Source: Prosthecobacter sp. SYSU 5D2 (GTDB lineage: Bacteria; Verrucomicrobiota; Verrucomicrobiia; Verrucomicrobiales; Verrucomicrobiaceae). Taken from it: a DNA stretch of 64,000 nt. The notes under the pieces are model-generated. The model saw only the letters and a program-made list of their open reading frames with translations. It had not been told where the DNA came from and did no database searches. The stretch's first letter is position 1, and every line of letters begins with the position of its first letter. The position numbers were made by a program, and so were the translations under genes. Location: contig NZ_JBBYXL010000001.1 of assembly GCF_039655865.1 (NCBI RefSeq), positions 1 through 64,000 on the forward strand, written 5' to 3'. Shown here piece after piece: positions 1 through 64,000 of the stretch.

Positions 1-1
1 A

Positions 2-214
2 AAAGGCAAGCTGAGCCCCGCCGAACTGATCCGCCTGCGCGTGCGCTACTTCAGTGACGGCTTGGTGCTAGGAAGCAAAGAGTTCGTCGAAAGCGTCTTC
101 CAGGAAAACCGCACCCTCTTTGGCCCCAAGCGCAAAGACGGTGCCCGCCGCCTCAGCGAATGCGACAGCGAGCTGTTTTCCCTGCGACAGTTACGTGTGC
201 GGGCGGTGGAGTGA
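2..214 (+). CDS. REP-associated tyrosine transposase (RAYT), C-terminal fragment cut by window edge
   Basis: The frame is open from the window edge and ends in TGA after 70 residues. The visible part carries the tail typical of Y1-type REP-associated transposases: a VLGSKEFVESVF block, then a FGPKRKDGARR block, then a LRQLRVRAVE ending. The catalytic HuH and tyrosine motifs lie outside the window, so activity cannot be judged. RAYTs are single-copy chromosomal genes linked to short palindromic REP sequences, and REP-like palindromes occur at 57.6-57.8 kb here. The family call rests on recognition of the C-terminal blocks only. Confidence 0.72.
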   Translation, partial: KGKLSPAELIRLRVRYFSDGLVLGSKEFVESVFQENRTLFGPKRKDGARRLSECDSELFSLRQLRVRAVE

Positions 215-302
215 ACGATCAAAAGAAAAGGGATGCGCTGGAAGCGGCGCACTACCGAAAGCCAACACATCCCCTCAGGAACTTGCCCTGGATACCGAGA
301 TT

Positions 303-977
303 TTACAGGGCTTTGAATTTCACTTCTTTCCATTGCACCTTGTAGGGGCCGGAACCCTTTTTGATACCATGGACCTGGAAGCCGATGTGACCTTCGGGGT
401 CATTGGGCTGGGTGAAGTCGGCGGTTTTCACGCCGTTGACGAAGCTCTGGTAATGATCGCCTTTGACGACGATGCGGTAGTGGTTCCAGTCGCCCTTTTT
501 GAAGGCGGCTTTGGCTTCTTCCGTGCGGACGGCTTCGGTACCGGTGATGATGCTCCACCAGGTAGCACGGCGGGCTTCGTCATAAAAATCGCCGGCGGTG
601 CCATTGATGGCGATCTCGCACTGGGGACCATACATGCGCCCGGCGGGCAGTGGCTGGCCTTTTTTGCTGCCATCGAGAACAGGATCACCCTCCTTGGTGA
701 TCTTGCTGCGCACCTGGACCCCGGAATTTAGCTGGTCATCGGTCTTCACCTGAAACTCCAGTTCGAAGTCTTTGAAGGGACCTTTGGTGAGGAAGGTATT
801 ACCGCTGCCCTCCACCGTAGTGCCGGTGAGGATGCCGTTTTCGACAGTGTAGGTGGCCTGGCCGCTGACAATTTCGGCATCGCCAAGGCTGTCTTTGAAC
901 CAATGCTGCCAACCGTCTTCAGCTTGAGCGCTGAGGGATAGGGCAGCCACGAGGGAAAGGAAAAATGGGGTTTTCAT
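303..977 (-). CDS. Secreted DUF1080 protein (3-keto-disaccharide hydrolase family)
   Basis: This 224-residue protein begins with a signal peptide (MKTPFFLSLVAALSLSAQA, cleavage near residue 19) followed by one DUF1080 domain, a concanavalin-like jelly roll, covering about residues 20-224. Family members act on or bind carbohydrate outside the cytoplasm, and some have been assigned 3-keto-glycoside hydrolysis. The WWSIITG and GFQVHG blocks fit the fold. The ATG at 977 is preferred over an upstream in-frame start because it puts the signal peptide at the N-terminus. A second family member lies at 11.3 kb. The specific substrate is unknown. Confidence 0.82.
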   Translation of the reverse strand: MKTPFFLSLVAALSLSAQAEDGWQHWFKDSLGDAEIVSGQATYTVENGILTGTTVEGSGNTFLTKGPFKDFELEFQVKTDDQLNSGVQVRSKITKEGDPVLDGSKKGQPLPAGRMYGPQCEIAINGTAGDFYDEARRATWWSIITGTEAVRTEEAKAAFKKGDWNHYRIVVKGDHYQSFVNGVKTADFTQPNDPEGHIGFQVHGIKKGSGPYKVQWKEVKFKAL

Positions 978-1062
978 GGATAGAAAAGAACGATGGTGGC
1001 AGAAAAATCCATCGCCAAGCTGCAAAAACCGCATATATTTAATATATCTTAATTAAATAGGC

Positions 1063-1147
1063 GGGTTTTAATGCCATTAAAACCCCATAATAACCCATTT
1101 CCAACTTGAACAAACAAGCGGGATGGGTTTTAATGCCATTAATTCCG
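1063..1147. promoter_or_regulatory. Two copies of a palindromic element, candidate operator
   Basis: An 18-bp sequence (GGGTTTTAATGCCATTAA) occurs exactly at 1063-1080 and 1125-1142, 62 bp apart. The first copy extends into a perfect palindrome at 1063-1085, with 11-bp arms GGGTTTTAATG/CATTAAAACCC around one central base. The second is a decayed palindrome reaching 1147, 13 bp before the ATG at 1160. The flanking sequence is AT-rich, unlike the surrounding genes. The arrangement fits a two-site operator bound by a dimeric regulator, possibly the ribbon-helix-helix-like product of the next gene. That function is inferred. Confidence 0.5.
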
Positions 1148-1159
1148 GGTTTTTATCCC

Positions 1160-1396
1160 ATGGCGCGCCCTTCAAACAGCTTCGATTCGGTCTCGATGAC
1201 CATCGCAGTCACTCCCCAGATCAAGATGTATCTGGAGGACCTGACCCTCGATGGTACGTACGGGAGCAGTCCGGCGGAGGCAGCCAGGCTGCTGATCGGC
1301 CAGGCGATCGAGGCCAAAATCAAGGATGGGTTGCTGACACGGAGAAAGTTCATGATTCAGGACGGCGACGTGGTGGCCCTGCCACTGCCCGCTTAA
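1160..1396 (+). CDS. Small ribbon-helix-helix-like protein (CopG/antitoxin-like)
   Basis: A 78-residue protein with a short beta-strand-like start (SMTIAVTPQIKMYLEDL), then a loop and a helix containing SPAEAARLLIGQAIEAKI, as in small ribbon-helix-helix DNA-binding proteins and type II antitoxins. The start at 1160 keeps the palindromic repeats (1063-1147) upstream; 1196 is an alternative. Autoregulation through that palindrome would be typical of the family. No recognisable toxin follows; the next small gene encodes an unrelated 67-residue protein. The fold call is inferred from pattern, not a confirmed match. Confidence 0.5.
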   Translation: MARPSNSFDSVSMTIAVTPQIKMYLEDLTLDGTYGSSPAEAARLLIGQAIEAKIKDGLLTRRKFMIQDGDVVALPLPA

Positions 1397-1416
1397 ATTT
1401 TTACATTATTCCACCT

Positions 1417-1620
1417 ATGATCGCCAAATCCAATCTTGAATGCGAAACCCAAGTTTTCACCACCATTATGAATCTTGAAATGACCGACCGTGACCGCAGC
1501 CCACGCGGGGACTGGAGCTCTGATGCCCGCCTGGAAGTGCTGGCCCACGAGATCGTGCGTTATATGCCGGACCTGGCCCAGATGCTGATGCAGAGCGGAA
1601 AGCAGAAAATGGCGGCCTGA
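1417..1620 (+). CDS. Small hypothetical protein
   Basis: A 67-residue frame starting at ATG 1417, 20 bases after the preceding small gene. A shorter start at 1468 (MNLEMTDRDRS) is possible. It is mostly helical in appearance (ARLEVLAHEIVRYMPDLAQMLMQSGKQ) with no signal peptide or membrane segment. I do not recognise the family. Close spacing after the ribbon-helix-helix-like gene and a hairpin 41 bases downstream suggest the two form one short transcription unit. Confidence 0.4.
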   Translation: MIAKSNLECETQVFTTIMNLEMTDRDRSPRGDWSSDARLEVLAHEIVRYMPDLAQMLMQSGKQKMAA

Positions 1621-1660
1621 TTTAACAGAAGTCAAAAAAATCTCCTTTTCCCGGACATGA

Positions 1661-1683
1661 GGCCAACGTCGTTGACGTTGGCC
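1661..1683. terminator. Perfect hairpin, possible terminator
   Basis: GGCCAACGTC and GACGTTGGCC form a perfect 10-bp stem around a 3-base loop, 41 bases after the stop of the small gene ending at 1620. Only a weak T-rich stretch (TTGTCATTT) follows, so intrinsic termination on the plus strand is plausible but not certain. Confidence 0.45.
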
Positions 1684-1798
1684 TTGTCATTTCCAGACAT
1701 GACGTCCATGAGTGAAGCCGTCGGTTTGAAATAAAAGGGGCCATGCTCTCTTTGAACAACAAACAGAAACGACCCGGCTTCCAACCTACCCATTTCCC

Positions 1799-2497
1799 AT
1801 GTCAATGACCACCAAGCATCTTTTCTACGCCCTGGGGGCGCTCATCGGACTGAGCAGTTGCGCAACGATGAAGCGCCTGACGCCTGATGTGACCAAGATT
1901 CCGGTGCCATCGCTGCCGAGTTTCTCCACGCTGAAAAAGGTCACCCGTATCCTGCCGGGGATGCCTGGCAGTGACAAAGTGGCGGAGGATGATCCGCAGG
2001 TACCTTTCAATTCACGAGGCACCCTGGGCTATGGGCATACGCTGCGGGTGCATGTGTATGAAGGCAGCCGCTCGACCAAAAGGATTTACAACGGCGTGGC
2101 GATGATTGATGCCAAAGGCGTCATCAATTTTGGGGAAGAAGCGGGCAGTGCCAAGATCGGCGGGGCTACACTGCCTGAGGCGGTGGAGGCCCTGGCGGCG
2201 ACCTTCCGGGTGAGCCTGCGGGTGACGCGGCCTGTGACCGTTCACATCCTTTCTGTGGAGGATGTGCCCGTGGTGTCCATCACGGGAGATGTGATCAAGG
2301 ATGAATTTATTCCAGCCTGGGATGACATGACCATCAAGCAGGCCGTGACGGTGGCAGGAGGGCGCAAACTGGGTTCCACGAACCACGGCGTGTACGTGAT
2401 CCGCGAAGGGAACCGCCGGTACTATTCCAGCCTGGAGGCTGCCGATAAGGACGAGCCTGAACCCGGCGACATCATCTATCTTTCCCCCGACATTTAA
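1799..2497 (+). CDS. Polysaccharide export (Wza-like) outer membrane lipoprotein
   Basis: A 232-residue protein with a lipoprotein signal: hydrophobic helix at residues 8-18 and lipobox L-S-S-C with Cys21. Residues about 70-150 match the Poly_export/BexD pattern (GYGHTLRVHVYEG, VINFGEEAGSAKIGG, LPEAVEALAATF). Residues 160-232 resemble an SLBB-like segment ending in EPGDIIYLSPDI. Family members form or gate the outer-membrane exit for extracellular polysaccharide. It is shorter than Wza (about 380 residues), so it may carry only one SLBB repeat. The polyprenyl glycosylphosphotransferase at 4382 is a plausible functional partner. Confidence 0.75.
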   Translation: MSMTTKHLFYALGALIGLSSCATMKRLTPDVTKIPVPSLPSFSTLKKVTRILPGMPGSDKVAEDDPQVPFNSRGTLGYGHTLRVHVYEGSRSTKRIYNGVAMIDAKGVINFGEEAGSAKIGGATLPEAVEALAATFRVSLRVTRPVTVHILSVEDVPVVSITGDVIKDEFIPAWDDMTIKQAVTVAGGRKLGSTNHGVYVIREGNRRYYSSLEAADKDEPEPGDIIYLSPDI

Positions 2498-2502
2498 CTT
2501 TC

Positions 2503-2979
2503 ATGATCGAACACATCGGCGGCAATCCGGCCGCGAACCAAGTACCGCTGGGCAGCCTGTTTAAAACCATCGTCATCCTGCGGATGGGGGCGGGGCTGCT
2601 GCTGCTGACGCAGCATGGGTGGGTGGCCGCACAGGGGGCCTATGAATTTTTATGGGAGGAAAAAGCCTGGGACTGGGTGAAGGCCTTCAGCGACGTGGGA
2701 CTGCCCTACCCTACCCTGCTGGCACCGACGATGGCCATCCTGGTGGCGGTCGTGGCGGTGAGCTGGTGTGTGGGCTTCCTCACCCGACTGTTCTCCGTGG
2801 TGTTTATGCCGGTGGCCCTTGGCGTGATCACCCTGGCCGGACCTGCCTATATGGAAGTGGGCTGGCTGTATTTGCTGATCTCCATCACCCTGCTGCTTTA
2901 CGGCTCCGGTGCAGTCTCGATTGACCGGCTGTTCCGTCTGGGGCAGAGCTGGGGGCAGCCGAAGAAGGCCAAGTGGTGA
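2503..2979 (+). CDS. DoxX-like integral membrane protein
   Basis: A 158-residue protein with about four membrane segments (near residues 20-40, 70-92, 96-114 and 116-136) and the small-residue-rich, GLLLL-type first helix typical of the DoxX/DoxD superfamily. The start lies five bases after the stop of the export lipoprotein, so the two are probably cotranscribed. DoxX proteins are poorly defined and have been linked to redox and quinone functions. No catalytic residues can be named. A second DoxX-like protein occurs at 33.4 kb. Confidence 0.62.
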   Translation: MIEHIGGNPAANQVPLGSLFKTIVILRMGAGLLLLTQHGWVAAQGAYEFLWEEKAWDWVKAFSDVGLPYPTLLAPTMAILVAVVAVSWCVGFLTRLFSVVFMPVALGVITLAGPAYMEVGWLYLLISITLLLYGSGAVSIDRLFRLGQSWGQPKKAKW

Positions 2980-2996
2980 GGAGGTAATTGTGACCC

Positions 2997-3566
2997 ATGA
3001 GCATCCCCATCCGAGTCCGGCAGCCAGCACGCACACAGGCAATAGCCGCCCCTTTGGCCGTGGAACGGGTGCTGGCCATTGACCCGGCACTGCGCAATAC
3101 CGGCTGGGCCATCCTGGAAAAAACAGGGCGGGATTTAAAGGCCATCGCCTACGGAACGATCTCCAACTCGCCCAAGCTGCTGCATTCAGGCTGTCTGGTG
3201 GCCATCCGGGAGCAGTTGCAGGAGGTCATCCGCCAGCATGCTCCGACCGTGTGCGCGATCGAGGCGACGATTTATGTGCAGAGCTTTAAAACGGCCATCG
3301 TGCTGGGCACGGCAAGGGCTGCATGCCTCATTGCCGCAGCAGAGCATGGGCTGGCTATTTATGAGTATGCGCCCAAAGAGGTGAAGCAGGCAGCGGTGGG
3401 GCGTGGAGCTGCGCAAAAGGACCAGGTGGCCTTCATGATCCGCTCCATGCTGCGCCTGCGGGAAACGCCGCCCCCCGATGCGGCGGATGCGCTGGCAGTG
3501 GGCATCGCCCACTTTCAAAATTCGGATGCTCACGCAGTGACCGCGCGTGAGGCGAAGAGGGTTTGA
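2997..3566 (+). CDS. ruvC: Holliday junction resolvase RuvC (crossover junction endodeoxyribonuclease)
   Basis: RuvC cuts four-way DNA junctions symmetrically during recombination repair, working with RuvAB. The 189-residue protein has the RNase H-like fold signature: AIDPALRNTGWA with Asp29, IEATIYVQS carrying the second acidic residue, and PPDAADALAVGIAHF carrying the paired C-terminal acids. An N-terminal tail of about 20 residues precedes the usual start. A good ribosome-binding sequence (GAGGAGGT) lies upstream, unusual in this window. Neither ruvA nor ruvB is adjacent. Confidence 0.88.
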   Translation: MSIPIRVRQPARTQAIAAPLAVERVLAIDPALRNTGWAILEKTGRDLKAIAYGTISNSPKLLHSGCLVAIREQLQEVIRQHAPTVCAIEATIYVQSFKTAIVLGTARAACLIAAAEHGLAIYEYAPKEVKQAAVGRGAAQKDQVAFMIRSMLRLRETPPPDAADALAVGIAHFQNSDAHAVTAREAKRV

Positions 3567-3628
3567 AGGCGGTCGCAGGGCCTGACAGACTTCTTGAAAC
3601 TGCGCAGCAGATCCCCTATCTTGAGTCC

Positions 3629-4246
3629 ATGGGAGCTGCCGAAAAATATGAAGAAATGTCGGTCGAATGTTACCTCGCCAGCGAACTGACGTCACCGATC
3701 AAACATGAGTACGTGAACGGTGCCATCTACAACATGGCAGGAGGCACTAATGCACACCATCGTATTGCATCAAACATCCTGGGAAGTTTGCATGGCCCTC
3801 TACGTGGAAAACCCTGCAAGCCCTTCAATTCCGATACCAAGATCCGCGTCCGCTCAGCTTTCAGCACCCGCTTTTACTACCCGGATGTGACTGTTGTCTG
3901 CAAACCCAACCCTCTCACAGACACCTTTCAGGATGATCCCATCATCATTGTGGAGGTCGTCTCGCCTGGAACCCGGCGTATTGATGAGGGCGAGAAAAAG
4001 GATGCCTATCTTTCGGTCCCCTCACTTGCAGTCTATCTCCTGGTGGAACAGGCTGCCGCGAATGTGCGGGTGCATCGCCGCACCGACATCGGCTTTGTTC
4101 AGGAAGAGTACAACGGCCTTGAGTGCCGGGTTCCTCTTCCGGAGATCCAGGCCGAACTGGCGCTCATGGATATTTATGAAGACGTCCCGGTGGCCGCGCG
4201 CATGAAAATCCTGCCTTTTGCTTCAATCGGACAAAATGAGGAGTGA
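3629..4246 (+). CDS. Uma2 family (DUF820) putative restriction-endonuclease-fold protein
   Basis: Uma2 proteins have a PD-(D/E)XK nuclease-like fold of unknown cellular role, often in many copies per genome. The sequence opens with the family-typical MGAAEKYEEMSVECYLASE and continues with KHEYVNGAIYNMAGG, a YPDVTVVC strand and PIIIVEVVSPGTRRID, which supply the acidic and (D/E)XK-like residues, then YLLVEQ. An upstream TTG would overlap ruvC, but the ATG at 3629 fits family starts. The product is 205 residues, normal for the family. Confidence 0.82.
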   Translation: MGAAEKYEEMSVECYLASELTSPIKHEYVNGAIYNMAGGTNAHHRIASNILGSLHGPLRGKPCKPFNSDTKIRVRSAFSTRFYYPDVTVVCKPNPLTDTFQDDPIIIVEVVSPGTRRIDEGEKKDAYLSVPSLAVYLLVEQAAANVRVHRRTDIGFVQEEYNGLECRVPLPEIQAELALMDIYEDVPVAARMKILPFASIGQNEE

Positions 4247-4266
4247 GGTGGGGAATTGAGACAGCT

Positions 4267-4286
4267 TTTTATCAAATTTGATAAAA
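4267..4286. promoter_or_regulatory. 20-bp perfect palindrome, candidate operator
   Basis: TTTTATCAAATTTGATAAAA is a perfect inverted repeat without a loop, in a strongly AT-rich gap between the Uma2 gene and the glycosylphosphotransferase. It lies 64 bp upstream of a possible -35 element. The form suits a dimeric transcription factor site rather than a terminator. No regulator gene is adjacent. Confidence 0.45.
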
Positions 4287-4330
4287 GTTGCATATTGGAG
4301 TCTCGTATTTATAAAAATATTACTCCCGGC

Positions 4331-4370
4331 TTGATTTTAGTGTGCATTTGAAGGTATATTTAAAAATACC
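4331..4370 (+). promoter_or_regulatory. Sigma-70-like promoter with inverted repeat over the -10
   Basis: TTGATT (4331-4336) and TATATT (4355-4360) are separated by 18 bases in an AT-rich stretch, giving a predicted short 5' leader before the ATG at 4382. The -10 overlaps a small inverted repeat with arms GGTAT/ATACC (4353-4370). Sequence pattern only. Confidence 0.45.
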
Positions 4371-4381
4371 ATACTTTCATT

Positions 4382-5890
4382 ATGTCTCTGAGTCAGCCGC
4401 CCCCTCATTCTGACCGCCTGTTAATAGGCAGCCCTGGGCCTGTGACGGGAAATCTGCTGAAAAAACTGGAAGAGAGGCGCACGTGGAGGCTCCAGGAAAC
4501 AGCCTCGCCTCACCTATGGGTGCTGGTATCCATTTTGGGAGACCTTATCATGGCCATCCTGGCAGGTTATGCCGCCTACTGGCTGCGCTTCCATTCGCTG
4601 AAGGACTTCGGCAACTGGGATAATTTGACGCTGCGGCAGTATGCAGGGCACATGACCCTGGGCACGCTGAGCCTGCTGCTGGCGATTGGCTGGCAGGGGA
4701 TCTATGAGCGGAATGTGCTGCTGAGGAACCGCTGGATTGCCTCCAAAATGGCCAAGGCGGTGCTGATCTGGACGCTGGGATTCCTGGCCTTGACGCTGGC
4801 TCTAAATCTGCAGCCGGCCATCTCCCGAGTGTATGTGGCCCTGTATGGTGCCTCCGCCCTGCTGTTGCTACTGAGCTGGCGGATGGTCTTCAATGCCTTT
4901 CTGCATGCCCCGGCGCGCATCCGCACGCTGCAACAACGCACGCTTTTTGTCGGCTGGAATGAGGATGCCAAAAGGCTGTGGCAGACGATGAGTGATGACA
5001 AGGCCCACGCGTTTAATCTCATCGGATGGGTGGATGCCTCAGGATGGCGGGAGCAGGGTACGGTGCCTTCAGAAATCCCTTTTGTGGGCTACCTGGAGGA
5101 TATTCACCGGGTGATCGCCCGGCATGAAGTGGACATGATCATCGTGGCGGACCTGCCGCGCCAGCAGCTGGTGGAAATGGCCAACCTGTGTGAACGGGAG
5201 ATGATCCAGTTCAAACTGGCACCTTCTGTCTTCCGGATCTTTGTCTCTGGACTTTCCCTGGAAACGATCGCGGGAACCCCGGTGCTAGGAGTGAACCGTC
5301 TGCCGCTGGACAACACGCTGAACGTGCTGGCCAAACGCACATTGGACATCTGCGGAGCACTGGTGGGGCTGGTGCTGAGCGCGCCGCTCATTGCCTTTTT
5401 CGGCTTCATGGTGTGGTGGGAATCCGGCGGGCCCATATTTTATTATCAGCGGCGCTGGGGCATGAACGGGGTGCCTTTTGAAATCATCAAGATCCGGTCC
5501 ATGAAGCTCAACGCAGAAGCGGCCACGGGTGCGCAGTGGTGTGTGCAGGATGATCCGCGCAGGTTAAAAGTGGGCGCCTTCATGCGGAAATGGAACATTG
5601 ATGAGGTGCCGCAGTTTTGGAACGTGCTGAAGGGCCAGATGAGCCTGGTGGGGCCGCGACCGGAGAGGCCGGAGCTGATTGCCGACTTCAAACATGAAAT
5701 CCCGCATTACAATGCGCGGCATCACGCCAAGCCCGGAATGACCGGCTGGGCCCAGGTGAAGGGGCTGCGAGGGGATACGGATCTGGCCGAACGCATCAAA
5801 TGTGACCTGTGGTATTTGGAAAACTGGAGCCTGATGCTGGACCTGCAGATCATGTTCCTGACTTTCTTTAAGCGGGAAAATGCGTATTGA
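4382..5890 (+). CDS. Exopolysaccharide biosynthesis polyprenyl glycosylphosphotransferase (WcaJ-like)
   Basis: This inner-membrane enzyme starts repeat-unit assembly by moving a sugar-1-phosphate onto undecaprenyl phosphate. The 502 residues show four N-terminal membrane segments (about 40-62, 86-104, 122-144, 150-170), a cytosolic CoA_binding_3-like domain (about 180-290), a fifth membrane segment (about 318-345) and a C-terminal bacterial sugar-transferase domain. That domain includes YYQRRWGMNG, the IDEVPQFWNVLKGQMS block and LVGPRPE at residues 422-428. The sugar specificity cannot be read from sequence. It is monocistronic, with its own promoter-like region and a strong terminator right after the stop. 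Confidence 0.9.
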   Translation: MSLSQPPPHSDRLLIGSPGPVTGNLLKKLEERRTWRLQETASPHLWVLVSILGDLIMAILAGYAAYWLRFHSLKDFGNWDNLTLRQYAGHMTLGTLSLLLAIGWQGIYERNVLLRNRWIASKMAKAVLIWTLGFLALTLALNLQPAISRVYVALYGASALLLLLSWRMVFNAFLHAPARIRTLQQRTLFVGWNEDAKRLWQTMSDDKAHAFNLIGWVDASGWREQGTVPSEIPFVGYLEDIHRVIARHEVDMIIVADLPRQQLVEMANLCEREMIQFKLAPSVFRIFVSGLSLETIAGTPVLGVNRLPLDNTLNVLAKRTLDICGALVGLVLSAPLIAFFGFMVWWESGGPIFYYQRRWGMNGVPFEIIKIRSMKLNAEAATGAQWCVQDDPRRLKVGAFMRKWNIDEVPQFWNVLKGQMSLVGPRPERPELIADFKHEIPHYNARHHAKPGMTGWAQVKGLRGDTDLAERIKCDLWYLENWSLMLDLQIMFLTFFKRENAY

Positions 5891-5921
5891 TGCAGATCAC
5901 GCGCTGCATCATTCTTTTTTT
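5888..5921 (+). terminator. Rho-independent terminator
   Basis: TGATGCAG and CTGCATCA form a perfect 8-bp stem around an 8-base loop, followed within two bases by a run of Ts (ATTCTTTTTTT). The stem begins at the stop codon of the glycosylphosphotransferase gene. Confidence 0.78.
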
Positions 5922-5984
5922 CTTGATGTAGAAAGTCAAATTCCGCGATGTTAGCCTGATTTTCCCCAACCCCCGCCAAATACC

Positions 5985-6878
5985 GTGTCTGCGAGTCTAT
6001 CGAGTTTTTCAAATCTGCTGGACAATCATGCTGCCAACCTATTGAGCCAGGGGCGGCTTGAAGAGGCCCTCAGTGCCGCGACGAGCGCGCTGTCCGGACT
6101 GCGGGAGGCGGTGGAGGACGATGCTGCGGAGGCACCGCGCCTGTTCAACGGCCTGCATGTGCTGGCCAACATCCAACAGGAAATGGGCGATGTCAGCGGC
6201 TCAGAGGCCAGCTATGGAGAGGCGCTGGAGATCGCCAGCAGGTCAGCCGTACCGGCCAATGAGGTGGCGCTGGTGCGCACCCAACTGGCCACGCTGCTGG
6301 ATTTCAGCCAGCGGGAGGCAGAGGCCGTGCCGCTGTATGAGCAGGCCATCAGCGACTATGAAAGCCTGACCCCGCCCAATGAGGACACGGCGGCGCAATT
6401 GCGTAACAACCTGGCCATGATTTACAAAGGCCTGGGCAAGTTTGCCCTGGCAGAGCAGCACTACCTGCGCTCACTGGAGACGCTGGAGGCCAAGCGCGGA
6501 CGTGAGACGGAGGAGGTGGCGTCCGTTTACAACAACCTGGGCAGCCTTTATTACACGGCAGGATTCCCGGACCAGGCCAAGGAGATGTTTACGGAAGCAT
6601 TGGAAATTCGCACCAAGCTGCTGGGCAATGACCACCCGGATGTGGCCCAGTCCCACTGCAACCTGGCCACGGCCAACCACGAGCTGGGGGACAATGCGGC
6701 GTCCATCCAGAACTTTGAGCACAGCCTGCGCATCCTGGAGCACCATCTCCATGATGAAGTGGTAAGCTATGAGGCGGTGAGCCTGGACTACATCGCGCTG
6801 CTGGAAAACCTGGGCGAGGACAAAAAGGCTGCCCTGGCACACAAGCGCCTGGAACGGATGCTGGCCACTGTGGCTTGA
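5985..6878 (+). CDS. Tetratricopeptide repeat protein (kinesin-light-chain-like TPR)
   Basis: A 297-residue soluble protein built almost wholly of TPR units of about 42 residues. The clearest are near residues 145-185 (NNLAMIYKGLGKFALAEQHY), 188-228 (YNNLGSLYYTAGFPDQAKEMF) and 230-270 (CNLATANHELGDNAASIQNF), in the TPR_10/TPR_12 style. No signal peptide or catalytic domain is present, so it probably acts as a protein-binding scaffold. The start is GTG at 5985. A short hairpin follows the stop. Confidence 0.8.
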   Translation: MSASLSSFSNLLDNHAANLLSQGRLEEALSAATSALSGLREAVEDDAAEAPRLFNGLHVLANIQQEMGDVSGSEASYGEALEIASRSAVPANEVALVRTQLATLLDFSQREAEAVPLYEQAISDYESLTPPNEDTAAQLRNNLAMIYKGLGKFALAEQHYLRSLETLEAKRGRETEEVASVYNNLGSLYYTAGFPDQAKEMFTEALEIRTKLLGNDHPDVAQSHCNLATANHELGDNAASIQNFEHSLRILEHHLHDEVVSYEAVSLDYIALLENLGEDKKAALAHKRLERMLATVA

Positions 6879-6882
6879 AGCT

Positions 6883-6905
6883 AAACGCAGGTGCGCGTTT
6901 CTCTT
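6883..6905 (+). terminator. Short hairpin, weak terminator candidate
   Basis: AAACGC and GCGTTT form a 6-bp stem around a 6-base loop just after the TPR gene stop, followed by TCTCTTGT. The stem is short and the T-tract interrupted, so this is tentative. Confidence 0.3.
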
Positions 6906-6943
6906 GTGGCACTAATGTTCATTCTGGTGCGTAGTGGGGGATC

Positions 6944-7735
6944 ATGAAAGCATCTGCTGCCTGCTGGTCTCTTCTCCTCGCCTTGTTTGCCATTGCAGCG
7001 ATACCGGGCTGCTCCCGCGAGGATGTACTGGTGATCGGCATGGACGCCACTTATCCCCCTTTTGAATACAAGGATGCCCAGGGAAAGATCACCGGGGTGA
7101 GCGTGGCCATCGGGAATGAGATCGGGAAGACGCTGGGCAAAAAGGTGGAATACCGGAACATGAGCTTCGACGGCCTGATCCCGGCCCTGAAGACCGGCCA
7201 GATAGACCTCGTCATCTCGTCCCTGACGGCGAATGAACAGAGGCGGCAGTCCATTGATTTCTCAGATCCCTATGTGAAAACCGGCCTGTCCATCCTGGCG
7301 GCCAAGGATTCAACCGTTCAGACTGCGGAAGACCTGCGCACACCGGGCCGGAAGCTGGCGGTACGTGTGGCCACCACCGGGGAGCAATGGTGCCGGGCGG
7401 AGCTGCCGGAGGCGAAAATGGTAGCGCTGGACACGGATGCCGCCTGCGTGCTGGAGGTGGTCAATGGCACCGTGGATGCCTGGGTGTATGACCAGGTCTC
7501 GGTGATGAACTACCATGCCCAGCAGCCGGAGCGCACACGCGCGCTGCTGGCCCCGCTGCGGGAAGAAGTGTGGGCGGTGGGCATCAAACAAGGCCGCGAG
7601 GACCTGAAGGCTCAGGTCAATGAGACGCTGGCCCGCATGAAAAAAGAACAGGCCTTTGCGAAACTCGCAGACGAATATCTGGCCAGGGAACGGGATCTCA
7701 TGAAAGCGCAAGGACTGCCCTTTGTGTTTGAATGA
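6944..7735 (+). CDS. Amino-acid-type ABC transporter solute-binding lipoprotein
   Basis: The 263-residue protein has a lipoprotein signal with Cys23 in I-P-G-C and then a family 3 solute-binding domain. Recognisable blocks are IGMDATYPPFEYKDAQGKI, the FDGLIPALKTGQIDLVIS segment, FSDPYVKTG and VDAWVYDQ. Such proteins capture polar amino acids or small organic acids outside the inner membrane and deliver them to a permease/ATPase pair. No permease or ATPase gene is adjacent, so the partner must be encoded elsewhere. GGGGGATC before the ATG could serve as a ribosome-binding site. Confidence 0.85.
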   Translation: MKASAACWSLLLALFAIAAIPGCSREDVLVIGMDATYPPFEYKDAQGKITGVSVAIGNEIGKTLGKKVEYRNMSFDGLIPALKTGQIDLVISSLTANEQRRQSIDFSDPYVKTGLSILAAKDSTVQTAEDLRTPGRKLAVRVATTGEQWCRAELPEAKMVALDTDAACVLEVVNGTVDAWVYDQVSVMNYHAQQPERTRALLAPLREEVWAVGIKQGREDLKAQVNETLARMKKEQAFAKLADEYLARERDLMKAQGLPFVFE

Positions 7736-7737
7736 GC

Positions 7738-7764
7738 GGCCTGAACCAGAGACCTGGTTCGGCC
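7738..7764. terminator. Hairpin downstream of solute-binding protein gene
   Basis: GAACCAG/CTGGTTC form a 7-bp stem with a 4-base loop, extended by GGCC/GGCC beyond a one-base bulge. No T-tract follows (TGATCC). It may be an end-protecting or Rho-assisted structure rather than a classical terminator. Confidence 0.35.
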
Positions 7765-7840
7765 TGATCCCAGGCAGGCACGTTTCCATTTCGTCACTGG
7801 CACGCGCCATGCTTTAGAGCTTAAAGACAACCAGCCCAAC

Positions 7841-10800
7841 ATGTCCATCCACGTCGCCCTCCGTCACGTCACACGGTATAAGTTTGACCGTCCCGTGAAC
7901 CTCTCGCCGCACATCGTGCGGCTCCGCCCTGCCCCCCACTGCCGCACCCCCATCCTGGCGTATTCGCTGAAGATCAAGCCGGCCACGCATTTCATCAACT
8001 GGCAGCAGGATCCGCAGAGCAACTACCTGGCGCGCCTGGTCTTCCCGGAAAAAGCCACGGAGCTGTGTGTGGAGGTGGACCTGGTGGCGGACATGGCGGT
8101 TTATAATCCGTTTGATTTCTTCCTGGAGCCGGAAGCGGAAAAGGTGCCCTTCCGTTATGATCCGGTGCTGGCGCATGAGCTGGAGCCGTATCACCGCAAG
8201 CTGCCGCTGACGCCTCTGGTGGGCGGCTACCTGCGCGGAGTGAGGCAGCAGATGACGGCTGGCAAGGAACAGATGCGGACCAATGACTTCCTGGTGATGC
8301 TGAACCAGATGCTGTGGAAGGACATCAGCTACAACATCCGCCTGGAGCCAGGGGTGCAGACACCCGAGGAAACGCTGGAGCTGGGATGCGGCTCCTGCCG
8401 CGACAGTGCCTGGCTGATGGTGCAGATTTTCCGTCACCTGGGCATGGCGGCGCGGTTTGTCAGCGGCTACCTGATCCAGCTCAAAGCGGATGTAAAATCT
8501 CTGGACGGCCCCAGCGGCACTGAGGTGGATTTCACGGATCTGCATGCCTGGTGCGAAGTGTATCTGCCCGGCGCAGGCTGGGTGGGGCTGGACCCGACCT
8601 CCGGCCTGTTTGCAGGTGAAGGGCACATTCCTCTGGCCGCGACACCGGACCCGACGAGCGCGGCTCCTGTCGCCGGTGCCATTGACAAATGCGAAGTGGA
8701 ATTTGACCACGAAATGTCGGTGACGCGCATTTTTGAAACGGCGCGTGTGACAAAACCCTACACGCCGGAGCAATGGAAGGATATCGAGGCGCTGGGCTAC
8801 CAAATTGACAGCGAACTGGAGGCCGGCGATGTCCGCCTGACGATGGGCGGAGAGCCCACCTTTGTGAGCATTGACGACATGGAGGGTGACGAGTGGAACA
8901 CGGCCGCCGTGGGCCCGACGAAGCGGCTGCTTTCCGGCCAGCTCATCAAGCGGCTGCGCAAACGCTTCGGCCCTGGCGGGCTGCTGCATTATGGCATGGG
9001 TAAATGGTATCCGGGCGAGCAGCTGCCACGCTGGTCGTTAGGCTGCTACTGGCGCAAGGATGGCGTGCCGGTCTGGGCGGATGATTCATTGATAGCCGAT
9101 GAATCGAAGAGCTATGGGCACAACGATGAGACGGCGCTGCAATTTGGCACCGCCCTGGCTACCGCTCTGGGGGTGAGCCCCACGTGGCTGAAGCCCGGTT
9201 ATGAAGACGCCTTCTACTATCTCTGGAAAGAGAAGCGGATGCCGGTGAACGTGGATCCGCTGAAGTCTAACCTGAAGGATGAATACGAGCGTACGCGCCT
9301 GGCACGCATCTTTGAAGAGGGCCTGGACAAGGTGACCGGCTATGCTCTGCCGCTGCAGCGCAGCATTTCCGGCAGCGAGCTGAAGTGGCAGAGCGGTCCG
9401 TGGTATGTGCGGGATAATACGATGTATCTGATCCCTGGCGATTCCCCCATGGGCCTGCGCCTGCCGCTGGATTCCATCCCCTGGGTGAGCGCGACGGACT
9501 TCCCCTGGATCTACCCTGCCGACCCTAACAAGGAATGGCCGGACCTGCCGCCGCGCCCGGAGAGCCGTCAGCAGTATCTGAGCGGATTTGCGAATACGTA
9601 TTCACAGAATCCGGACAGCCAGTCTGAAACCGCCTACGCCGGCCAGGGCAAACCAGAACGACGCAAGCTGGACCCGCTGACGCAGGAGGAACTGGAGGAG
9701 AACCCGGCGGCGCGCTTCCCTGCCCCGCAGGAATCCGCCCCCTGGATCATCCGCACCGCTCTGTGTGTGGAAGCACGCGAGGGACGCCTGCATGTCTTCA
9801 TGCCGCCGGTGGAGGAGGTGGAGGATTATCTGGACCTCGTCGCCGCTGTGGAAGACGTGGCAGCCACGCTGAAGCTGCCGGTCATTGTGGAAGGCACACC
9901 GCCGCCCTATGACCCGCGCCTGCAAGTACTGAAAGTGACGCCTGACCCGGGTGTCATCGAGGTGAACACGCATCCGGTGAAGACCTGGAATGAGCTGGTG
10001 GACAATACCCGCATCATTTATGACGAAGCGCGGGAGACCCGCCTGGGGACGGAAAAATTCATGGTGGACGGCCGCCACACCGGCACCGGCGGGGGCAACC
10101 ACATCGTGCTCGGTGGCGAATCGCCCCGGCATTCGCCCTTCCTGCGCAGACCGGATTTGTTAAAGTCTTTGTTAGGCTACTGGCATAACCATCCCTCGCT
10201 CAGCTACCTGTTCAGCGGCCTTTTCATCGGCCCGACCAGCCAGCATCCGCGCATTGACGAGGCGCGCAATGACGCCCTGTATGAGATGGAGCTGGCCTTC
10301 CGCGAGCTGGACCGGAACACCCAGGAAAAGGGCCACACCACCCCCTGGCTGGTGGACCGTATCTTCCGCAACCTGCTGGCGGATGTGACCGGCAACACGC
10401 ACCGCACGGAGTTCTGTATTGATAAGATGTTTGATCCCGGCAGCAGCACGGGCCGCCTGGGCCTGGTGGAGCTGCGTTCCTTTGAAATGCCGCCGCATGC
10501 GGAAATGAGCCTCGCTCAGCAGCTCCTGATGCGGGCCGCCATCGCCCGGTTCTGGAAGGAGCCGTATGAGAAAAAGCTGGTGCGCTGGGGCACGGAACTG
10601 CATGACCGATTCCTGCTGCCGCACTTTGTATGGGATGACTTCAAGGACGTGATGGCGGATTTTAAAGCCGCCGGTTATGGCCTAACGCCCGACTGGTTTG
10701 AGCCGCACTTTGAGTTCAAATTCCCGCGCATTGGCGAGATCACCCAGCGGGGTGTGAACATGGAAATCCGCACCGCGCTGGAGCCCTGGCATGTGCTGGG

Positions 10801-11260
10801 GGAGGAAGCCACAGCAGGTGGCACAGCCCGGTATGTGGACAGCAGCCTGGAGCGCATCCAGATCAAGACGGCGGGCCTGGTGAACAACCGCTACGTCATT
10901 ACCTGTAATGGCCGCATCGTGCCGATGCACCCCTCGGGAATCGTGGGCGAATACGTTGCCGGGGTGCGCTACCGCGCCTGGCAGCCGCCGAATGCGCTGC
11001 AGCCGACCATCGGCATCCACGCGCCGCTGAATTTCGACATCGTGGACACCTGGAACGAGCGCAGCCTGGGCGGTGGCAACTACCATGTCACGCATCCGGG
11101 TGGCCGCAGTTTCGACACCTTCCCGGTGAACGGCTATGAGGCGGAAAGCCGCCGCCGCTCACGCTTTTTTGCCACAGGCCATACACCTGGCAAGATTCAG
11201 ATGATCCCGGTGGCCGGTGTGCCGGAATTTCCGTTTACCCTGGATCTGCGGTTAGGATAA
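7841..11260 (+). CDS. Transglutaminase-like domain fused to DUF2126
   Basis: A 1139-residue cytosolic protein with no signal peptide. The N-terminal part (about 1-290) is a bacterial transglutaminase N-domain plus a papain-like transglutaminase core, with the expected triad: Cys186 in [10 protein letters not shown], His235 in DLHAWCEVY and Asp251 in VGLDPTSG. The remainder (about 320-1130) is DUF2126, with [11 protein letters not shown] and [15 protein letters not shown] blocks and a [13 protein letters not shown] segment near the end. In many bacteria this gene sits beside alpha-E (DUF403) and circularly permuted ATP-grasp genes thought to make or modify a peptide; none is adjacent here. Length is normal. 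The substrate is unknown. Confidence 0.88.
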
Positions 11261-11279
11261 GGGGCCAGGTGGATGGCAA

Positions 11280-12047
11280 TCAAAAATCAATCTGGGGCTG
11301 GGTCAGATCCAGCTCCTTGATCCAGATGTTGCGGTAGCGGACATCGTGCCCTTCACACTGGAGTTTGAGGCCCTGGGGGCTGTCGGTGATGCCGAAGCCC
11401 TTGTCATTGCCTCCATCCACACCGGAATTGGGCCCGCCCCAGACTTTGTCGATCTGGACATTATCGTGCACCTTCTTGCCATTGAAATACATGGAGACGC
11501 GGGGTTTCTCCACCATTACACCATCCTTGAAACGGGCGGCGCGGAAGACGATGTCATAGGCATTCCATTTCCCGATCCCGGCAAAGGCATCATAAGGGGA
11601 ATCCGTCTGATTAATGACAGCCGCCATGCCGTGCTTGGTGCGGTCGCCTTCCAGGATCTGAATTTCGTAGCGGTTCTGAAGATACACACCGCTGTTGCCT
11701 TTGGGCTTCATGATGAGGAACTCCACATGCAGGCGCACGTCGCCATAGGCTTTCTTGGTGACGATATCAGCGGCACCGTATTTGCCGCCATCGGCTGCGC
11801 GGTCATCGGTCATGATGGTGGTGCCGCCATCCACAGGATCCTCCACGACTTTCCATTTGATGGGAAGGGCGGAGCCAAAGCGCGGCCCCTCCCAGTAGGT
11901 CCATTTTTCATCCAGCATCTGGCGGCTGCCATCGAGGATGAGCTCCGCGCCTTCGACAGGCTTGGCCCCGACACCGATGGCCTTCTCCTCCGCATGGGTG
12001 ATGGTGGCCAGGGTGAAGAGGAGCAGGAAAGAAAGGGAATATTTCAT
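11280..12047 (-). CDS. Secreted DUF1080 protein (3-keto-disaccharide hydrolase family)
   Basis: 255 residues with a signal peptide (MKYSLSFLLLFTLATITHA) and one DUF1080 domain carrying LHVEFLIMKPKGNSGVYLQ and YEIQILEGD, diagnostic blocks of the carbohydrate-active branch. VRYRNIWIKELD closes the domain. The ATG at 12047 places the signal peptide at the N-terminus; an upstream in-frame ATG at 12065 would add six residues. It is better conserved at these motifs than the copy at 303-977. Probable role: periplasmic or surface attack on a sugar derivative. Confidence 0.86.
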   Translation of the reverse strand: MKYSLSFLLLFTLATITHAEEKAIGVGAKPVEGAELILDGSRQMLDEKWTYWEGPRFGSALPIKWKVVEDPVDGGTTIMTDDRAADGGKYGAADIVTKKAYGDVRLHVEFLIMKPKGNSGVYLQNRYEIQILEGDRTKHGMAAVINQTDSPYDAFAGIGKWNAYDIVFRAARFKDGVMVEKPRVSMYFNGKKVHDNVQIDKVWGGPNSGVDGGNDKGFGITDSPQGLKLQCEGHDVRYRNIWIKELDLTQPQIDF

Positions 12048-12097
12048 CAGGGTGTGCCCTCTCAACGTCGCTGGAGGGCACCGTCTCGCAGATGAAG

Positions 12098-12712
12098 CTA
12101 AGCTTGTTGATTCCCAAACCGCCGCCGCAGCCAGTCCACGGCCCAGACAGTGGCCAGGGCGACGAGAATGCCGAGCGCGGCTGAAGGCGGGATGTCAGTG
12201 GGCCAATGGGCGGCGACGTAGAGGCGAGAATAGGCCACCAGGCATGCCAGGCCATACATGAAGACGCCCCAGCGGCGGTGGAAGAGGGCGATGACGGTGG
12301 CCAGGGCGAACATGTTCACCGTGTGGCTGCTGGGGAAGGATTTGCCGCGAGTTTCCCTGCGGGGTTTGCTGGGATGCTGCTGGGGCGTTTTAAAGAGGCG
12401 AAGGATGTCCGGTTTCCCTGGTGCGAGATCCCGCACGACGAGTCCGGTCATGGCATCCCGGGGGCGCACGCGGCCGATGGTTTTTTTCAGGGTGTTGGAG
12501 ACGATGCCGTCGCCAATGCCCACGGCCAGGGCGATGCACAGCAGCATCCAGCGTCCGTGGCTTCCGCCGCGCCAGGCGACGAGAAGCACAACCACAGCAA
12601 AGAGAGGAATCCAGGCATTGATGGCCGAGATGGCAGGAAAGAACCAATCCAGGACGGGATGCGTCCAGTGGAGGTTAATCTGCTGAAGTAGCTGGAGATC
12701 CCAAGGGGCCAT
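12098..12712 (-). CDS. PAP2 family membrane phosphatase
   Basis: 204 residues with five to six membrane segments and the three phosphatase motifs of the PAP2 superfamily: KKTIGRVRPR, SFPSSHT and SRLYVAAHWPTD. Members remove phosphate from lipid carriers such as undecaprenyl diphosphate or phosphatidic acid at the outer face of the inner membrane. The window also encodes a user of undecaprenyl phosphate (4382), but they are not adjacent. The start is ATG at 12712. The substrate cannot be chosen from sequence alone. Confidence 0.87.
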   Translation of the reverse strand: MAPWDLQLLQQINLHWTHPVLDWFFPAISAINAWIPLFAVVVLLVAWRGGSHGRWMLLCIALAVGIGDGIVSNTLKKTIGRVRPRDAMTGLVVRDLAPGKPDILRLFKTPQQHPSKPRRETRGKSFPSSHTVNMFALATVIALFHRRWGVFMYGLACLVAYSRLYVAAHWPTDIPPSAALGILVALATVWAVDWLRRRFGNQQA

Positions 12713-12772
12713 GGAGAGGGAGCCGGTGTTCGGTTTTCGGTGTGCCGAATCCGATCGCGAAAGTGGGGGAGG

Positions 12773-13633
12773 TTATTCGAAGACGACGGTCTTGTTTTGA
12801 TAAACAAGCACCTGGTCGCGGACGTGCCACCAGAGGGCTTTGGCGAGGACGGTTTTTTCCAGGTCGCGGCCCAGGCGGACCAGGTCGGGTACGCTGTCCT
12901 CGTGGCTGACGCGCATGACATCCTGATGGATGATGGGGCCTTCATCGAGATCCGCCGTCACGTAATGGCTGGTGGCGCCGATGATCTTCACGCCGCGCGC
13001 ATGGGCCTGGTGATACGGCTTGGCACCGACAAAGGCGGGCAGGAAGCTGTGGTGGATGTTGAGGATCTGGTTCGGGAAGGCCTCGATCATGGCCGGGCTG
13101 ATGATCTGCATGTAGCGCGCCAGCACGACGGTATCCACGCACTCCTTTTTCAGCAGCTCAATCTGGGCGGCCTCCTGCGCCTGTTTGTTTTCCTTGGTGA
13201 TCGGAAAATGATGGAAGGGAATGCCGAAGCGCTCCGCCGCCGGCCGCAGGGTCTCGTGATTGGCCACGATGAGCGGGATGTCCACCGGCAGGTCACCGGC
13301 CTCATGCCGGGCCAGGAGGTCATAAAGACAGTGATTTTCCTTCGTCACAAACAAAGCCACGCGCTTGCGGCGGCTGGAGAAGTGCAGCTTCAGCTGCATC
13401 TCATGGCGGCGGGCCATGGGCTGCAAACGGGCGGCGATCTCCTCCTGCTCCAGGGTGAAGTTTTCCAGGCTCCACTCCAGCCGCATGAAAAAAGTGTCCT
13501 GGGCCGGATCAATGTGCTGCTGCAGGTCAATGATATTGCCCCGGTGTGAGGAAATGAATCCGGTGACGTCATGCACGAGACCCGGACGGTCCGGGCAATG
13601 GATGAGGAGGGTGGCGGTGTCAGGGGCAGGCAT
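12773..13633 (-). CDS. purU: Formyltetrahydrofolate deformylase PurU
   Basis: PurU hydrolyses 10-formyl-tetrahydrofolate to formate and tetrahydrofolate, balancing one-carbon pools and feeding formate to purine synthesis. The 286-residue protein has an N-terminal ACT domain (about 5-85, starting LLIHCPDRPGLVHDVTGF) and a formyltransferase-fold domain containing LNIHHSFLPAF and the ATSHYVTADLDEGPI block, which supply the catalytic Asn, His and Asp. An upstream in-frame ATG would add 21 residues, but the one at 13633 matches normal PurU length. Confidence 0.93.
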   Translation of the reverse strand: MPAPDTATLLIHCPDRPGLVHDVTGFISSHRGNIIDLQQHIDPAQDTFFMRLEWSLENFTLEQEEIAARLQPMARRHEMQLKLHFSSRRKRVALFVTKENHCLYDLLARHEAGDLPVDIPLIVANHETLRPAAERFGIPFHHFPITKENKQAQEAAQIELLKKECVDTVVLARYMQIISPAMIEAFPNQILNIHHSFLPAFVGAKPYHQAHARGVKIIGATSHYVTADLDEGPIIHQDVMRVSHEDSVPDLVRLGRDLEKTVLAKALWWHVRDQVLVYQNKTVVFE

Positions 13634-13705
13634 GGCAAGGGGGCCGCAAGAGTCACCCATGGGCGGGCTTTCCGCAAAGAGATATCCCGGATTCATCCTC
13701 CCTCC

Positions 13706-14593
13706 CTACCTGGATGGAGTATGGCGCTGGAGAAACTCAAAGATGAGCTTGCTGCCGAGGTCATCCGGGAGGCCGAGGTTGTGATTGATGCGGCCATGGT
13801 CGGTGTCTTCTGCTCCGAAGGCCTGGGCGGGGATGCCTGCGGCGGTGAGGGTGCTGGCCAGGCGATTGGCCTGGGCGGTGGTATCGGCATGGTCTGCCAC
13901 ATGCAGGATGAGGAAAGGCGGGATGCCTTTGCCTGCGCGAATGTGGTTCACGGCGGAGTAATGCTGCTGAAGATCATGGGGACCAAATTTCTCTGGGTGG
14001 CCAAATTTGGCGTTCGGCTGGCCCAGGCTCTTACGCCGTGCCTGGGCGGTGGCCACCTGAAGCGGGATGTCAAAGGTGTCGCCATCCACCGGCACACAGC
14101 CTTTCAGGATGGAAAAGGGCACGCCTGCAGCCTCCAGGTAACTTTCATCCGTGCAGATCAGAGCCGCCAGTTGAGCACCTGAGGAATGCCCCATGACAAA
14201 CAGCCGCTCAGGATCCCCACGATGCTGACGGATGTTCTTGTGCACCCAGGCGATGCCCTGGGCCACGTCCTCGACAATGCTTTTCATGGGCACGGTGGGC
14301 ACGAAGCGGTGGCTCACGGAGACGAAGACGTAGCCCTTGGCCACAAAGGCGGCCGGTTTGTTTTGGATGGATGACTTGTCCCCGCCCTGCCAGCCGCCAC
14401 CGTGGATCCAAAACACCACCGGCAGGTTTTCGCCCTCGGCAGGTGAATAAACATCCAGCATCTGACGCGGATTGGCAGGCTGGGCATAGGGAATGTCAGG
14501 AACGGTCGGGGACATAGGCGCAGGAGAGGTCTGGCCCATGGCAGCGGCAGCCAAAAAAGAAACCAGAAGGGCGACAGGCGGAATGAATTTCAT
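13706..14593 (-). CDS. Secreted alpha/beta hydrolase (carbohydrate-esterase/BD-FAE-like)
   Basis: 295 residues with a signal peptide (about residues 1-20, ending AAAAMG) and an alpha/beta hydrolase fold. The oxyanion-hole block is WIHGGGWQGGD, the nucleophile elbow is GHSSGAQLA and the catalytic-His segment is EDTDHGRINHNLG. This resembles the esterase/lipase group that includes feruloyl and acetyl-xylan esterases common in plant-polymer degraders. The next gene upstream encodes another secreted hydrolase, 34 bases away, suggesting a shared transcript. The substrate is unknown. Confidence 0.8.
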   Translation of the reverse strand: MKFIPPVALLVSFLAAAAMGQTSPAPMSPTVPDIPYAQPANPRQMLDVYSPAEGENLPVVFWIHGGGWQGGDKSSIQNKPAAFVAKGYVFVSVSHRFVPTVPMKSIVEDVAQGIAWVHKNIRQHRGDPERLFVMGHSSGAQLAALICTDESYLEAAGVPFSILKGCVPVDGDTFDIPLQVATAQARRKSLGQPNAKFGHPEKFGPHDLQQHYSAVNHIRAGKGIPPFLILHVADHADTTAQANRLASTLTAAGIPAQAFGAEDTDHGRINHNLGLPDDLGSKLIFEFLQRHTPSR

Positions 14594-14627
14594 ACGCAAG
14601 AAGGTTTTTTTCAGATGATGCTTTTGG

Positions 14628-16235
14628 TTATTCCACCGCCGGTTTCAACCACTGCTGGAACCAGGCGAGCATCTCGCGGCGCATCTCCGCTGTATAGACG
14701 TGGCCGGTATCTGGATAGAGGATGCTGCGGAAGGCCTCCCCTGCCCCGACGGTGCGATAGACGTGCCCGGCTTTCTCTTCGATGACGCGGATGCCATCCG
14801 CCGGAGAGCCGTAATCCAGGTCTCCGGTCAGAGCCAGAAAGGGGCGGGGGGCCATGAGGGCGATGACACCTTCGGTATCGAAGTGCTTCAGGAGGCCGTA
14901 GCTGAAGTAATAGAGACCGTGGGCTTTGAGATTGCCATGATGGATGAGATTTTCATACCGCGTCAGGCAGGCCACGCCGACGGTGGCGGCGATGCGCTCA
15001 TCCACGGCGGCCAGCCACCAGGCACGGGTGCTGCCCATGCTCATGCCGGTGACGCCGATGCGCTGCACATCCACCTCCGGGCGGGTGCAGAGGTAATCCA
15101 GGGCAATCTGATCATCCCGCACGAACATGCCCCACAGGGTACGGCCTAACCAAAGGTTCAGTTTCAGCAGCGCATCCTGGGTCACGTTTGCATAAGGTTG
15201 CACGCCGCGATGATAAACATCGCGCGGGCCACTGGGGACATTCTCCGCGCGGTCTCCGTAATAGGGGGCATCCGGGGCGAGAACGACGTAACCGTTTCTC
15301 ACAAGGGCCTCCCCGATGCTTTCCGGGTCCTCCCCAGGAGTGATGAGGCCGTTTTTATCCGGGGTGGAGGAGTGCAGCCAGAGGACGGCGGGTGCATGAG
15401 GCTGACGCTTATCCGGGATAAGGACGAGGGCGCTGATGTCGTTGCCCTCGCCATTGTCCAGGGCCACACGTTCCAGGGTGTAACCGGGGCGTAGCTCGCG
15501 GCTGATGAGACGTGCCTTTGGCTTTGCGGGACGTGGCGGGAGGTCTCCAAGGGAGGCGACTACTTTGGCCAGGACATCAGGCCGTTGCTGCTTCCAGGCG
15601 TCCGCACTTTCCGGAAGCTGAAACTTGCCGATGGGCAGCTTCTTGTACATCTCAGGCACTTCCGCATCGTGTGCTTTCTCCGCCTCGCGATATTTTGCCG
15701 CTGCTTCCGGACCGCCTGGGCGGGGAGGGCTGGGCTTGGAATATTTCAGCACAATCCACTGGCGCAGCACGCAGTCTGCAACGGCACCCGCCACGGAATC
15801 CGGCGCGGCGCTGAGGTCGTGAACGGTGACTTTTGTCTGCTGCCTCAGCGCCGTGGTCAAGGCATCACCTGGCTGGCTGGCGAAGACCAGTGCGGTGGTT
15901 TCTGCCTGCTTTTGTGCGCGCTGGATGATCTGGCGGTAGTTGGCCTCGTCCTCAGGAGAAGCCGAGGCAGCCGGACTGAGATGGATGACGGCGGGTTTTT
16001 CGCGGGCGAGCCATTGATCCAGGTTGGCCAGCATGGCCGCGCTGGTGGTATCGTCCTCCGGCTGAAGGATGACTGCCTTGCCCATCAGGCGTTTTTGCAC
16101 TGCCTCTCCCTGCTCTTCAGACACAGCACCTCCCAGCAACAAGATATTGGGAAGCTTTTTCGCCTGCCCGAAAGCAGGCCCGGAGGAAACCAGAAGCGGA
16201 AGGAGCAGCAGCGCGGGCAGGCAGAGTGATTTCAT
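14628..16235 (-). CDS. Secreted two-domain alpha/beta hydrolase (dienelactone hydrolase/acetyl-xylan-esterase-like)
   Basis: 535 residues with a signal peptide (about 1-23). Residues about 28-165 form an unassigned small domain (ILLLGGAVSEEQGEAVQ). The C-terminal part (about 230-530) is an alpha/beta hydrolase with PAVLWLHSSTPDKNG, nucleophile elbow VTGMSMGSTRAWW and a final YPDTGHVYT carrying the probable catalytic His. This branch is frequent in Verrucomicrobiota and Planctomycetota polysaccharide-degradation sets. It is adjacent to another secreted esterase. The role of the N-terminal domain and the substrate are unknown. Confidence 0.78.
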   Translation of the reverse strand: MKSLCLPALLLLPLLVSSGPAFGQAKKLPNILLLGGAVSEEQGEAVQKRLMGKAVILQPEDDTTSAAMLANLDQWLAREKPAVIHLSPAASASPEDEANYRQIIQRAQKQAETTALVFASQPGDALTTALRQQTKVTVHDLSAAPDSVAGAVADCVLRQWIVLKYSKPSPPRPGGPEAAAKYREAEKAHDAEVPEMYKKLPIGKFQLPESADAWKQQRPDVLAKVVASLGDLPPRPAKPKARLISRELRPGYTLERVALDNGEGNDISALVLIPDKRQPHAPAVLWLHSSTPDKNGLITPGEDPESIGEALVRNGYVVLAPDAPYYGDRAENVPSGPRDVYHRGVQPYANVTQDALLKLNLWLGRTLWGMFVRDDQIALDYLCTRPEVDVQRIGVTGMSMGSTRAWWLAAVDERIAATVGVACLTRYENLIHHGNLKAHGLYYFSYGLLKHFDTEGVIALMAPRPFLALTGDLDYGSPADGIRVIEEKAGHVYRTVGAGEAFRSILYPDTGHVYTAEMRREMLAWFQQWLKPAVE

Positions 16236-16316
16236 AAAGACACTCAGAGATCACCCGCCAGCCCCGGCTTCTATCGGCAAAGTTTGGCAACCAGGAGGCC
16301 CGCCTGTCCCCTGCCA

Positions 16317-17465
16317 TCAGGGAGTGATGCGCGCACCGGCCTTTTTCAGCTCTTCAATGAGCTTTTTGGATTCGTCGCTTGTGGGATTCCCTTCGATAAA
16401 AATCTGGCAGTAGGGGGCCCATTCGCGAGAGCCTTCATTGTCCTTTTTCCACATGCGATGCAGCGGTGTGAAATCGCTGATCTGGTTGTTTTCCAGGAAC
16501 AGGAACTGCAGGTCCGTCAGCGGCTCCAGCGGGGTCAGGTCCGTGACTTTGTTACCCTTCAGAGAAAGCATGGACAGCCACTTCAGCGAGCCGATGCCGG
16601 TGAGGTCGGAGACCTGGTTGCCCTCCAGATACAGGGTCCAGACCTTGGGCAGCTTGAACAGCGGCTTCACATCCTGGATCTGGTTTCCAGCCAGGTAAAG
16701 GGAGGTCAGGGAGGCGATGCCGCCCAGGGGGGAGACGTTGACAACCTTGTTGTTAGTCAGCTCCACATACTGCAATGCCTTGCACTCGGCCAGGGCGGCA
16801 ATGTCGGAGATCTGGTTGTTTCCCACATCCAGGAACTGCAGGCGCTCCAGGCCTTTGATCGGAGTGAGGTCGGTGATCTGGTTTTCCGGCAGGGTCAGGG
16901 AGGCCAGGGCGATGCACTTTTCCAGGCCGGTGAGGTCTTTGATGCCCAGGCCTTTGCCCTCGATGATGGAGACGGTGGCCACATCCTCAGCAGTGATGGG
17001 TTCCTTGCTCTCGCGCTTGGCGAAGACCTGTTTGCGCACAGCGGCCTCCAGGGCGGCATCTTTAAAAACGGCCACGGGTTTTGGCGGCGGGGCGGGTGCG
17101 GCCGGCTTGGCATCGGGCTTTTTCTCGGCTGTCGCAGGAGCGGGTGTGGGAGCAGGCTTCGTGTCCGGCTTTTTCGCGGTGGGGGCCTTGGCGTCTGGCT
17201 TCTTCTCCGGGGTGGGCGCAGGTTTTGGTTTCGCCTCGGTTTTCTTTTCTGGAGCAGCGGCGGGGGCAGGCGTCGGCTTCGCCTCGGGTTTTTTCTCAGC
17301 AGCAGGCTTGGCTTCCTTTTTCTTTTCTATGTTTGCCACAGGCTTGGGTTTGGCCGGAGCTTCCTTCTTCGCGGCCTCGGCAGGCGGCGGGGTGGCCGGT
17401 TTGGGGTCTTGGGCGCTGAGCGGCAGGGTGGCCAGCAGGAGAATGAAGGGGGTGGTCAGTTTCAT
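16317..17465 (-). CDS. Secreted leucine-rich repeat protein with Pro/Lys/Ala-rich linker
   Basis: 382 residues: a signal peptide (MKLTTPFILLLATLPLSA), a low-complexity Pro-Lys-Ala-rich stretch (about 21-150) with repeated PKPAPTPEKKPDAK-like units, then internalin-style 22-residue leucine-rich repeats (about 185-345). LRR examples are LTLPENQITDLTPIKG, LDVGNNQISDIAALAE and LYLEGNQVSDLTGIGS. LRRs mediate protein contact; the basic linker may span peptidoglycan or bind anionic surface polymers. No enzymatic domain is visible. The gene is transcribed away from the ABM/moaA pair. Confidence 0.83.
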   Translation of the reverse strand: MKLTTPFILLLATLPLSAQDPKPATPPPAEAAKKEAPAKPKPVANIEKKKEAKPAAEKKPEAKPTPAPAAAPEKKTEAKPKPAPTPEKKPDAKAPTAKKPDTKPAPTPAPATAEKKPDAKPAAPAPPPKPVAVFKDAALEAAVRKQVFAKRESKEPITAEDVATVSIIEGKGLGIKDLTGLEKCIALASLTLPENQITDLTPIKGLERLQFLDVGNNQISDIAALAECKALQYVELTNNKVVNVSPLGGIASLTSLYLAGNQIQDVKPLFKLPKVWTLYLEGNQVSDLTGIGSLKWLSMLSLKGNKVTDLTPLEPLTDLQFLFLENNQISDFTPLHRMWKKDNEGSREWAPYCQIFIEGNPTSDESKKLIEELKKAGARITP

Positions 17466-17543
17466 GCGGGTGGGAATAGATTAGCCCGTTTATACGGCAT
17501 CATGAGGTTGCTTGTTAGCGTAAAATAGGTTCAGTCCTTTTTT

Positions 17544-17831
17544 ATGGTCAATGTTATCGTCATTCTCGAGATCGACCCCGCGCGGGTGGATGAATTCCTG
17601 GAAGTCATCACGTACAACGCGGCGGAGTCCGTGAAGGAACCCGGTTGCCTGCGCTTCGAGGTGAGCCGCCAGTTTGACCAGCCGAACCTCTTCGCCCTGA
17701 GTGAAAGCTATGTGGACAAGGACGCCATGGACGCCCACTACCTGACCCCTCACTTTGCCGTCTGGAAGGAAAAATCAGCCACCGGCTTTGTGGCGAAGCG
17801 CTGGTCGGTCAAAGGCCCTGTGCTGGAATAA
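17544..17831 (+). CDS. Antibiotic biosynthesis monooxygenase (ABM)/YgiN-like protein
   Basis: A 95-residue single-domain dimeric ferredoxin-like fold protein. The pattern VIVILEIDPARVDEFLEVI, then SVKEPGCLRFEVSRQ, then FALSESYVDKDAMDAHYLTPHF is that of the ABM superfamily, which includes quinol monooxygenases and stress-linked proteins. The stop is six bases before the moaA start, so the pair is probably cotranscribed. The substrate is unknown; there is no metal or cofactor motif. Confidence 0.82.
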   Translation: MVNVIVILEIDPARVDEFLEVITYNAAESVKEPGCLRFEVSRQFDQPNLFALSESYVDKDAMDAHYLTPHFAVWKEKSATGFVAKRWSVKGPVLE

Positions 17832-17837
17832 ACCACT

Positions 17838-18836
17838 GTGGAAGACGCCTTCGGCCATCGCATTTCCTACCTCCGCGTCTCCATCACGGACCGCTGCAAC
17901 GAGCGCTGCCGCTACTGCATGCCGGAGGAGGAGCAGGCCTGGTTCCCCAAGGACGAGGTGCTCAGCTATGAAGAAATGCTGCGCGTGCTGCGCGTGGGAG
18001 CGGGCCTGGGCATCCGCAAAGTGCGTGTGACCGGCGGCGAGCCGCTGACCCGCCCAGGTGTGGCGGATTTTTGCGCGCAGATTTCAACAATTCCCGGCAT
18101 CGAAGAAATCGGCATTTCCACCAATGGCACCCTGCTGGCCAAAGAGGAAAACAGGGTGACCATGGCCACGCGCCTCGTTAAAGCCGGTGTCCGCAACGCA
18201 AACATCTCCCTGGATTCCCTGGACCGGGGCACCTACCTGCGCAGCACCGGGCGGGACCTGCTGCCGAAGGTCATGGAGGGCATTGATGCCGCCATCACGG
18301 CCGGTTTCCGCAGCATCCGGCTGAACTGCGTGCTGATGAAAAACCAGACCGAGCGCGAGTTTGTCCCGCTGCTCAAGTTCGCCTGGGAAAAGGGGCTGCT
18401 GCTACGCTTCATCGAGCTCATGCCTGTCAGCACCCAGGAGGTGCTGGGGGAGGACACTTTCCTGGCTACCGGCACGGCGCGGCAGCTCATCGAGCAGCAC
18501 ACGGGCCCGCTGACGCCGCTGCCGGATTTTCACACCAACGGCCCCGCCAGCTATTACGCGGTGCCAGGTACAGAGCAGAAGATCGGTTTCATCGGCGCGA
18601 TGACCAACCTGCACTTCTGCGAAAGCTGCAACAAGCTGCGCCTGACCAGTGACGGCAAGCTGCGCCCCTGCCTGGGAAGCTGGCTGGAATTTGACCTCCG
18701 CACGGTGCTGCGTGCAGGATGTACGGATGCAGAGCTGGCCGAATTCATTCTCAATGTCGTCGCCCGCAAACCCAAGGAACACGACTTCCGCGACAACTAC
18801 CAGCCCAACCGGCGGATGATCGCCATTGGCGGATAA
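17838..18836 (+). CDS. moaA: GTP 3',8-cyclase MoaA (molybdenum cofactor biosynthesis)
   Basis: MoaA is the radical-SAM enzyme that starts molybdopterin synthesis by converting GTP to 3',8-cyclo-GTP. The 332 residues carry the N-terminal iron-sulfur motif with Cys20, Cys24 and Cys27 (DRCNERCRYC), a TGGEPLTRPG block, the second cluster site NLHFCESCNKLRL plus a downstream Cys, and the functionally important C-terminal GlyGly (AIGG). The start is GTG at 17838. No other moa/moe gene is in the window. Confidence 0.94.
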   Translation: MEDAFGHRISYLRVSITDRCNERCRYCMPEEEQAWFPKDEVLSYEEMLRVLRVGAGLGIRKVRVTGGEPLTRPGVADFCAQISTIPGIEEIGISTNGTLLAKEENRVTMATRLVKAGVRNANISLDSLDRGTYLRSTGRDLLPKVMEGIDAAITAGFRSIRLNCVLMKNQTEREFVPLLKFAWEKGLLLRFIELMPVSTQEVLGEDTFLATGTARQLIEQHTGPLTPLPDFHTNGPASYYAVPGTEQKIGFIGAMTNLHFCESCNKLRLTSDGKLRPCLGSWLEFDLRTVLRAGCTDAELAEFILNVVARKPKEHDFRDNYQPNRRMIAIGG

Positions 18837-18898
18837 AAGGCGTTTGCAGGACGGAACGGCGCAACTCAATGCACCGTCCCGCCGCAACTGGGGTGAAA

Positions 18899-20926
18899 CT
18901 AACTTTTGTTAGGCAGGTCCACGAGCATCTGGGCGTTGCTGGGGTAGCGCTCCATGAGCTGGAGGACGCGCTGGATGGCATCAATGGGCTTGTGGCCGGC
19001 GAGGCCACGGCGGAGCATGTGGATCTTGTCGAGCTGGAAGGGCTGAAGGAGCAGCTCCTCACGGCGGGTGCCGGATTTGAAGATGTTCACGGCGGGATAA
19101 TAAAACTGCTCGGCGATCTTGCGGTCCAGCACGAGCTCCATGTTGCCGGTGCCTTTGAACTCCTGGAAGATCATGTCATCCATGCGGCTGCCGGTTTCCA
19201 CCAGGGCGGTGGCCAGGACGGTGAGGCTGCCGGCCTGGCGGGTGTTACGCGCAGCGGCGAACAGGCGGCGGGGTATCTCCATGGCACCGACGCCCATGCC
19301 ACCGCTCATGGTGGCACCGCCGGACTTGGCGTTGTTAAAGGCACGGGCCAGACGGGTGATGGAATCCATGAGCATGAAGACATGCTCTCCGCACTCGACC
19401 AGGCGCTTGGCACGCTCCACGGCAAAGGCGGCGATGCGGGTGTGGCTCTTGATGTCCTGGTCGTTGGAGCTGGCGTAGATCTCGGCCTTGGGCAGGATGC
19501 GCTTGAACTCGGTGACTTCTTCCGGCCGCTCGTCCACCAGCAGGATCATGAGATGCATGTTGGGATGGTTGGCGACAACGGCTTCGGCGATGTGCTGAAG
19601 CAGGGTGGTTTTGCCCGCACGGGGCGGGGCGACGATGAGCCCGCGCTGGCCGCGGCCGACGGGGGTGAACATGTCAATCACACGTGTGGTGACGCGGTCT
19701 TTGTTCGTCTCAAGCTGGATCTTCTTGTTCGGGTTGATGGCCTTCAGTTCTTCAAACAAAGGCAGGTCGCGCATGGCTTCCGGCGCACGGCCGTTGACCT
19801 CCGTGACGCTGGTGATCTGCAGGCCGCGCTGCCCCTTCTGGGCGACGCCGACGACCTGCATGCCTTCCCGCAGGGTGTACTGGCGGATGAAATCGGCGGA
19901 GATGAAAACATCATTCGGATGCTGGATGTACATGCGGTCACGCTGGCGCAGGAAGCCATAGCCTTTGGGGGTCAGCTCCAGGATGCCATCGGCCGCTTCC
20001 GGCGGGCCCAGGGGGACCTCGGCGCGGAGGCGTTCTTCATCACCACCGCCGGCCTGGGCCTCCCTTTGGGAAGGATGCTGGCGGGCGTAGTTCTGTTGTG
20101 GGCCACCGTCGCGGCCGTTGTTATCCCGGTTGCCATCGCGGCCGCCGTCACGGTTGTTGTTATCACGGTTGCCGTCACGGCCACCCTCTCGGTTGCCATC
20201 CCTTTGGTTAGGCTGGCCGCCACCGGCCTGCTGGCGGGCGATCTTTTCCTGGCGGAAACGCTCACGGCGCTCCTTCCAACGTTCGAACTTGGACTTGCGG
20301 CGCTCCTGGGGAGGCGGGCCATCACCCGGGGCCGGATAAGGAGTGGGGGCGGCAGCAGGTGCGGTGCCTGCATCAGCCGCTGGAGCCGGAGCTTCGGGAA
20401 GGACGTGGGCCTCTGCCTGGGCAGGAGCTGGCGCGGCAACAGGCGCGGGCGCTTCAGCAGGGGCGGCAACGGGGGCTGCGGGTTCTTCGCGGGCAGGTTG
20501 TTTGGCGGAAGGTCTGGCAGCGCGGGCCGGGCGCGCGGACTTCGCAGGCTTGGCTTCGGCGGCGGGTGGAGCCTCTTCCTGCACCGGGGCAGGTGCGGGG
20601 GCGCTCTGGGCAGCCTCGGCCTGCATTTGGGCGAGCATTTCGGCGGCCTTTTTCAGGACGGCGGACTTGCGCACGGGCTTGGGTTTGACGCTGCCGTTGG
20701 CACCGGCTTCAGGAGCGGCGGGTGCGGGCGGAGCCTCAGCCACAGGGGCAGGTGCCGGGGCAGGAGCGGCGGGCGCTTCAGGGACCGTGGCGGTCTTCTT
20801 GGCTGCGACCTTTTTGGCCGCCACTTTCTTGGTTGCTGCTTTTTTGGCGGCCGCTTTCTTGGCGGTGGCCTTTTTGGCAGGCTTGGTGGGGGTGTCGGTC
20901 AGATCGAGCAGGAGTTCTTCGCTCAT
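18899..20926 (-). CDS. rho: Transcription termination factor Rho with long disordered N-terminal extension
   Basis: Rho is the hexameric RNA helicase that ends transcription. The 675-residue protein has a conserved C-terminal core (about 310-675) with LTPKGYGFLR in the RNA-binding domain and Walker A PPRAGKTTLLQ with Lys439, plus DERPEEVTEF and SITRLARAFN. Ahead of it lies a roughly 300-residue extension: a Lys-Ala-rich histone-H1-like stretch (about 15-45), a Pro-Ala-rich part and an Arg-Gly-Asn-Asp repeat region (about 230-285). The core is shifted about 255 residues relative to E. coli Rho. An ATG at 20926 is used; 18 bases separate it from yebC. Confidence 0.95.
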   Translation of the reverse strand: MSEELLLDLTDTPTKPAKKATAKKAAAKKAATKKVAAKKVAAKKTATVPEAPAAPAPAPAPVAEAPPAPAAPEAGANGSVKPKPVRKSAVLKKAAEMLAQMQAEAAQSAPAPAPVQEEAPPAAEAKPAKSARPARAARPSAKQPAREEPAAPVAAPAEAPAPVAAPAPAQAEAHVLPEAPAPAADAGTAPAAAPTPYPAPGDGPPPQERRKSKFERWKERRERFRQEKIARQQAGGGQPNQRDGNREGGRDGNRDNNNRDGGRDGNRDNNGRDGGPQQNYARQHPSQREAQAGGGDEERLRAEVPLGPPEAADGILELTPKGYGFLRQRDRMYIQHPNDVFISADFIRQYTLREGMQVVGVAQKGQRGLQITSVTEVNGRAPEAMRDLPLFEELKAINPNKKIQLETNKDRVTTRVIDMFTPVGRGQRGLIVAPPRAGKTTLLQHIAEAVVANHPNMHLMILLVDERPEEVTEFKRILPKAEIYASSNDQDIKSHTRIAAFAVERAKRLVECGEHVFMLMDSITRLARAFNNAKSGGATMSGGMGVGAMEIPRRLFAAARNTRQAGSLTVLATALVETGSRMDDMIFQEFKGTGNMELVLDRKIAEQFYYPAVNIFKSGTRREELLLQPFQLDKIHMLRRGLAGHKPIDAIQRVLQLMERYPSNAQMLVDLPNKS

Positions 20927-20944
20927 GGTTTGTTTCAAAATAGG

Positions 20945-21694
20945 TTAGGAAAGTTCATCGGCGATCTCGTCGGCGATCTCGAAGTTCGCGTGGACGGCCT
21001 GGGTGTCCTCGTAATCGTCCAGGACGTCGTAGAGTTTGATGATCGCGCGGCCCACCTCCACATCAGTGATGGTGATGGTGCTGGCGGGTTTGTAGATGAG
21101 GTTTTGGGACGTGGGCGTGACGCCTTTTTCGCGCAGGGCGCTGGCCACGTGGAAGGTCTGTTCAAAGGCGGTGTAAAGCAGCCAGTCATCGCCCGCATCC
21201 TGCACATCATCCGCTCCGGCCTCGAGGGCGAGCTCGGTGATGGCGTCCTCGGTGAGGCTGCCTTTTTCAATGCGTATCTCGCCCAGGCGGCTGAACATGT
21301 AGGCGACGCTGCCAGCATCGGCAAAGCTGCCCTGGTTCTTGTCAAACATGACGCGCAGGTCGTTGGCGGCGCGGTTGCGGTTGTCGGTGACGATCTCCAC
21401 CATGAGGGCGACGCCGCCTGGGCCGTAGCCTTCATAAGTGATCTCTTCAATGGCAGCGCCTTCCAGCTCCCCGGTGCCTTTTTTGATGGCGCGGTCAATG
21501 TTGTCATTGGGGAAGTTGGCAGCACGGGCGGCGAGGACGGCTGAGCGCAGGCGGGCGTTCAGATCGGGATTGGAGCCGCCGTTTTTCGCGGCGACGGTGA
21601 GCTCCTTGGAAAGCTTGCTAAAGACCTTGCCGCGCTTCACGTCCACGACAGCCTTGATGTGCTTGACCTTGGACCACTTGTTATGTCCTGCCAT
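20945..21694 (-). CDS. YebC/PmpR family translation/transcription factor
   Basis: A 249-residue YebC-family protein starting at the canonical MAGHNKWSKVKHIK. Further hallmarks are FSKLSKELTVAAKNGG, NDNIDRAIKKG and YEGYGPGGVALMVE, and the TDNRNRAANDLR region. The family was described as DNA-binding regulators; recent work links some members to relief of ribosome stalling. The open frame extends upstream of the conserved start without family similarity, so 21694 is chosen. It lies 18 bases upstream of rho in the same direction. Confidence 0.93.
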   Translation of the reverse strand: MAGHNKWSKVKHIKAVVDVKRGKVFSKLSKELTVAAKNGGSNPDLNARLRSAVLAARAANFPNDNIDRAIKKGTGELEGAAIEEITYEGYGPGGVALMVEIVTDNRNRAANDLRVMFDKNQGSFADAGSVAYMFSRLGEIRIEKGSLTEDAITELALEAGADDVQDAGDDWLLYTAFEQTFHVASALREKGVTPTSQNLIYKPASTITITDVEVGRAIIKLYDVLDDYEDTQAVHANFEIADEIADELS

Positions 21695-22019
21695 GTTGCG
21701 ATGTGTGGGGTTGGGGGAAAATGGAAGGGTGCTCCGGCGCTTCGCGGGCGGCGGGTCCCGTTCGGAATGAATTGGAATGGAATTGGGGGACGTAGCGGCC
21801 TTGCCGCGGTGTCTGCTCTGAAAACAGGCCGGGGCCTGTCGCAGGAAAGGATTTCGTGAGCCTTGGCTTTTTGAAATCGCCGCTCCAATCGCCGGAGCAG
21901 TCACCAGTGTTCACCTGGTTGAGAGAACCAGGAACAAGAGCAGTGTGAGGGATGGTCGGGAGAGATGCAAGGTGTTTTTTTCTTCGATGCCGGATGAGCG
22001 AGTCGTGTTATGATGCGCG
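21695..22019. other. Intergenic region between divergent yebC and nadE
   Basis: A 325-base gap with no gene that I can support. It must hold the promoters for yebC-rho (minus) and nadE (plus). An imperfect inverted repeat, CACCTGGTTGAGAGAACCAGG-like (about 21911-21932), lies closer to nadE. The frame extending yebC upstream has no family similarity. Nothing else stands out. Confidence 0.5.
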
Positions 22020-23972
22020 ATGACTGACCCGACCCTGCCGATCTGCCCCCGTGAACTCCATGGTTTTGTACGTGTGGCCACGGTGTCCCCTGCCCTGAAG
22101 CTGGGCGATGTGCAGGCGAATGTGGCGGTGATCCGCACCGAGATGCAGCGCCTGGCGGGCGAAGGCTGCCGGCTGATCGTCTTCCCAGAGCTGTGCCTGA
22201 CGGGTTATTCATGTGCGGATCTTTTTTATCTGCGCACCCTCCAGCAGCAGGCGTTGCAGGGCGTGAAACAACTGGCGGAGGCCAATGCGGAGCTGGGCTG
22301 CTGCATCGTGGTGGGCCTGCCGCTGGCGGTACAAGGACGTCTGTACAATGTGGCGGCGGTCATCGCGGACGGGGAGGTGCTGGGTTATGTACCCAAGATC
22401 AACCTGCCCAATGCGGGGGAGTTTTATGAACGGCGCTGGTTCTCACCGGCCACGACGCTGACCGATACGCACACGGATGGTGATGGCACGCCCATTGGCA
22501 CGGACCTGCTGTTTGAGGCGACGGATCTGCCAGGTTTCGTTCTCGGCATCGAGGTCTGTGAAGACCTGTGGACGGTGATCCCGCCCTCCAGCCATGCAGC
22601 CCTGGCCGGAGCGACGCTGCTGGCAAATCCCTCCGCCAGCAATGAGGTGCTGGGCAAGTATCAATACCGTCGCCAGCTCATCACGCAGCAGAGCGCACGC
22701 TGCCTGGCGGCCTATGTATATTCCAGCGCGGGCGCGGGAGAATCCAGCACGGACACGGTTTATTCCGGCCATGGGCTCATCGCAGAAAATGGCGCGTTGC
22801 TGGGAGAGACGGAACGTTTTTCTTTTCAAACACGGGTGGCCATTGCGGACATTGATCTGCAAAGGCTGGAGCATGAGCGGCTGCGCAGCACGGCCTTCCG
22901 CGATGCCCCGGCGACGCAGTCATATTCACGCATCACTTTTTGTTTGGGGAATTTTGCGGGAGAAGAAAGCCGCACAAACGAGGCCCTCAAAAGGCCGCTG
23001 CCAGCGCTGCCGTTTGTGCCACCTGCAGGCGCGGACCGGAAGGCGGTGTGCGAAGAAATCTTTGCCATCCAGGCCACCGGGCTGGCGCGCAGGCTGCGGC
23101 AGACGCGCAGCAAGACGGCGGTGCTGGGCCTGTCCGGCGGGCTGGATTCCACCCTGGCGCTGCTGGTGATGATGGAGGCGCTGAAGCGTGCGGACATGCC
23201 GCCTGAGGCTGCGCTAACCATTACCATGCCCGGCTTTGGCACCACGCAGCGGACCAAAGGCAATGCGGAAAAGCTGGCGGAGGCGCTGCGCATTCCGCTG
23301 CGCACCATCCCCATCGGCGCGGCGGTGGAGCAGCATTTCAAGGACATCGGGCATCCCCCAGGACTGCACGATGTGACGTATGAAAATGCCCAGGCGCGCG
23401 AGCGCACGCAGGTGCTCATGGATGTGGCCAACCAGACCGGCGGCTTTGTGGTGGGCACCGGTGATCTTTCCGAATCAGCGCTGGGCTGGTGTACATTCAA
23501 TGGCGACCACATGTCCATGTATCATGTGAATGCGGGCGTGCCGAAGACGCTGGTGAAGTACCTCATCGAATGGTGTGCGACGGAGCTGTATGCGGATGAG
23601 GCCGGCGCAATCCTGCATGACATCATTGACACGCCCATCTCGCCCGAGCTGCTGCCGCTGGCGGCGGATGGCAGCATGGAGCAGAAGACGGAGGACACCG
23701 TGGGGCCGTATGAGCTGCATGACTTTTTCCTGTTCCACTTTGTCCGCCATGGCTGCGGTGAAGAGAAGATTCGCTTCCTCGCTCGTCAGGCTTTTGACGG
23801 CAAGTATGCAGGCGAGGTGATAGACCAATGGCTCGCCGTTTTCCTGCGTCGTTTTGTGCAGAGCCAGTTCAAGCGATCCTCCATGCCCGACGGCCCCAAA
23901 GTGGGTTCGGTGGCGCTTTCACCGCGTGGTGACTGGCGGATGCCGAGCGATTATGGCGGGAACCAGTTTTGA
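22020..23972 (+). CDS. nadE: Glutamine-dependent NAD+ synthetase NadE
   Basis: This enzyme amidates nicotinic acid adenine dinucleotide to NAD+ using glutamine and ATP. The 650 residues comprise an N-terminal nitrilase-type glutaminase domain (about 15-290), with Glu57 in VFPELCLTGY, a Lys in YVPKINLPN and the Cys in GIEVCEDLW. The C-terminal synthetase domain (about 335-640) has the ATP pyrophosphatase P-loop SGGLDS at 372-377 and a TGDLSESALGW block. Length matches the two-domain family. The gene stands alone. Confidence 0.94.
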   Translation: MTDPTLPICPRELHGFVRVATVSPALKLGDVQANVAVIRTEMQRLAGEGCRLIVFPELCLTGYSCADLFYLRTLQQQALQGVKQLAEANAELGCCIVVGLPLAVQGRLYNVAAVIADGEVLGYVPKINLPNAGEFYERRWFSPATTLTDTHTDGDGTPIGTDLLFEATDLPGFVLGIEVCEDLWTVIPPSSHAALAGATLLANPSASNEVLGKYQYRRQLITQQSARCLAAYVYSSAGAGESSTDTVYSGHGLIAENGALLGETERFSFQTRVAIADIDLQRLEHERLRSTAFRDAPATQSYSRITFCLGNFAGEESRTNEALKRPLPALPFVPPAGADRKAVCEEIFAIQATGLARRLRQTRSKTAVLGLSGGLDSTLALLVMMEALKRADMPPEAALTITMPGFGTTQRTKGNAEKLAEALRIPLRTIPIGAAVEQHFKDIGHPPGLHDVTYENAQARERTQVLMDVANQTGGFVVGTGDLSESALGWCTFNGDHMSMYHVNAGVPKTLVKYLIEWCATELYADEAGAILHDIIDTPISPELLPLAADGSMEQKTEDTVGPYELHDFFLFHFVRHGCGEEKIRFLARQAFDGKYAGEVIDQWLAVFLRRFVQSQFKRSSMPDGPKVGSVALSPRGDWRMPSDYGGNQF

Positions 23973-24014
23973 GATGTACGGATAAAGTAAGGCAGAAACG
24001 AGCGATGCGAGGAT

Positions 24015-24443
24015 ATGAGAATGAGCAGTTATATATCCACGATCGCATACTGGATTTTCAGTGTGGTTTGCCCATTGGGCCTTTCATGCGGAATGGGCCT
24101 TTACCTCGTTTTGAACCGGCCTAACGATTGGGCAGGCGGCGTCTTCATGAGCCTTGTCATTGGATCCTTTGGAGCAGCATGCCTCTTCCTCGGTCGCACC
24201 TTCTCCTTGCGCGTATTTATTTATCCAAAAGAGGGCTTGATTGTTGCGGGAAAAAGACGGCGGGTCATTGGCGGGAACGAGCGAGTACAAATCACACGCC
24301 TACCCGGATTGCATTACTTCGTCATAACCTTTAGTGATGGTGAGACAATCAAGTTTCTGCCTCAATATCCTATTTATAAACAAATGACTTCCTCCGGAGC
24401 TGAAGCATTTTGGGAAAAGCTGGTCAAGGTTAAAGAATCGTGA
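24015..24443 (+). CDS. Hypothetical small membrane protein
   Basis: 142 residues with two N-terminal membrane segments (about 10-32 and 42-62) followed by a soluble beta-rich tail (LRVFIYPKEGLIVAGKRRRVIGG, then a YFVITFSDGETIKFLPQYP segment). The layout recalls bacterial PH-like or DUF-type membrane proteins, but I do not recognise the family. Base composition is visibly more AT-rich than neighbours, which hints at acquisition. A start at 24021 is equally possible. Confidence 0.55.
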   Translation: MRMSSYISTIAYWIFSVVCPLGLSCGMGLYLVLNRPNDWAGGVFMSLVIGSFGAACLFLGRTFSLRVFIYPKEGLIVAGKRRRVIGGNERVQITRLPGLHYFVITFSDGETIKFLPQYPIYKQMTSSGAEAFWEKLVKVKES

Positions 24444-24500
24444 ACTGGTTTCTTTTTGAGACCAGGACACCGGCAGCTAAAGCGACCTTGGTTTAACCGT

Positions 24501-25946
24501 ATGGCTAGGATGATGAAAAGCCTTTCCCTCTTGCTGCCGGCGATGCTGTTGCTGGGCCCGTTACCTCTGACCCATGCGACGGAGGAGGCGGTGGACATTG
24601 GCTCGCGACGGGAGCTGTTTGTGGACTCCTACCTCATCGATTCCATGAAAGGGACGTCTTTAAAAATGCACCCGCCGGTGAAGGCACCGAGGGCGAAGTC
24701 GCCGCTGCCGGTGAACCACATGGTGACGGTGATCCAGGACGGGGACCGCTACCGGGCTTGGTATCGCAGCATGGATCCCGGCTTCAAAGGGCCGTTCCAC
24801 AGCGGTCATGCGGGGGAGATGGTGAACTATGCGGAGAGCCTGGACGGCATTGAATGGACCTTTCCCAAACTGGGTCTGCATGAGGTGGAGGGATCGAAAG
24901 AGAACAACGTGATCCTGGCGAAGATGCCGCCTTTTTTAACCAACTTCATGCCCTTCCTGGATACACGCCGAGGGGTGCCTGCCGAGGAGCGGTACAAGGC
25001 GCTGGCGGGCTATCCGGGAGGCGGGGACAAACGCGGCACGACGGAGCCAGGTCGCGGGCTGTTTGCCTTTGTCTCGCCGGATGGCATCCAATGGACAAAA
25101 AAGGCGGAGGCCATTCCTTACAACCCGAAATGGCGGCATGCGTTTGATTCGCCGAATGTGTCTTTCTGGTCGCAGGCAGAGCAGCAGTATGTGTGCTACT
25201 TCCGCACCTGGACGGACCCGGAGCGGATGCGCAGCATCAGCCGCGCGACTTCGAAGGATTTTGTGACCTGGACGGACTCCGTGGAGATGAACCCGAACCT
25301 CCCCAACGAGCATCTTTATACCAGCATGACGCACCCGTATTTCCGCGCACCGCATATCTATATTGCCCTGCCCACCCGGTATGTACCGGGCGTGGGGGAA
25401 GCACGAGACAGCGAGACGACGGCGAATACGACGGACGTGCTTTTCATGACCACCCGGGCGGGAACGGAAAGTTTTGACCGGCCGTTTAAGGAGGCCTATA
25501 TTCGCCCTGGGCTGGACCCCGAGCAGTGGATTAACCGGGCCAATTACGTGGCCTGCAATGTGCTGCCCACGGGCAAGCAGGAGATGTCCATCTATCACCG
25601 CAGTGGGGACCGCTATGTGCTGCGCACGGACGGTTTTGCCTCCCTGCATGCCGGGGCGGAGGAGGGCGAGTGCCTGACGAAACCGCTGATTTTTTCTGGC
25701 AAAAGGCTGCTGCTGAACCACAGCGGCAGCGCCGTGGGTACCATCCGTGTGGAGATCCAGGATGCCAATGGGGTGCCCGTGTCCGGATTCACCCTGGCAG
25801 ACTGCGAGCCGGTGTGGGGGGACAAAATCCAGACGGCGGTGAAGTGGAAGGACGGCGCTGACGTGAGCGCCCTGGCCGGAAAGCGCGTGCGGCTGCGTTT
25901 TTCCATGAAAGAAGCAGACGTTTTCTCCCTTCAATTCCGTCCGTAA
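24501..25946 (+). CDS. Secreted beta-propeller-like protein (glycosidase-related, substrate unknown)
   Basis: About 481 residues with a signal peptide (MKSLSLLLPAMLLLGPLPLTHA after a short basic lead) and a body of repeated blades: YRAWYRSMDPG, a GIEWTFPKLGLHEVEGS block, PDGIQWTKKAEAI and RATSKDFVTWTDSVEM. The 'day/season-like' W-[ST]-x-P blades resemble family 43/32-type five-bladed propellers seen in Planctomycetota and Verrucomicrobiota sugar-degradation sets. Catalytic acids cannot be assigned. The start may be 24501 or the ATG at 24513. Confidence 0.65.
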   Translation: MARMMKSLSLLLPAMLLLGPLPLTHATEEAVDIGSRRELFVDSYLIDSMKGTSLKMHPPVKAPRAKSPLPVNHMVTVIQDGDRYRAWYRSMDPGFKGPFHSGHAGEMVNYAESLDGIEWTFPKLGLHEVEGSKENNVILAKMPPFLTNFMPFLDTRRGVPAEERYKALAGYPGGGDKRGTTEPGRGLFAFVSPDGIQWTKKAEAIPYNPKWRHAFDSPNVSFWSQAEQQYVCYFRTWTDPERMRSISRATSKDFVTWTDSVEMNPNLPNEHLYTSMTHPYFRAPHIYIALPTRYVPGVGEARDSETTANTTDVLFMTTRAGTESFDRPFKEAYIRPGLDPEQWINRANYVACNVLPTGKQEMSIYHRSGDRYVLRTDGFASLHAGAEEGECLTKPLIFSGKRLLLNHSGSAVGTIRVEIQDANGVPVSGFTLADCEPVWGDKIQTAVKWKDGADVSALAGKRVRLRFSMKEADVFSLQFRP

Positions 25947-25953
25947 GAGTTTT

Positions 25954-25992
25954 CAACCTGCCCTTGGCCCCCTTCCGGAGGCGGGCAGGTTG
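25954..25992 (+). terminator. Hairpin downstream of propeller gene
   Basis: CAACCTGCCC and GGGCAGGTTG form a perfect 10-bp stem with a 19-base loop, 8 bases after the stop at 25946, followed by TTGAATTT. The loop is large and the T-tract imperfect, but location and stem strength favour a terminator. Confidence 0.5.
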
Positions 25993-26060
25993 TTGAATTT
26001 CCGGTTGCCCTATGGAGGGCAGCGGCTTACTTGCGCGCCCGTTTCACATTTCCGCCAGCC

Positions 26061-27572
26061 ATGCTTGAATTTTTCCGCCGCCATCGTGGTGCCTTCCTCA
26101 TCACCGTCACCGTGATCATCATCATCAGCTTCTCCGTCTGGGGCGGTTACCAAAGCAGCAATGACCGGATGCAGGGCCAGGCCAGCGATCCTGCCTTCAG
26201 AATCTACGGCCGCACCTACACCATCGCCGAAGCCCAGCGCCTGGGCCGCCGCATGGAGGCGATCTACATGCTGCAGATGTTCGACCTGCTGGGCCTGTCC
26301 CGCGTGGGCAGCGGCGGCGATGACCAGGGCAACAACATCGTGCTGAACCAAGTGGTGCTGGAGCATGAGATGGAGCGCATGGGCATCCACCCAAGCGACG
26401 CGGAAGCCAAGGCTGTGCTGGAAAGACTGCCCGCCTTCCAGGAAAATGGCAGCTTCAGCCCGCAGCGCGCCGCCAATGCCGAAATGATGCTGAATGCCAA
26501 CGGCTTCAGCAGCGCTGATCTGCTGGAAATCGTGAAACTGAGCATCGGCTACAGCAAGCTGCGCGACCTCGTCGGCAGCAACTACGTGGCCAGCCCGCTG
26601 GAAGCTGAAAAAGCCTACGCCAGTGAGCACCAGACGCTGAAAGTGAACACCGTGACCTTCAACCTGGAAGACTTCAAGAAGAAGGCCGAGGTCAAGGATG
26701 ACGAGATCCAGAAGTATTACGACGAGCAGAAGGACAGCTACAAAACAGATGAGAAGCGCGCCATCAGCTACGTCTATTTTGAAAATCCTCCTGCGGATGA
26801 CAAGAAGCCCCTGGAAGAGCGCCAGAAGGCAGAGAAAGCCGTGGTGGAGCGCGTTAACAAGTTCAATGCTGCCAGCATCGAGCCCGGCGCGAAATTTGAC
26901 ACTATCGTCAAGGATCTGAAGGAAAAGACACTCACCGCCGACCTCTTCACCCAGGCGGCTCCCCCGGAAGCCCTGAAGGCTGAAACGGAACTGGTGAATG
27001 CCATCTTTGCCAACAATCCTGAAGTGCGCCCCATCAGCGACCCGGTTAAGGGAGCCAACGGTTATTACATTTTCTCCGTGACCAAGACGGAAGAGCCGAA
27101 GCAGAAGGAACTGACGGAAGTGAAGGACAGCATCAAAGAAACACTCGTGGCCCAGAAAGCCCAAGAAGAGCTGACCAAGGCCGTGAATGAAGCCCGCACT
27201 GCCCTGGTGGACGGCATCAAGGCCGGCAAGAAAATCGCCGATCTGGCCAAGGAGCAGAAGCTGACGCTTTCCCCGCAGGTGGACGTGACCGTGGCCGAGC
27301 CTGACATGGCTGTGGAAAACAGCAATCTCATCGCCCGCCAGGCCCAGGACACCCCCGCCGGTGAACTGAGCAAAGTGATTGACACCGAAACCGGTGCCCT
27401 GCTGGTCTATGTGGCCGCCAAGGAACTGCGCAAGCGCGACGACAGCGCCGCCCTTCGTGAGAACATGGGCACCAGCCGTGCCGACCAGGAGCGCAGCCGC
27501 CTCTTTGACGCGTGGTTCTCCCGCCGCCGTGAAGAATCCAAGGCCAAAATGCTCGTCACCCAGGAGGCCTGA
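26061..27572 (+). CDS. PpiD/SurA-like membrane-anchored peptidyl-prolyl isomerase/chaperone
   Basis: 503 residues with a short cytoplasmic tail, one N-terminal transmembrane helix (about 11-32, FLITVTVIIIISFSVW), a SurA_N-like helical domain (about 50-200) and a parvulin-like region in the second half (ISDPVKGANGYYIFSVTKTE). This is the PpiD layout: a foldase at the outer face of the inner membrane helping exported proteins fold. The rotamase core is poorly conserved, so chaperone action may dominate. The ATG at 26061 places the basic residues just before the anchor. Confidence 0.82.
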   Translation: MLEFFRRHRGAFLITVTVIIIISFSVWGGYQSSNDRMQGQASDPAFRIYGRTYTIAEAQRLGRRMEAIYMLQMFDLLGLSRVGSGGDDQGNNIVLNQVVLEHEMERMGIHPSDAEAKAVLERLPAFQENGSFSPQRAANAEMMLNANGFSSADLLEIVKLSIGYSKLRDLVGSNYVASPLEAEKAYASEHQTLKVNTVTFNLEDFKKKAEVKDDEIQKYYDEQKDSYKTDEKRAISYVYFENPPADDKKPLEERQKAEKAVVERVNKFNAASIEPGAKFDTIVKDLKEKTLTADLFTQAAPPEALKAETELVNAIFANNPEVRPISDPVKGANGYYIFSVTKTEEPKQKELTEVKDSIKETLVAQKAQEELTKAVNEARTALVDGIKAGKKIADLAKEQKLTLSPQVDVTVAEPDMAVENSNLIARQAQDTPAGELSKVIDTETGALLVYVAAKELRKRDDSAALRENMGTSRADQERSRLFDAWFSRRREESKAKMLVTQEA

Positions 27573-27601
27573 AGCTTGGCTAGAAAGGGACGTGCCCTCT
27601 C

Positions 27602-27946
27602 ATGAGCGATCCGATCCCCCATCTTGAAGACCTGTTTGATGAAGCCAACGGTCACCTGGCCGTGGGTGAGCTGGAAGAGGCGATTGTTCTTTACCGGCAG
27701 TGCGTGGCCCGCGATCCGCAGTTTTTCGACGGCTGGCAGGCGCTCGGCATGGCTCTCCTGAAAACCGGCGAGGTGAAGGAGGCCATCGGGGCCGGCCTGA
27801 TGGCCACCACATTGAAGCCCAATGATCTGCTGGCCTGGACCGGGCTGTCCCAGATGTATGTGCGCAACGGCCAGATCGCCGAAGCGGAGGATGCGAAGGG
27901 CAAGGCACGGATTCTTTCACTGGGCGGCCGGGTGGTGAAGGATTGA
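27602..27946 (+). CDS. Small tetratricopeptide repeat protein
   Basis: 114 residues holding about three TPR units (LFDEANGHLAVGELEEAIVLY, WQALGMALLKTGEVKEAIGAG and WTGLSQMYVRNGQIAEAEDA). It starts 30 bases after the foldase gene and is likely cotranscribed with it. It is soluble, with no signal peptide. It may be an adaptor, but no partner can be named. Confidence 0.8.
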   Translation: MSDPIPHLEDLFDEANGHLAVGELEEAIVLYRQCVARDPQFFDGWQALGMALLKTGEVKEAIGAGLMATTLKPNDLLAWTGLSQMYVRNGQIAEAEDAKGKARILSLGGRVVKD

Positions 27947-28038
27947 TCTTCCTCTCTGCCCACTGCTAAGGACATCTCAATCCTGCGGGATAAAGGTTGA
28001 GCAGAGACGGGGGCCGCGTAAAGCTTGCCCTCCCCGCC

Positions 28039-29529
28039 ATGTCCGACCTTTTGAGCCATCCCCTCTGGCAAGCTGATTCCCTGGGCTCCCCCCTGCCTGA
28101 CAATGAATTCGGCGTCAGCGTCTCGCTGCCGCTTTGGAGTCATGTGGTGGGGTATGAAGAGGGGGATCAGGACATTGTTTCCAAATTCCGCTCCGGCTAT
28201 CCGCGCTTTTGCTGCCCGCCGGCCATCAGCGCCCTCTTTGTCCAGGCCGAAAAAGAGCTGGGGCAATCTGGCGAGCGGGCCATCGTTTTCCCACGGCTCA
28301 TCCATGCCCAGCGCTGCCTGGAATTCATAGCCCGGGAAGGCTTCACCGGCAGGGCGGTGGAATGGCGCGGGCAGAAGCTGGGCGTGGCCCTATTCCCGGC
28401 AGAGGCCTATGTGAAGGCACGCCAGTTTTGGCGCTTCTGCGGAGAAGTGGTCAGCACCCGCCAGGCCAGCCACGTCCTGGGCCAGACGACCGGCAGCATC
28501 ACGAATACCGAAGGCCAAACCGCCAGCGCCACCATCCGCCAGCGCCTGGCTAACCTGGCCGGGCAGCAGGCGGAGGACGTCTTTCTTTTCCCCTCCGGTA
28601 TGGCGGCCAACTATGCGGTACACCGCATGCTGACCACGCTGCGGCCGCACTGCAAAACGGTGCAGCTTGACTTCCCCTACGTGGACGTGCTGAAGCTGCA
28701 GCAGACCTTCGGCAGCGGGGCCCATTTCATGCCGATGATCGAAGACGGCGAATACGAAAAGCTGCGCCTGTTGCTGGCGGGGGAAAAGATCGCCGGACTT
28801 TTCTGCGAAGCGCCGAGCAATCCACTGCTCCGCTGCGTGGACCTGCCGCGCCTGCTGGCCCTCCGCTCAGAAGTGCAGCCGGATGTGCCGCTCATCGTGG
28901 ATGACACCATCTCCACCTCCGTGCATGCCGATGCCTGCCGGGTGGCAGACGTGGTGACCAGCAGCCTGACCAAGACTTTTTCCGGTGCCGGTGATGTCCT
29001 GGCCGGCAGCGTCATCCTGAACCGAGCTTCCCCGCATCACGCCGCCTTTTCCGCCTTTCTCAAAGAGCACGCGGATCATGAACTCTGGTGCGAAGATGCC
29101 GTGGCCTTGGAACAGAACTCCCGCGACTTCGTCCAGCGTGCCGAAGCCATGAGCCGCAATGCTCTGGCCCTGGCAGAATACCTGGCCGCCCACCCGAAGG
29201 TGGAGCGCGTCTGGCATGCCAAACAGGACGGAGGCCCCGGATACGAATACATCCGCCGCGAAGGAGGTGGCTACGGCTGCCTTTTCTCCATCCTGCTGAA
29301 GGATGCCGCCAGGACCAGCGCGCCCTTTTACGATGCCCTGCGCATTTGCAAAGGGCCCAGCCTGGGCACCGATTTTACCCTCGTCTGCCCCTATACCCTG
29401 CTGGCCCACTATGAGGAACTGGACTGGGCGGAAAGCTGTGGCGTACCCCGCCACCTCATCCGCATCTCCGCCGGCATTGAGGACATCACCGACCTCATCG
29501 CCCGGTTTGACGAGGCTTTAGGCAGCTGA
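28039..29529 (+). CDS. PLP-dependent Cys/Met metabolism enzyme (cystathionine gamma-synthase-like)
   Basis: 496 residues of the fold type I Cys/Met PLP family. The cofactor lysine is probably Lys312 in SSLTKTFSGAGD; VFLFPSGMAANYAV marks the phosphate-binding region and LIVDDTIST the Asp that contacts the pyridine nitrogen. The protein is about 100 residues longer than bacterial MetB and has an N-terminal extension like fungal-type cystathionine gamma-synthases. It probably handles trans-sulfuration of an activated homoserine. The ATG at 28039 is chosen over an upstream TTG. The exact substrate is uncertain. Confidence 0.78.
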   Translation: MSDLLSHPLWQADSLGSPLPDNEFGVSVSLPLWSHVVGYEEGDQDIVSKFRSGYPRFCCPPAISALFVQAEKELGQSGERAIVFPRLIHAQRCLEFIAREGFTGRAVEWRGQKLGVALFPAEAYVKARQFWRFCGEVVSTRQASHVLGQTTGSITNTEGQTASATIRQRLANLAGQQAEDVFLFPSGMAANYAVHRMLTTLRPHCKTVQLDFPYVDVLKLQQTFGSGAHFMPMIEDGEYEKLRLLLAGEKIAGLFCEAPSNPLLRCVDLPRLLALRSEVQPDVPLIVDDTISTSVHADACRVADVVTSSLTKTFSGAGDVLAGSVILNRASPHHAAFSAFLKEHADHELWCEDAVALEQNSRDFVQRAEAMSRNALALAEYLAAHPKVERVWHAKQDGGPGYEYIRREGGGYGCLFSILLKDAARTSAPFYDALRICKGPSLGTDFTLVCPYTLLAHYEELDWAESCGVPRHLIRISAGIEDITDLIARFDEALGS

Positions 29530-29540
29530 AAACAAAGCCA

Positions 29541-29570
29541 AAACGCAGCACCGTTACCGATGCTGCGTTT
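29541..29570. terminator. Bidirectional terminator-like hairpin between convergent genes
   Basis: AAACGCAGCA and TGCTGCGTTT form a perfect 10-bp stem with a 10-base loop between the PLP enzyme gene (plus) and the Hsp20 gene (minus). On the minus strand a T-rich run (TTTTGGCTTTGTTTTC) follows, so it could end either transcript. Confidence 0.6.
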
Positions 29571-29603
29571 AGAGTTAGGGGTTTTTACAGAGTCCGCTCA
29601 AGA

Positions 29604-30008
29604 TCACTGGACCTCAATCCGGCGGGGCTTGGCGGCTTCCTTGACTGGGAGCTTCAGTGTCAGCACGCCGTTTTCCAGATTAGCCGTCAGCTTGTCCTCG
29701 TCCACGGGCGTGTTCAGGCGCAAGCGGAGCTGGTAGCCGAGCGGAGAAAGCTCGCGATGAAGCGCCTTCCAGCCTTCCGGCACGACCGCCGTCTGGCGCT
29801 CGCCACGGATGGAGAGGACATTGTCCTCCAGGTCAATCTTGACGCCGCTTTTGGCGACGCCAGGCATCTCGACCCGGACCTCATACACATCGGCATTGCC
29901 GCCGACGGTGTAGAGAGGCTTTTGCAGGGTCTCCGTCACGCCCACACTGGGGGCGGAGCGGGTGGGGGTGGAAGGAGAGCAGGTGGTGGGGGTGCAGGTA
30001 GCATTCAT
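29604..30008 (-). CDS. Hsp20/alpha-crystallin small heat shock protein
   Basis: 134 residues with an alpha-crystallin domain (about 30-125): VYEVRVEMPGVAKSGVKIDLE, then VLSIRGER, the ELSPLGYQLRLRLNTPVDEDK block and LENGVLTLKLPV. It ends in a short tail with IEVQ. The N-terminus is Thr/Pro/Ser-rich. Small heat shock proteins hold unfolding proteins in an ATP-independent way. It is the second gene of a tandem pair, 79 bases after the next upstream Hsp20 gene, and the two are clearly divergent paralogues. Confidence 0.93.
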   Translation of the reverse strand: MNATCTPTTCSPSTPTRSAPSVGVTETLQKPLYTVGGNADVYEVRVEMPGVAKSGVKIDLEDNVLSIRGERQTAVVPEGWKALHRELSPLGYQLRLRLNTPVDEDKLTANLENGVLTLKLPVKEAAKPRRIEVQ

Positions 30009-30087
30009 AATGAGTTAAAATTAGGCAGGGTGAAAGTGAAAGGAGGATGAAGGAGGCGGGCGGCTGGCACCCGCCTCCGATGGGGGG

Positions 30088-30519
30088 TTAGCTGACCTGG
30101 ATCAGCTTGGGTTTCCGCTCTTCCTGCTTGGGCAGGGTCACGGTCAGGATGCCGTCTTCCAGCTTGGCAGCGATGGCATCGCCCCGGACTCCTTCAGGCA
30201 CGGAGACGGAACGGCTGAGGGAATAGGATTCCTCCTTGTCGCCGTCTTTCTCGCTGCGCTCGGCGGAGACGGTCAGCAGGCGGTCATGGACCTCCACCTT
30301 CACGTCTTCTTTCTTCAGGCCGGGCAGCTCAAAGCGGGCATAGTAGTTGTCCTTGTCCTCATAGACATCCGTCGCCAGGCGGCCAGAGGCAGCGCCAGGC
30401 ATGAATTCACCCAGCAACTGGCCCACCGCAGGAAAGCCTGCAAAGGGATGGCGGAGCCACTGGTCAAAGTCAGCAACGCGACCGAGGTCAAAGGAAGGAG
30501 CATAGCGTGTCAGTTTCAT
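30088..30519 (-). CDS. Hsp20/alpha-crystallin small heat shock protein
   Basis: 143 residues with a canonical alpha-crystallin domain: YYARFELPGLKKEDVKVEVHD, LLTVSAERSEK, RSVSVPEGV and the LEDGILTVTLPK motif, ending in LIQVS. The N-terminal arm (about 1-45) is rich in aromatic residues, as in oligomerising sHsps. This is the promoter-proximal gene of the pair; a sigma-54-like promoter lies about 60 bases upstream. It is closer to the IbpA/Hsp18 consensus than its downstream paralogue. Confidence 0.94.
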   Translation of the reverse strand: MKLTRYAPSFDLGRVADFDQWLRHPFAGFPAVGQLLGEFMPGAASGRLATDVYEDKDNYYARFELPGLKKEDVKVEVHDRLLTVSAERSEKDGDKEESYSLSRSVSVPEGVRGDAIAAKLEDGILTVTLPKQEERKPKLIQVS

Positions 30520-30577
30520 GGTATTTGAGTAGGTTAAAGTTTAAATGAGTGGTGTCGTATAGACGCCTCCATACATG

Positions 30578-30593
30578 TGCATAGCTTGTGCCA
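30578..30593 (-). promoter_or_regulatory. Sigma-54 (RpoN)-type promoter candidate for the hsp20 pair
   Basis: Read on the minus strand the 16 bases are TGGCACAAGCTATGCA, matching the -24/-12 consensus TGGCAC-R-N4-TTGCW with a single mismatch (ATGCA). The spacing of GG and GC is exact. The predicted start of transcription would give a leader of roughly 50 bases before the ATG at 30519. Sigma-54 control of a small heat shock gene is known for ibpB in E. coli. No enhancer-binding protein is visible nearby. Confidence 0.5.
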
Positions 30594-30740
30594 AACCTAA
30601 AACGACCCAGTTAATACCCTGAATATCAACATATTAAACCAAAGAAACACCTTTTGATGAGCACTTTATTTTGAGACATAATGGCCTTTATAGAGTCATA
30701 CCGATTCTAATCAGTTGCCATTTTGACTCTCGGCAAACAT

Positions 30741-30774
30741 TAAATAAAAAACCCGGGCCTTGCTGAGGCCCGGG
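30741..30774 (-). terminator. Rho-independent terminator of the terC-like gene
   Basis: CCCGGGCCT and AGGCCCGGG make a perfect 9-bp GC-rich stem with a 5-base loop, 27 bases beyond the stop at 30802. On the minus strand it is followed by TTTTTTATTTA. Confidence 0.8.
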
Positions 30775-30801
30775 CGATGTATTTGCTCGTTTTAAGCAGT
30801 C

Positions 30802-31593
30802 TTATTTCCCCGCGGTGGCCGCTGCGGCAGCCTGGGCCTTTTTCGCGGCCTTGGTCTTCATTCGGATGTTGAGGAACTCCACCATGATGGAAAAGGCCAT
30901 GGCAAAATAGACGTAGCCTTTCTGGAAGTGAACGTGGAAGCCTTCGGCGATGAGTGTGGTGCCGATAAGGAGCAGGAAAGAAAGCGCCAGCACTTTCACC
31001 GTCGGATGCTTGCTGATGAAATCGCTGACCGTTCCGGCAAAGATCATCATGAACCCGACGGCAATCATGACGGCGATGATCATGACCATGATGTCATCCA
31101 CCATGCCCACGGCAGTGATGACGGAATCCAGGGAAAAGACGATGTCCAGAAGCGCGATCTGGATAAGGATGGAACTCAAGGCCGCCCGCCCGACACCGGT
31201 GGCATGGGCCTCTTCATGAGCGCCTTCCACCTTGTGGTGAATCTCCTTCGTGCTTTTCCACAGCAGGAACAGGCCGCCGAGAATGAGGATGAGATCCTTT
31301 CCCGAGATATCGTGTTCCCACACAGTGAACAAGGCCGAATTAAGCTGCATGACCCAGGTGATGCACAGCAGCAGGATGACCCGGCTGACCATGGCAAAAC
31401 CGAGGCCGAGGAAACGGGCACGCGGGCGCTCCGCCACCGGCAAGCGGTCCACCAGGATGGAAATGAAGACGATGTTATCAATGCCCAAGACGATCTCCAT
31501 AATCGTCAGAGTGGCCAGGGCGATCCACGCTTCCGGGCTGGAGATCCATGACATGTCGAAGACATTGACGGCAAGAAGGGGCAGCAGGTCCAT
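30802..31593 (-). CDS. TerC family integral membrane protein
   Basis: 263 residues with seven predicted membrane segments. The family signature GIDNIVFISIL with paired acidic/polar residues is at about 35-45 and its counterpart FSLDSVITAVGMVDD at about 153-167. TerC proteins are implicated in metal (manganese) export and tellurium resistance, perhaps metalating exported proteins. A GKSTKEIHHKVEG-like loop sits between the two halves. It is followed by a strong terminator. Confidence 0.9.
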   Translation of the reverse strand: MDLLPLLAVNVFDMSWISSPEAWIALATLTIMEIVLGIDNIVFISILVDRLPVAERPRARFLGLGFAMVSRVILLLCITWVMQLNSALFTVWEHDISGKDLILILGGLFLLWKSTKEIHHKVEGAHEEAHATGVGRAALSSILIQIALLDIVFSLDSVITAVGMVDDIMVMIIAVMIAVGFMMIFAGTVSDFISKHPTVKVLALSFLLLIGTTLIAEGFHVHFQKGYVYFAMAFSIMVEFLNIRMKTKAAKKAQAAAAATAGK

Positions 31594-31676
31594 AGGGTGT
31601 GTGTGTGGGCGATGCTAGCGCAGGTTATGCCAAGGGCAATGCGTGTGTGCAGCCATTTTTCGCCGCCCTGCCCGCG

Positions 31677-32951
31677 TCATCCCACCAGCCAGAAAAACAC
31701 AATGGCGATTGCCGTCGGCGGCAGGGCACCCACGAGGAGGCCCAGGGGGCTGATGCCTTCATCTTCAAAGACCTTGGCAGATTGCAAAATGCCGATGCCA
31801 GCAGGATTCGGTGCATTGGCGATGACGGTGAGGCCACCCCCCGTCACGGCCCCGGCGACGAGTGCGTATTGCAGATCCGGGCTGATGCCTTCCACCAGGG
31901 AGCCGAGATAAGTCAGCGCGGCATTGTCCGTCAGAGCAGTCAGGCCGGTGGCCCCAAAGAACAGGGCAGCTCCGTTCAGGCTGGAGATCAGCGGTTTCAG
32001 CCAGTAACCCTGAAGAGAACCCAGGGTGACCAGACCGGCCAGGAAAAAGCCCACCAGCAGGCCTTCCTTCAACTTCAATTTGTCCTGGTATTCATGGGTG
32101 GCGGTCACCAGGCCGAGGAAGAGCATAAAGACGCCGAAGAACACATCCGGATAATGGGCAAAGGCCACTACCGCCGCGAGAAAGCCCATGTGCATGAGGG
32201 TCAACCAGACAGGCACAGCCCCGCTGGTGTTGGGGACGGCGGTCAGGCCTTTTAGCTCCCGCCGGAAGAGGAAGGTGATGAGGGTGGTGGAGCAGAGGCA
32301 GCTCAGCACGGCACGCCAGCCAAAATTCATCATCATAAAGGGCGTGTCCCAGCCCCACTTGGCCGCCACCATGAGCACCGGCGGTGCGGCAAAGTGGGTC
32401 AGCGTACCGCCGATGGAGACGTTCACAAACAGCAGGCCGAGGGTGGAGTAAGCCAGCTTCTGGCTGATGCCGTGATCAAAGTAACGGCGCTTGAGCACCA
32501 GTGCCAGCAGAGTCATTGCGGCAGGTTCGGTGATGAAGGAACCCAGCACCGGACCGACGACCAGAGCGGAGACATAAAAGGCGATGGCCTCCTTCATGGG
32601 CAGCAACCTGGCCACGAAACTGATCACGCTTTCCGCCAGTTTCACCACCGGCCGGGTGGCCGCCACCACCATGACCACGAGGACGAATTTGGGCTCGGTG
32701 TAATTAAGCCCTTCGATGTAAACCACCGCCTCATGCACCGATCCCGTTAGGGCGATGATGCCGGCAAAAAGAGCGGCAGCCCAGAGACCAAAGACCACTT
32801 CGGTTTCCGCCAGGAAATGCAGCAGGTTTTCCTTGATGGAGCCTTCAGGATACTGGTGTGCCCAATGAGCAAAACGCTTGACCGAAAAGGTGTGCAGGAC
32901 AGCCAGCGCGAACAGCACCGTGGCCAGGATTTCCATGGGTTCGGGGGACAT
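31677..32951 (-). CDS. Putative Na+/H+ antiporter family membrane protein
   Basis: 424 residues with about 11-12 membrane segments. Features such as FITEPAAMTLLALVLKRR, the VNVSIGGTLTHFAAPPVLM block and ALTDNAALTYLGSLV match the uncharacterised putative Na+/H+ antiporter family, distantly related to ion-transporter (IT) superfamily permeases; the paired half-helix NxxxxP-like segments fit that fold. It starts 69 bases after the DUF1428 gene in the same direction and could receive readthrough. The transported ion is unproven. Confidence 0.78.
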   Translation of the reverse strand: MSPEPMEILATVLFALAVLHTFSVKRFAHWAHQYPEGSIKENLLHFLAETEVVFGLWAAALFAGIIALTGSVHEAVVYIEGLNYTEPKFVLVVMVVAATRPVVKLAESVISFVARLLPMKEAIAFYVSALVVGPVLGSFITEPAAMTLLALVLKRRYFDHGISQKLAYSTLGLLFVNVSIGGTLTHFAAPPVLMVAAKWGWDTPFMMMNFGWRAVLSCLCSTTLITFLFRRELKGLTAVPNTSGAVPVWLTLMHMGFLAAVVAFAHYPDVFFGVFMLFLGLVTATHEYQDKLKLKEGLLVGFFLAGLVTLGSLQGYWLKPLISSLNGAALFFGATGLTALTDNAALTYLGSLVEGISPDLQYALVAGAVTGGGLTVIANAPNPAGIGILQSAKVFEDEGISPLGLLVGALPPTAIAIVFFWLVG

Positions 32952-33020
32952 CCGGCCACATTACTGAGGGATGTCTGCAAGGCAACCCAAAGCGGTCCCC
33001 AAACCCATGAATGCAGCCAC

Positions 33021-33392
33021 TCAGTCTCCCACGATGGTTGTGAAGCCGCCGTAGGCCATGCGCTTGTAGTCGAATGGCGGTTCCTTACCACTTTTGGAAG
33101 GGCACATTTCTTCCATGCGCGGATCGGCCATGACCTTGGCATTCACTTCATCGCGATGCTCACGCGATTCATAAACGATGTAGGCAAAGACGACTGTCTC
33201 GCCCTCTTTGGTGCCGGCCAGAGCGGGGAAAGAGACCATCTCTCTGGCCTCCTTGTCTTCGGCCACGCACTCACGATAGTCGAGAGCACCGTATTCCATC
33301 CAGATGCCACGGGCTTTTTCAGCGATGGCCTGATATTCTGGAATTTTGTCCTGGGGAACAGGAATGACGAATCCATCAATGTATTTTGACAT
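33021..33392 (-). CDS. DUF1428 family protein
   Basis: 123 residues starting at the family-typical MSKYIDGFVIPVPQDKI and continuing YGALDYRECVAEDK, VFAYIVYESREHRDEVNAKVM and MAYGGFTTI. DUF1428 proteins are small ferredoxin-like-fold proteins of unknown function and often sit beside ECF sigma, YciI and VOC genes, as here. The stop codon of the DoxX-like gene lies 26 bases upstream. It is probably the last dedicated gene of the sigma-factor block. Confidence 0.9.
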   Translation of the reverse strand: MSKYIDGFVIPVPQDKIPEYQAIAEKARGIWMEYGALDYRECVAEDKEAREMVSFPALAGTKEGETVVFAYIVYESREHRDEVNAKVMADPRMEEMCPSKSGKEPPFDYKRMAYGGFTTIVGD

Positions 33393-33418
33393 AATGTTAG
33401 TTAGGCTTGGGGTGAATG

Positions 33419-33823
33419 TTACCGGCGGACAAGGCCCGCCCAGGCTTTGCGCTCGACCCACAGGAGGTAAAGAGCTGCCATGCTGATAAAGGCCATCATG
33501 CCGAGGGTGCCGCCGCTGCCGGTCAGATCTTCAGCAATGAGCGCGTGATAGGCCAGGATGTTGACGATGATCGGCCCGAGAAAAAGCAGCCCGATGTTCC
33601 GCGTGCGCGGAATGATGAGCAGCAGGCCGCCCACCAGCTCGCACACCTTGATCAGCGTCAGCATGCCGGTCGGTGCGATGGCTCCCATGAAGAGAGCGGC
33701 AGGAGATCCTTCTGCGGGCATGTCCTCGGGTGCCGGCTGGACTAAATTAAACAGCACCACGATGGAGCTGGCGATGAACAGCAGACCGAGGAGGGCGCTG
33801 ACGATGGATGGGATGTATTTCAT
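33419..33823 (-). CDS. DoxX-like integral membrane protein
   Basis: 134 residues with four membrane segments (about 5-27, 48-66, 72-92, 105-124). The GELVGGLLLIIP-type helix (here CELVGGLLLIIPRTRNIGLLF) is common in DoxX relatives linked to ECF sigma clusters. It starts 37 bases after the VOC gene stop. In comparable clusters it is called DoxX without a defined reaction. It is only loosely similar to the DoxX-like protein at 2.5 kb. Confidence 0.75.
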   Translation of the reverse strand: MKYIPSIVSALLGLLFIASSIVVLFNLVQPAPEDMPAEGSPAALFMGAIAPTGMLTLIKVCELVGGLLLIIPRTRNIGLLFLGPIIVNILAYHALIAEDLTGSGGTLGMMAFISMAALYLLWVERKAWAGLVRR

Positions 33824-33860
33824 GTGGAAGTGATGAAGGACTGAGCGCGGCGGATGGATT

Positions 33861-34277
33861 TCAGGCCTTGTTGACGAAGCCTGGATCCATCCAAAAGACC
33901 TCCCAGACGTGGCCGTCAAGATCTTGAAAATCGCGACCGTACATGAACCCGTGCTCCTGGGGTTCGTTAAACGTGCTGCCCCCGGCAGAAAGCGCCCTGG
34001 CCACCAGCTCATCCACCTCCTCCCGGCTTTCACAGGACAGGGCGATGAGCACCTCCGTGCTTTTTTTGGCATCCACCAGGCTGTTGCCCTTCGGCATGAA
34101 GCCCTGGAATTTTTCATGCGTGAGCAGCATCGCATAAATGCTCTCGCTGATCACCAGGCAGGCGCCTGTTTCATCGCTGAACTGCTCATTGAATGCATAA
34201 CCAAGATTGCTAAAAAACGCCCTGGATCTCGGCAGGTCTTTGACAGGCAGATTCACGAAGATCGATTTGTTAGTCAT
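33861..34277 (-). CDS. VOC superfamily protein (glyoxalase/extradiol dioxygenase fold)
   Basis: 138 residues with two beta-alpha-beta-beta-beta modules: SIFVNLPVKDLPRSRAFFSNL at the start and FMYGRDFQDLDGHVWEVFWMDP at the end. The closing block has the Glu often used for metal binding. VOC proteins bind metals or small ligands; many in such clusters are annotated as glyoxalase or bleomycin-resistance-like. It is the first gene after promoter element B (34334-34362), giving a predicted leader of about 55 bases. Confidence 0.87.
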   Translation of the reverse strand: MTNKSIFVNLPVKDLPRSRAFFSNLGYAFNEQFSDETGACLVISESIYAMLLTHEKFQGFMPKGNSLVDAKKSTEVLIALSCESREEVDELVARALSAGGSTFNEPQEHGFMYGRDFQDLDGHVWEVFWMDPGFVNKA

Positions 34278-34333
34278 GGCAGAAGGGAGTGTGAAGAATT
34301 CGCAGGAGAGGGTGTGAACGGCTGTTCAAAGAG

Positions 34334-34362
34334 ATGACGAACGGGCAGAAACGGCCAGGACA
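34334..34362 (-). promoter_or_regulatory. ECF-sigma-type promoter element B
   Basis: On the minus strand TGTCCT and CGTC are separated by 17 bases, with flanks GG after the first and GTT before the second. The same arrangement and flanks recur at 39767-39795. From memory, ECF42-group promoters have a TGTC-starting -35 and CG[A/T]C -10, which this fits. It lies upstream of the VOC-DoxX-DUF1428 genes. Function is inferred from the repeat and geometry. Confidence 0.65.
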
Positions 34363-34382
34363 GTGAATCTGTTTTTGATGCA

Positions 34383-35351
34383 TTATTCCTCCTGCTTGGG
34401 ACTGAGCAGAGCCGCGAGGCTTTCCAGACTTTCCGTCCAGCCTCGCTCAATGCCCATGTGGACAAAGGAATCGCGGATGGCGGAGGTTTCGAAACGGATG
34501 CGGATCGCCAGTGCCGTGCGCTGCCCCTGGTCATGGAAGGTTACGGTGGCCCACATGATGCCAGCGGGGTTGGTTTCCTCCGGAGTGCGGCCTGGCTTCA
34601 CCAGGTCATGCCAGGCGGGCGGATGCCCGGTGCAATCCATGGTGAAGATGAGGCGGGTGGGTTCATTCACTTCCACAAACCGGCCGCTCAGAGCATAGTC
34701 CTCACCCTCTGGGCTGCGCATGCCGATGCGGTATTCACCGCCACTGCGTGCATCCAGGTCGCAAACCGGATTGGTGAAGCTGTGCGGCCCCCACCATTGC
34801 GCCAGCATGGCAGCATTCGTCCAGGCTTGGAAGACTTGTGCAGGTGGGGCATGGAATGAGCAACTGAACACCCATTCGTCGGCACCCGGCCTGGCGGCGA
34901 GGTTTGACTCCAGACGGTCGAAGTTTTCCTCGTTCGCGCGGATGATGAAGGGGCGCAATTTTTCGGCCTCCTCCTCTGTTGGAAAACGCATCCTCCAGGT
35001 GAGTTGGGAACCGCCTTCGGCCTCTTTAAAATCCATGACCATTTCAAAATGGTGGATGGGTTCCAGATGGCGGAAGACGATGCGAGACGGTGGCACGACC
35101 TCCGTGAACTCATTGATGTTGGCGTAATCCTTCCCGTCCGGGCCATGCATGATGAACCTCCACTGGCCTCCCACCCGCAGGTCAAAGTCCTCAAAGGTAT
35201 TGGTGAACCCCTCCGGCCCCCACCAGTGAACAAGCTGATCTGCCTGACTGAAGGCGGCGAACAGCCTCTCCCGCGAGACGGCAAAGAACCGGGTACTGCG
35301 GATTTCAGCCTGCGGAGTGGTGGATGGAAGGATGGGAGGGGCGGAGGTCAT
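34383..35351 (-). CDS. Tandem SRPBCC/AHSA1-like protein
   Basis: 322 residues made of two consecutive SRPBCC (START/Bet v1-like) domains of the activator-of-Hsp90-homologue group. Copy one (about 15-155) has LVHWWGPEGFTNTFEDFDLR, copy two (about 158-318) has LAQWWGPHSFTNPVCDLDAR, so it arose by duplication and fusion. Each domain forms a deep hydrophobic ligand pocket. Such proteins usually have a single domain of about 150 residues, so the fusion is unusual. It ends the first sub-operon. Confidence 0.88.
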   Translation of the reverse strand: MTSAPPILPSTTPQAEIRSTRFFAVSRERLFAAFSQADQLVHWWGPEGFTNTFEDFDLRVGGQWRFIMHGPDGKDYANINEFTEVVPPSRIVFRHLEPIHHFEMVMDFKEAEGGSQLTWRMRFPTEEEAEKLRPFIIRANEENFDRLESNLAARPGADEWVFSCSFHAPPAQVFQAWTNAAMLAQWWGPHSFTNPVCDLDARSGGEYRIGMRSPEGEDYALSGRFVEVNEPTRLIFTMDCTGHPPAWHDLVKPGRTPEETNPAGIMWATVTFHDQGQRTALAIRIRFETSAIRDSFVHMGIERGWTESLESLAALLSPKQEE

Positions 35352-35377
35352 AGGTCAACAGCCGTCTTCATAACCTT

Positions 35378-35812
35378 TTAGGCAGTCGGAGATTCCTCGA
35401 TGGTGGTTACCATCCAGCCGATGCCGAATTTGTCCTTCACCATGCCGAAGCAGGGAGACCAGAAGGTCTTGCCAATGGGCATGGTGACCTGGCCTTCGGC
35501 AGCGAGGGCGTCAAAGGTGCTGCGGGCTTCCTCTTCGGTCTGGAGGCTGAGGGAGAGGGTGAAACCGCTGAAGGATTCGGGTTCGCCGCAACCGTCGGAG
35601 GCCATGATCATGCTGCTGCCGATGTGGAAGGAGGAGTGCATGATCTTCTTTTCAAACCCGGGGGCCAGCATGTCTGCGGGCGGCGGGTCCGGGGCCTCAT
35701 CAAAGCGCATCACCATGCCGATCTCTGCGCCGAGGGTGGTGCGGTAGTATTCAAGGGCTTCTTCGCAGCGGCCGCTGAAAAAGAGGTAAGGCTCAACGAT
35801 GGAGGTTTTCAT
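35378..35812 (-). CDS. PhnB-like VOC family protein
   Basis: 144 residues. The opening VEPYLFFSGRCEEALEYYRTTLGAEI and the HSSFHIGSSMIMASDG block are characteristic of PhnB-type members of the VOC superfamily, as is the ending FWSPCFGMVKDKFGIGWMV. Such proteins are widespread beside ECF sigma factors and AHSA1-like proteins. No ligand is known. It starts 27 bases after the GyrI-like gene stop and is probably part of the same transcript. Confidence 0.9.
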   Translation of the reverse strand: MKTSIVEPYLFFSGRCEEALEYYRTTLGAEIGMVMRFDEAPDPPPADMLAPGFEKKIMHSSFHIGSSMIMASDGCGEPESFSGFTLSLSLQTEEEARSTFDALAAEGQVTMPIGKTFWSPCFGMVKDKFGIGWMVTTIEESPTA

Positions 35813-35839
35813 GATTTTAGATTTCTGTGTTGTTATTGG

Positions 35840-36304
35840 TTAGGCTGACAAGGGACAGTTGAGTTCGGTGCGGTAGGCGGCGGGATCCTGGGTGTTGTGC
35901 GGGCCATCCACGTAACGTTCCCAGAAGCTTCCAGCCAGAGGGAGGCCTTCTTTGCCCAGCACTTCCATGAACTGGCCCCAGGCCTGACCGAGACCTTCAT
36001 AGGGTCCGGTATAAAAGGTGCGCACGACTTTGGCCGCAGGCAGTTCACCTGCATACACCCGGCCTTCAGGCTGGACTGGTGCGGAAACGGGCACGCCGAC
36101 TTCGAAGTCGAAGGTGTCCGGGGACATGATGAAATGATGGGAGAATACCGGGCCGGCTGGGCCAATGCCCTGGGCGGAGGCAATGCCGATGACCTCCTGC
36201 ATGGCGGGCCCCATGACTTCCTGAATCTGCTCACGCGGAATGGTGAAGCGGATGACGGCAGCGGGCTGGGCCTCGGTTTGAACGATGGAGATGGGATCAA
36301 TCAT
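35840..36304 (-). CDS. GyrI-like (AraC effector-binding-domain) small-molecule-binding protein
   Basis: 154 residues of a stand-alone GyrI-like/SHS2 domain: IVQTEAQPAAVIRFTIPREQI, DFEVGVPVSAPV, VVRTFYTGPYEGLGQAWGQFM and SFWERYVDGP. The domain binds small hydrophobic or cationic ligands and in some proteins hydrolyses or sequesters toxins. There is no DNA-binding domain, so it is not a classical regulator. It starts 33 bases after the small membrane protein gene in the sigma-factor block. Confidence 0.85.
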   Translation of the reverse strand: MIDPISIVQTEAQPAAVIRFTIPREQIQEVMGPAMQEVIGIASAQGIGPAGPVFSHHFIMSPDTFDFEVGVPVSAPVQPEGRVYAGELPAAKVVRTFYTGPYEGLGQAWGQFMEVLGKEGLPLAGSFWERYVDGPHNTQDPAAYRTELNCPLSA

Positions 36305-36337
36305 GGTGGGTGGCAGTAATGGATGCTAAAAGAGCGC

Positions 36338-36583
36338 TTAATGGTCCAAACGACGTTGGATGAAAAAGCAGATACTGAGAACGAGGACCGCGAGGCAGAA
36401 GAGGATGGCCCCTGTGCGGAGGGCCGCAGCGGTGGTGAAGCTGAGGCCTATGCCGGTTCCGAGCGCCACATAGGCGGCCACGCAAGCGGGGCACTTGGGC
36501 ATCAGGAGCAGCAACAGGCCGGAGAGCAGCCCGGCACAACAGGGCAGCAGGGACTTGCCACGGCACTGGCAGGCGGATTTCAT
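36338..36583 (-). CDS. Small CxxC membrane protein, translationally coupled to DUF899
   Basis: 81 residues with two membrane helices (about 12-45 and 52-75). The N-terminus is Cys-rich (CQCRGKSLLPCC) and the first helix ends with KCPACVAAYVALG, a CxxC motif at the membrane boundary reminiscent of MerC/MerT-like thiol or metal handling. The start ATG overlaps the DUF899 stop (ATGA), so expression is coupled. Function is unknown; redox or metal chemistry is an inference. Confidence 0.65.
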   Translation of the reverse strand: MKSACQCRGKSLLPCCAGLLSGLLLLLMPKCPACVAAYVALGTGIGLSFTTAAALRTGAILFCLAVLVLSICFFIQRRLDH

Positions 36584-37374
36584 GAAGCGCAACAGTCGGA
36601 GGGTTTCTCAGCGGCGGCGGACTGGCAGCATGCCCCCTTCCCTGCCGTTTCATAACGATCGTGATGCCGCCACCAGGACGTGGGGTTTTCCAGATGCGCC
36701 TCGTCCCTGCCCTTGGGGGCGAAGTCGAGAAAGAAATAAGCTCCGTCAATGTCCTCCATACCGCGGCCGAAGACGGCGTAGGTCTGGAAGATGTCGCCCA
36801 CCTCGTTTTTGTAAAAGACGCTCATGCCGGGAAGCTCCTCGATCTCGCACTTCTCCAGGCGGTAATTATAAAACACTTCCTGGCCGAGTTGCTCAGGTTT
36901 GAAGGAGACGCCGAAGTCGTAGTTAAAATCGCTCTCATAGGAGGAGACCCAGGAGAACTTCCAGCCCATGCGCTTTTTGAATGTGGCAATCTTTGGCATG
37001 GGGGCGCGTGAGATGACGGCATAGGAGAGGTCACGCTGCTGAAAGTGGATGCGCGCAGGGTCCACATGATCCGCAGAGAAGGAACAGCCGACGCAGCCCT
37101 CCTCCCAGTCCGGGCCGAACATGAAGTGTTGCACGATGAGCTGGCTGCGTCCGTCAAATAGGTCCGCGAGAGTGACAGGGCCGTCCGGCCCCTGGAAGGT
37201 GTATTCCTTTTCCAGCTTCATCCAGGGCAGGGCCTGGCGTTTTTCCGTGAGGCGGTCCTTCTGGCGCATGAGTTCCTTTTCCTCTTCCAATAGCGCCTGG
37301 CGCTGGGCCAGCCATTCATCGCGGGTGACCACAGGGTGGTCTTTGATTTGTTCGGACATGGGGGCGGCTTTCAT
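36580..37374 (-). CDS. DUF899 family thioredoxin-like protein
   Basis: 264 residues of the DUF899 family, which has a thioredoxin-like fold. Blocks include EEKELMRQKDRLTEKRQALPW, FMFGPDWEEGCVGCSFSADH with a CxxC pair, MGWKFSWVSSYESDFNYDFGV and WWRHHDRYE. A Cys-rich tail (GACCQSAAAEKPSDCCAS) follows. Members are common beside ECF sigma factors and SRPBCC genes but have no proven reaction. A start at 37359 (MSEQIKDH) is also possible. It overlaps the next gene by four bases. Confidence 0.9.
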   Translation of the reverse strand: MKAAPMSEQIKDHPVVTRDEWLAQRQALLEEEKELMRQKDRLTEKRQALPWMKLEKEYTFQGPDGPVTLADLFDGRSQLIVQHFMFGPDWEEGCVGCSFSADHVDPARIHFQQRDLSYAVISRAPMPKIATFKKRMGWKFSWVSSYESDFNYDFGVSFKPEQLGQEVFYNYRLEKCEIEELPGMSVFYKNEVGDIFQTYAVFGRGMEDIDGAYFFLDFAPKGRDEAHLENPTSWWRHHDRYETAGKGACCQSAAAEKPSDCCAS

Positions 37375-37409
37375 GCTGGGAAGTAGTCAAGGGTCGGAAG
37401 GCGGGGGGA

Positions 37410-37949
37410 TCAGGCTCTCGGGGCGGTCTCGACGATGGCCTTCATGCTGGCGAGGCCCTGGACGAAGAAGTCTCCGCACATTTTGTCGCAGTCCATGACG
37501 AGGCTCATGGCCTTGCCCATGAAGTTGTTTTTGCCGCTCATGGTCCAGGTGACGAGGGTGCCGGTGCCTTCGGGCTTGAAGGTGAAGTCCACATCGCTGA
37601 CGCCCTCGAAGGGGCGGATGAACTCCAGCTTCATGCGGACGAGCTCGCCAGGGCGGCTTTCAGTGATGGTCTGGCGGCCTTCGCCGACTTCATTGTTGCC
37701 GGACCATTTCATGATAGCGCCTTGGCCTGCAGGCGGGCCTTCAAATGATTCGGTAGCATTGGGGTCGAGGTTGGCCCAGGGGGACCAGGCTTCCCATTTG
37801 CGCAGGTCGTTCACCTGCTCAAAGACGACCACAGGCGGAGCCGCCATGGTGGCAGAACGGGTGACTTTAAAGTCCTCCGGCTGCATGGTGATGACGATGG
37901 CGAGGATGGCCAGGATGACGGCGAGACCGATGAGGATTTTAGAGAACAT
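37410..37949 (-). CDS. Membrane-anchored SRPBCC (polyketide-cyclase-like) protein
   Basis: 179 residues with one N-terminal membrane helix (about 4-22, ILIGLAVILAILAIVITM) followed by a single SRPBCC domain: VTRSATMAAPPVVVFEQVNDL, WEAWSPWANLDPN and TLVTWTMSGKNNFMGK. Such proteins bind hydrophobic ligands. It follows the sigma factor gene by 52 bases in the same direction. The ligand is unknown. Confidence 0.87.
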   Translation of the reverse strand: MFSKILIGLAVILAILAIVITMQPEDFKVTRSATMAAPPVVVFEQVNDLRKWEAWSPWANLDPNATESFEGPPAGQGAIMKWSGNNEVGEGRQTITESRPGELVRMKLEFIRPFEGVSDVDFTFKPEGTGTLVTWTMSGKNNFMGKAMSLVMDCDKMCGDFFVQGLASMKAIVETAPRA

Positions 37950-38001
37950 GGCCAACAGTGTTTACGGATGGTTTATAATTAGGTGGAGAATGGGATGAAA
38001 A

Positions 38002-39297
38002 TCAGCCAGGCTGATGTTCGAGGTCGTGGAGACGTTTGGTGAGCAGGTTGCGCTCGGAGGCCATCTCGGTCAGCTCCAGGGCGGCGCGGAGATGGGCGGC
38101 GGCGGTGGTGTACTGATGGCGCTGGGCTTCCAGCTCCCCCATGACGGCGTGAAAGAGGTGGTAGGAATCCAGCGGCTGGCGGTCCAGGATGGATTCTACC
38201 GCAGCCAGAGCTTTGGCCGGGCCTTCCACCTTGGCGAGGGCGACGGCGCGGTTCAGGGCGATGATGGGGGACCGGTTTAGCTGAAGCAAATGGTCATACA
38301 GACGAAGGATCTGCGGCCAGTCGGTGGAGGCGGCATCTGGGGACAGGCTGTGACAGGCGGCAATGCCGGCCTGGAGATGGTATTCGCTGGCCTGGTCCCC
38401 CTGGGCGGACTGGCCGAGGTGGAGGATGCCGCGCTGGATCATGCGGACATCCCAGCGGCGGCGGTCCTGCTCCTCCAGGCGGAGGATTTCGCCCTCGCCA
38501 TCCAGGCGGGCGGGCAGGCGCGCGCCATTGAGCAGCATGAGGGCCAGGAGGGCATGGGTGCGGGGCTGGTCGCCAGCCGGGTGCTCTGCCAGCAGGGAGG
38601 CCAGGCGGATGGCCTCGTGACAAAGCTCCTCGCGGATGAGGCAGTCGCCACGGGAAGCTTTGTAGCCTTCATTAAACAGCAAGTAGATGATCTGGAGCAC
38701 GGCATCCAGACGGGCAGGCAGGTCCACACCGGCGGGAATCTCAAAGGCGACTTCGTCCTCCTGGAGCTTCTGGCGGGCGCGGGTGAGGCGCTTGGCGATG
38801 GCGGCTTCGGAGGTGAGGAAGGCGCTGGCGATTTCCTGCGGACTGAACCCGCACATGACCTTCAGTGCGAGGGCCGTCTGGGCCTCCTGCGGGAGCTGCG
38901 GATGGCAGCAGGCGAACATGAGGCGCAGGCGGTCATCCTTGATTTCATCATCAAACATCGGTTCCTGATGAGGATCGGAACCGGCCAGGCGCTGCTCGAC
39001 GTATTCGATGATCTTCGGCTGCTTCTGCTGGAAGCTGGACTCGCGACGGACCAGGTCCAGGGCCAGGTTTTTCGCCGTCTGCATAAGCCAGGCAGCCGGA
39101 TTGGCCGGGATGCCGTAGAATGGCCACGTTTGCAAAGCCCGAACCAGGGCCTCCTGCACCACATCCTCCGCCATCTGAAGGCGGTGGATGCCGAAGATGC
39201 CAGTCAGAATGGAGACCAGCTTTCCGGCCTCATGGCGGAAAAGGTGGTCGGCAAGCTGGCTGACGCCGGGATCGGCGCTGGAGGGCTGGGGGGACAT
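38002..39297 (-). CDS. ECF RNA polymerase sigma factor with C-terminal extension (ECF42 type)
   Basis: 431 residues: sigma region 2 (about 15-85, with EDVVQEALVRALQTWP and NPAAWLMQTAKNLALDLVRR), sigma region 4 (about 135-190, CGFSPQEIASAFLTSEAAIAKRL), and a 230-residue helical C-terminal domain with TPR-like spacing (LNRAVALAKVEGPAKAL near 350). This size and architecture, plus a YciI/DGPF gene directly upstream, mark group ECF42. These have no anti-sigma factor; the C-terminal domain is thought to control activity. The start is ATG at 39297, eight bases after the YciI gene stop. Confidence 0.92.
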   Translation of the reverse strand: MSPQPSSADPGVSQLADHLFRHEAGKLVSILTGIFGIHRLQMAEDVVQEALVRALQTWPFYGIPANPAAWLMQTAKNLALDLVRRESSFQQKQPKIIEYVEQRLAGSDPHQEPMFDDEIKDDRLRLMFACCHPQLPQEAQTALALKVMCGFSPQEIASAFLTSEAAIAKRLTRARQKLQEDEVAFEIPAGVDLPARLDAVLQIIYLLFNEGYKASRGDCLIREELCHEAIRLASLLAEHPAGDQPRTHALLALMLLNGARLPARLDGEGEILRLEEQDRRRWDVRMIQRGILHLGQSAQGDQASEYHLQAGIAACHSLSPDAASTDWPQILRLYDHLLQLNRSPIIALNRAVALAKVEGPAKALAAVESILDRQPLDSYHLFHAVMGELEAQRHQYTTAAAHLRAALELTEMASERNLLTKRLHDLEHQPG

Positions 39298-39305
39298 GCA
39301 GTTGG

Positions 39306-39725
39306 TTAGGCGGCAGCAGTGGCCATCTGGTCTTCGCGGATCTGCTTGAAGGTGGGGCATTCCGGGGCGACGGGGCGGACCTCGGCGGTGCAGCCGCACT
39401 CCAGCATGGGCCACTCCTGGGCGATGCTGACGGCCTCTTCCATTGTGTCCACCGTGAGCATGAGGTAACCGCCGATGCTTTCCTTGGATTCGGCAAACGG
39501 ACCGTCCGCGACGTGGCTGCCTTTTTTGCCGGAGATGACCTTGCCTTCTTCAAAGAGAGGCTGGGCGGCCTTCATCTTGCCCTGCTCATGCAGGCGCTCA
39601 AACCAGGCCATGGTCTGCCCCATGATCTTCTGCATTTCCTCCGGCGAAAGGTTTTCCTGCCAGCGGGTGGTGCGGAAAAGAACCATGTAGCCGGGATTTG
39701 GGGCGGAGTTTGCGGGCATGCTCAT
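39306..39725 (-). CDS. YciI-like DGPF-domain protein
   Basis: 139 residues of the YCII-related family, with the name-giving DGPF motif at residues 74-77 (VADGPFAESKES), preceded by YMVLFRTTRWQ and followed by GGYLMLTVDTMEEAVSIA. DGPF proteins are nearly always encoded next to ECF42 sigma factors; their biochemical role is unsolved. It is the first gene after promoter element A. Starts at 39725 or 39719 are both possible. Confidence 0.92.
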   Translation of the reverse strand: MSMPANSAPNPGYMVLFRTTRWQENLSPEEMQKIMGQTMAWFERLHEQGKMKAAQPLFEEGKVISGKKGSHVADGPFAESKESIGGYLMLTVDTMEEAVSIAQEWPMLECGCTAEVRPVAPECPTFKQIREDQMATAAA

Positions 39726-39766
39726 AGGGGTCAAAAGTGGGATGAATGAACGTCGTCTTCAAAGGC

Positions 39767-39795
39767 ATGACGAACGAGCTTCACGGTCCAGGACA
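39767..39795 (-). promoter_or_regulatory. ECF-sigma-type promoter element A
   Basis: On the minus strand TGTCCT is followed after 17 bases by CGTC, about 45 bases before the ATG of the DGPF gene. The shared flanks with element B at 34334-34362 reach TGTCCTGG at one end and CGTTCGTCAT at the other, with identical 11-base separation between those blocks. Similarity continues on both sides (TTCAAAG, and a T-rich run). The location predicts autoregulation by the sigma factor encoded next. Confidence 0.68.
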
Positions 39796-39853
39796 TGGAA
39801 ACTGATTTTTTTTGAATTTCCTGAACCGGAGCAGAAAACGCCCCCCGTCGCCC

Positions 39854-41557
39854 TTACTCTTCCGCCCTGTGCAACACCATTTGCGGGAAGGGAATGTTCC
39901 AGCCGTGGCGGGTGGCGGACTCCAGGGCGGCGCGCTGGAGCAGGCGAGTGAGGCTGGGGAAATTCGGAGCCTGGGTGCCCGCGAAGACGCCGACGATGAG
40001 GAAATTCAGCGATGAATCGGCGGCCTGGTCGAACTCGACAATCACATTGACCAGCTCTTCTTCGCGCATTTTTTCCAGCAGCACACGGCGCACGTCCGCC
40101 TTGAGGGTTTCAGGAATCACGGACAGCGCCTCCGCCTGGTGTTTATAGTCCAGCCCCAGGGTCATGGAGCGGGCAAAGCCGCCGGAGAGGCAGGACACGT
40201 CCGCCTGCATGAAGTCACCAATGGGCATCCAGCGTTTCAGGCCGCCGCCATGCAGAAGCTCCACGCGGTCAGGCGTGATGTCCGCTACCTGCGCGAAAAG
40301 CGTGCCGTCTAACAAAATGTATGACCTTTTGGCGCAAGGGAACCAGGGTTCATCCAGGCCGCTGGGGCGTGAGGTCATGGTGGATAACATGTCCAGCGGA
40401 ATGCGCAGGCCCGGGCCGCCGATGACCAGGTTGGTGAGCTGGGTGAACATATGGATGGCTCCCACCCGCCAGGGTACGCCGTCAATGTAAACCCGCTCCC
40501 CTTCCCGCACCTGGCCGAGGTTGAGCATCATCTGCAGGTCCTTCATGTGGCGGGCGATGCCGGACTTGGCCGTCATCAGCATGGCCCCCACGGCAAAGAG
40601 CGCGAGGCCGCCGAGCAGCCAGTCCCCCCGTGCATACAGCACCAGCAGCGCCGCACCCACGGCCAGAACCAGGCTCACGCCCTCATGCACCACATCCAGC
40701 ACCCGGCTGGAGAAGCTGAGCTTCTGGTACTTCTTCACCGGTACGATCTTCAGCGCGTAATAATAGGCCCCGCGCAGGCCAAAAAGGACAACAAGGAAGG
40801 CCAGCACAGCCAGGGCAATATTGGCCCCCCGGACAAAGATGAAATCCGTGACCTGGCTGCCCAGCTCTGACCAAAAATTGCCGGACGCAGCTTCCAGCGT
40901 GCCCAGTTCATAGGCCATCACCTCCACGCGGTTGGCCACTTCATCACGGCGCTCCCGCCAGTTTTCACGGGAGGCGGTGAGCTCGGCAACCAGGCTTGGA
41001 TTGGCCTCAGCGGAATCGGCTTTCATGTTGGCCAGCAGATTTTCCACCTCGGCCAGGGCGCGCTCGGCCTGCTGCAGCTGGGCTCTTTGAACGTCCAGGG
41101 CCTGGCGCAGGGTCTGGATCTCCTGCGGCTTGCGGGTCATTTCGCGCAGGTCGCTGAAAATCGGCGTCAGCAACTGACCGATCTCATCCTGCAGTTTCAT
41201 GGGCGCCTGCGCTTCCTTCTGCGCACTGAGGTCCACCAGGGAGTCACGCCCGGTGACCATGACATTAAAATCGCGCTCCACTTCCTGACGGCGTTTTTCC
41301 AGCCGCTCGATCTCCGCCTGCGCTTCCTGTTTGCCCGTTTCGGACGTTTCCTCGCGCAGGCGCTGGCGCTGCTCATCCAGCTCCTTGCGCAGGCTTTCAC
41401 GCGTCAGCAGCAGGGAGCTGAGCGTCTTCCTTTTATCCGGTGCCGCCTGTTCCGCCTGGGCGGGCACGCCATCCTTGGGCACTTCCGTCTGCGCGGTCAA
41501 AACCAGAGGCAGCAGCAGAGAGAAAAGACCGGTCCGTAAAATCCAAAACAATCGCAT
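39854..41557 (-). CDS. MscS-like mechanosensitive channel with N-terminal coiled coil
   Basis: 567 residues: a signal peptide (about 1-22), a periplasmic coiled coil rich in Glu/Gln/Arg (about 45-205), three to four membrane helices (about 240-345) and a C-terminal MscS-type beta domain plus cytosolic cage (about 350-567), with GQVREGERVYIDGVPWRVG. MscS channels release solutes under osmotic downshock. The coiled coil resembles large MscK/YbdG relatives. It is transcribed away from the 792-residue gene across a 96-base gap. Confidence 0.8.
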   Translation of the reverse strand: MRLFWILRTGLFSLLLPLVLTAQTEVPKDGVPAQAEQAAPDKRKTLSSLLLTRESLRKELDEQRQRLREETSETGKQEAQAEIERLEKRRQEVERDFNVMVTGRDSLVDLSAQKEAQAPMKLQDEIGQLLTPIFSDLREMTRKPQEIQTLRQALDVQRAQLQQAERALAEVENLLANMKADSAEANPSLVAELTASRENWRERRDEVANRVEVMAYELGTLEAASGNFWSELGSQVTDFIFVRGANIALAVLAFLVVLFGLRGAYYYALKIVPVKKYQKLSFSSRVLDVVHEGVSLVLAVGAALLVLYARGDWLLGGLALFAVGAMLMTAKSGIARHMKDLQMMLNLGQVREGERVYIDGVPWRVGAIHMFTQLTNLVIGGPGLRIPLDMLSTMTSRPSGLDEPWFPCAKRSYILLDGTLFAQVADITPDRVELLHGGGLKRWMPIGDFMQADVSCLSGGFARSMTLGLDYKHQAEALSVIPETLKADVRRVLLEKMREEELVNVIVEFDQAADSSLNFLIVGVFAGTQAPNFPSLTRLLQRAALESATRHGWNIPFPQMVLHRAEE

Positions 41558-41653
41558 ATGTTAATACACTACGGACGCCCTCCTTTGCAAGGCGGTGTCT
41601 GTTTGTGGCTACGGCATTGCTCTCATGCCAGCCCTCGCTAAAGTAAGCCTCCC

Positions 41654-44032
41654 ATGAATGCGCCGCGCCGACCACGCAAGCCCCAGCCACCTGCACGCCC
41701 AGCCGCCCCCACGGTGCCGCTGGGCATGGTGATCCAGGCCCATGACCAGTGGCTGAGCAGCCAGCCGGGCAAGCCCGCGCGCGGCTCCCTGCGGGAGCAT
41801 TGGCAGAAACTGGATGCGCAGCATGGCCCGCGCCTGGACTACCAGCTCTGGCGCGAGCTGACAGCGCGCGACTTCCCGCCGCCGCGCCGGCAGGACCCGC
41901 TGGACCTGGCCACCCGGGCAATGAAAGCCCAGGATGCGGTCATTGTCTGGGGCACGCTGGCCCTCGTGCCGGAGCTTCTGCAATCCCCTGCCCTGGCAGC
42001 ATCGGCCAAAAAGGAGCCGCTGCTTCAGGCCCTTCAACAGCGCCTGGGGACAGGCCGGCAGGCGCTGGCCCCGATTGCCACCGCACCGCATGCCTCAGCG
42101 CTTTTGCTGTGGCTCGCCCGCAGCTTTTTGAAGCCGGGTGAAGCCGCTCTTTGGAGTGAGCTGGAAACTTTGCTCAAAACCGCGCAGCCAGACTGGAAGC
42201 TGGGCCGCAAACCGGACCAGGGCTTTTGGGAAAACGGATATGTCTGGCCGATCACGCAGGCGCAACTGACCCGCAGGCTGGCCCTGGCCATCCACACGCT
42301 GGTGCAACATCAAATGACGACGGATACTGGCAGTGCGAGCAGCCTGGCTGCCTGGCATTTCACGGCCTGGATGCTGCTGCGCGATGCACGTCCGGCGCAC
42401 AGCCCGGCGCGAGGCATGGAGCTGGAAATCCTGCTGGGCGCGGCTGCCACGGCCCGGCTGGCCGGGGATGCGGATCAGGCTGCGCGGCTGACAACGCTGG
42501 CCCTGCATCTGCTGCCACCGCAACTGCCGGAGCCGCTGCAACAGCGCTGCCGTGTGGCCGCTCTGACCCTGATGGAAGCCGGGCTCATGGCCCCGCCTGC
42601 CTGGCGGGTGGCTTTTGATGACCTGCCTTTCCCCGGAGACCCGCCCGCCAGCGAAGGTGGCCAGGCGGCCGCACGGCAGTTTCTGGATCGTGACGATGCA
42701 GCTAATTCACAGCTCATGCGCGAGGTGGAAACCGACCCCGACTGGGCCGTGCTGCGCCAGGCCGGTGTGGTGCTGCATCATCCGCTGGGTGCGCTTTCTT
42801 GGATCGCCCGCAAAGCGCAGTCCTATGCACTGAAAAAGCAGCACGATCTGCTGCAATCCGCCGCCGCTTTGGCCACGCGGTATCATCGCCTGACCACGCT
42901 GGCCCGGCTGCTGCCGCATCTTCCGGCCTCAGCGGAGCGGGTGCTGGGTTATGCCCAAACGCTGCGCCAAAGCCAGCGGCGCATGCCCTTCCTGCGCGAT
43001 CCGGAAATTTGGGCGGAGTGGACCCGCGCCCTGCGTGCGGCCTGGTCCAAGCTGGAACCGGAGGCGATTGTGGACCCGGAGCAGCTTTTCCTGCTGCATG
43101 AGACGCTGCATGACCGCGAAGTGACCGTCTTGCGTGTGCTGCCGCCGGAACTGCGCAGCCTGGCGCTGCGGCATCTGCACAGCCGCAAACATCCGTCTCC
43201 ACTGGTGCAAGCGCTGGTCGCCGATCCGCGCCAGATGCAGCAACTGGAGCATCAGCGCCAGGTGGAGCTGTGGTCCGTGGCGGCCGAAATTCGCGAACGG
43301 CCTGAGCTGGCAGGCAGTGTCTTGATCAGCCTGGTCCTGCGTGGCGAGGCCGCCCAGGGCCGGTACAGCCTCATTGTCCAGGGTCCGGCCACCCGCGTGA
43401 TTCATCAGGACAAACTGCGCGGACAGTCCGGCAATGCGGCGGCGCTGGATTGGAAGCCGCTGCTGGAGGTCATCCTGCGCAGTGTCCAGACGGTGAATGC
43501 GGAGCCTAACCAGCTTTACTTCGCGGTGGATGCGACCCTGGGGGAGCAACCTTGGGCAGCCTGGCTGCGCGAGGCCGGACTGTCGCTGCCGGTCAGCTTC
43601 ATCCCAAGCTGGGAATGGGCCTTCCGTGTGGGCCGTGAATCCGTCGGCCCGGCCCGGCCAGGTGAATACTTGTGGCCGGAAAATACGACTGTCAGTGCAC
43701 CCGTCCTGCCTTTGCCTGCGGGCACCTGCGTGCTTCTGCCCGGTTCAACCGAGCCTGCCCATGCCAGCACCCGCTGGCACAGCTCCACCCCGCCGGAGGA
43801 TGATCGCCCGCCTTTGACGTTGCGGTCCTTGCAAGTGGGGGCGCATGCCCGCATCGTCAGCGGACTGCCTGTCATTCGTGGTGCGCTGAAGGAAGACCTC
43901 GTGCGGCTCAGCCTCGCGCAGGCGACGCGGCAGTTTAGCTATCCGCAGGCGATGCTGTCGGAGGAACAGGGCGGCCAGTTCAATGCGGCTCCGCTTTCAC
44001 CACCTCAAGACTGGCTGCACTACGGAGTGTGA
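41654..44032 (+). CDS. Unrecognised 792-residue protein
   Basis: A large soluble protein without signal peptide or membrane segment, opening with a Pro/Arg-rich tail (MNAPRRPRKPQPPARP). Residues about 50-480 are Leu/Ala-rich helical. Residues about 520-790 contain LYFAVDATLGEQPWAAWLREAG and then SFIPSWEWAFRVGRES, spacing reminiscent of the strand-turn pattern in CHAT (caspase-like) domains, but no catalytic His-Cys pair is evident. The call is therefore unknown. Its 3' end overlaps the convergent PEP-CTERM gene by 13 bases. Confidence 0.7.
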   Translation: MNAPRRPRKPQPPARPAAPTVPLGMVIQAHDQWLSSQPGKPARGSLREHWQKLDAQHGPRLDYQLWRELTARDFPPPRRQDPLDLATRAMKAQDAVIVWGTLALVPELLQSPALAASAKKEPLLQALQQRLGTGRQALAPIATAPHASALLLWLARSFLKPGEAALWSELETLLKTAQPDWKLGRKPDQGFWENGYVWPITQAQLTRRLALAIHTLVQHQMTTDTGSASSLAAWHFTAWMLLRDARPAHSPARGMELEILLGAAATARLAGDADQAARLTTLALHLLPPQLPEPLQQRCRVAALTLMEAGLMAPPAWRVAFDDLPFPGDPPASEGGQAAARQFLDRDDAANSQLMREVETDPDWAVLRQAGVVLHHPLGALSWIARKAQSYALKKQHDLLQSAAALATRYHRLTTLARLLPHLPASAERVLGYAQTLRQSQRRMPFLRDPEIWAEWTRALRAAWSKLEPEAIVDPEQLFLLHETLHDREVTVLRVLPPELRSLALRHLHSRKHPSPLVQALVADPRQMQQLEHQRQVELWSVAAEIRERPELAGSVLISLVLRGEAAQGRYSLIVQGPATRVIHQDKLRGQSGNAAALDWKPLLEVILRSVQTVNAEPNQLYFAVDATLGEQPWAAWLREAGLSLPVSFIPSWEWAFRVGRESVGPARPGEYLWPENTTVSAPVLPLPAGTCVLLPGSTEPAHASTRWHSSTPPEDDRPPLTLRSLQVGAHARIVSGLPVIRGALKEDLVRLSLAQATRQFSYPQAMLSEEQGGQFNAAPLSPPQDWLHYGV

Positions 44033-47000
44033 AACGGGGTCCGAACCGCCCGCCTCCGCCTAACCAACAATGCACTCATCCCCGCCACCAGGAGCAGCAT
44101 CCGTGAGGGCTCGGGAATCACCACCATGATGGTGCCCTGGGTGTAGAGATTGGATACATCCCAAAAGTAACCAAGCGGACTGAGATCAGGCAGGCTGGGA
44201 TAATTGTCCACATTGCCGCCGGCCAGGTTGCTGAAGCTGCCGGTCACACCGCCGGTGATGGCGCTCCAGTCAATGATCTGCCAGCTTGTGCCCGGTTCCC
44301 AGCCGGCGGTGTTGGCGGCATCAATGGGAATGGACGTGGTCACGCTGAGGATGGAGCCTGCGCCCAAAGTAACGCCGGTATCGCTGCCGAGAATGAGGCG
44401 GTCAGCCGCGGCCAGGCCATTGAGCCCGCCGTTGTCCTGGCCGCTGAAAAGGTCAATGTTCACGCGGTCATTGACCGCCAGGGCAGCAAGGTCGGTGGTG
44501 ATCAAAGTCAGCGTCTCGCCCTCCGTCTGGTTAGGGGTGCCGATGGTCAGAGTTCCGTTGATCTGGATGTTTTGTCCGGATGACGGAGCGATACGACCAC
44601 TGCCGCTGAGAGTGGCTCCGCTATTCAGGGTGAAGGCACCGCTGCCGGTGGCGCTGCCGGTGGGATTGGTGATGCGCAGAACGCCAGCATTGACGGTGGT
44701 GCCGCCGCTGTAGCCGCTGCCGGTGTTCATCACCAGGGTGCCATTGCCCGTCTTTAAAATCGCCGCTTCATCCATGACGGTGACGCCGATGGTGGTGGTG
44801 CCGGAGGTGATCTGGAAGGTGCGGGTGCCGCTGCCCAGATGCAGTACAGGCTCGATGGCCCCGGAGCTGGCAACGGTGATGGCGCTGGTGCCTGTCGCGG
44901 TCAGATTCCCCAGCAGATAAAGCTCTGTGCCTCCTGTGGCGGCGCGGTTCAGGGTGATGTTACGCCCGGCCAGCACCAGTCCTTCTCCGCCGATGGTCAG
45001 ACGCGTGCGCGGATTGCCCTCCCCATTGACGCCACCGATGAGAATGCTGGCCCCAGTGAGCACCGCACCGCCAAAGCTCCAGTTTGGCGGAGTGGCGGAA
45101 ACGCTGGTGTTTAGCGTCATCTGGTTGCCACCGCTGAGGGTGACGAGGCCGGTGACGATGAAGTTTCCGGTGTTGCCGCTGGTGAGAAAACCACCGCTGT
45201 TTTGAGTATAAAAAGCCACCGTCTCTGTACGGGTGAAGGCGGAGATGGTGCCGCCGTTCATGACAATGCCGGTTTCGTCAAAGATCTGCTCATTGGCGGC
45301 AAAGGTCAGCGTACCGCCGGTCTCCACTTCCAACAAACCGGAGACGGCATGAGTGCCTTCGGTCTGTCCCAATCTCAGGGTGCCGCCGCTGACCAGAAGC
45401 GTGCCTTCGAAGGTGTTGTTTAAATTGCCAGTGAGGGAGAGGATGCCATTGCCGGTCTTGGTCAGGCCGCCCGTGCCAGTGATTTCCACATTGATGGTCG
45501 TGGTGCCGCTGATGATATCGAAAGTCCGCGTTTCCGTGCCCAGGTTGAGCTGCGGCTCCAACGCTCCCGAGAGGCCCGCCTCAATGAGGCTGGAACCCTG
45601 GCCGGTAAAGTTGCCGTTGAGATTCAGAACGGTGCTTGAATTGCCCCGGTAGAGGGTGATTTTGCGCCCGGTCATGTGGAGGCCGCCGCTGCCCACATTC
45701 AGGGCGGAACGGCCACGGCCCACGCCGTTGTTGCCGCCGATGAGGATGTCGGCCCCGGTCAGGACCACGCTGTCAGCCTGGATCTGGGGCACGAGGCCGG
45801 AGGTGAGGCTGTTGAGGGTGAGGGTGGTGCCGCCGTTGAGAGTGAGGGCCCCGGAAACCAGGAACTGGCCGGTATTGCCATTGGAAGTCAGGCCGCCGCT
45901 GTTCTGGGTATAATAGGCCAGTGATTGCGTGCGGTTCCACGAAGAGATGGTGCCGCCTTCCACCCTGATGCCTGCCGTTGCGGCCAGCTGCCCGTTGGCA
46001 CTCATCGTCAGTGTGCCGCCTTCATTGATGACGATCTCACCGGCTACGGCAGCGACATCGGCCGTCTGGTTGAGCTGCAGCGTACCGCCTGCATTGATGA
46101 CGATCTCCCCGGGCAAAGCAGAGGCGCCGGTCGTCTGGTTCATCACCAGGCTGCCACCGTTGATGCGTGTCACGCCTGTGTAGCTCTTGGCATGGGTGCC
46201 GGAGAGGGTCAGCGTGCCATTGCCGGTCTTGGTCAGTCCCGCTGCGGAGGAGGCACCATTGGTGATCTCCACATTGATGGTCAAGGCGGAACCTTCCGCC
46301 ACATTAAACACGCGGTCCACAGGGTCCGTCCCGCCGCTGAGTTCCAGGCGTACCATGCCGCTGGTGCCGCCGGAAGTATCCTCCGTGATGAAGGAGCCAA
46401 GGGTACCGGTCACCGTCACATCGCCATTGAGCACCAGCTTGCTGCCCGCATTGGCACCACCGCCACGGCGCAGGTTCAGCCTGCCGTCATTCAAGGAAAG
46501 CCCGCCATCCTCCACAGTGATGATGCCGAGGGTGGTGGAGTTTCCATACAGCGTAAAGCTGTTGGCCGTGCTCACCGTGCCACCGGCCCTCTCCAGCATG
46601 TTGCTGATGCTCAGGCTGCCAAAGGTCAGCCGGGCCCCGCTGTTGCCGACAAAAAGGGTGTTGCCGTCACCGCCGGTAAAGCTGCCCGCACCTGTGATGG
46701 TCCAGTTGGAGGTGGCTCCGGCATTGAAGGTGCCGCCGGTCATGGTGATCCCCCCAATCGTTTCCACCAGGTTGGAGGTCATGCCCACGTTGCTGCCCGT
46801 CCCATGGAAGACGCTGCCTGCGCCGCTCACCGTGACCAGTGTATTGTCATTCAACTGATGTGAGCGGGCAAAGGTGACTTTACCGCCCCCGGAAATCTCC
46901 AGGTTTCCGGCGATGGCATCCACGCCTGATGTTTTATCCAGACGCAGAGTACCTGCGGTCACCGAGGTCAGGCCCAGATAGGTATTGGCCGCGCTGCCAC

Positions 47001-47487
47001 TTAGAAACAGGGTTTGCGCCCCGGTTTTGGTCAGGCCGCCAGCTCCGCTGATTGCGCCGCTGAGCGTCAGGTTTGCCGTCGCCGCTTCAAAGGAGCGGGT
47101 GGTCTGCAGCAGCAGAGGCAGGCTCAGGATCTGGGCGGAGGAGGAAAGATTCTGCACGTCCCCGCCCAGCGTGATCCGGTTGCCAGACAGGGTAAAAGCA
47201 CCCGCACCGGCATTAAACGTGATGCCGCCAAACAGCGTATCCTCCGCGAAATCATTGACGGATGAAAGCCGGGTGCTCCCCGCAAAAAACAGGGCATCTC
47301 CGGCCTGGACGGGCGTGCCGCCCCAGTTCGCGCCCGTGGTCCAGTTGTTGTCCTCACCGCCTCCGTTCCAGGTGGCCGTTTGGGCCCCGGCAGTGCCTGC
47401 GAGCATCAGCCCGCCAAAGACAGCGATGCCGAGACCCGCACGCCAGGTGCGGAGGAAAGAGCCAGAAAGAAGATTAGAAGTCACCAT
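44020..47487 (-). CDS. Autotransporter-associated beta-strand-repeat protein with PEP-CTERM sorting tail
   Basis: 1155 residues: a signal peptide (about 15-36), then many autotransporter-associated beta-strand repeats (about 38-1050) built around GGLTKTGNGTLTLSG-like units alternating with GGTLTFAANEQI-type strands, a parallel beta-helix pattern. The C-terminus is a classical PEP-CTERM: IPEPSRMLLLVAGMSALLVRRRR. PEP-CTERM proteins are cut and sorted by an exosortase and are tied to exopolysaccharide production. It is probably a surface or matrix protein. No exosortase gene lies in the window. Confidence 0.93.
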   Translation of the reverse strand: MVTSNLLSGSFLRTWRAGLGIAVFGGLMLAGTAGAQTATWNGGGEDNNWTTGANWGGTPVQAGDALFFAGSTRLSSVNDFAEDTLFGGITFNAGAGAFTLSGNRITLGGDVQNLSSSAQILSLPLLLQTTRSFEAATANLTLSGAISGAGGLTKTGAQTLFLSGSAANTYLGLTSVTAGTLRLDKTSGVDAIAGNLEISGGGKVTFARSHQLNDNTLVTVSGAGSVFHGTGSNVGMTSNLVETIGGITMTGGTFNAGATSNWTITGAGSFTGGDGNTLFVGNSGARLTFGSLSISNMLERAGGTVSTANSFTLYGNSTTLGIITVEDGGLSLNDGRLNLRRGGGANAGSKLVLNGDVTVTGTLGSFITEDTSGGTSGMVRLELSGGTDPVDRVFNVAEGSALTINVEITNGASSAAGLTKTGNGTLTLSGTHAKSYTGVTRINGGSLVMNQTTGASALPGEIVINAGGTLQLNQTADVAAVAGEIVINEGGTLTMSANGQLAATAGIRVEGGTISSWNRTQSLAYYTQNSGGLTSNGNTGQFLVSGALTLNGGTTLTLNSLTSGLVPQIQADSVVLTGADILIGGNNGVGRGRSALNVGSGGLHMTGRKITLYRGNSSTVLNLNGNFTGQGSSLIEAGLSGALEPQLNLGTETRTFDIISGTTTINVEITGTGGLTKTGNGILSLTGNLNNTFEGTLLVSGGTLRLGQTEGTHAVSGLLEVETGGTLTFAANEQIFDETGIVMNGGTISAFTRTETVAFYTQNSGGFLTSGNTGNFIVTGLVTLSGGNQMTLNTSVSATPPNWSFGGAVLTGASILIGGVNGEGNPRTRLTIGGEGLVLAGRNITLNRAATGGTELYLLGNLTATGTSAITVASSGAIEPVLHLGSGTRTFQITSGTTTIGVTVMDEAAILKTGNGTLVMNTGSGYSGGTTVNAGVLRITNPTGSATGSGAFTLNSGATLSGSGRIAPSSGQNIQINGTLTIGTPNQTEGETLTLITTDLAALAVNDRVNIDLFSGQDNGGLNGLAAADRLILGSDTGVTLGAGSILSVTTSIPIDAANTAGWEPGTSWQIIDWSAITGGVTGSFSNLAGGNVDNYPSLPDLSPLGYFWDVSNLYTQGTIMVVIPEPSRMLLLVAGMSALLVRRRRAVRTPFHTP

Positions 47488-47629
47488 GAAGATCGCCTAC
47501 CAGTACACAGCCTGCGACAATTCTCCATCCTGCGGATGCGGAGATCATCACAACAAAGAATTATCGGATGAGCAAATAAAGAGGCTGCAATCTCACTCCG
47601 CCACTGCCGCATCACGGTTTTGGATGTAA
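47486..47629 (+). CDS. Doubtful small Cys-rich ORF
   Basis: A 47-residue frame with CDNSPSCGCGDHH near the N-terminus. Its ATG shares a CATG with the start codon of the oppositely oriented PEP-CTERM gene, and its end overlaps mlaA by 37 bases, so it occupies what should be the promoter region of that gene. No family is recognised. Listed because of the metal-ligand-like Cys/His cluster; chance is the more likely explanation. Confidence 0.2.
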   Translation: MKIAYQYTACDNSPSCGCGDHHNKELSDEQIKRLQSHSATAASRFWM

Positions 47630-48387
47630 ATGCTGCGCACTGAAATGTACGGATCCACCGCATTGCTGCGAGATTCATCATAATAATACAGTTTATCCGG
47701 CAGGGACTGGACCGTATCCACTGTGCCCGGAATCCAGGCCCAGCCCTTGGCGCTCCCTTTCAGAAAGAAACCCCAGCTGGTGGGATTCAGGATGTAATCA
47801 CCCGCATAACCCACGCCGTCGCGCATGCTGCTGGGGCCCAGGACGGGCAGCACCAGATAGGGCCCGTGGCCCAGACCCCAGGCACCCAGTGTCTGGCCGG
47901 TGTCCTCACGCGGAACTGAGGCCAGGGAGGGAATCTTGTCCGACTGGCGGATGAAGCCACCAAAGCCGGCCACGGTGTTCACGCCGAACTTTTGCACCTC
48001 CTTGCCCGCGCGGCCAAACTTGCCCTGAAGCCCGCTGTTCACGAAGCGCACGGGAAACTTCACGTTGTCAAAAAAGTTCCCCAGGCCTTTTTGCACCGGT
48101 CCAGGAGTGACAAACTGATAGCCTTTGGAAACCGGCCTCAAGACGAAGTTATACAGTACGTCATTGAACTTGAAGGTGGCCCGGTTCAGGCCTTCAAACG
48201 GGTCTGAGATCTGGACGGCGGAGCCATAGTCATCCAGTTCATCCACGGCGTCGTCATCCAAAGGACTGGCCTGTGCCGTGGGGGAGGCGGGCGCGGATTC
48301 AGCCTGGGGCTTGGACGTCGCACAGTCCGTCAAGAAAGGAGACAGGGCCAGCAGGACGAGTTTCAGGCAAAGGGGACCGGTCTTCAT
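47593..48387 (-). CDS. mlaA: MlaA (VacJ) outer-membrane lipid-asymmetry lipoprotein
   Basis: MlaA removes phospholipids from the outer leaflet of the outer membrane and passes them to the periplasmic carrier MlaC. The 264-residue protein has a lipoprotein signal with Cys22 in L-T-D-C, the DPFEGLNRATFKFND block and the diagnostic GLGHGPYLVLPVLGPSSMRDGVG segment cut here into its core. It is the last gene of the mla operon; its ATG overlaps the mlaC stop (ATGA). Confidence 0.93.
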   Translation of the reverse strand: MKTGPLCLKLVLLALSPFLTDCATSKPQAESAPASPTAQASPLDDDAVDELDDYGSAVQISDPFEGLNRATFKFNDVLYNFVLRPVSKGYQFVTPGPVQKGLGNFFDNVKFPVRFVNSGLQGKFGRAGKEVQKFGVNTVAGFGGFIRQSDKIPSLASVPREDTGQTLGAWGLGHGPYLVLPVLGPSSMRDGVGYAGDYILNPTSWGFFLKGSAKGWAWIPGTVDTVQSLPDKLYYYDESRSNAVDPYISVRSIYIQNRDAAVAE

Positions 48388-48971
48388 GAGGGGCGGGACA
48401 CAGAGTTTTCAAGCGAGCTGAGAACGGCGGCGGCACCGCCCTTTTTAAAAGAGGCATCAAGCTGGGTGCGGTAGTTGGCGACCAGGCTGACACCCTCGAT
48501 GACGACATCCACGATGCGCCAGCCGCCGGCCTGCTCCATGCGGTAGGTGACGCTGTAGCGGCTGCCTTTGTACACCAGGTCCGTGGGCACATCCACGCGG
48601 CCGGCGGCAGGAGTCATGGCCTTTTTATACGTGACAGCCGCACGCTCACCGGGAGTGAATTTGCTGCTGTAGGTGCGGATGACCAGGGTGGTGAAAAGCT
48701 GGGTGGCCTTTTGCTGCTGAGCGGCGCTGAACTGCCGCCAGCCCACGCCCACCGCCCGGCGGGTCATGGTTTCAAAGCTGATGTGCTTTTGCAAAACCGG
48801 GCGTACTTTTTCCGCCAGGGCGCTGCCGCTGGCGGCACGGTCGGTCACAGCCAGCACTTCATTCACCGCCTGCGTCAGGCGCTGCTGCGCTTCGGCGGGA
48901 GAGGCATCCGCCGGTCTAACAACAAGGATGGGAGCGGCCAGGATGAGGGCGAGCAAGGTTCTTCGGTTCAT
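48384..48971 (-). CDS. mlaC: MlaC family periplasmic phospholipid carrier
   Basis: 195 residues with a signal peptide (about 1-23, ending ADA) and a Tol_Tol/MlaC fold: ISFETMTRRAVGVGWRQFSA, an FTTLVIRTYSSKF block and WRIVDVVIEGVSLVANYRTQL. MlaC shuttles phospholipid between MlaA and the inner-membrane MlaFED complex. Start and stop both overlap neighbours by four bases. Confidence 0.9.
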   Translation of the reverse strand: MNRRTLLALILAAPILVVRPADASPAEAQQRLTQAVNEVLAVTDRAASGSALAEKVRPVLQKHISFETMTRRAVGVGWRQFSAAQQQKATQLFTTLVIRTYSSKFTPGERAAVTYKKAMTPAAGRVDVPTDLVYKGSRYSVTYRMEQAGGWRIVDVVIEGVSLVANYRTQLDASFKKGGAAAVLSSLENSVSRPS

Positions 48972-49444
48972 GGAGGTGGGGCATTTTCGGTTTCTTCAGA
49001 GACGCTGCCAAAGGCCATCTTTCCGATTAAGGATTCAAGATCAACAGCGGATTCCGTCATAGTGATTCGCTCGCCAGCGGCCAAATACGTCTCATCAGCT
49101 CCTGGGGAAAGGGCTACAAATTTGTCACCAATGAGCCCGGTGGTCTTAATCGAGGCCATCGAATCCGTCGGCAACCGGAGGCCGGACATCACACGGAAGG
49201 AGACAATGGCCGTGTACTCCTCCGGCTCCACGCGGATGGATTCCACCTTGCCCACCGGCACGCCGGCCACCACCACGCTGCTGCCGGTGTTCAGCCCGCT
49301 CACGCTGGTGAACCGCGCCTCCAGCATGTAAGTGTCCCCGCCCAGCATGGAGCCGCCGCCCAGCTTCACCGTCAGGTAGGCCACGGCCATGAGGCCAAGG
49401 ATCACAAAGGCCCCCACGAGAAATTCAAGCTTGGTCTGTTTCAT
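48968..49444 (-). CDS. mlaD: MlaD family (MCE domain) component of the lipid transporter
   Basis: 158 residues with an N-terminal membrane anchor (about 6-28) and an MCE domain (about 38-120, including VSGLNTGSSVVVAGVPVGKV). The MCE ring links the MlaE permease to MlaC and forms a hydrophobic tunnel for lipid. The ATGA overlap with mlaF indicates coupled translation. The C-terminal tail is acidic and Pro-rich. Confidence 0.91.
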   Translation of the reverse strand: MKQTKLEFLVGAFVILGLMAVAYLTVKLGGGSMLGGDTYMLEARFTSVSGLNTGSSVVVAGVPVGKVESIRVEPEEYTAIVSFRVMSGLRLPTDSMASIKTTGLIGDKFVALSPGADETYLAAGERITMTESAVDLESLIGKMAFGSVSEETENAPPP

Positions 49445-50250
49445 GTGTCTTCAGTTGATAAGGTTGCGCCGCTGCGGATGGCCTGGAGTGAGCGGTCCAG
49501 CGCCGCCGTGTTGTCGCGGAAGCCTGTCACCACCGGATCCGCCGATGCCTGAAACTCTGCCGGGCTGCCCTGGAAATGCATTCGACCCTGGTCCAGCAGG
49601 GCCACGCGGTCACTGGCAATGAGGGCCTCCGGCACATCATGTGTGACCACCACGGCGGTGAAGCCGAACTGCCGCTGATACCTGGCGATCATCACAAACA
49701 CCGCGTTCCTCCGCAGCGGATCCAGCCCGGCGGTGGGCTCATCAAAGAGCACCAGCTCCGGCCGGGTGACGATGGCCCTTGCCAATGCGAGCCGCTTTTG
49801 CATGCCGCCGGAGAGCTGGCCCGGGTAGCGGTCCTGGTGGGCCTCCAGCTCCAGCTGCTTCAGCGCCTCCAGGCTGCGCTCGCGGATCTCCCTGTCTGGC
49901 AGGTCCAGGGTTTGCTCCAGCGGCAGCGCCACATTTTCCAGGGCGGTCAGCGAATCGAAAAGCGCATTGCTCTGAAAAAGGTAGCTGCACCGGCGGCGGA
50001 ATTCCGCGCGTGTCTTTGCCTCCCCTTCCCCCAGCGCCTGGCCTTCAAAACGGATGCTGCCTGCATCCGGCCGGATGACATCCGCCAGGCATTTCAGGAA
50101 GACCGATTTGCCCGCGCCGCTGCGCCCCATGACGGTCACCACGCTGCCGCGCGGCACGTCCAGATCCGCTCCGGCCAGGACAATGTTTTCCCCGAAGCGC
50201 TTATGCACGCCCTGCACCTGAAGCAGCAGATCTGGAGGGGAGGAAGACAT
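49441..50250 (-). CDS. mlaF: MlaF-type ABC transporter ATP-binding protein
   Basis: 269 residues with Walker A GRSGAGKS at 42-49, Q-loop YLFQSNALFDSLTALENV, the LSGGMQKR signature and a LVLFDEPTAGLDP Walker B. The FDSLTALENVALPL segment is typical of the MlaF/Ttg2A subgroup. It drives lipid movement through MlaE/MlaD. An ATG at 50250 is chosen because the frame upstream only reads through mlaE on another frame. No MlaB-type STAS gene accompanies it. Confidence 0.93.
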   Translation of the reverse strand: MSSSPPDLLLQVQGVHKRFGENIVLAGADLDVPRGSVVTVMGRSGAGKSVFLKCLADVIRPDAGSIRFEGQALGEGEAKTRAEFRRRCSYLFQSNALFDSLTALENVALPLEQTLDLPDREIRERSLEALKQLELEAHQDRYPGQLSGGMQKRLALARAIVTRPELVLFDEPTAGLDPLRRNAVFVMIARYQRQFGFTAVVVTHDVPEALIASDRVALLDQGRMHFQGSPAEFQASADPVVTGFRDNTAALDRSLQAIRSGATLSTEDT

Positions 50251-51026
50251 CAGACAAGAAACGAAGTGATGACATAATCCGCCGCCAGCACGGTGATGCT
50301 GGACTGCACGACGGCCCGCGTGGTGGAGGCGCTGACGGCCCGCGCACCCGTGGCGGTGCGGCAGCGGTGCGCATTGAATCCATGGTAGGCGCACAGCGCA
50401 ATGGTCAGCAGGCCAAAGGTGGCCGCCTTCAGAAAACATTCCTTCACATCCTGCATCTGCACCGCCCGCTCCACGGAGGACCAGTAAATGCCCGGCTCCA
50501 GGCCCAGCAGCCACGATCCGGAGAGGCTGCCGCCCACCAGGCCGATGGTCACAAAAAGCGCCGTCTGCATGGGATACACCACCAGGGCGGCCAGCAGGCG
50601 CGGAGAGACCAGATACCCGAGGCTGTTCACCCCCATCGTCTCCAGCGCCGCCACCTGCTCCGTGTTCCGCTGGATGCCCAGCTCCGCCGCCAGCGCGGAG
50701 CCCGCCTGCCCCACCAGCATCAGCGCCGCCAGCACCGGCCCCAGCTCCCGTACCAGGCTCAGGGAAACCAGCGCGCCCAGCAGGCTCTCCGAGCCGAAGC
50801 GGTTCAGCACATAATAACCCTGCAAGCCCAGCACCAGCCCGGTGAAAAGGCCGACGATCAGGATCACCGGCAGACAGCGCACCCCCTGCTCAAAAACCGA
50901 CCTCAAGACCCGCCGGAAAAGACGCCGCGCACCCGCCACAGACAGAAAAGACCTCACCGTAAACAGCGTGAAATTCCCCAGTCCGTGAACAATCGCGAGA
51001 GTGTGAGATCCCAGAGCGCGCACCAT
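50250..51026 (-). CDS. mlaE: MlaE-type ABC transporter permease
   Basis: 258 residues with five to six membrane segments and the family pattern: LPVILIVGLFTGLVLGLQGYY, RELGPVLAALMLVGQAGSALAAELG and RNTEQVAALETMGVNSLGYL. It forms the inner-membrane path of the phospholipid transporter with MlaF and MlaD. It is the first gene of the operon; its TGA and the mlaF ATG share one base. The start at 51026 is chosen over an upstream TTG. Confidence 0.93.
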   Translation of the reverse strand: MVRALGSHTLAIVHGLGNFTLFTVRSFLSVAGARRLFRRVLRSVFEQGVRCLPVILIVGLFTGLVLGLQGYYVLNRFGSESLLGALVSLSLVRELGPVLAALMLVGQAGSALAAELGIQRNTEQVAALETMGVNSLGYLVSPRLLAALVVYPMQTALFVTIGLVGGSLSGSWLLGLEPGIYWSSVERAVQMQDVKECFLKAATFGLLTIALCAYHGFNAHRCRTATGARAVSASTTRAVVQSSITVLAADYVITSFLV

Positions 51027-51166
51027 AAGCCCGCCACCTTTACCCAAACCCGCATGACTTGCAACGGGCGGGTGATTCTTCTTACACTTGTCACAAAGCC
51101 AAGGAATATGCTCGGGCGCCCGCCCGGTCCATCCTTCGCCTCAAGCCTGATCGGCCAAACAAACTT

Positions 51167-52963
<1,797 letters not shown>

Positions 52964-53036
52964 CAGAGGATGGTCGGCTGGGGGACCGACTCTCTAACCC
53001 CAAGTAGTGCAAGGGTCAAGGTCTGTGCAGAACTCA

Positions 53037-53429
53037 TCACGCACCGGGTGAGGCGCACTCCTCCGCCTGTACCGTTTCATAAAAGTGGATCTTGCTGCCA
53101 AAGGGGTCTGCAATGGCCATCTCCAGGGTGCTCCATGGCGTGGCTTCACAATGCGGATGCGAATGTTTGTATGCCTTTGCCCTCAGCACTTCACAGAACT
53201 CACGCACGCCCTGCGTCTCCACCCGGATGGCGCTGCCCGGACAGCAGTCTCCGTGGTGGCCGGTGAGGTGCAGCACGCAGCCGTCACGGGAAACCTGCAT
53301 GTAAAGCGGCGAACCCGGCCCAAGACGGTTCTCCCAGTCCACGGAGAAACCCAGGAACCCGAGATAAAACTCCCGGGCCCGGTCTTCATCGAAGATCCGC
53401 AAAACGGGAATGGGCGGGCTGAGATTCAT
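53037..53429 (-). CDS. VOC superfamily (glyoxalase/bleomycin-resistance-like) protein
   Basis: 130 residues with PVLRIFDEDRAREFYLGFLGF and DPFGSKIHFYETV, defining the two VOC half-modules. It resembles the bleomycin-binding subgroup, which sequesters rather than degrades the drug, but many relatives have no resistance role. The tail is acidic and Cys-containing (QAEECASPG). It lies just downstream of, and in the same direction as, the secreted Ig-like gene, five bases apart. Confidence 0.84.
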   Translation of the reverse strand: MNLSPPIPVLRIFDEDRAREFYLGFLGFSVDWENRLGPGSPLYMQVSRDGCVLHLTGHHGDCCPGSAIRVETQGVREFCEVLRAKAYKHSHPHCEATPWSTLEMAIADPFGSKIHFYETVQAEECASPGA

Positions 53430-53434
53430 CTTAG

Positions 53435-55384
53435 TCAGGGAGGTGGAGGAGACTCATAGATGGTGGACCCGTCCCATGAAATCCAGGAGATGGGCACGCC
53501 AGACAATTGGGTGCTGCTGCCGGACCCGAAGCTCAGCGAACCTTCGTTGATCAGCGAAACTCCGTTGTTAAATGAACCCCCGTAGTTAACTGAACCTCCG
53601 AAGCTAACGGAACTGCCGCTCGCGATGATCAGGCTGCCGGACGAAGGCAGAGTGGGCAACGTGCCTCCAGAAGAGCTCCCAGGGTTCCCTTGATTCCCCT
53701 GATCTCCCCAAACCGGCTGCACAGGCATGGGCTCGGGGAAAGGAAACGGGCCCGTGGTAGGCTGCCCCGGATAATCCGGATCCGGGAAGGGTCCTCCTGG
53801 ACTCGGTCCGCCCAGGCCTGCTCCCGGACCTCCACCGCCACTGGGAGGCGCTCCACCCCCAATGACAGGCGGTACCTGGGATGCAATGTCCAAGAAATAG
53901 GACTTCATCACCCCAGGTTCACCCGTCAGCTCGCCGCTGGGGTCCTGCAGGAGCAGGTGGCCGGATGCCCGGCTGGTGTCCAGAGTCGTGAGAATGGCTC
54001 CGGCAAAAACCACCTTGGGAAAGTCCGGGTCATCCATGATATAACTGCCGCTGAAAAGGCCCGTGGCGGCGTTGACTTTGATGTTGAGCTTTTTAACACC
54101 ATTCATCAGGTCGCTGGCAGGAATAATCTTGTGACCGGACGTCAGAGTCACGGAATGTAACCAGAGATGGGGAATGTCATCATCCAAACTGGCGCGCAGC
54201 CGCCCGTTGAACTGCCCCGGCTGCACGTTCAGCAGCAGCTTTCCTCCCGCAGGGCGCCGGTAAAGACGGCCCTCCCCCTGCAGCGCCATTTCAAAGCCTG
54301 CTGCATACAGACCGTCGCCACCGCCCGGCTGCGCCCCTTTGAGCCATAGCAGAGAGTAGGAGCTGCCCGGATAAAGGCCATTGTCAGCAAAAGAGCCTTC
54401 TGGGGCGACAAATACCTCCAACCCGCCTTGAAAAACCCCGGTGCTTTTTTTCGTCCGGCTTCCTTCCTGCCGCCTTTCATACAGAGGCACATGCATCAAC
54501 ACTTGATGCCTTGAAGATATTTCTCCCGCTAAAAGAGGGCTGCTGGCCGTCACCGCCGTGCCGTCGCCCAGCCTGCCTTTCAAGTTTACACGCCCGCCCG
54601 CCGCAAACTTCGCCACCAGAAAACCATCCCCTTTTGGACATTCCTGGCCCGCACGGAATGGTGCGGAAAGCAGGACATTGTAAGTTCCCTTCGCCCTTTG
54701 AAGTTCACTGCTCCCCCTTGGCACTGCCGGAAAGGCCGAGACCCAGGTTTCCACATCCGAGCCCTCCTCATTCAGGGTGGCGTAAATGGCCGTATGGCCC
54801 TCCAGATAGCTCATCTGCAAAGTCACTCCCTGGGCCACCTCCAGCGCAGCTTCATACACAGCATCACGCTCGCAGAGCATACGCCCCTTCAGCGGATAGG
54901 CACGCTTGTCCACGATCACCTTGCCCGTCAGCAGGCCTCCGGTTGTGACCTTCAGATGCACCGCCGCACCCCAGGGCGCCCAGCCATGCTCATGAGGTTC
55001 TGACAAACCTTGGAATTCCCCCACCGCCAGTTCGGGAAAAGGCAGCACGGTCAGCGCCACCTTGCGGCTGGCGGAGACTTTTCCCAGCTTCGCGGTCAGC
55101 ACCACCTTGGCCTCGCCCGCCTTGGCCGGATACCCGGAGATGATACCCGTCTGGGCATCACAGGACAGCCCTTTGGGCAGCCCACGTGCCTTAAAGGTCA
55201 CGCCCTCCAGCTCCGTCACCAGTTGCATCTGGGCGCTACCCAGCATGCCGACCTGGAAATGACCGGCGCTGAGCGCCTGCTCCTGAAACACAGGATTTTC
55301 TGACTGCTGCGCCGCAGCCACCGAGGCAGCCAGGAGGCAAGCCGCCAGAATCCAGGTTTGCAGAGATTGGACTGGAGATATCAT
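53435..55384 (-). CDS. Large secreted protein with putative Ig-like (He_PIG-type) domain and Gly/Ser-rich C-terminus
   Basis: 649 residues with a signal peptide (about 1-25). Residues about 55-110 match a bacterial putative-Ig domain (ARGLPKGLSCDAQTGIISGYPAKAG). The middle (about 130-500) is beta-rich and unassigned, with two related-looking halves around GGLLTGKVIVDKRAYPLKGR and TGLFSGSYIMDDPDFP. Residues about 515-560 are Gly/Pro-rich, and residues about 590-640 are a Ser/Gly/Asn repeat (SGSSVSFGGSVNYGGSF). No catalytic motif is seen. Surface or adhesive role inferred only. Confidence 0.7.
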   Translation of the reverse strand: MISPVQSLQTWILAACLLAASVAAAQQSENPVFQEQALSAGHFQVGMLGSAQMQLVTELEGVTFKARGLPKGLSCDAQTGIISGYPAKAGEAKVVLTAKLGKVSASRKVALTVLPFPELAVGEFQGLSEPHEHGWAPWGAAVHLKVTTGGLLTGKVIVDKRAYPLKGRMLCERDAVYEAALEVAQGVTLQMSYLEGHTAIYATLNEEGSDVETWVSAFPAVPRGSSELQRAKGTYNVLLSAPFRAGQECPKGDGFLVAKFAAGGRVNLKGRLGDGTAVTASSPLLAGEISSRHQVLMHVPLYERRQEGSRTKKSTGVFQGGLEVFVAPEGSFADNGLYPGSSYSLLWLKGAQPGGGDGLYAAGFEMALQGEGRLYRRPAGGKLLLNVQPGQFNGRLRASLDDDIPHLWLHSVTLTSGHKIIPASDLMNGVKKLNIKVNAATGLFSGSYIMDDPDFPKVVFAGAILTTLDTSRASGHLLLQDPSGELTGEPGVMKSYFLDIASQVPPVIGGGAPPSGGGGPGAGLGGPSPGGPFPDPDYPGQPTTGPFPFPEPMPVQPVWGDQGNQGNPGSSSGGTLPTLPSSGSLIIASGSSVSFGGSVNYGGSFNNGVSLINEGSLSFGSGSSTQLSGVPISWISWDGSTIYESPPPP

Positions 55385-55631
55385 TCCTTTCCATCCGCCC
55401 TGGTACGCCCTTTGTCACGTAATTAATCCCTGTCAGCCTCTCTTAGACACCCGCCATGCTTCTCTGATGGACCCCAGTCATATCCTCATCAGCCGGGCAG
55501 GAACTGCTTGCAGCGGGTCGTGCGTTTCAAAGTCAAGGGAGGGAGCGGTGATCTGGCGCGGTCTTTGGAGACGTTCACGATAAAATCACAAATGTTCTGG
55601 CCACACTCCGTCAGCCCGCTAAAAAGCACCC

Positions 55632-56258
55632 ATGCCATCCCCCCGCCTTTACCACATCAACCAGGACGGAGAAATGCTAGGTGAATTCACTGAGGAGCAG
55701 GCCCGCCATTATCTGGATGAGGGCAGCCTGCACCCGGATGACCTGGCCTGGTGCACGGGCATGGCCACCTGGCAGCCGCTGCAGATTCTTTTTCTCACGC
55801 CGGAGCTGCCGCCGCCGCCGCTCCCCGGCACCTCGCCCTCCATCACCAGTCTGCCGCTCAGTCCGGTCGCCAGCTCCGTCACGCCGCCGCCGCTTCCGCA
55901 TGAGCGGCCCAGGCGCACGGTCGTCAAATCCAAGGCTCCGCCCCCCCGCGCCATGCCGCCGGAGCTGCCAGGCAAGTCCAACCTGCCGACGCCCATCCGC
56001 CCCAATGTGGAAAAGGTGCCTCCGCCTTACCGTCTGGAAGAGGACAAGGAGTTCATTCCCGTCCACATGCGCCCGCGCTACACGCTCTGGGGCCCGCTTT
56101 TCACCGTCATCGGTCTGGTCCTGCTGATGGTCCTCCTCATGCTTTTCGGCGCCCACTTCACGGGCCAGCAGGAGCTGCTTTTGAGGCTTTTCCCCGTCCT
56201 CGCACCCGAGGTGGACTGGCTCATCCAGAACGTTCCCGGCAATCCTTCCGTTCCTTAG
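55632..56258 (+). CDS. GYF_2 (DUF4339) domain membrane protein
   Basis: 208 residues: an N-terminal GYF_2 domain (about 5-58, YHINQDGEMLGEFTEEQARHYL and WCTGMATWQPLQ), which in other proteins binds Pro-rich ligands, a Pro-rich spacer (about 60-135) and one membrane helix (about 155-177, LFTVIGLVLLMVLLMLFG). This layout is common in Verrucomicrobiota and Planctomycetota membrane proteins of unknown role. Its 3' end overlaps the convergent phosphoesterase gene by four bases. Confidence 0.82.
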   Translation: MPSPRLYHINQDGEMLGEFTEEQARHYLDEGSLHPDDLAWCTGMATWQPLQILFLTPELPPPPLPGTSPSITSLPLSPVASSVTPPPLPHERPRRTVVKSKAPPPRAMPPELPGKSNLPTPIRPNVEKVPPPYRLEEDKEFIPVHMRPRYTLWGPLFTVIGLVLLMVLLMLFGAHFTGQQELLLRLFPVLAPEVDWLIQNVPGNPSVP

Positions 56259-57418
56259 CCGCCTGCCAGCTCCACGGTGCGCCACAGCCGCCGCGTGGTG
56301 CCTGCATACATGTCAGCGCTGACACGCGCCCCGTCCACCCGGATGACGGCATACCCAGGCAGGTCCGCATAGGCATAGGACTTCACCTGGCTGCGTTCGC
56401 GGTCATACACCGCCCGGCGTTCGGCCTCTGTCTCGGGGGAGAAGCGCGGCTCCAGCTTCACCTGGTCACCGGTGTAGGCCTCCATGCCGGAAAGGAGGTC
56501 CTTGGGCTCCGGGTCAGGTCCTTTCATGATGCTGCTGAGGGCAAGCTGCACAAAGCGCCCGCCGCCCGGAGTGGCCCGCTCCATGGCATTAAATTTGTGG
56601 ATGTGGCCGCCCAGTACAATGGCTTCATTCCGGCCCAGAAGCGCCAGCAGTTTCTCCCGCTGCATCCGCTGGTCTTCTCGCGCATACAGATGCCAGGTGG
56701 ACCGCGCCCCATAAGGCACCACGGGCGGGTGGATGATGACAAAACAATGCCGCGCCGTGCGCTTCTCAAGCACCGCCTCCAGCCAGGCCAGGCTCTCCTT
56801 GTCATAGGCATCAAAGAAGCAAAAAAGCGCACCGCCCTGCTCCACTGTGTAACGGGCGCTTTGGACCGTTTCAGCCTCCGCCTTCAGGCTGCGCACCTGC
56901 CGGGTCAGGTAAGGATGAAACACGCTGGCAAAGGCCTCCCGTGAGCCCTCCCCGGTCACATCGTGATTGCCCTTGGTGAATAAAAAAGGTGTGTTTGGCA
57001 GCTGCTTGTCGAGAAACTCCACCGCCTCACGGTTTTGCAGTGCCGCCAGCTCCTCGCTCCCGCACAGGCCCTGCACCAGGTCCCCTACTTGCAGTACAAA
57101 GGCGGCCCGCTTTGCCGCATCGGCATTGAGTTCGCCCATCGTCTCCCGCAGGGTGGAGAAGAGGGCGGGCGTGACCTCCCGCGTCAGCCTCGAGTAGTTT
57201 TCAATCTGGCTCAGATCTCCCTGCTTAAACTCCTTCAGCCACTCCAGGTCATGATGCTCCATGCGGTCAAAGTGCAGGTCACCTAACAAAAGGAATGAAA
57301 ATGCGTCTTGCCGGGTCTCAGCCGCAGGCATCCGCCCGGCCATGGAACCTGCCAGGCTTGCCAAAGAGGCCTGCTGAAGGAATCGGCGTCGGGTCGTGGG
57401 CGTGGGGAGAGAGGTCAT
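56255..57418 (-). CDS. Tat-exported calcineurin-like metallophosphoesterase
   Basis: 387 residues with a Tat signal: Arg10-Arg11-Arg12-Phe13-Leu14 (TTRRRFLQQ) and a hydrophobic stretch. The phosphoesterase core has metal motifs LLLGDLHFDRM, QVGDLVQG, KGNHDVTG and VLGGHIHKFNA. Such enzymes bind two metal ions and cleave phosphoesters; the natural substrate is unknown. The ATG at 57418 is chosen because it places the twin-Arg motif near the N-terminus. Export through Tat is inferred. Confidence 0.87.
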   Translation of the reverse strand: MTSLPTPTTRRRFLQQASLASLAGSMAGRMPAAETRQDAFSFLLLGDLHFDRMEHHDLEWLKEFKQGDLSQIENYSRLTREVTPALFSTLRETMGELNADAAKRAAFVLQVGDLVQGLCGSEELAALQNREAVEFLDKQLPNTPFLFTKGNHDVTGEGSREAFASVFHPYLTRQVRSLKAEAETVQSARYTVEQGGALFCFFDAYDKESLAWLEAVLEKRTARHCFVIIHPPVVPYGARSTWHLYAREDQRMQREKLLALLGRNEAIVLGGHIHKFNAMERATPGGGRFVQLALSSIMKGPDPEPKDLLSGMEAYTGDQVKLEPRFSPETEAERRAVYDRERSQVKSYAYADLPGYAVIRVDGARVSADMYAGTTRRLWRTVELAGG

Positions 57419-57601
57419 GGGTACGCAGAAGTTGCTTTTCTCCTTGAACGCAGGTCTCCGGCGCATCCATCACATTGTGCGCGGATTGGCGGCATATAAC
57501 CGGTTCCAAAAAGGCCGTCTGAAACTCAGAGCTTTCCGGCGAATTCGGCCATGACTGTTGCACAGGATTTGGCTCCGTGAGCCCGCAGGGCTGCCCCATG
57601 A

Positions 57602-57643
57602 GTAGCCGGAGAGTCAGCGAGTCTTGACGAGCCTGACCTCCGG
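57602..57643 (+). repeat. REP-like palindrome, copy 1
   Basis: A GTAG tetranucleotide head (57602-57605) is followed by an imperfect palindrome starting CCGGAG and ending CTCCGG, with an inner GTCAG/CTGAC pair and one bulged base. The GTRG head plus imperfect hairpin is the textbook REP form recognised by RAYT transposases, whose C-terminal stump lies at 2-214. Confidence 0.6.
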
Positions 57644-57781
57644 TTGGGGGAAAGATGCACCCAAGGCAAAGATCAACCCGCCAGGGTTGCCCCATCGGGT
57701 CGCGGCCTGTTCAGGCATGGCGTGGCTGATAGGCCTACTCCTTCGGAGTAGCAGGCACCTTGGAACCATCGTGGCCGGTTA

Positions 57782-57823
57782 CCGGAGGTCTGCCTCGCCA
57801 AGGCTCGCCTGACCTCCGGCTAT
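57782..57823 (-). repeat. REP-like palindrome, copy 2 (inverted)
   Basis: Read on the minus strand it is ATAG plus a hairpin with 9-bp arms CCGGAGGTC/GACCTCCGG, closely matching copy 1 (shared TAGCCGGAG head and ACCTCCGG end). The two copies face each other across about 138 bp, as in a REPIN. The head differs from GTAG by one base. Confidence 0.55.
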
Positions 57824-57927
57824 TGATGGCCAGCCCTACGGGCTGCGGGAACCAAGCCAGCACAGCGGAATTTCGGACAGCTTTTTGGAAGATGGTATGA
57901 CTGCTTCATAAGTCACCCATGCCCGGT

Positions 57928-58143
57928 TCAGCATGCTTTTACCTGGGCACCCAGTTTTAAAATGGAGAGCATCCTTGCCATTTGTTCGAGCCCTTCGGCT
58001 TCTTTTTTTTCAGCTGCCGTCAGCTTGCCCTTCCGGCCTTGTTCGTCCAAAAGAAAGTGCAAACGCTGGTCCAATGCTTTCGGAAAGCGCAACTTGGCCA
58101 AATTGGCCGGCATGAGTACCGTGAGTTGGACTGTCTGGCTCAT
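57928..58143 (-). CDS. Small hypothetical protein between REP region and accA
   Basis: 71 residues (MSQTVQLTVLMPANLAKLRFPKALDQRLHFL and then a basic/acidic helical half with KGKLTAAEKKEAEGLEQMARML). Similar-looking short proteins recur in Planctomycetota and Verrucomicrobiota and may be antitoxin-like or regulatory, but no toxin gene is adjacent. The start at 58143 is chosen on the MSQTVQL context; 58164 and 58206 are alternatives. Confidence 0.5.
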   Translation of the reverse strand: MSQTVQLTVLMPANLAKLRFPKALDQRLHFLLDEQGRKGKLTAAEKKEAEGLEQMARMLSILKLGAQVKAC

Positions 58144-58215
58144 GATATCAAAATAGAGCATGGACCCGTTCAAGGCAAAGAACGAAACGGCCGCTCCAGC
58201 CTTCATTTACCATCG

Positions 58216-58255
58216 CCACAAACAAAAGGTCCCATGGGCATTCACCCACGGGGCC
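58216..58255 (-). terminator. Rho-independent terminator of accA
   Basis: Arms at 58228-58238 and 58245-58255 form a near-perfect GC-rich stem with a 6-base loop; on the minus strand TTTTGTTTGT follows directly. It lies 26 bases past the accA stop. Confidence 0.75.
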
Positions 58256-58280
58256 TGCTGAGACTCTGCGTCTGTAAAAC

Positions 58281-59240
58281 TCAGTTCTCGGTGAACTTGC
58301 CCAGCGCGCGGAACTTCTGGTAACGGCCTTCCAGCAGATCGGCGGTGGACAGTTTTTCCAGGTCGTTGATGGCACTCAGCACGGTGCCCTTCAGCGCTTC
58401 AGCGGCGGCGAAGTGGTCATTGTGCGCGCCACCGGCAGGCTCCGGCACGATGCCGTCAATGATGCCCAGTTTGGACAGGTCCTGGGCGCTCAGCTTCAGG
58501 GCGGAGGCGGCCTCCGGGGCGTGTTCGCGGTGTTTCCAAAGAATGGCGGCGCAGCCTTCCGGGCTGATGACGCTGTAGTAGGCATTTTCCATCATCAGCA
58601 CCTTGTCGGCGATGCCGATGCCCAGGGCGCCGCCGGAGCCGCCCTCACCGATGACCACGGCCACGATGGGCGTCTTCAGCAGCATCATTTCCCGCAGGTT
58701 AAAGGCGATGGCCTCGGCGATGTTCCGCTCCTCGGCGCCGATGCCTGGAAAGGCGCCGGGTGTGTCAATGAGGGTGACGATGGGCAGGCCAAATTTTTCC
58801 GCCATGCGCATCAGGCGCAGGGCCTTGCGGTAGCCCTCCGGATGGGCGCTGCCAAAGTTGCGCAGCAGGTTTTCCTTCGTGTCGCGGCCCTTTTGATGGC
58901 CAATGACCACGACCTTCTTGCCGCCCCAGGTGGCAAAGCCGGCGGGCATGGCGTGGTCGTCGCCGATGTGGCGGTCTCCGTGCAGCTCGGTGAAGTCGTC
59001 GCAGCAATGCTTCACGTAGTCCAGCATGAAGGGCCGGTTGATATGGCGGGAAATTTGCACGCGCTGCCAGGGATTGAGGTTGGTGTGGATGTCACGCAGA
59101 AGGGCCTCCGCCTTGTTCTCCATGTCAATGATTTGGGCTGCCAGCTTGTCACTTGGTTTGGAGGCCATTTTTTTCCTGGCCTCTTCGATCTCTTCGCGGA
59201 GTTTGATCACAGGCTTTTCGAATTCCAGAACGTGTTTCAT
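58281..59240 (-). CDS. accA: Acetyl-CoA carboxylase carboxyltransferase subunit alpha
   Basis: AccA with AccD moves the carboxyl group from biotin to acetyl-CoA, the committed step of fatty acid synthesis. The 319-residue protein has LEFEKPVIKLREEIEE at the N-terminus, the RPFMLDYVKHCCDDFTELHGDR block, and GEGGSGGALGIGIADKVLMME and YSVISPEGCAAILW, all canonical. Length is standard. The gene is downstream of the LysM protein gene (18 bases) and ends at a strong terminator. accD is not in the window. Confidence 0.96.
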   Translation of the reverse strand: MKHVLEFEKPVIKLREEIEEARKKMASKPSDKLAAQIIDMENKAEALLRDIHTNLNPWQRVQISRHINRPFMLDYVKHCCDDFTELHGDRHIGDDHAMPAGFATWGGKKVVVIGHQKGRDTKENLLRNFGSAHPEGYRKALRLMRMAEKFGLPIVTLIDTPGAFPGIGAEERNIAEAIAFNLREMMLLKTPIVAVVIGEGGSGGALGIGIADKVLMMENAYYSVISPEGCAAILWKHREHAPEAASALKLSAQDLSKLGIIDGIVPEPAGGAHNDHFAAAEALKGTVLSAINDLEKLSTADLLEGRYQKFRALGKFTEN

Positions 59241-59258
59241 GGGAAAGGGGTCAGTTGT

Positions 59259-60179
59259 CTATCGGATAATGTACAGCTTGGAGCCGTTGCGGACCAGGGC
59301 AAACATTTCTTCGAGGTCTTCGCGGGCCAGGAAGATGCCCGGCTCCGGTCCGTCCTCCAGGTCAGGCACAGCGGGAGCCGCCTGGTTTTCGGCGGCGGGT
59401 TCAGCCACGGCCACCGCCTTGGGTTTCGGGGGCGTGCGCAGCACCACGCCGCTCCGGCTCCCGGGCAGCCATTTGTCGGCTTCGGCATAGTGGAGGTCGG
59501 TGGTGAGCAGCACCTTGCCATCCTTGACGGCAGATTTGCCCTTGATCTCCATTTCCGCAGGCACCCGCACACCGGCCGGCAGCCGGATCTCCTGCGCCAG
59601 GTACTCTTTAAAGAAAAACTCCCTTTCCCCCACCTTCCGCCACAGGGAGACTGTTTTGGCCCCCACCTTCACATGGATGCTGAATTCCAGCGGCAGGATG
59701 GCCAGATGGTCGCCTGGCTGCAGCATCGTGCCCATCAGCCCGTTCAGCCGGATCAGCAGGTCCACCGTCGTGCCCTGTTTGCCTGCGATCAGGGCCAGCG
59801 AATCTCCAGGCTGCACAATGTAGTCCTTCTTCCCGGCCTTGGATTCCGCCGCATAGAGCTGGTCCATGTTGATCTCGCCGATGATCCGCTTGGCCTCCAC
59901 GCAGGTGGGAGAGTCCGGAAACTGGTTGATCAGTTTGAACAGGGCGTCACGGCCGTCCTCGATCCGGCCTTCCCGGATCAGCTCCACCGCTGCATCGAAG
60001 CGCTTTTCCCCCGGATCCATCCGTGGCACATCGCCTCTTTTGATGGTCGCAATCTCCTCCTGCACGCGCTTGTGCGGGCTCAGCACCTTGTCATAAATGT
60101 AATAGGCCGTGGCCATGCTGCCCAGGGTGATACCCAGGACGATGAGGAAGAGCAGGAGCTTGAGCTGGGCCTTGGCCAT
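59259..60179 (-). CDS. Membrane-anchored LysM domain protein
   Basis: 306 residues with an N-terminal membrane anchor (about 8-28), a short TPR-like helical part (about 55-105, FDAAVELIREGRIEDGRDALF) and a LysM domain (about 118-162, YIVQPGDSLALIAGKQGTTVD) that binds peptidoglycan. A Pro/Ala-rich linker precedes the C-terminus. It sits 18 bases upstream of accA in the same direction and 18 bases downstream of the next gene, so the three may form an operon. Confidence 0.83.
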   Translation of the reverse strand: MAKAQLKLLLFLIVLGITLGSMATAYYIYDKVLSPHKRVQEEIATIKRGDVPRMDPGEKRFDAAVELIREGRIEDGRDALFKLINQFPDSPTCVEAKRIIGEINMDQLYAAESKAGKKDYIVQPGDSLALIAGKQGTTVDLLIRLNGLMGTMLQPGDHLAILPLEFSIHVKVGAKTVSLWRKVGEREFFFKEYLAQEIRLPAGVRVPAEMEIKGKSAVKDGKVLLTTDLHYAEADKWLPGSRSGVVLRTPPKPKAVAVAEPAAENQAAPAVPDLEDGPEPGIFLAREDLEEMFALVRNGSKLYIIR

Positions 60180-60197
60180 GGCAGTGCGCAGCGGTGC

Positions 60198-60815
60198 TCA
60201 GCCCAGGAGGCCGCGCCGTTTAAAGTCAAAGAGGTTGATTTTTTGAGACTTCTCAATCATCTCCACCGTGAATTTCAGCAGGCAGATCTCCCACGTGTCA
60301 TCCACGCCTGCGATGACCGCCCGCATCGGGTTTCCGCTGATGCGGATGTCCTCCAGCAGCTTCCCGCACACGGCCTCCATGGGCTCATGCACCAGGTCCT
60401 CGGTCATGTCATCCATCTTGAATTTGAAGCCGTACTTCAGGATGGCCAGGCGGTGCAGGTTTTCCTTCAGGAAATCGCCAAAGGCCTCGCCCTGCGGGCC
60501 GAAGCCGTCAAAGTCAAAATCCGCCACCGAGGCGGGGTCCGGGCGCAGGATCAGCGGCTTCTCCGCCGTCAGCTTGCCCTGGCGGATGCGCGTCGTGTTC
60601 ACGCTGTCCATGAGTTCGGAGACCAGTTGAAACTCAAACTGGGTGGAACCAAAGGTGTCAATCCGCCGGTCCGGCTCATGAAGAACCTGGGTGTTCTCCA
60701 GGGCGTATTGGATGTCGTACTCCGTGTGCATTGGGGGTCGGCCAGCATAGAGCACATTGCGTTCAGGGCGAATGATTTCTGAGCCCATCCGATGGAAGGA
60801 CGGCGTTTTAAGCAT
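60198..60815 (-). CDS. Conserved-looking hypothetical protein
   Basis: 205 residues, acidic, mixed alpha/beta, no signal peptide or membrane segment. Blocks such as FGSTQFEFQLVSELMDSVN, FDGFGPQGEAFGDFL and RISGNPMRAVIAGVDDTWEICLLKF look conserved, but I do not recognise the family. A good ribosome-binding sequence (AGAGGAG) stands ten bases before the ATG at 60815. It is the first gene of a run with the LysM protein and accA, all in one direction with 18-base gaps. Confidence 0.7.
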   Translation of the reverse strand: MLKTPSFHRMGSEIIRPERNVLYAGRPPMHTEYDIQYALENTQVLHEPDRRIDTFGSTQFEFQLVSELMDSVNTTRIRQGKLTAEKPLILRPDPASVADFDFDGFGPQGEAFGDFLKENLHRLAILKYGFKFKMDDMTEDLVHEPMEAVCGKLLEDIRISGNPMRAVIAGVDDTWEICLLKFTVEMIEKSQKINLFDFKRRGLLG

Positions 60816-60833
60816 GCACGGCCCGCTCCTCTC

Positions 60834-60900
60834 AGCATTGATAAAATCAGGCCGGAGGGCCCGATGACCGCCAGCATTGCACAAGCATTGCTCAAGCATT
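60834..60900. repeat. Iteron-like AGCATT repeats
   Basis: The hexamer AGCATT, mostly within (C/A)AGCATTG, occurs at 60834, 60873, 60884 and 60895. The last three are spaced exactly 11 bp, one helical turn, so a protein could bind all three on the same face. They lie upstream of an excisionase-like HTH gene, a possible binder. Function inferred. Confidence 0.45.
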
Positions 60901-60960
60901 TTTGACCAAACCAGCCGCCAAGCCGGGGACCAACGCCACCGCCAACCGGCCCGCCAACAT

Positions 60961-61020
60961 AAGGAGAAAGGCTTGGAAGAGAAAGACCTGAAGGAGAAAG
61001 GCATAAAAGAGAAAGACATA
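60961..61020. repeat. 30-bp direct tandem duplication
   Basis: Two adjacent 30-bp units (60961-60990 and 60991-61020) differ at only four or five positions; each contains two 15-bp half-repeats of GGAGAAAGGC/GAAGAGAAAGAC type. The strand is almost free of pyrimidines. It is probably a slippage product or binding array rather than coding DNA. Confidence 0.6.
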
Positions 61021-61196
61021 ACTACCTTTCCCCGCTGCCAAGGCAGCAGGGAGGGGGGAAAGGCAGCACCGGGCAGGTAAGAAAAAAGGAGGGTGGCAAC
61101 ACAACCCGATGGACCGAATCCAGGCCTCGACTTCCCGGACTTTACTGAAAATAACCGTTTGCTTTTTCGTGAGTTGATTCGCCCGGTAAGGGTCGG

Positions 61197-61484
61197 ATGA
61201 AATCTCAACCGATACCCAAAACGGGCGCCGAAGCAGCCCGGACCACCGCCGCCGCTGCTGACAGCCGCCAGCCACCGCCACAGGCGGAATGGATGCGGGT
61301 GAAGGAGGCCTGCGCCTTCTCCTGCCTTTCCAAACCCAAGCTCTACGAGCTGATGAACCAGGGCCACATCAAATCCGTGGCGCTGCGTGAGCGCGGCCAG
61401 AGCAAAGGCACGCGCCTGGTCAGCATCGGCAGCCTCCGGGCTTTTCTGGAAAGCCGCGCCTCCGGCGGAAATGGCCAGGCCTAA
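61197..61484 (+). CDS. Excisionase/MerR-type helix-turn-helix DNA-binding protein
   Basis: 95 residues with a winged helix of the excisionase (HTH_17) type at about 30-90: WMRVKEACAFSCLSKPKLYELMNQGHIKSVALRERG and then RLVSIGSLRAFLESRA. Such proteins control integration or transcription in phages and integrative elements. It heads a three-gene plus-strand cluster with an HNH-like protein and an unknown protein. No integrase gene is in the window, so element mobility is not shown. Confidence 0.8.
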   Translation: MKSQPIPKTGAEAARTTAAAADSRQPPPQAEWMRVKEACAFSCLSKPKLYELMNQGHIKSVALRERGQSKGTRLVSIGSLRAFLESRASGGNGQA

Positions 61485-61580
61485 ACGCAACACCACCCGC
61501 CTCCGTTTTGCCCCAGGCCCCGCGCGAGAAGGCTGCGCGTGAAGACCCAAAAGCGGCGGTGGCAGCACCCGAAACCTACC

Positions 61581-62000
61581 ATGCACCTGCTCAAAGAATG
61601 CTCACGATGCGGCGTCATCAAGCCGCTGGACCAGTTTTCTCGCGACCGCAGTGCCCGCTACGGAAGACATCACCGCTGCACGGCCTGCGACCGGCAGCGT
61701 GCCCGCGAACGCCAGCAGGACGGCTCCAAGGCCAGGTCCGTGATCCGCTGGAGAAACCGCCACCCGCAGGCCGTCGCCGCCCACAACGCCGTGTATCGGG
61801 CGGTGCTGCGCGGAGAGCTGCGGCGCCAGCCCTGCCGGGTCTGCGGCTGCACCCGCTCCCATGGCCACCACGAGGACTACGGCAGGCCGCTGGACGTCCT
61901 CTGGCTCTGCCAGGCCCACCATGCCGAGCACCACCGCCTGCAGCGCCTGTATGGCCGCGGGCAGTTCCTGTTTGATTTCTGCCAGGAGGGCCGGCCATGA
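61581..62000 (+). CDS. HNH/zinc-finger nuclease-like protein
   Basis: 139 residues. The N-terminus has a CxxC...CxxC zinc site (ECSRCGVIKPLDQFSRD and RCTACDRQR), and the C-terminus an HNH-like zinc module (CRVCGCTRSHGHHEDYGRPLD and WLCQAHHAEHHR). This matches small HNH endonucleases found in phages and mobile elements. The ATG at 61581 is preferred to an upstream GTG. The stop overlaps the next start (ATGA), indicating translational coupling. Confidence 0.75.
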   Translation: MHLLKECSRCGVIKPLDQFSRDRSARYGRHHRCTACDRQRARERQQDGSKARSVIRWRNRHPQAVAAHNAVYRAVLRGELRRQPCRVCGCTRSHGHHEDYGRPLDVLWLCQAHHAEHHRLQRLYGRGQFLFDFCQEGRP

Positions 62001-62899
62001 GCGCATCCGACACCTATTTCAAGACACCCCTGTCCATCCTCAGAAGCGGAGGCTCGGCGCTGGAGGCTCTCTGTAACGCCCTTTGTTGCGGAACCGTCAA
62101 TGCCGGCATCGGCTTCCGGAAACTGAATGGTGAGGAGGCCTTCGCCTGCCTGCTTGAAGAGACCGCCAACGAGGCCAAAGAGCCGGAGAGCCCTCCGGCA
62201 GATTTCACGCTCACGGATGCATGCAATGAGGCCATGTCCAGGGAGGACTCCACCGCCCTCTGGCAGGCCGCCCTGGTGGGGGCTGGTATCTGCAACCTCA
62301 AAGGAGCCACCCCAGAGTACATAGCGCAGTGCTGGGCCAAGCATGGCCAGGAAACAGGCGTCTTTTTCACGATCAAAGGCCACTGGTTATGGAATGCGCT
62401 CCATTCTGAACGGAAGAAAACCGGGTGGAAGGTGGACGCCGGCCGCAAGCCGCTCTCCTGGCGTGAGTTCCGTATCCTGGCCGCCATCCTTTCCGTCCAG
62501 ACCAATCAGGCCGGTTTTGCCTTCATCGGCTGGGAGACCATCCAAGCCCGGGCCTGCGGCTACCACAGGAAGGACCTTTTGGCAGCCTCGTGGTTTGACC
62601 TGCCCCCCCACTGCCAGCCCTTGAGCCGTGCCCAGATCCGCACCGCCTGCCAGAACCTGGAGGCCCTGGGCTTCTTCGCCCGCGTCCGCTATTCCACCGG
62701 CCCGCGTGGCGGTTACTTGGCCTACAGCTTCCGCCACCCGCGCCCGGCGCTCATCGAAGCCGTGAAACTCTGGAAGCAGCAAAACAACGCCTTCGCCCTC
62801 AAAGCCGCCACCCACCGCGCCGAAGACCTGGCCGCCTTCCGCGCGGCCAAAGGCGCGCCAAGCTCCAGCCAAGGCTGCCCCAAGCATGCGCCAACATAA
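61997..62899 (+). CDS. Unrecognised protein of the accessory cluster
   Basis: 300 residues, no signal or membrane segment. Blocks of note are LSWREFRILAAILSVQTNQAG and RAQIRTACQNLEALGFFARVR, which read like a winged-helix module, and a basic C-terminus. The layout (winged-helix-like plus accessory cluster) is compatible with a replication or element-maintenance protein, but no family is recognised. It is coupled to the HNH-like gene by a four-base overlap. Confidence 0.6.
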   Translation: MSASDTYFKTPLSILRSGGSALEALCNALCCGTVNAGIGFRKLNGEEAFACLLEETANEAKEPESPPADFTLTDACNEAMSREDSTALWQAALVGAGICNLKGATPEYIAQCWAKHGQETGVFFTIKGHWLWNALHSERKKTGWKVDAGRKPLSWREFRILAAILSVQTNQAGFAFIGWETIQARACGYHRKDLLAASWFDLPPHCQPLSRAQIRTACQNLEALGFFARVRYSTGPRGGYLAYSFRHPRPALIEAVKLWKQQNNAFALKAATHRAEDLAAFRAAKGAPSSSQGCPKHAPT

Positions 62900-62924
62900 G
62901 GGGCATGGCCTGATGAAGCGGCCG

Positions 62925-63358
62925 TCAGTCCTGCCGCTCCCGGGCGGCCCGCTCCATCGTTGCATTCATGGTTTTATCGAGGTCGGCATGAAGCTGTTTC
63001 TGCTGCTTGGCCAACGGGCTGTCGTATTCCGTCCAGCGGACGGTCCGGTGGATATTATACCACATCAGTAGGGTGCAGAGCCAAGTCAGCCACAGCGGCC
63101 ACTCGCAGCGGATGGAGACAATGGCATAAACCAACACGGCAAGAAGCACCAGGAACCCGGCACTGTAAAAACCGAGGCCAGGCTCAGCGCGGGCAGTTCA
63201 GCGACCCCAAACCACAGGCCTTCCATGGACCCTGTGGCAGTCCACCCTCCCAGCATGGAACCTGTGACCGTGGCCAGCAGGATGAGTCCAATCCGCCCCA
63301 ACATCGTTCCCAGGGCCTCCCGGAACGGTGCATATGGATAATCTTCAAAACGGATCAT
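62925..63358 (-). pseudogene. Frameshifted small membrane protein gene
   Basis: Two overlapping minus-strand frames look like halves of one gene. The 5' half (from ATG 63358) reads MIRFEDYPYAPFREALGTML then a membrane helix. The 3' half, in another frame (usable to 62925), gives GFLVLLAVLVYAIVSI and LWLTWLCTLLMWYNI helices then a charged tail. They join near a run of five A/T bases at 63167-63171, a likely single-base indel. It could be a real pseudogene or a sequencing error. Family unknown. Confidence 0.6.
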
Positions 63359-63378
63359 GGCGCTCCAGGGGGTACGCC

Positions 63379-63942
63379 CTAAACCGCCCCCTCTTTCCCC
63401 ACCTCATACCGCAGCTCCGCCATGCCCGCGCCCATCTGGCGGACGGACATCAGGCGCAGCACCGGGCTCAACACGCGGCGGGGAAAAAGCGGCTTGCCCT
63501 GGCCGAGGGTGGCGGAGCCGATCTGCACGATGAGCTCATCCAGCAGGCCAGCATCATAAAACTGCCCGGCCAGATCGCCACCGCCCACGATCCACAGGTT
63601 CCGGCCGCACGCCGCCGCACGCATGTCCGCATGGACGGCCCGCACATCTCCCTGGACGAAACGGATGTCCGCACCTTCGATCCGGGGCAGTTCGCGGCTG
63701 GTGAAGACCCAGGCCGGCTGGGCATACGGCCAGGCGGCACCCGTCTCTGCAACAACCGCTTCAGCATTGCGCAGCATCCATTCATACGTGGCCGCGCCCA
63801 TGGCCAGCGCACCCACCTGGGCGATGAATTCCGGGTAGCTGGAATCCTCCAGATCTCCCAGCGGAAACAGCCACTCCAGCGAGTCATCTTCCGTGGCCAG
63901 AAATCCGTCCAGAGTGGTGGCCGTGTAATATTGGGTTTTCAT
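63379..63942 (-). CDS. Dihydrofolate-reductase/RibD C-terminal-like protein
   Basis: 187 residues of the RibD_C/DHFR superfamily: YYTATTLDGFLATEDDSLEWLF at the start, a MGAATYEWML block, AWVFTSRELP and NLWIVGGGDLAGQFYDAGLLDEL, which forms the nucleotide-binding region. Such stand-alone reductases use NADPH, but substrates are mostly unknown. The ATG at 63942 matches family starts. It is 20 bases downstream of nothing else in the window on that strand; the promoter lies between 63943 and the edge. Confidence 0.88.
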   Translation of the reverse strand: MKTQYYTATTLDGFLATEDDSLEWLFPLGDLEDSSYPEFIAQVGALAMGAATYEWMLRNAEAVVAETGAAWPYAQPAWVFTSRELPRIEGADIRFVQGDVRAVHADMRAAACGRNLWIVGGGDLAGQFYDAGLLDELIVQIGSATLGQGKPLFPRRVLSPVLRLMSVRQMGAGMAELRYEVGKEGAV

Positions 63943-64000
63943 TTGGGGTGCGTGCTGTTTCTGAAGGCAGCGGTGATTTGATTTCAAGTGTCCAGATTCG

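Follow-up and report, generated by a model that had tools for sequence, protein, structure and literature searches.

The cluster of three genes at positions 61197-62899 of the window, the whole 64,000-nucleotide stretch of Prosthecobacter sp. SYSU 5D2 DNA analysed here, is probably a remnant replication operon from a small, satellite-like integrative element of the Verrucomicrobiales. An earlier note on this DNA had taken the region for an integrated element in remnant or core form, with no integrase visible. This proved largely right, as relatives of the third protein, P300, adjoin integrases in other genomes, some of them inside tRNA-derived direct repeats, and the integrase-bearing genome G133 shares the P300 clade of the window (support 96/97). 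By analogy, the element is probably akin to phage satellites and may share their life style. The features on which we rely are the following.

60834..60900, plus strand: AGCATT direct repeats, part of an iteron-like array, with copies at 60834, 60873, 60884 and 60895
60906..60953, plus strand: four 12-bp CCAA-initial units, iteron-like, starting at 60906, 60918, 60930 and 60942
60954..60970, plus strand: core CCAACATAAGGAGAAAG, a 17-mer characterised by genome counts
60961..61019, plus strand: A-rich ~15-bp repeats (GAGAAAG...), candidate unwinding region, from Tandem Repeats Finder (TRF) and A+T content
61022..61066, plus strand: inverted repeat from a repeat search, arms 61022-61039 and 61049-61066, 83% complementary
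61197..61484, plus strand: HTH_17 protein of the excisionase-like class, 95 aa, from a Pfam HTH_17 match
61539..62000, plus strand: HNH / endonuclease VII-like protein, 153 aa from GTG, from PHROG matches and Cys/His residues
61997..62899, plus strand: P300, 300 aa, candidate iteron-binding replication initiator
62858..62901, plus strand: degenerate second array in the 3' end of P300, three 11-bp CCAAG units followed by CCAACATAAGG

The genes are much as the earlier note described them. The helix-turn-helix gene matches Pfam HTH_17 at E 1e-6, just over the family cut-off. The HNH-like gene, for which an alternative start is possible at ATG 61581, matches PHROG endonuclease families at E 1.3e-22 and 1.3e-10; the Pfam scan gave no HNH match for its product, and the Cys/His residues are retained in two relatives in the alignment. 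Its overlap with the P300 gene by ATGA is found at 61997-62000. The winged-helix call for P300 survives in a weaker form. The window protein belongs to no Pfam and no NCBIfam family, and its PDB profile matches are weak and include winged-helix proteins and also unrelated ones; from these a winged-helix domain near residues 150-247 is probable. Among 19 P300 members, three weak Pfam families appeared at E <= 0.1 with one member each, and a PHROG replication initiation protein was matched by one member (E 0.083). An AlphaFold model built with three sequences had a mean pLDDT of 41 and could not be used. P300 probably binds DNA.

Two further observations concern the surroundings of the cluster. 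A 462-aa mechanical open reading frame on the minus strand (60198-61586 of the window) runs antisense across the array and the HTH gene and encloses a conserved 177-aa gene on the left flank (60201-60731); the rest of this frame is probably spurious. About 1.1 kb behind the three-gene cluster, to the right of the window, lies an AbiEii/AbiEi toxin-antitoxin pair (G000:C1:64008-65527, or L051 4008-5527), with Pfam E values of 1e-45 and 8e-11 and PADLOC E values of 7e-108 and 4e-71. The pair is possibly cargo of the same island and is followed by what appears by eye to be a run of sulfatase-like genes.

The repeats ahead of the operon form an ordered, origin-like signal. The 11-bp-phased AGCATT motifs of the earlier note stand exactly 11 bp apart at 60873, 60884 and 60895; no other site in the 64-kb window has any hexamer three times at one exact spacing of 7-14 bp, and 20 dinucleotide shuffles of the window produced no hexamer triple at 11 bp. 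The CCAA units at 60906-60953 extend this array and could be aligned with 13 other sites. Behind the core, the 30-bp tandem duplication reported earlier was recovered by TRF at 60961-61017 (period 30, 1.9 copies), with a second call at 60964-61019 (period 15, 3.7 copies). The A+T content is ~59% after the core vs 35% in the 60 bases before it, and the 100 bases from 61004 have a predicted folding better than shuffles (z -3.3). The CCAACATAAGG core lies at 60954 and once more at 62891 in the end of P300, where the stop codon of the gene is the TAA of the second copy; no clear A-rich repeats lie behind the degenerate second array. In this layout the good array copy is 5' of the operon and the degenerate copy is at the P300 3' end. 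The operon is flanked by exact 13-bp direct repeats, CGCCAACATAAGG, at 60952 and 62889; no exact direct repeat between 60741-61050 and 62801-68000 is longer.

P300 is sparsely distributed. With a five-sequence profile, 20 of 386 genomes from the order gave a match, the window's own included, spread over 8 of 50 genera, and a single-query search of 55 relatives gave a full-length P300 in one genus mate (G002, 51%) and weak matches in G012 and G015. We read the P300 loci of 19 genomes, all those matching except G005, where the match covers 30 residues. The G063 gene has an internal stop, the G323 gene was matched over the first 168 positions alone, and those of G145, G379, G029 and G229 were matched over part of their length; some P300 genes thus look damaged or diverged. 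Searches of genome-contig and viral-contig collections yielded no P300 relatives, nor did plasmid and phage collections queried with the P300 relative from RYN_635 in place of the window protein.

Where P300 does occur, it often has an integrase upstream. By homology to chosen queries, a same-strand integrase is upstream of P300 in 9 of the 19 loci and a similar HTH gene is present in 10. Together with integrases in G033 and G003 this makes 11, of which 10 were scanned (L171 was left out); all 10 match Pfam Phage_integrase at E 7e-6 or better, and 9 pass the cut-off, with G015 just below it. Exact repeat pairs of 29-56 bp were found at 5 of the 11 integrase loci, and the distal copies overlap tRNA genes for Thr (G015), Arg (G033), Pro (G346), Thr (G058) and Leu (G145). 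At the other six loci, several of which have little flank, no repeat pair was found. The repeat-bounded elements are 5.7-9.2 kb long. Those of G015, G346, G058 and G145 hold P300, one of them as a partial match only, and that of G033 has HTH and HNH genes with a BT4734-like protein at the place expected for P300. The same order of HTH, HNH and BT4734-like protein (by Pfam in G033, by similarity in G003) is found in G003, and in both genomes HNH overlaps the next gene by ATGA. The HTH-HNH pair therefore has two kinds of downstream protein.

Further genes were noted in these elements and near P300. The G346 element carries two small-terminase (terS) genes (Pfam E 1.2e-7 and 3.4e-7; PHROG E 2.1e-16 and 9.6e-17), a TerS-like protein adjoins P300 in G012 (PHROG E 2.9e-8), and in G015 P300 is followed by genes for a HigB-like toxin and an HTH_3 protein. 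In G012 we also noted, close to P300 and its array, a large DEAD helicase with an MrfA Zn-binding domain (L059 3085-8412), whose best PADLOC match is DruE (E 2.7e-93), and a large protein of similar size adjoins the G133 array (L160 2122-7221). Six proteins near integrases or P300 gave no Pfam match (L060 6896-8056 and 10566-11165, L061 9483-10175, L062 11387-12142, L160 9474-10118 and L163 6540-7619) and are candidates for element-specific genes. The defined element ends bear on the possibility that the arrays serve the element as att or integrase-binding sites, as the two CGCCAACATAAGG copies flanking the window operon could suggest. In G346 and G058, however, the att repeats are the pairs that overlap tRNA genes, and they enclose both P300 and its array; arrays also follow P300 at loci where no integrase was found (L159, L164-L166). 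We consider this account very improbable.

Arrays are a recurrent feature of the P300 3' end. At many loci, inspection by eye revealed an array of phased direct repeats on the 3' side of P300, followed in turn by a CAACAT-like core and A-rich repeats; the phased repeats often precede a CAACATAAGGAGAAAG-like core and A-rich repeats of ~15 bp, and in G012 and G184 the layout is on the opposite strand (by eye). A periodicity script set a 410-base stretch at the 3' end of P300 against the remainder of each locus. A periodicity of 11-13 bp gave a Fisher p of 2e-8 over 19 loci and of 9e-7 over the 16 loci left when the window, G002 and RYN_635 were removed, and one of 14-16 bp gave 1.5e-6 and 3.8e-6, respectively; a control region gave p 0.91 over 16 loci. 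These values are descriptive, since region and spacings were picked after viewing the sequences. The individual 0.05 level for 11-13 bp was reached by 12 of the 19 loci and missed by the window, L060, L162, L164, L167, L169 and L172; the 14-bp signal of L165 comes from a different repeat further on. With a weight matrix, the best match fell immediately 3' of P300 at only 3 of 16 loci. Averaged over 14 sites, A+T content is 41% in the loci, 37% on the array side and 60% past the core, and the sequence after the core is predicted to fold better against shuffles than elsewhere (mean z -1.52, n=14, vs -0.11, n=60; p 0.0018), with z above 0 at 3 of the 14. An exact DnaA box was found within 400 bp of none of the 14 sites and a one-mismatch box at two. 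At L159 and L164-L166 the array follows P300 in the absence of any HTH match as well as any integrase match, and for this reason the HTH protein is not favoured over P300 as the presumed reader of the repeats. A very regular run of 11-bp TGCGG repeats lies between P300 and the CCAA units in G002 (L058 5330-5461).

Genome-wide scans tie the signal to genomes with P300. The exact 17-mer CCAACATAAGGAGAAAG has three copies in its own genome and none with one or two mismatches; allowing up to one mismatch, there are three each in G002 and G056 and none in the remaining 36 of the 39 genus genomes. The exact 17-mer also occurs in 35 genome-contig stretches, 6 of them from Verrucomicrobia, and in 16 viral-contig stretches, where by our own arithmetic ~30 chance matches are expected in 257 Gb; tblastn with five cluster proteins found no match in the 29 non-Verrucomicrobia and 16 viral stretches. 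A model built on 14 sites (R1), from G133 and G346 among others, was run on 68 whole genomes of the family and reached E <= 0.01 in 11: three matches each in G000 (the window's genome), G056, G002 and G176 (RYN_635), two each in G062 and G151, and one each in G133, G184, G077, G136 and G033. Sites from G062, G151, G184 and G077 had not entered the model, and all four have a match at the P300 3' end (G151 1.7e-6, G062 5.8e-4, G184 7.2e-4, in the A-rich part of the model only, and G077 1.2e-3). The other P300 genomes scanned, G005, G012, G015, G025, G029, G058, G063 and G145, gave no R1 match. The matches in G136 and G033, where no P300 is known, have marginal E values of 0.009-0.010, that of G033 lies inside an 806-codon open frame, and we took both as chance. 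A second model (R2; 18 sites, 30 genomes) reached E <= 0.01 in 7 of 16 P300 genomes, in none of 13 genomes without P300 and not in G005, which was counted apart; for 5 of the 13, the lack of P300 is judged from the P300 matches listed. It is mainly a specificity check, as six of the seven had contributed sites; in the seventh, G323 (E 0.004), the match is off the P300 contig. The sole R2 match of G012 (E 0.026) is directly beside P300, and a control genome, G060, had a match at E 0.030. That repeats, lone arrays and the three genes are unrelated neighbours is extremely improbable. The good array of the window does lie 5' of the operon, not in the usual place, and the marginal matches in G136 and G033 would also suit such a reading, but the non-contributing genomes with an R1 match at E <= 1e-3 (G062, G151 and G184) all have P300, and the matches are at its 3' end.

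Some array copies stand alone. Five P300 genomes have them, two each in G000, G002 and RYN_635 and one each in G062 and G151; the three R1 matches of G056 were left out of this count. Around the lone arrays, where some contigs are short, there was no P300 relative (E <= 1) and no relative of the integrase, HTH, HNH or BT4734-like proteins (E <= 0.01). The RYN_635 copy L087 has ~111 bp of array and 115 bp past the core in common with the P300 copy and lacks the remainder of P300, so it is not obviously a decayed P300 gene. The lone arrays of G062 and G151, two species (L195 6628-6720 and L196 6389-6481), share one syntenic gap beside a response-regulator-like gene, with flanks 81-87% identical and the gap 72% identical over 231 bp. 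No empty site could be defined for the two lone arrays of the window's own genome: in five relatives their flanking sequences either match at separate places or match on a single side. Lone sites carry their own differing short repeats, such as the AAGACG units of L090.

The lone arrays bear on two other roles for P300. As a transcription regulator it would bind the arrays as operators, in cis and at several chromosomal genes, and several lone arrays are indeed intergenic (by eye) and P300 is probably DNA-binding. However, the main array in relatives is 3' of P300 and not at its promoter, the ordered succession of array, core and A-rich repeats is unusual for operators, and the genes beside lone arrays have no evident common theme (by eye). 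This role is rather unlikely. A role in partition, with P300 coating the short direct repeats of a TubC-like centromere and lone arrays as extra centromeres, appears decidedly unlikely. TubR is a winged-helix centromere-binding protein that acts on short direct repeats (TubC); a PDB profile search listed it for P300 at E 0.82, and the small number of lone-array sites would be in keeping with a segregation signal. Yet the TubR match is not significant and was gone from the list with a larger alignment, neither TubZ nor any other ParA/TubZ-type NTPase was among the element proteins scanned (a subset of the open reading frames), and A-rich repeats behind the core would be unexpected.

The earlier note had proposed comparing related genomes for presence and absence, and in this comparison the cluster is not universal at its locus. 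The left-flank gene is present in 37 of 39 genomes of the genus, 30 of which, the window's own included, gave loci. In none of the 29 relatives' loci compared does DNA similarity to the window go beyond 60781; these loci extend up to 1.5 kb past the left-flank gene, and less in L018, L006 (~1.1 kb), L023 (0.7 kb) and L020 (0.14 kb). In G034 the next gene, by eye, is one we take to be thymidine-phosphorylase-like. Relatives of four integrases were found neither in the window nor in the 16 kb to its right, no tRNA gene was found in the window or L051, and no long flanking (att) repeat surrounds the cluster besides the 13-bp core copy. No terS gene turned up when the three cluster proteins were compared with PHROGs and flank proteins with Pfam.

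In the P300 tree, the window protein groups with those of G002, RYN_635 and G133, and this clade is nested in a set that adds G346 and G323 (100/96). The placement fits integrase loss in the window lineage, but good support is lacking for half of the 16 inner branches, and integrase presence is not clearly clustered on the tree. In the genus of G077, G062 and G151 (L164, L165 and L166) the P300 locus is syntenic, no integrase match was found there, and the dN/dS of P300 is about 0.2. Between G077 and G151 the dS of P300 is 1.55, far above the 0.27 of a neighbouring gene, which suggests that the allele was replaced in place.

We propose the following mechanism. The HTH_17 protein would act like AlpA/Xis, and the HNH-like nuclease would be translated just ahead of P300, presumably coupled to it through the ATGA overlap. 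P300, as initiator, would bind the 11-12-bp CCAA/AGCATT repeats and open the A-rich 15-bp repeats behind the CCAACATAAGG core, whereupon the excised element would replicate. The window copy would have lost, or never had, an integrase and att sites. This reading draws on the same-strand integrases and similar HTH genes beside P300, the tRNA-bounded relatives, the ATGA overlap repeated in G033 and G003, the phased repeats and R1 matches at the P300 3' end, the rise in A+T after the core and the two small-terminase genes of G346. Against it count the failure of P300 to match any known initiator family, the 7 of 19 loci short of the 0.05 level, the poor showing of the weight matrix, the lack of exact DnaA boxes near the 14 sites, the single repeat set, the suspected harm of chromosomal origins in SGI1 and the failure to find an att site for the window copy.

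The order of P300, repeats, core and A-rich repeats resembles the iteron-origin layout beside an initiator gene in SGI1 and in phage-inducible islands (PICIs). In the passages of PMC6092414 drawn on here, PICIs of Gram-negative bacteria are small integrated elements with an integrase, a small regulator, accessory cargo and sometimes terS, and their origin lies directly 3' of the initiator gene, where two iteron sets flank an AT-rich stretch. Relatives of the window cluster resemble them in carrying iteron-like repeats and A-rich DNA directly downstream of a candidate initiator gene. One repeat set and an A-rich stretch 3' of P300 are found in many of them, degenerate in the window, and the small regulator of the AlpA/MerR type is present in the window as the HTH_17 protein. 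In contrast to the PICIs of that source, P300 is not recognised as Pri-Rep and one repeat set takes the place of two flanking ones. The cluster most likely works like a PICI replication module; we do not file it as a PICI since integrase, att and terS were sought in the window copy and none was found.

Other satellites compare similarly. The core of the Vibrionaceae PICMI, as given in the sections of PMC10803314 used here, comprises int, AlpA (modelled by PF12728, to which the window HTH also belongs) and a replication gene, and the gene beside int often overlaps it, mostly by ATGA. Unlike in that account, the ATGA overlap here is that of HNH with the downstream replication gene, the place of the DUF3987/DUF5906 primase is taken by P300 or a BT4734-like protein, and integration is at tRNA sites instead of beside fis. 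SGI1, in the portions of PMC7826253 cited, is an integrated island whose S004-repA/oriV pairs a plasmid-like initiator with downstream direct repeats by an AT-rich stretch, as proposed here; its IncN2/N3-related RepA, four 16-bp repeats, DnaA boxes and helper conjugative plasmid are its own. In the PLE of Vibrio cholerae, according to the part of PMC8263062 consulted, a satellite initiator RepA and its iteron origin likewise co-vary as a module, with a RepA_N domain and three ~30-bp semi-palindromic iterons peculiar to it. SGI1, PICI and PLE thus have a layout of this kind, but P300 matched none of the family models searched.

The authors of the SGI1 work suspect that severe harm results when RepA is active while its origin sits in the chromosome (PMC7826253, in the section cited), and by the same token lone origins must be silent or repressed if P300 is active. 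Tentatively, and on balance doubtfully, the lone arrays may be functional, with integrase-less P300 replicons keeping dispersed origin copies in the host chromosome, either as targets of Campbell-type integration or as decoys by which related replicons are regulated or kept out. The window would fit integration origin by origin, given its two flanking CGCCAACATAAGG copies, and a circle closed at CGCCAACATAAGG would have the canonical order of P300, repeats, core and A-rich repeats.

In the open-access literature searched we found no paper on Verrucomicrobial satellites with an integrase and a small terminase, nor one linking SatelliteFinder with Verrucomicrobia or Prosthecobacter with iterons; a prior description is possible. 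P300 is apparently an unnamed candidate initiator family with a recognisable origin-like signal, whose core CCAACATAAGGAGAAAG is usable as a search tag. Lone origin-like copies in a host chromosome, in one case positionally conserved, would be unusual. The candidate family is carried by small Verrucomicrobiales elements integrated at tRNA genes, and terS genes are present in at least one such element.
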